From the NCBI GenBank assembly GCA_945875135.1, contig CAMCJO010000019.1, forward strand, positions 1 through 13,622: 13,622 nt of DNA. Reading direction: 5' to 3'. Position numbers and translations under genes: made by a program. The DNA is from an uncultured Porphyromonas sp. (lineage in GTDB: Bacteria > Bacteroidota > Bacteroidia > Bacteroidales > Porphyromonadaceae). Below the pieces are notes generated by a model that was not told the origin of the DNA, ran no database searches, and worked only from the letters and a program-made list of their open reading frames with translations. Shown here in pieces: positions 1 through 13,622 of this stretch. Numbering within the stretch: position 1 is the first letter of the stretch; the number at the start of each line of letters is the position of its first letter.

Positions 1-724
1 TTTGTGTCGTCTCAAAGGTGTAGAAGATGCGGAGAGCCGTCGAGTAAACCGAGAGAATATGCCCAGTGCCCGTCGTCGAGGTGACGTAGAGACCACGGAG
101 TAGATTGGACTCAAAAGCCTCTTGCGAGGCAAACCACTCAGGGTGCTCACGCGAAGCCTTTAGAAAACGCTCTCCCAGCTCATTGGGTACTCGTATCTTT
201 AGCCCTTTGATACCCGCCGTATCGGAGGGTTGGTAAGTCAGCTCACCGAGTAGCTTAGCTCCTCGTGTGTAGGGCGTCAGATCGTCGACCGAGTAGCGAC
301 TCTTAGGCAGTGGCTGTGTGATCTCATAGACCTGCGCCTTGCCCCATGTGGTGGTGTCGCCTACGGCACTTAGGTAGGAGAGCTCGATAGTTACCGAGTC
401 GATGCGATCCTTGATAGGCTTCTGAGTGAAGGTGAAGCCCGGTGCGCACTGCAGCCGACAGATATAGCTCGCCTCAAAGTCTCCAAAGATGGGATCTGAG
501 ATCTGCCCCAGTAACGAGATAGCACTACGACTATATATAGAGTCCAGTCGTATAGTCTTCGTTGTAAAGGTTAGTGAGTCTCCACGAGCTGTCACGAGGT
601 CTCGCTCAGGTCGCAGACTCCCCCCGAGGGTGGAGTAGTTATCGTTGCAAGAGGTCAGTCCTAAGGCGCATAAGATGCAGATCAGGAGTGGTATCTGGAG
701 GGTTTTTAGTAAAGTCCGATTCAT
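1..724 (-). CDS. DUF4270-family lipoprotein, N-terminal 241 codons (runs off left edge)
   Basis: An open frame starts at ATG 724 and reads leftward without a stop to the window edge, so the C-terminus is missing. The protein begins MNRTLLKTLQ, followed by a hydrophobic stretch and a lipobox LTSC with Cys26, so it should be a lipidated envelope protein. After the cysteine come NDNYSTLGGSLRPE and segments such as LLGQISDPIFGDFEASY and ATTTWGKAQVYEITQPLP-like beta-rich sequence (here GDTTTWGKAQVYEI). I recognise this arrangement as DUF4270, a Bacteroidetes lipoprotein family of unknown function. From memory, DUF4270 genes often lie next to glycogen/starch synthase genes in this phylum, but no such gene is visible here. 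A 316-bp gap with a hairpin and a candidate promoter separates it from the nine-gene run upstream, so it is probably transcribed on its own. The coding frame is secure; the family call is fairly sure. Confidence 0.85.
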   Translation of the reverse strand, partial: MNRTLLKTLQIPLLICILCALGLTSCNDNYSTLGGSLRPERDLVTARGDSLTFTTKTIRLDSIYSRSAISLLGQISDPIFGDFEASYICRLQCAPGFTFTQKPIKDRIDSVTIELSYLSAVGDTTTWGKAQVYEITQPLPKSRYSVDDLTPYTRGAKLLGELTYQPSDTAGIKGLKIRVPNELGERFLKASREHPEWFASQEAFESNLLRGLYVTSTTGTGHILSVYSTALRIFYTFETTQ

Positions 725-743
725 AGATTCAGTCTAAGTGTCG

Positions 744-795
744 GGTGCTGTGCTGGCAGTCTCGGTAGATGAGCTAGAGGCCTCTCGACAGCACC
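744..795 (-). promoter_or_regulatory. Inverted repeat in the leader of the DUF4270 gene
   Basis: GGTGCTGT at 744-751 and ACAGCACC at 788-795 are perfect 8-bp complements. They enclose 36 bases that contain a second 10-bp palindrome, AGAGGCCTCT (776-785). If transcription starts near 808, this structure fills most of the 5' untranslated leader, ending about 20 bases before the ATG at 724. It could be a regulatory leader fold or simply a stabilising stem. It does not match a riboswitch class I know. Confidence 0.35.
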
Positions 796-813
796 TAACA
801 TATGATCTAGCTC

Positions 814-821
814 CAAAGGTA
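814..821 (-). promoter_or_regulatory. Candidate -7 promoter element for the DUF4270 gene
   Basis: On the minus strand this reads TACCTTTG, an exact fit to the Bacteroidetes primary sigma -7 consensus TAnnTTTG. A poly-A run on the plus strand (825-831) gives a T-rich stretch just upstream. I see no clean TTTG -33 box at the usual spacing. A start site a few bases downstream, near 808, would give a leader of about 85 bases before ATG 724. Confidence 0.45.
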
Positions 822-957
822 AGGAAAAAAACGATTTGACCGCATATTCCTACCATTCGCCACAGGGCTGACACATGATCTACAATGAGCTCATCGACCT
901 CTCCACTCCTCGCTGGTCACTAATGTGTAGCTCCTGACAGAGCGATTATAGTGCGTC

Positions 958-1039
958 AGCCTTGCTATTCGCCAAGCATAAGCTGAATAGGCTCGCAGAG
1001 GAGCCTCCCTCCTGAAGGGAGGCAGAAGGGGACTCTGCG
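958..1039 (-). terminator. Nested hairpin plus second hairpin after the operon's last gene
   Basis: CGCAGAG (994-1000) pairs with CTCTGCG (1033-1039), and inside it GCCTCCCT (1003-1010) pairs perfectly with AGGGAGGC (1016-1023) around a 5-base loop. The outer stem begins two bases after the stop codon at 1041. A weaker stem follows: CTATTC (965-970) with GAATAG (985-990), flanked by AGCC/GGCT. There is no U-tract after either stem, so this is not a textbook intrinsic terminator. Its position directly after the last gene suggests transcript termination or 3'-end protection. Confidence 0.5.
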
Positions 1040-1040
1040 G

Positions 1041-2075
1041 TTAGTCTAGTCGAGGCTTGACCCAGCCATCTAGGCGCGAGGTGAAGTGTAGCCCCGGCAT
1101 AGCCCGCTCAGGGTGATCTACTTGTAGCGAGCTCAGTAGCGTGTAGCTCGTAGCGTCTAGCGCATAGTAGCTTGTGGCATCGGCGGTAGAGACCTTGAGG
1201 GTGTAGCTGTCTAGGTCGTTGCCGATGATGGTGAGATCCTCACGGAGTGGGTCCCACGAGGGGATCTCAAGGCGACAGAGGCGATAGCCCTCACGCTCGA
1301 TCAGATAGAGCTGATGGTCTCGGGTAGAGACGAGACCGATATGCCGACGACTAGGTAGCTCCCAGACGAAGGCCTCGGCAGCCTCTACGCCTTCGGGCAG
1401 GTCAATAGCCCGCAGGTAGGGCTTGCCCGCCATCTGCTTGAGGTGAAAGAGCTTACCCTGCTGATCAATGAGGAGGTAACCGTTGTCATACTCCTTTTGC
1501 GCAGTCGCATTGCCAGCAACCCGCTGAGCGGGGAAGGCGAAGCCTTTCTCCTGAAAGAGCTTCGTGTAGTTAGCACTCTTCGCCTTGTCTAGCTGATTGC
1601 TCTGCATATCTACAAATTCGATCGCCTGCTCGGTGATGCGAAAGAGATCTTCGGGCATCTCCAGCTTGACTCTCCGTGAGGCACTCTCCAGGAGGGGGTA
1701 GAGCGCCACGGCTGGTGCGGAGAGGGTGCGCGGCGAGCAGCGGAAGGTGACAGCACCCCGCTGTATAAGCTGTGGGGTCACAGCCTCTCCGTAGAGTGTG
1801 TCAGGTAGGCGACCATCGGTCAGGAGCTGACGGTAGTAGAAGGTGGGGAGTAGGCTGTCGACCTCCTCACGACTATACTGCACGCCCTTATCGCTACGGT
1901 AGGTTATCGCCCCCTCATCATGACCTGTGACGATGAAGTCGCCTAGTAGCTGACTGTAGATGGTGAATGGCTCACGGCTTGCATCGGCTCGGAGGTAGTT
2001 GTACCACCAGGGTATCTGCCAGGCGATGAGTAGTGCTACGGTGATGTATAGGAGTATTGTGGCTATGCGCTTCAT
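1041..2075 (-). CDS. DUF4857-like membrane-anchored periplasmic protein, likely partner of the ABC transporter
   Basis: A 344-residue protein. Residues 5-20 (ATILLYITVALLIAWQ) form one N-terminal membrane segment without a lipobox cysteine, so it is most likely anchored in the inner membrane with about 320 residues outside. The exported part is beta-rich with repeated short strands (for example YLLIDQQGKLFHL and HQLYLIEREGYRLCRLEI), which could be propeller-like. I recognise it as DUF4857, a Bacteroidetes family found beside ABC-2-type ATPase and permease genes; its function is unknown to me. Its start lies 6 bp after the permease stop, so the two are almost certainly co-transcribed and perhaps translationally coupled. 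It is the last gene of the run. A sensing or substrate-handling role for the ABC pair is inference. Confidence 0.85.
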   Translation of the reverse strand: MKRIATILLYITVALLIAWQIPWWYNYLRADASREPFTIYSQLLGDFIVTGHDEGAITYRSDKGVQYSREEVDSLLPTFYYRQLLTDGRLPDTLYGEAVTPQLIQRGAVTFRCSPRTLSAPAVALYPLLESASRRVKLEMPEDLFRITEQAIEFVDMQSNQLDKAKSANYTKLFQEKGFAFPAQRVAGNATAQKEYDNGYLLIDQQGKLFHLKQMAGKPYLRAIDLPEGVEAAEAFVWELPSRRHIGLVSTRDHQLYLIEREGYRLCRLEIPSWDPLREDLTIIGNDLDSYTLKVSTADATSYYALDATSYTLLSSLQVDHPERAMPGLHFTSRLDGWVKPRLD

Positions 2076-2081
2076 AGTATT

Positions 2082-2753
2082 CTAGTCTTGTCTCCCCTCT
2101 TTGAAGCGACTCACGGAGAGCCACACGAGTGTCGAGGAGAGGATGGTGTAGATAAGTAGCGTAGGCAGGAAGGGTGCGTAAGCTCCTGCTGTGGGTGAGA
2201 TAAAGCAGAGACGCATCAAGAGTACAGCGATGAGGGTGTAGAGGATGCGTCTACGCCAAGTGGGCTCTAGGAGTATCCAACTCATCAGGAGGTAGCCGAG
2301 GAAGCCCGCCAAGATCCAGGGCAATGTGGCGGAGAGGACGTAGGTGAGGAGTTCGTAAGCTAAGAGCCCTTGCAGTCCGATGAAGAGGACACCTATATAT
2401 AATAAGGTGTGCCATAGCAGTAGTGTCACCCCGCAGGCGAGCATCTGGTAGGTCGAGCGGAGCGGTGACTGAGGCAGGTGCAGGGTGAGCTTGAGGCTAC
2501 GACGAGAGAGCTCTGGCGCAAACTGAGCGATGGCACAGAGCAAGCCTAGGATGAGGGGTACGTAGCGCATACTCTCTACGAAGACTACTCCCTTCTGTAT
2601 CATCACGAGCCAAATATGGTCAGCACCTTGTAGGGCGATGGCTCGGTGTATGCGTATCACGCCGTAGAGCGGTACGGCTAGTGCGACAATTGTCGACAGC
2701 AGTGCGTATAGTCGGAGCTTGAGCCACTCCTTATATATTATAGAGGCAAACAT
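2082..2753 (-). CDS. ABC transporter permease subunit (ABC-2-like)
   Basis: A 223-residue, very hydrophobic protein with about six predicted membrane segments: roughly 14-34, 62-80, 105-127, 134-158, 170-190 and 197-213. It begins MFASIIYKEWLKLRLYALL; a short amphipathic start with a K/R-E-x-x-K/R pattern is typical of ABC-2-type permeases. Positively charged loops such as ELSRRSLKLT and EPTWRRRI fit the positive-inside rule. The gene starts 10 bp after the ATPase stop and ends 6 bp before the DUF4857 gene, which makes it the membrane half of that transporter. No substrate can be read from the sequence. The small size fits a single permease that would act as a homodimer. Confidence 0.8.
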   Translation of the reverse strand: MFASIIYKEWLKLRLYALLSTIVALAVPLYGVIRIHRAIALQGADHIWLVMIQKGVVFVESMRYVPLILGLLCAIAQFAPELSRRSLKLTLHLPQSPLRSTYQMLACGVTLLLWHTLLYIGVLFIGLQGLLAYELLTYVLSATLPWILAGFLGYLLMSWILLEPTWRRRILYTLIAVLLMRLCFISPTAGAYAPFLPTLLIYTILSSTLVWLSVSRFKEGRQD

Positions 2754-2763
2754 ATAGATAGCA

Positions 2764-3648
2764 TTAGTACTTACCGGTGAGTCCTATGAAGGCATCCTCG
2801 AGCGTCGTCTCGTGTGCTGTGAGATCTTGGTAGGGGACGCCAGCCTGAGTGAGTCGCTCGGCGACCTCTGGCTGTGGAAGGAATGAGTAGCACTCCCCAC
2901 GTCTGTGGTGCGCCTCAAAGTGGTACAGCCCATCGATCTCAGGGAGAGGACGGTCGTCTGTGAGGGAGCATCTGTAGAGTCGTCCCTTGTCTAGTATCTC
3001 AGCGACTGGTCGCTGCAGGAGTATAGAGCCGTAGTCCATGATGATGCAGTCATCGATCAGTCGCTCCATATCCTGGATGATGTGGGAGGTGAGGAAGATC
3101 GTGGTGCCCTGCTCCTTGGCATAGTGATGTAGGTAGTCCACAAAGAGCCTGCGATAGCCTGGGTCTAGTCCCATCGAGAAGTCGTCGAGGATGAGGACTT
3201 TGGGGTTTTGCGCTAGGAGCAGTCCGAGAGCGACCTGTGAGCGCTGACCACAAGACATACGACTGAGATGCTGTCTCTCGGTGACTTTGAGTAGCTCCAT
3301 CAGTTCGTAGTAAGCCTCCCTACGCCACTTCGGATAGAAAGGTGCGTAGAAGCGCTCTATCTGCCGTATAGTCATAAAGCTATACTGGACGTGCCCCTCG
3401 ATGAGCAACCCGATATCCTGTCTGAGTCGGTCGGGCATACGGGTTATGTCTTCGCCTAGGATGCGACAGACGCCCGACTTGGGGCGGAGGAAGCCACTGA
3501 GTATATTGATTGTTGTGGTCTTGCCAGTACCGTTTTTACCAAGCAGACCGAGGATGCGACCACGAGGTACGGCAAAGGAGAGATCACGGTAGATCAGTCG
3601 CTTGCCGTAGTAGTGGGTCAAGTTGTGACACTCGATTAAGTTGTCCAT
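2764..3648 (-). CDS. ABC transporter ATP-binding protein with unusual signature and Walker B motifs
   Basis: A 294-residue nucleotide-binding protein that would power the adjacent permease. Visible motifs are Walker A GKNGTGKT (37-44), an ABC signature written MSCGQ (131-135) in place of LSGGQ, Walker B VLILDD (151-156), a D-loop SMGLD (158-162) and the switch histidine H189 in LTSHI. The catalytic glutamate after Walker B is aspartate (D156), and the Q-loop position appears to be E84 in LLIEGH. The C-terminal 75 residues form an accessory domain as in YtrB/DrrA/CcmA-type ATPases of ABC-2 systems. Walker A and the switch histidine are intact, so ATP binding is expected; hydrolysis may be slow. 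A 36-bp gap separates it from the PepSY gene upstream. Confidence 0.9.
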   Translation of the reverse strand: MDNLIECHNLTHYYGKRLIYRDLSFAVPRGRILGLLGKNGTGKTTTINILSGFLRPKSGVCRILGEDITRMPDRLRQDIGLLIEGHVQYSFMTIRQIERFYAPFYPKWRREAYYELMELLKVTERQHLSRMSCGQRSQVALGLLLAQNPKVLILDDFSMGLDPGYRRLFVDYLHHYAKEQGTTIFLTSHIIQDMERLIDDCIIMDYGSILLQRPVAEILDKGRLYRCSLTDDRPLPEIDGLYHFEAHHRRGECYSFLPQPEVAERLTQAGVPYQDLTAHETTLEDAFIGLTGKY

Positions 3649-3684
3649 GTTAGTTAAGTGGTATAAGGGGGCTACCGCCTACAT

Positions 3685-4266
3685 TTATAGGAAGAGGAAG
3701 AGTAGTGGCACCGCCAGCCCGATCAAGAGAAGGATACCTCCACGACCTATGAGTCCGCGTCTCCCTGGCACGATGAGTAGTCCCGTGAGGGTGATGAGGA
3801 TGAGACCGATGGCTAGCACATCAGCGACGATCGTCCACCAGCGCCCTGGGTTGTAGTGCAGTTGTGTCATAGAGCTGATGAGCGGGCGTCGCTCGACCGA
3901 CTCGTAGACGGCTACCCCCGTTGAGGTGTCGAGGAGTAGGGTGGCACGTCCCTTGAGGAAGACTTTGAGCGTATGATCGTCAGGGTAGTAGTGCTTGGTA
4001 TAGCTACCCGACAGGTCTATCTCGTCTAGGAGCTTACGGACGGCAGATGCGTCAAGGCGTCCAGCAACTTGTAGCTCTGCTAACGGGATCTGATACTCCC
4101 GCTGAGTGATGATGTAGTGCGGATTGATCGTGTCTCGGTGGTTCATGTAGAGACCCGATAGAGCATAGATGAATATAAGTGCAGCAAGTAGGAAGGAGAG
4201 GTCGCGGTGTAGTAATCTACTCCAGCGACGCACGCTCCTACCTGCTTGCTTGAAGTTTACTTTCAT
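3685..4266 (-). CDS. Short PepSY-associated transmembrane protein
   Basis: A 193-residue inner-membrane protein. An N-terminal basic segment with RLLHRDLSFL leads into membrane helix 1 (about 22-40), then GLYMNHRD, then an exported domain of about 100 residues, then LHYNPGRWW leading into helix 2 (about 145-167) and helix 3 (about 177-193). This is the layout of the PepSY-associated TM family, in a compact form. Histidines H20, H43 and H137 sit at the ends of helices 1 and 2, where related proteins may bind heme. Larger PepSY proteins in TonB-receptor operons serve as membrane reductases for iron-siderophore complexes (for example XusC of Bacteroides), so ferric or other metal reduction is a reasonable inference, not proven. 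It lies 27 bp after the OB-fold lipoprotein gene. Confidence 0.82.
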   Translation of the reverse strand: MKVNFKQAGRSVRRWSRLLHRDLSFLLAALIFIYALSGLYMNHRDTINPHYIITQREYQIPLAELQVAGRLDASAVRKLLDEIDLSGSYTKHYYPDDHTLKVFLKGRATLLLDTSTGVAVYESVERRPLISSMTQLHYNPGRWWTIVADVLAIGLILITLTGLLIVPGRRGLIGRGGILLLIGLAVPLLFLFL

Positions 4267-4293
4267 AGAGTTCTTGTCAGTTCCAGATGTGGG

Positions 4294-4881
4294 TTACTGC
4301 TCCTCTATCTTATAGCTTGTAGCATCGATGTGATAGAAGGAGAGGTATGCCTTGCCCTCCTGAGCTTCGCGCTCAGCGATCTGCTTGCGAAAGTCTGCGA
4401 TACGAGCCTCTGGTGTGTCGGCCGTTTCGCCACGAGCCTTCTTTTCGTTGGCGCAGCCAGCCTTGCCCTCGCCATGCTCTTTGGCGGCTTGAGCTTTGAG
4501 CTGCTCCTCCCAGTTTTGCAGATAAGCCTCATCGATACGATCCTCGACAAGTTGCCCTGTGATGGTGACTAGACTGTTGATACACTCCTGAGCAAAGGCG
4601 CCCATCTCCTCACTAGCCTCAGCGCGGATCACCTTGGTGTCGTCGCTGCCCATGAGGAAGGCTTTCTTAGCACCATGCTTGCAGAGGTGGGTGCAGATGC
4701 CCTGCACGGTAACCGTCTGACCGACGAGACTATCGGCAGAGGCGAGGAGCGCGTCCACCTCCATGTAGGTCGGAGCCTCCGTCTCTGCGGTTGCGGTCTG
4801 ATCTTGCTTTTGCTTGTTGCACCCGATGAGGGCGATGGAGAGTAGTGCTGCGAAGAGCACGAGAGATAGTTTCTTGTTCAT
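4294..4881 (-). CDS. OB-fold-like lipoprotein with CxHxCxHG motif
   Basis: A 195-residue lipoprotein. MNKKLSLVLFAALLSIALIG precedes Cys21, a good lipobox (LIGC). After a short flexible linker, residues about 38-120 look like a small OB-type barrel: SLVGQTVTVQGICTHLCKHG, then AFLMGSDDTKVIRAEA, then SLVTITGQLVEDRI. It carries Cys63-x-His65-x-Cys67-x-His69-Gly, a compact set of potential metal or redox ligands, with further cysteines at 100 and 143. The last third is highly charged and probably helical, ending YHIDATSYKIEEQ. I know similar uncharacterised Bacteroidetes proteins with CKHG motifs but no named function. It stands between the T9SS-anchored protein and the PepSY membrane protein, so a metal or electron carrier is a reasonable inference. 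The CDS is secure; the fold call is by eye. Confidence 0.8.
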   Translation of the reverse strand: MNKKLSLVLFAALLSIALIGCNKQKQDQTATAETEAPTYMEVDALLASADSLVGQTVTVQGICTHLCKHGAKKAFLMGSDDTKVIRAEASEEMGAFAQECINSLVTITGQLVEDRIDEAYLQNWEEQLKAQAAKEHGEGKAGCANEKKARGETADTPEARIADFRKQIAEREAQEGKAYLSFYHIDATSYKIEEQ

Positions 4882-4920
4882 ACTGTGTTGATGTGATAAC
4901 TGTGTTTTGAGGTAATAGGG

Positions 4921-4994
4921 TGTGAAGTGCGAGCTTCACAGATTTGCTTATAAAAGAGGATAGTCCCTCTCCTCTACATAGAGAGAAGAGGGAC
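4921..4994 (-). terminator. Two hairpins in the 121-bp gap inside the operon
   Basis: Immediately downstream of the stop at 5003, bases 4963-4975 pair with 4982-4994 (13 positions, one C/A mismatch, 6-base loop). On the minus strand the stem is followed by TATCCTCTTTTATAAG, a weak U-rich tract. A second perfect stem, TGTGAAG (4921-4927) with CTTCACA (4934-4940), lies 22 bases further on. No TAnnTTTG promoter is visible in the gap. The structures may act as a partial terminator or RNA-processing barrier that sets lower expression of the five downstream genes. Confidence 0.5.
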
Positions 4995-5002
4995 GAAACA
5001 GA

Positions 5003-7444
5003 TTAAATAGCGGGGATGTAGACACGATAGGCCTCACGATCTGTCTGGATGAAGTAGACACCAGCAGGTAGTGAGAGCGCCATGTCACCAGAGAGTAGCT
5101 GCTGTGCAACCATCTCACCAGCTGACGTGTAGATAGCTACTGGACGCGCCTTGTCGCTATGTACGTAGAGCGTACCAGCTGCGGTAGCGATAGTGAGCTT
5201 GGCTGCTGCAACCTCCTCAATAGCTGTATTGGTCTGACCAGATAGTGTGACAATCGTCTTGACATCGCCAGAGGTTAGGACGAGCTGAGCTGTAGCCTTG
5301 GCATTAGCTGCGATGGTCTTGTCGGGCGTGTAGGTTACCTTGAGGGTCGCAGGCTCATTGGAGACAGCGATCTCGCTCTTGTCCACAGAGTAGTACTTAG
5401 CACCCTCACCCTCGATCGTACAGGTGATAGCGTCCATGAGGTTCTTCTGTGTGACGGTCAGATCGACAGACTTATGCTCACCGACAGGTATCATCGTGAA
5501 GTCGATCTCGCTCTGAGATACCTTGATGTACTGCTCTGTCTCTGTCATTGCGTAGAGGTAGACCTCGTAGCTAGCTCCACCAGAAGTGAGGGTGAGCTTG
5601 CCAATACGCTCTTCGGGCGTCTTGGTGACAGCTGTCTTGAACTGAATCTCGAGAGCTCCACCCGTAGCGGGTAGCTCCTTGAGCTGTGCCGTAAAGCCTT
5701 CGCCAGAGCATGTCACCTGGATCGGATTTTTAAGGTCTGACGCTAAGACTTGTAGAGTCCCTTTGCCCTCTGATAGGTGAAGCGCTTTGCAGCTAGCAGA
5801 GAGTGAGGGGAAGGGGAGCTTGTGGGCAACAAAGAGGCTAAACCAGTCCTTGTACGTCATCTCCTTATAACCCTCGGTCGTAAGGAGCTTAGCACTATTG
5901 CGGCAACGCACACCTGCCACATAGCTATTGGCAACGACATCGCCTCCGAATGAGGTCATAGCTTTACTTACCATGGGGTAGTCTTGTACAGACCCCTCAG
6001 AGAGGTTGAGATCCAGCACACGGTAGTAGGTCTGCCCTCCTAGAGCATAGGCATGCAAGATGACATGATCTCCCTGCGTGGAGATAGCCGTACAGTTGGA
6101 GATCCCCTTCTCTGGGAGTAGCGTATGCCACTCCGCATTGGGCTTCCCGGTAGCTTTGTCTATCGCTAGAGCATAGCCTCTGTGCCCCTTGACTTTTTGC
6201 TCGAGGATCACATTCCCCTCGGCGTCAACGAGAGCTCCAGCACAGCGGCCTGCGATATAGACCTTGTCCTTGCCGACAGCTATCCCATCGACAAAAGCAA
6301 GCGTCATAGTGTGCTCAGGAACAGCCTTGACATCAATCTGAGAGATCCACGAGACCTTTAGGTCGGTGTCTAGGCAGAGTGTGATAAGGCTCTCCTTGTC
6401 GCTGGGGATGAGTTGCTTGCCATCGATGGTGATAGGGGTCTTCTCTTTAGTCCCTGTGAAGCGTCCAGCCGCATAGAGCTTGCCGTCTTGATACTTGATG
6501 ACCGTTAGCATGGAGCGCCCTATGGGGTCTCCCTGCTCGGTAAGCGTCTTGACAAGATTGCCCTTGCTGTCAAACTTGAGGATGAAGAAGTCTCCCATCT
6601 GTTTCTGTGAGTCTCCATTCCACCCGACATTGTTCTTCGCCTTGATGGTTGTCTCGCCGAAGGTTATGGCCGTGCGGACGGAGCCACAGACATAGACGTT
6701 GCCCTCGGGATCTACAGCCGTGCCCTTGAAGTCGCAGCCCGTAGGGGTGCCGTAGCTATAGCGAGTTGCATCGGCCATAGGGGTGTGGTCTACGTCAAAA
6801 GCTTTGTGATACTCGATCTGTCCTGCAGCATTAACCTTGACAAGAAGCGGCATGATCTTGCGACGCGTAGCTCCGGCAGAGGCGTCGTCGCCAACTCCAA
6901 CAAATAGAGACTTCATCTCTATATCGTAAGGCGTGCCGTCTGCCTGTACCAGACGCAGTGTGTCTGTATTGCTCTTAGACTTGGACTGAGCATCCCGTGC
7001 CATCAAGATGGTCACAAAGCCTCCGTCAGGAGTAGCCGTGATACAGTTGACATTGTTTGCTATCTCTCCGCGGCTGTTGTATATGTGCCAGAGTAGCTTG
7101 CCTTCAGGAGTCAGTTTGTAGATAGTGAGGGCGGTGTTGCCGTTGGCAGCCGAGCCGTCATCGCCATAGGAGATCGCTTTGTCAGCATCGTCTGATGCGT
7201 CAAAGTTGAAGACTGAGCTAGCGTCCGCGCGCTCCTTACTGTAGAAGGCATTGCTCGCAAAGAGATTGCCGTCCATTGAGGCGACCACCTGCTGAGGTGT
7301 CTGCAGACGCTCTACGCTATTGGAGACAAGACGGTACCAGAGGAAGTTCTTTGCGACACCCTCGTCTGGAGTCTGCGCTATCGTCACACTCGTCGTACAG
7401 AAGAGCGTGAGGAGTATGAGTAATACTGGTAATTGTTTTCGCAT
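5003..7444 (-). CDS. Secreted propeller-like protein with Ig-like domains and T9SS type A sorting domain
   Basis: I place the start at ATG 7444, giving 813 residues that begin MRKQLPVLLILLTLFC and have a signal peptide ending TIA before Gln24. The in-frame upstream ATG at 7490-7492 would add 16 polar residues and overlap the barrel gene, so it is less likely. Residues about 25-540 contain repeated blades with phrases such as LLWHIYNSRGEI, FILKFDSKGNLVKTL and DPEGNVYVCGSV, typical of beta-propellers with PQQ- or SBBP-like repeats. Residues about 550-740 look like two Ig-like modules (the second from IKVSQSEIDFTMIPVGEH). The last ~65 residues, with LYVHSDKARPVAIYTSAGEM and LPAGVYFIQTD, match the T9SS type A C-terminal domain, so the protein should cross the outer membrane and be attached to the surface or released. 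It lies in the receptor operon, so it may bind or display the ligand. Its exact role is unknown. Confidence 0.85.
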   Translation of the reverse strand: MRKQLPVLLILLTLFCTTSVTIAQTPDEGVAKNFLWYRLVSNSVERLQTPQQVVASMDGNLFASNAFYSKERADASSVFNFDASDDADKAISYGDDGSAANGNTALTIYKLTPEGKLLWHIYNSRGEIANNVNCITATPDGGFVTILMARDAQSKSKSNTDTLRLVQADGTPYDIEMKSLFVGVGDDASAGATRRKIMPLLVKVNAAGQIEYHKAFDVDHTPMADATRYSYGTPTGCDFKGTAVDPEGNVYVCGSVRTAITFGETTIKAKNNVGWNGDSQKQMGDFFILKFDSKGNLVKTLTEQGDPIGRSMLTVIKYQDGKLYAAGRFTGTKEKTPITIDGKQLIPSDKESLITLCLDTDLKVSWISQIDVKAVPEHTMTLAFVDGIAVGKDKVYIAGRCAGALVDAEGNVILEQKVKGHRGYALAIDKATGKPNAEWHTLLPEKGISNCTAISTQGDHVILHAYALGGQTYYRVLDLNLSEGSVQDYPMVSKAMTSFGGDVVANSYVAGVRCRNSAKLLTTEGYKEMTYKDWFSLFVAHKLPFPSLSASCKALHLSEGKGTLQVLASDLKNPIQVTCSGEGFTAQLKELPATGGALEIQFKTAVTKTPEERIGKLTLTSGGASYEVYLYAMTETEQYIKVSQSEIDFTMIPVGEHKSVDLTVTQKNLMDAITCTIEGEGAKYYSVDKSEIAVSNEPATLKVTYTPDKTIAANAKATAQLVLTSGDVKTIVTLSGQTNTAIEEVAAAKLTIATAAGTLYVHSDKARPVAIYTSAGEMVAQQLLSGDMALSLPAGVYFIQTDREAYRVYIPAI

Positions 7445-7475
7445 ACTGATGATATTTGATTGTTTGGATTTACTA

Positions 7476-9068
7476 TTAGAATGAGATGCCACAACGTATG
7501 GCCCCGTAGTTGCTACCGCACAGACTCGTCTGCGTATGGAGGTAGTCTAGTGAGAGCCACAGTGCATAGCTACTGCTGAGCTGATAGCCGTGAGTCATAG
7601 AGAGCCCGTAGGTCATCTGCGTGGAACTAGCTATCTGGAAGGCTCGCTCCAGTGTCTCAGCATAAGTAGGTATAGGCTGATGCTGAGGTGCTAACTGTAG
7701 CGAAGGGTGTCCCGTCTTTGCCCAGATACTATAGGTAGGTGTCAGAGAGACAAAGTACTGCCCGCGATGAAAGCTAACATACGGAGCCAATGTCCCGCCT
7801 AGATGGTAGAAGAGTCGCTCTGCTTGAGGTAGCAAGTCCTCCTCATGTAGTCGATAGCCGAGCGAAGTGGATATGCCCCACGACCAAGGTGTGCGAGGAG
7901 TGTCCTGACTATCCCAAAAGCCTTTAGCACCAAACTCTAAGGTCTGACCATAGTATGACCGCTCCGTGGCTATGCGTGGGTAGATATTGCCCTTAGGATC
8001 ACCGAAGAGATGGACAGCACCTCGACGTATGTCGCCCTGTGTGTAGAGTGCTATGCCCCAACGCCCCAGTCGTGCTGAGCGAGCGGTGTACCCCGCCTGC
8101 AGATCTATCGTGTGACTGGAGAGTGTCGAGAGGGGGAGGTTGTTGAGCTCTCGTATGATACGGTCGGTAGTCAGCAGATGCCACGCAGCCAAAGCATAGA
8201 AGCCTTGACGCGCCTCACTAGTAGGGGTTAGCCCGAGCGATATGCCATAAGACAGCCCTTGATAGAAGAGCGACGTATTGCCTCCCCTAAAGCGGTAGTA
8301 GTCTCCCCCGATGCCCGTAAAGTGATATTCACTAGCCACTCCGAGCTCACTCAAGAAGCCTACCTGATTGTTTTGCTTGTAGCGACCTAGCGTACCTGCT
8401 AGAGCTAGCGCATAGTCGGTAAGCTGATAGCCGATGCCGATCTGCCCCTCCAGGCGTGTAGCCAGATTGCGAGGGCGAGGGTCTTGCGTGCGGTAGGCAA
8501 AGGTGGCACGATAGTCCGCCTTCAAAGAGAGTAGCCAATTGCCGAGGCGATGCACCGTACCGGCACCAAAAGTGTAGAGATCTTGGTGCAGATGCGCCGT
8601 ATGCGCCGTGTCTCCCATGACGTAGGGTGCGAGGAGGGGGTAGTCGGTCGTCTCGTTGAAGCGTATCCCCTCCGTAGCACGATAAGTGTAGGAGGCAGCA
8701 CCCCAAGCGAAGTTGTTGCGCTGACGCAAAGCACTCTCGATATGCACCGATCCATCGATGTCTTGCTTGCCCAGCTGCGGGATCATAGCCTCGCCTCCAT
8801 CTCGCCGCATAGCTCCGCCCAGAGAGAGGTCTGTACGAGAGCCTCGCTCTGAGAAAAAGTAGAGCGGCGACACTACTGGTGATACCGACAGGTCGTAGCC
8901 AGGTCGCCCCTGCTCTAGGAGCGCCCCTGCCACCGTGAGGGTGTCTGCAGGTCGTGAGATCATCTCTGGCTCTTGCTGCTGCCCATAGAGTGAGCTCGTA
9001 AGCACACCTAGGAGACAGAGTAAGAGCGCAAGAGATCTGCTAAGACAAACCGAAGAATGATGCACCAT
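7476..9068 (-). CDS. DUF6850-like outer-membrane beta-barrel protein
   Basis: A 530-residue exported protein. Residues 9-29 form a signal peptide (LSRSLALLLCLLGVLTSSLYG) and the mature chain would begin at Gln30. The rest is rich in alternating aromatic and polar residues with many Gly-Tyr strands (for example WLLSLKADYRATFAYRTQD and GYTARSARLGRWGIALYTQG), and the chain ends in Phe (CGISF), the usual C-terminus of outer-membrane barrels. It has no plug domain, so it is not a second TonB-dependent receptor. I recognise the type as DUF6850, which sits next to DUF4876 lipoprotein genes in Bacteroidetes; the name is from memory and its function is not known to me. It starts 17 bp after the DUF4876 stop and ends 31 bp before the next start, so it is co-transcribed. 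Confidence 0.8.
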   Translation of the reverse strand: MVHHSSVCLSRSLALLLCLLGVLTSSLYGQQQEPEMISRPADTLTVAGALLEQGRPGYDLSVSPVVSPLYFFSERGSRTDLSLGGAMRRDGGEAMIPQLGKQDIDGSVHIESALRQRNNFAWGAASYTYRATEGIRFNETTDYPLLAPYVMGDTAHTAHLHQDLYTFGAGTVHRLGNWLLSLKADYRATFAYRTQDPRPRNLATRLEGQIGIGYQLTDYALALAGTLGRYKQNNQVGFLSELGVASEYHFTGIGGDYYRFRGGNTSLFYQGLSYGISLGLTPTSEARQGFYALAAWHLLTTDRIIRELNNLPLSTLSSHTIDLQAGYTARSARLGRWGIALYTQGDIRRGAVHLFGDPKGNIYPRIATERSYYGQTLEFGAKGFWDSQDTPRTPWSWGISTSLGYRLHEEDLLPQAERLFYHLGGTLAPYVSFHRGQYFVSLTPTYSIWAKTGHPSLQLAPQHQPIPTYAETLERAFQIASSTQMTYGLSMTHGYQLSSSYALWLSLDYLHTQTSLCGSNYGAIRCGISF

Positions 9069-9085
9069 AATCTATCGAAGAGACC

Positions 9086-10402
9086 TTACTGCTCAATAGG
9101 CACGACCCCATCATAAGTCTTGGTCGTGCAGGGTGTACCCTTAGCATTGATCGCAGTACCTTGCTCCTCAATGAGCGAGGCCGTGACCATCGGATTGAAG
9201 TCCTCGAAGGAGTTGTTGGTATCCTGTAGGATCACATGTCCCTCGCCATCCTTGCCTAGGTACTTACGTCGTACGCTGTGGAAGTAGCGATCTTTCTGTC
9301 CGTCTACCGTACCACAGTTTGTATAGCCAGCGTCTATCGTCTCAGGTAGGATCGTCCACTGATGCACCGCCTCGACACTACAATTGACACCATCTATGAT
9401 CCAGTCATTGGGTAGCTTGTAGCATGAGCCTGACATGTCATAGCTATTTCCATTGTGTGTCAAGACGTAGGTGTAGTCATACTTGTAGTCCTTGAGGTAC
9501 TCCTCCTTGGTGATCGGCATACGCGCTATAGCATACGATGCAAAGCCTCTATTGTGTAGGATGAAAAAGGACTTCGTGTAGCAGTACCACTTATCTAGGT
9601 TAGGCACTGTGGGACTATCAAAGTCTTGATGTGCTGGTGAGCTAGACACGTCATACCACTCGAAGTTTGCCTTGGAGAGGTCGAAAGCATTGGGATTATT
9701 CACCTTGTGGTCGATGCCTATGTCGCAAAGTATCAGTCGCTCGCCAGGCTTCACGGGGTGCTCCTTACCACTGCCCGGGATGACATAGACGGCGTGTACC
9801 GCCATGGCTTCTTGACGTATGTCTGGCTTGTAGTCAAACTTGCGTGCTGGGTTAAACCCGCTCTCACAGAAGGCGATCCCGTCAGCATAGAGTACTCTGT
9901 CGGTCCCGTTGTAGAGAACTACATAGCTGGTCCCATGATACTGCTTGCCAGCCGGGGTTAGCGTGCCAGTAAAGAAGATCTCCTGAATGACAAAGTCCTG
10001 AACCGTAGGCACGATACGAAGCTCTAAGCGTAGCTTGAGAGGCTCGGTCGTTTGGTCGGTCACCTCCATATTCTCAATCTGTGCGACCAGCCGTCCCTCC
10101 ATTGCGACCTCGTGTAGCTTATAGCGACAGGTCGTTGTGTAGTTTAGGTTGTACAGTCCAGGAGCGAGCTTGACCCCCTCCAGAGTCTTATACTCCACGT
10201 CTTGACCCGTGGTGATGTTGCGTATCGTGAGGAGCTCATCTTGTATGGTCAAGTCAGTGACATCCTCAGGCAGTGTGCGCTCGAAGAGGCAAGCTATCGA
10301 CTTTTGCTCCTTGGGATTGTCGGGCGTGACTGGGTCTGGACGACAGGCGGTCACAGTGACCAGCAGGGCTGGTAAGAGTAGTATATACAGTAATCGTTTC
10401 AT
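9086..10402 (-). CDS. DUF4876 lipoprotein, likely surface partner of the TonB receptor
   Basis: A 438-residue lipoprotein with MKRLLYILLLPALLVTVTAC and lipidated Cys20. Residues about 36-130 look like an N-terminal Ig-like or fimbrillin-like beta domain. The rest matches DUF4876 as I know it: FVIQEIFFTGTLTPAGKQYHG near 137-157, YVVLYNGTDRVLYADGIAF, WYCYTKSFFILHNRGFASYA, then GYTNCG and YFHSVRRKYLGK near the C-terminus. The VVLYNGTD and YADGIAF stretches resemble the lamin-tail fold; that is my inference. The gene starts 22 bp after the receptor stop, the usual arrangement of an outer-membrane receptor with its surface lipoprotein. I recall an iron-responsive lipoprotein and TonB-receptor pair in P. 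gingivalis that may be related, but I cannot confirm homology here. A substrate-capturing role is likely; the substrate is not known. Confidence 0.88.
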   Translation of the reverse strand: MKRLLYILLLPALLVTVTACRPDPVTPDNPKEQKSIACLFERTLPEDVTDLTIQDELLTIRNITTGQDVEYKTLEGVKLAPGLYNLNYTTTCRYKLHEVAMEGRLVAQIENMEVTDQTTEPLKLRLELRIVPTVQDFVIQEIFFTGTLTPAGKQYHGTSYVVLYNGTDRVLYADGIAFCESGFNPARKFDYKPDIRQEAMAVHAVYVIPGSGKEHPVKPGERLILCDIGIDHKVNNPNAFDLSKANFEWYDVSSSPAHQDFDSPTVPNLDKWYCYTKSFFILHNRGFASYAIARMPITKEEYLKDYKYDYTYVLTHNGNSYDMSGSCYKLPNDWIIDGVNCSVEAVHQWTILPETIDAGYTNCGTVDGQKDRYFHSVRRKYLGKDGEGHVILQDTNNSFEDFNPMVTASLIEEQGTAINAKGTPCTTKTYDGVVPIEQ

Positions 10403-10424
10403 AGAAATCTATTTGTTGAGTTGA

Positions 10425-13232
10425 TTATATCTTGATGCGTAGCTCCATGCCAAAGTACGGTGTGGCGGTACGTCTGAGTGTAGCCGTCCCCACCTTGTAG
10501 TCGGGCAGGTAGTCTAAGACATTGTTGGCAAAGAGCGATAGTGTGAAGAGCTTGCCCAGCTGCTTGGATACTTTTAGATTGATCCCAAGAGCTAGAGGTA
10601 TGCGACTCGGCTTAAAGAGCGTGTCACTATAGCGTATCAAGAGATGCTGCAGATAGGTGTCTCGCTCTGAATCGGCTGTGTAGGGGTGCAGCTTGCCGTC
10701 GTGCACATCTAGGTAAGCTATCGGACGACCATCCTGGGGGAGGCGACGACGAGAGACCAGCCAGGTACTCTCTATGGCGGTCGTCAGGATAAGTCCCCAC
10801 TGCGGGATCTGCGTGTCGAGGAGTAGGTTAGTTGAGAGCGACTGATTTTCCGAACCATCCTGCCAGTTGTAGAGCCCTAAGTATTGATCCGATAGGATTA
10901 CATTGCCATAGACTCCAGAGACGGCATAGAAGAGCGGTACGCTATTCAAGTAGGTAGAGCGAAACCATGCGCCCCCGAGGATCAGACTCGTATTGATCAC
11001 GGGGATGCGCTCCGTCATAAGTTGAAACTCTACACCCTCCTTGCGGATCATACTGCCATTCTCCGGGCGACTCGTCGACTCGATACGCGCCGCGGGAGTG
11101 TAGGGAATGGTAGAGATGTCGGGCTGTCCCGTCAGCTGGGTATAGTCGATCGCCGAGGCGTCATACTTATTATAAGCATAGACCTGTGCCATGGAGCGGT
11201 ATCTAAAGCCCGTGGTCATCAACTCGCGAAAGTAACTCACGGAGACTTTGTTGCGTCCCCACTCGGCAGAGAGACGTAGATCTAGCTTCTGATTGCGTGT
11301 AGCGCGTAGCTTATAGTTTGTCGCGTCCTCTATGTAGGTGCGGACGTAGTATAGACTGCGCTCAAAGGGTGCATTGATGTCGTAGTAAGCTAGTTGCGTT
11401 ATGTCTATATAGCGTGGATCAGGGTATAGATAGTTGAGCGTAGGCATACGAGTCGTCAGCCCCCAGCTGGCATCGAGTGAGAGCTTGAGGTCTCGTGACA
11501 GCAGCTCCCAGGCAGGCAAGCTCCAGCGCAGGTTGACACGTGGATCTAGGTAAGGCTTATAGCTCAGCGTGTACTGTGGTGCTAAGCCTAAGAGCATGGA
11601 GAGTCGCACGCCCGCCTCTAGCTGGAGCGTGTGCGCTCCGAGCGGTTGCCTGTATAGATCCTCCGCATAGAGTGCTAGCTGCTGCAAGGCGGGGATCTGG
11701 TAGTAGGGGCGTGGACGACTGTCCCACGCTTTGGGAAAGAGTGGATAGGCGAGGTCGTAGACCTGCCCGCGACCGAAGTTTTTGGACAGTTCATAGTTAA
11801 AGCCTCCCTTCAACTTATGCGAAGCTTTTCCCCACTCTATATTATATAGTGTCTGGCCCTTGGCAAAAAGCGTCAGCGGCTTACCATCGCTCACATAGTC
11901 TGCTATATACTCACCGCCGATCAGTCTAGCCTCGTGCTCGCCAGCCTGGTCGCCCGTAGGGGTTATAGACATGCGGTCTGGAGCTACGAGACGGCGCTGA
12001 TGTAGGTAGTCAAACTGCTGCGCAGCGGATAGTGTTAGCTCCACCCGTTGTAAGCCCTCCCTGCGACCTGACGGAGCGTATATATAGCGTGAGGTGAGTG
12101 CTATGCGGTTGTAGTCGGTGCGATACTCGTCAGTGCGTCCGTAGGAGAGGTCGGGGTCTACCTTATTCTTGTCAAAGGTCCCCGTATAGTCTCCGCTCAC
12201 CTCCCATCTATGCGCCTGGTCACTACTCGTGCCGTGATAGCGTAGTGACCCTGTCAGTCGTCTATAAGTCTCAAAGGGGACACGCGGATCGGGCTTAGCA
12301 TCTAGATAGCTCACATCTCCATTGAGGATGTGGCGCTGGGAGGGTGTGAGGGCAAAGCCTTTCTCCACAGAGGCCAGCTTACTGTAACCATCTACCTTAA
12401 AGCGACTCAGCACGGGCGAGGCTTGTCGCTTACGATGCACTAGCACCACACCCGAGGTGATATTGCCATACTCGACGGAGGGGACACCACGGATGAACTC
12501 GACCCGCTCTATATTGTCCGTTTGTAGCGTGCGCATATCCACACCACGATTCACATTGACCTTGCCCGCACCGAGGAGCGAGCCCGACGGCGAGGCTGTG
12601 TACTGCATGTCCGCATCCGTATTGAGAGGAGCTCCATCTACCATAAAGAGGGTACCCAGCGAACTGATAGCGTAGTCTTGGTTGTTCGTCTTATTGCCCT
12701 GCATATTGATCGTACCCGTCTCACGAAGCAAAAGGTTATTGACCCCACTCATATTAGGTACACTACTCTTGCCACCAGGTAGGAGTGCCGTCAGGTCGGA
12801 GAAGCTGCTGGGCTGCAGATGATCAATAGCTGCCCGCTCGATCGTCGAGGAGCTGGTCAGCTGTCGTCCCTCCTGCGCTGTCACGACCACCTCGCCCAGT
12901 ATCTGCTCTAGCTTAAAGGGGATGCGCATGTATTGGTCCCGTTGCAAGGTGACCGTCAGCTCCTTGCGCAGGCCTGCGTAGCGCACCTGTAGACGGTATC
13001 GCCCCGCTAGTACCGACTGAAAGGCAAAGCGTCCGTCATCATCCGTATAGGTCACGACATTTTTATGCCCCTCGGCAGAGAGAGCCACTAGAGCGTAGGC
13101 TATAGGCTCGCTAGTAGATGCGTCGTACACCATCCCGGTGAAGGTATGACGGGCACCCTGAGCATATAGACTCCAGGAGAGCAATGAAAAGAGTATGTAG
13201 GATAGAAGAACTCTGCGGATAGACCTACTCAT
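10425..13232 (-). CDS. TonB-dependent outer-membrane receptor with carboxypeptidase-regulatory-like domain
   Basis: I choose ATG 13232 (935 residues, MSRSIRRVLLSYILFSLLSW) because a signal peptide follows directly, ending LYA before Gln25. The longer in-frame start at 13319 would add 29 residues, and the promoter element at 13257-13264 lies inside that extension. Residues 27-110 form a carboxypeptidase-regulatory-like beta-sandwich (FTGMVYDASTSEPIAYA, TDDDGRFAFQSVLAGRY). EVVVTAQE at 114-121 is TonB-box-like. The plug spans about 122-268, with FMVDGAPLN (196-204) and NIERVEFIRGVPSVEYGNI (240-258). A 22-stranded barrel should fill the remainder, ending GMELRIKI. It imports a ligand using TonB energy. 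The plug begins classically and this is not a SusC-type sugar receptor by eye, since SusD is absent. The gene leads the nine-gene run. Confidence 0.93.
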   Translation of the reverse strand: MSRSIRRVLLSYILFSLLSWSLYAQGARHTFTGMVYDASTSEPIAYALVALSAEGHKNVVTYTDDDGRFAFQSVLAGRYRLQVRYAGLRKELTVTLQRDQYMRIPFKLEQILGEVVVTAQEGRQLTSSSTIERAAIDHLQPSSFSDLTALLPGGKSSVPNMSGVNNLLLRETGTINMQGNKTNNQDYAISSLGTLFMVDGAPLNTDADMQYTASPSGSLLGAGKVNVNRGVDMRTLQTDNIERVEFIRGVPSVEYGNITSGVVLVHRKRQASPVLSRFKVDGYSKLASVEKGFALTPSQRHILNGDVSYLDAKPDPRVPFETYRRLTGSLRYHGTSSDQAHRWEVSGDYTGTFDKNKVDPDLSYGRTDEYRTDYNRIALTSRYIYAPSGRREGLQRVELTLSAAQQFDYLHQRRLVAPDRMSITPTGDQAGEHEARLIGGEYIADYVSDGKPLTLFAKGQTLYNIEWGKASHKLKGGFNYELSKNFGRGQVYDLAYPLFPKAWDSRPRPYYQIPALQQLALYAEDLYRQPLGAHTLQLEAGVRLSMLLGLAPQYTLSYKPYLDPRVNLRWSLPAWELLSRDLKLSLDASWGLTTRMPTLNYLYPDPRYIDITQLAYYDINAPFERSLYYVRTYIEDATNYKLRATRNQKLDLRLSAEWGRNKVSVSYFRELMTTGFRYRSMAQVYAYNKYDASAIDYTQLTGQPDISTIPYTPAARIESTSRPENGSMIRKEGVEFQLMTERIPVINTSLILGGAWFRSTYLNSVPLFYAVSGVYGNVILSDQYLGLYNWQDGSENQSLSTNLLLDTQIPQWGLILTTAIESTWLVSRRRLPQDGRPIAYLDVHDGKLHPYTADSERDTYLQHLLIRYSDTLFKPSRIPLALGINLKVSKQLGKLFTLSLFANNVLDYLPDYKVGTATLRRTATPYFGMELRIKI

Positions 13233-13256
13233 AAGGGGAAGCACTAAAAGCCTCTG

Positions 13257-13264
13257 CAAAGTTA
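13257..13264 (-). promoter_or_regulatory. Candidate -7 element of the operon promoter
   Basis: On the minus strand this reads TAACTTTG, an exact match to the Bacteroidetes TAnnTTTG element. A start site a few bases downstream, near 13251, would leave a leader of only about 18 bases before ATG 13232. A TTG at 13280-13282 could be a -33 box, but its 15-bp spacing is shorter than usual, so that part is weak. This position supports the shorter start of the receptor gene. Confidence 0.55.
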
Positions 13265-13282
13265 CGTCGGCTTCATCTCCAA

Positions 13283-13308
13283 TAAAATAACTACTAATAG
13301 GTATTTTA
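13283..13308. promoter_or_regulatory. Operator-like inverted repeat upstream of the receptor promoter
   Basis: TAAAATA (13283-13289) and TATTTTA (13302-13308) are perfect complements. After one mismatch the inner arms CTA (13291-13293) and TAG (13298-13300) also pair around a 4-base centre, so 20 of 26 bases are in matched pairs. It lies 19 to 44 bp upstream of the -7 element, where a repressor or activator could control polymerase. It does not match the classical Fur consensus that I know. The regulator is unknown. Confidence 0.5.
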
Positions 13309-13439
13309 GCCCGCCTCACTCATCAATCGTCGGTAGGAGCTGTGAGGAAGAAGTCAAAAGTTCGACCTGCTCCCTGGCTGGGGAAATTCAACGCCGGCTC
13401 GTTACAATAATTTGGGTCTGACGACATATCGAAACGGTG
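13309..13439. other. Non-coding spacer between the receptor promoter and the repeat array
   Basis: I see no gene, RNA gene or clear promoter here. Minus-strand frames through it run on into the repeat array and show no signal peptide, domain or sensible composition. A small inverted motif ACGG-TG-CCGT (13434-13443) abuts the start of the array. It is probably the distal upstream region of the receptor promoter or the 3' flank of a gene outside the window. Confidence 0.5.
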
Positions 13440-13622
13440 CCGTGTCGGGGAAAAGTGATTTCCACGTGGATATTTCGAAATCTCCACGTGGAGAATAAAA
13501 AATTCTTCGGAGGAATGAAATGAAACTTCGGAGGAATGAAATGAAACTTCGGAAGAATCAAAACGCCCCCACGTGGAAAAAGAAAAACATCCACGTGGAG
13601 ATTTGAGATTCCCCACGTGGAT
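13440..13622. repeat. Mixed-head tandem array with 21-22 bp period, continuing past the right edge
   Basis: Unit heads fall at 13462, 13484, 13505, 13526, 13547, 13569, 13591 and 13613, that is steps of 22, 21, 21, 21, 22, 22 and 22. Five heads are the palindrome CCACGTGG (13462, 13484, 13569, 13591, 13613). The three central heads are CTTCGGAGG, CTTCGGAGG and CTTCGGAAG. Each head is followed by about 12-14 AT-rich bases that vary in the CCACGTGG units. A degenerate head, CCGTGTCGG, starts at 13440 in the same phase. The array is truncated by the window edge. Reading frames across it (to about 97 codons) are low-complexity and have no protein features. Its function is unknown; a protein-binding array or a mobile/intergenic repeat are both possible. 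Confidence 0.85.
13505..13567. repeat. Three 21-bp direct repeats in the centre of the array
   Basis: Units 13505-13525 and 13526-13546 are identical over all 21 bases (CTTCGGAGGAATGAAATGAA plus A). The third, 13547-13567, keeps CTTCGGAAGAAT and then diverges. The heads are quasi-palindromes: CTTC-G-GAAG is perfect in unit 3, and the A-to-G change in units 1 and 2 would still allow a G-U pair in RNA. In unit 1 the pairing extends to seven positions (13502-13508 with 13510-13516). Confidence 0.85.

Follow-up and report, generated by a model that had tools for sequence, protein, structure and literature searches.

The array at the end of the window (the whole stretch of 13,622 nucleotides analysed here, which is the entire contig C19 of its own draft genome, G000; 2.04 Mb, 305 contigs) represents a single copy of an intergenic, non-coding element of about 265 bp that occurs dispersed and consists of a leader, an array of eight units, and a tail. 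Its copies are numerous and share a lattice, their palindromic heads vary little, they lie between genes and avoid close neighbours, and relatives carry other heads on the same lattice. With moderate confidence we favour the interpretation that this is a clade-specific element that spreads like a MITE, with an array that is a candidate cluster of sites for a dimeric protein, set at 21–22 bp steps for cooperative binding and with a head word that can be switched between lineages.

Two kinds of unit in one register at the contig end

The leader and the eight-unit array form the final 219 bases of the window, and the contig stops two bases past the last head, before the tail. The leader (13404–13461, forward strand) begins ACAATAATTT and is conserved among the copies in the near-complete relative G018. 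Within it, ACATATCGAAACGG (13424–13437, forward strand) pairs as an imperfect inverted repeat with the ACATATCTTTACGG at the end of the tail, on the other strand, as judged from the consensus and other copies; the tail of the window copy lies beyond the contig end. The exact word CCACGTGG is found five times, as heads H1 (13462–13469), H2 (13484–13491), H3 (13569–13576), H4 (13591–13598) and H5 (13613–13620), against 0.17 occurrences expected and with five or more in none of 200 shuffles. Between H2 and H3 are three forward-strand units of the CTTCGG type, CTTCGGAGG at 13505–13513 and 13526–13534 and CTTCGGAAG at 13547–13555. The order is thus two CCACGTGG, three CTTCGGARG and three CCACGTGG, at steps of 22, 21, 21, 21, 22, 22 and 22 bp, which bears out the original prediction of a single register across eight units. 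The accompanying proposal that all heads face one side of the helix needs correcting: H1 and H5 are 151 bp apart, or 14.4 turns at 10.5 bp per turn. By this arithmetic the outer heads drift by about one-third of a turn in relaxed B-DNA, and it would take about 10.8 bp per turn to bring them onto the same side.

The nearest gene encodes a TonB-dependent receptor with Plug and CarboxypepD_reg domains (10425 to about 13319, reverse strand), and the genes after it (7476–10402, reverse strand) match DUF4876 and DUF6850. In the interval between the TonB gene and the element we note TAACTTTG with TTG about 20 bp ahead (13250–13290, reverse strand). This resembles the Bacteroidetes promoter consensus, and the TonB gene may have its own promoter there. 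A protein-coding repeat was rejected, as 22 is not divisible by three and the open reading frame through the array has no Pfam match.

Copies in the same genome and in relatives

The pattern CCACGTGG-N10-16-CCACGTGG has 68 matches in the window's own genome and none in a reversed control, and a blastn search with window positions 13420–13622 gives 102 alignments there, many of them partial or on the reverse strand. Six of 100 genomes contain the pattern, the own one counted: G000 (68), G018 (263), G020 (199; 2,186,370 bases, presumably P. asaccharolytica DSM 20707), G013 (6; P. uenonis DSM 23387), G002 (3; P. uenonis 60-3), and G083, from another family, whose single match has an unrelated spacer. 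Allowing up to three mismatches, the middle block is present in five of 26 Porphyromonas genomes (G018, 198 matches; G020, 120; G013, 96; G000, 52; G002, 4) and absent from the control. About 105 copies were located in G018, or 104 when L100, a single copy split by two insertions, is counted once. A pattern scan of wider genome contigs, from which records near the window were possibly excluded, found matches only in two P. uenonis records, and no match to the element was seen in plasmids or phages.

Chance is ruled out by the empty reversed control, by the 200 shuffles, and by a survey of 400 kb of G018 in which every one of the 54 pairs formed by identical, ungapped palindromic octamers at a distance of 22 bp was CCACGTGG. 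The idea that the array was produced by chance or by misassembly can be dismissed almost completely: the window does stop within an element, and several other copies in its genome lie at contig ends, yet the element is also found inside long contigs of G018 and G020, and the controls are empty. Draft genomes of the clade break inside copies of the element, which accounts for where contig C19 ends. A CRISPR, with identical repeats and unrelated spacers, is likewise ruled out, as the dispersed copies share their spacers.

Anatomy of the element and its lattice

Measured from ACAATAATTTA to GATATGT, 59 of 66 distinct G018 copies with leader and tail motifs are 265 bp long, five are 266 bp, one is 264 bp, and one, which lacks a 21-bp unit, is 244 bp. 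Of the six 1-bp length changes, five fall in the array and the remaining one in the leader, leaving the tail unaffected. Spacing is maintained, though no more tightly than the length of leader or tail, and changes of length are no rarer in the array. Close to each end of the element is an imperfect inverted repeat, ACATATCnnnACGG; conservation extends past it on either side, fading about 20–25 bp left of the leader and, beyond the tail on the right, continuing into repeats of the TTAGAG type. The right flank of G018 copies frequently has short repeats of the TTAGAG and AACAGCC types, and many copies (for example L069, L084 and L085) are bordered, on one side or on both, by another repeat of about 105 bp whose ends resemble CAGGGCTGACGCATTA.

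Across 155 arrays from three genomes, a step of 22 bp separates adjacent heads in 351 cases, and a step of 21 bp separates adjacent CTTCGG units in 234. Only about four of 902 unit spacings are off the lattice when spacings of 42–44 and 65–66 bp are treated as containing unread units. The suggested search for CCACGTGG heads at 21–22 bp in this and related genomes therefore returned many copies at fixed spacing, and not the irregular spacing that would have made the phase a coincidence. As to whether the array is a decayed copy of a longer known repeat, it is indeed part of a longer repeat, albeit a well-kept copy of one for which we found no description.

The arrangement of units is looser than their spacing. 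The 3' side of the CTTCGG block, in the direction of the window, is richer in readable heads in 68 of 97 G018 arrays, poorer in 16 and equal in 13. The corresponding counts (more, fewer, equal) are 10, 7 and 9 of 27 arrays in G000 and 16, 8 and 6 of 31 in G020, the remainders being arrays not of this form. The 2-3-3 order of the window is found in 38 of 97, one of 27 and two of 31 arrays in G018, G000 and G020, respectively. Unit order therefore varies while the register stays constant.

Heads vary less than spacers

We compared 59 G018 copies picked by their leader and tail motifs, so that the heads were free to vary. Mean divergence from the consensus is 1.4% in heads, 6.9% in CTTCGGARG units, 10.3% in spacers, and 9.9% and 5.1% in leader and tail, whose ends are set by the search motifs; heads differ from spacers with P = 5e-9. 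Similar values were obtained at sites matching between G000 and G018 (heads 2.3%, CTTCGGARG 2.9%, spacers 11.4%, leader 15.0%, tail 5.7%; P = 4e-12), using 19 of 20 pairs after a 20% filter removed one, with two pairs representing both sides of the window's element. Under another projection, with no filter, heads and spacers differ by 5.0% and 18.5% at matching sites and by 4.4% and 20.9% between non-matching copies. Of the interior heads, 94 of 110 are exact and the others mostly have single changes; double changes that keep the palindrome are hardly seen. In 0.8 Mb of G018, 22 of 199 CCACGTGG words lie outside arrays, against about 13 expected, and some of these are array relics.

The claim that heads are kept more strictly than spacers is thus upheld. 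The further claim that spacers are unconserved stands only within one array, where they differ from one another; between copies they are kept position by position, at 10.3% divergence. Some process keeps the heads alike, either at resident copies or in a shared source. The copy at the matching site is the closest of about 93 in only four of 19 cases, and private changes per site and copy are equally frequent in heads (0.0042) and spacers (0.0039), an ambiguous test of selection because variants saturate. Given these two results, conversion or a common source could keep the heads alike without any binding at resident sites. The far flanks of the matching sites differ by about 5% and the 60 bp on each side of the element by 18–20%, in a comparison that omits bins above 45%.

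These same two results are also what would be seen if the element were a plain selfish MITE with a passive minisatellite for an array, its heads alike through youth or homogenisation and its close copies lost by recombination. Rearrangement breakpoints at the element and arrays collapsed to a single head (L295) fit as well. We nonetheless consider this rather unlikely: heads should then vary like spacers, and they vary far less, and the lattice persists where the head word differs (see below).

We also considered a structured RNA, a terminator or a 5' regulatory element. Single sequences fold strongly (z of -5.1 and -6.6 on the two strands) because the heads are self-complementary. Among 71 copies, however, compensatory cells number 13 and 19 against shuffle maxima of 17 and 20, so that the RNA fold suggested originally shows no covariation above those maxima, and the gene context of the copies is mixed (6 convergent, 9 codirectional and 5 divergent of 20). 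The window has no Rfam match at the gathering score. To judge from these alignments an RNA role for the array appears unlikely, and we give very little credence to any of the three forms named.

Other heads on the same lattice

Relatives carry other palindromes at the same spacing. Seven fetched loci of G013 have CCTACCTAGG or CCTAGGTAGG heads flanking a CTTCGGAGGAATCAAATGAAA middle; one (L264), and perhaps a second (L266), has the flanks of CCACGTGG sites of G018, and the G018 place corresponding to a third (L265) has no array. Pairs of a further head, GAAACTnnAGTTTC, occur in six of 26 genomes of the genus (G002, 92; G000, 64; G013, 58; G018, 9; G020, 1; G025, 1) and not in the control, and all steps in the GAAACTnnAGTTTC arrays inspected are 22 bp except one of 45. 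The G002 counterpart of the window's TonB gene has a GAAACTnnAGTTTC array upstream of it, and at L296 in G020 GAAACTnnAGTTTC heads adjoin GGCACTnnAGTGCC. From the CCTAGGTAGG and GAAACTnnAGTTTC arrays we conclude that two heads per lattice is wider than the window; the prediction of one lattice with two head types holds, and relatives add more palindromes to it.

In the more distant G025 (L297) a GAAACTnnAGTTTC array stands beside a CCGGACAGCAATA motif, which is also near one G000 array (L298). Another palindrome, AGTTCC-N6-GGAACT, forms arrays with 22-bp steps at L263 in G013 and at several of L276–L295 and L304–L323 in G018.

Turnover and insertions

The element has the MITE traits of being short (265 bp), non-coding and dispersed in many copies (68 pattern pairs in its own genome). 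We examined 43 loci of that genome, of which 38 had an array match; 21 of these share at least 250 bp of flank with a fetched G018 array locus. Other sites differ in occupancy: the places of L139, L265 and L298 are empty in G018, as is that of L018 on its one readable side, and the array site L170 has no array in G013 or G002. Junctions between aligned sites with and without the array are not clean, and no clean target site duplication was found among them. The breakpoints of rearrangements also fall at the element. In L264 of G013, flanks that belong to two widely separated G018 sites meet; L267 connects the window's TonB flank with that of a different array site; and L272 of G002 brings together positions that are 13 kb apart in G018, where two copies border them.

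A search of 0.8 Mb of G018 for an autonomous parent gave no exact end motif lacking CCACGTGG within 330 bp. The 1.84-kb forms were rejected as parents, since they are IS3-family insertions whose position varies. Insertion elements of two kinds, both of which score as IS3-family transposases, break up six fetched G018 copies, one of them (L100) twice; at L097–L102 they lie at differing points inside array elements, and arrays may attract them.

A second dispersed repeat, of 175 bp (L170, positions 1604–1778, in G018), has copies in G013, G002 and G016 that are 93–99% identical. It ends in GAGACTGTTGCA, a motif with 41 occurrences in 0.8 Mb of G018, of which five are no more than 500 bp from an array. 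The same end is given for ISPg4 and MITEPgRS in the available part of a paper on P. gingivalis (PMC4596501).

Placement on the chromosome

A fully read 400 kb of G018 contains 20 arrays. They occupy the gaps between called genes, except that one overlaps a 97-aa open reading frame, and their neighbours are convergent in 6 cases, codirectional in 9 and divergent in 5. The shortest interval between them is 7.4 kb, with none under 7 kb against about five expected (P about 0.001), and the coefficient of variation (CV) of the intervals is 0.39 compared to 0.87–0.91 for random intergenic gaps (as low in 0 of 10,000 draws); this region was picked after the copy list was known, which may flatter the result. 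Over the whole G018 list, where 19.6 of the 105 intervals would be expected to fall below 5 kb, 3 do so, one of them being the split copy L100, and the CV is 0.63 compared to 0.99 (as low in 0 of 5,000). Among the matches listed for G020, intervals below 5 kb number 4 of 104, compared with 21.8 expected, and the CV of all intervals is 1.00 owing to a 191-kb gap. Copies thus avoid close neighbours beyond what the intergenic null predicts, which may reflect immunity-like insertion, recombinational loss of close copies, or a chromosomal role. Two slots (L278 and L295) hold an intact copy beside a relic, so that the avoidance acts between slots.

Orientation in G018 changes by arc, with 10 forward and 28 reverse copies inside 52–802 kb and 52 and 15 outside it (as strong in 0 of 300 permutations). 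Replication-polar orientation was rejected, since G020 shows none (25/18 versus 28/14, P = 0.50) and G018 beyond 2.2 Mb opposes the skew (8 forward, 1 reverse). In both genomes dnaA is near position 1, while the sign of the GC skew switches elsewhere.

SlmA, Noc and MatP sites and gyrase-binding BIMEs are models for a host site that organises the chromosome or acts in the cell cycle, such that the cell needs an array every 10–30 kb and selection keeps both spacing and heads. The even intervals in the 400 kb of G018 and the scarcity of intervals below 5 kb in G018 and, among its listed matches, in G020 argue for such a site. We find it doubtful, as middle-block counts are very uneven among near relatives (198 in G018 to 4 in G002), the listed G020 matches leave the 191-kb gap and a CV of 1.00, the orientation arcs of G018 are missing from G020, and the most regular region was chosen with the copy list in hand.

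A bolder and quite speculative possibility is that the arrays are clade-wide chromosome anchors, about 7 kb or more apart in re-used intergenic slots, whose heads (CCACGTGG, CCTAGGTAGG, GAAACTnnAGTTTC) are swapped genome-wide on a constant 21–22 bp lattice because a lattice-stacking dimeric protein changes its specificity and the arrays follow.

A candidate array of dimer sites

In the interpretation we favour, a MITE-like element carrying candidate dimer sites, the element would be mobilised in trans by an enzyme, and each palindromic head would take one dimer of a sequence-specific DNA-binding protein. The fixed 21–22 bp steps would let adjacent dimers bind cooperatively, and the head word would switch between lineages while the lattice stays; the array might serve the element's own spread, the host, or both. 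The proposal that the heads are dimer sites draws its main support from the contrast between heads and spacers and from the way the head changes while the lattice stays constant. Our searches yielded no protein partner for the heads and, by exact motif in 0.8 Mb of G018, no transposase with ends like those of the element. Should the heads be protein sites, the clade would be a natural experiment in genome-wide change of a recognition word at constant spacing, and would also inform what holds dispersed repeats apart on a bacterial chromosome.

Comparison with known systems

SlmA, Noc and MatP sites and parS, the last also with a CACGTG core, are palindromic protein sites distributed across the chromosome. 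They are single sites, whereas here eight-unit arrays sit in an element that looks mobile.

REP sequences and BIMEs with their RAYT transposases share with the element a high copy number of extragenic palindromes, regular spacing, hybrid arrays of two kinds, and species-specific words, in the available portions of two accounts (PMC2817692, PMC3733652). REPs are described there as 20–40 bp stem-loops tagged GTAG or CGTC; in contrast, the head CCACGTGG is an 8-bp palindrome with no loop and no such tag, set within a leader and a tail. The original assertion that no family with alternating heads had been described was too strong, since Stenotrophomonas has hybrid BIMEs with REPs of two RAYTs (PMC2817692, in part).

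Among open-licence papers, judged by title and the start of the abstract, we found no description of the element, and papers on related species had no relevant passage on repeats. The closest published relative is the BrickBuilt MITE of P. gingivalis, as far as the available part of its description goes (PMC4596501). It comes from the same genus, is intergenic and dispersed, has a leader, tandem units of similar length and a tail, changes length by units, and lies near varied genes. In BrickBuilt the unit measures 23 nt and the inverted ends are near GAGACCTTTGCA; ATCC 33277 has 19 copies, and lengths reach 991 nt (PMC4596501, same part). The window, which lacks the tail, contains no match to the GAGACCTTTGCA end motif at up to two mismatches, and in 0.8 Mb of G018 no exact match comes within 500 bp of an array. 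Unlike BrickBuilt as described in that part, our element has palindromic units of two kinds at 21 and 22 bp, ACATATCnnnACGG ends, and about 105 copies in G018. Measured against that description, the element follows a BrickBuilt-like plan with another unit, other ends, and more copies.
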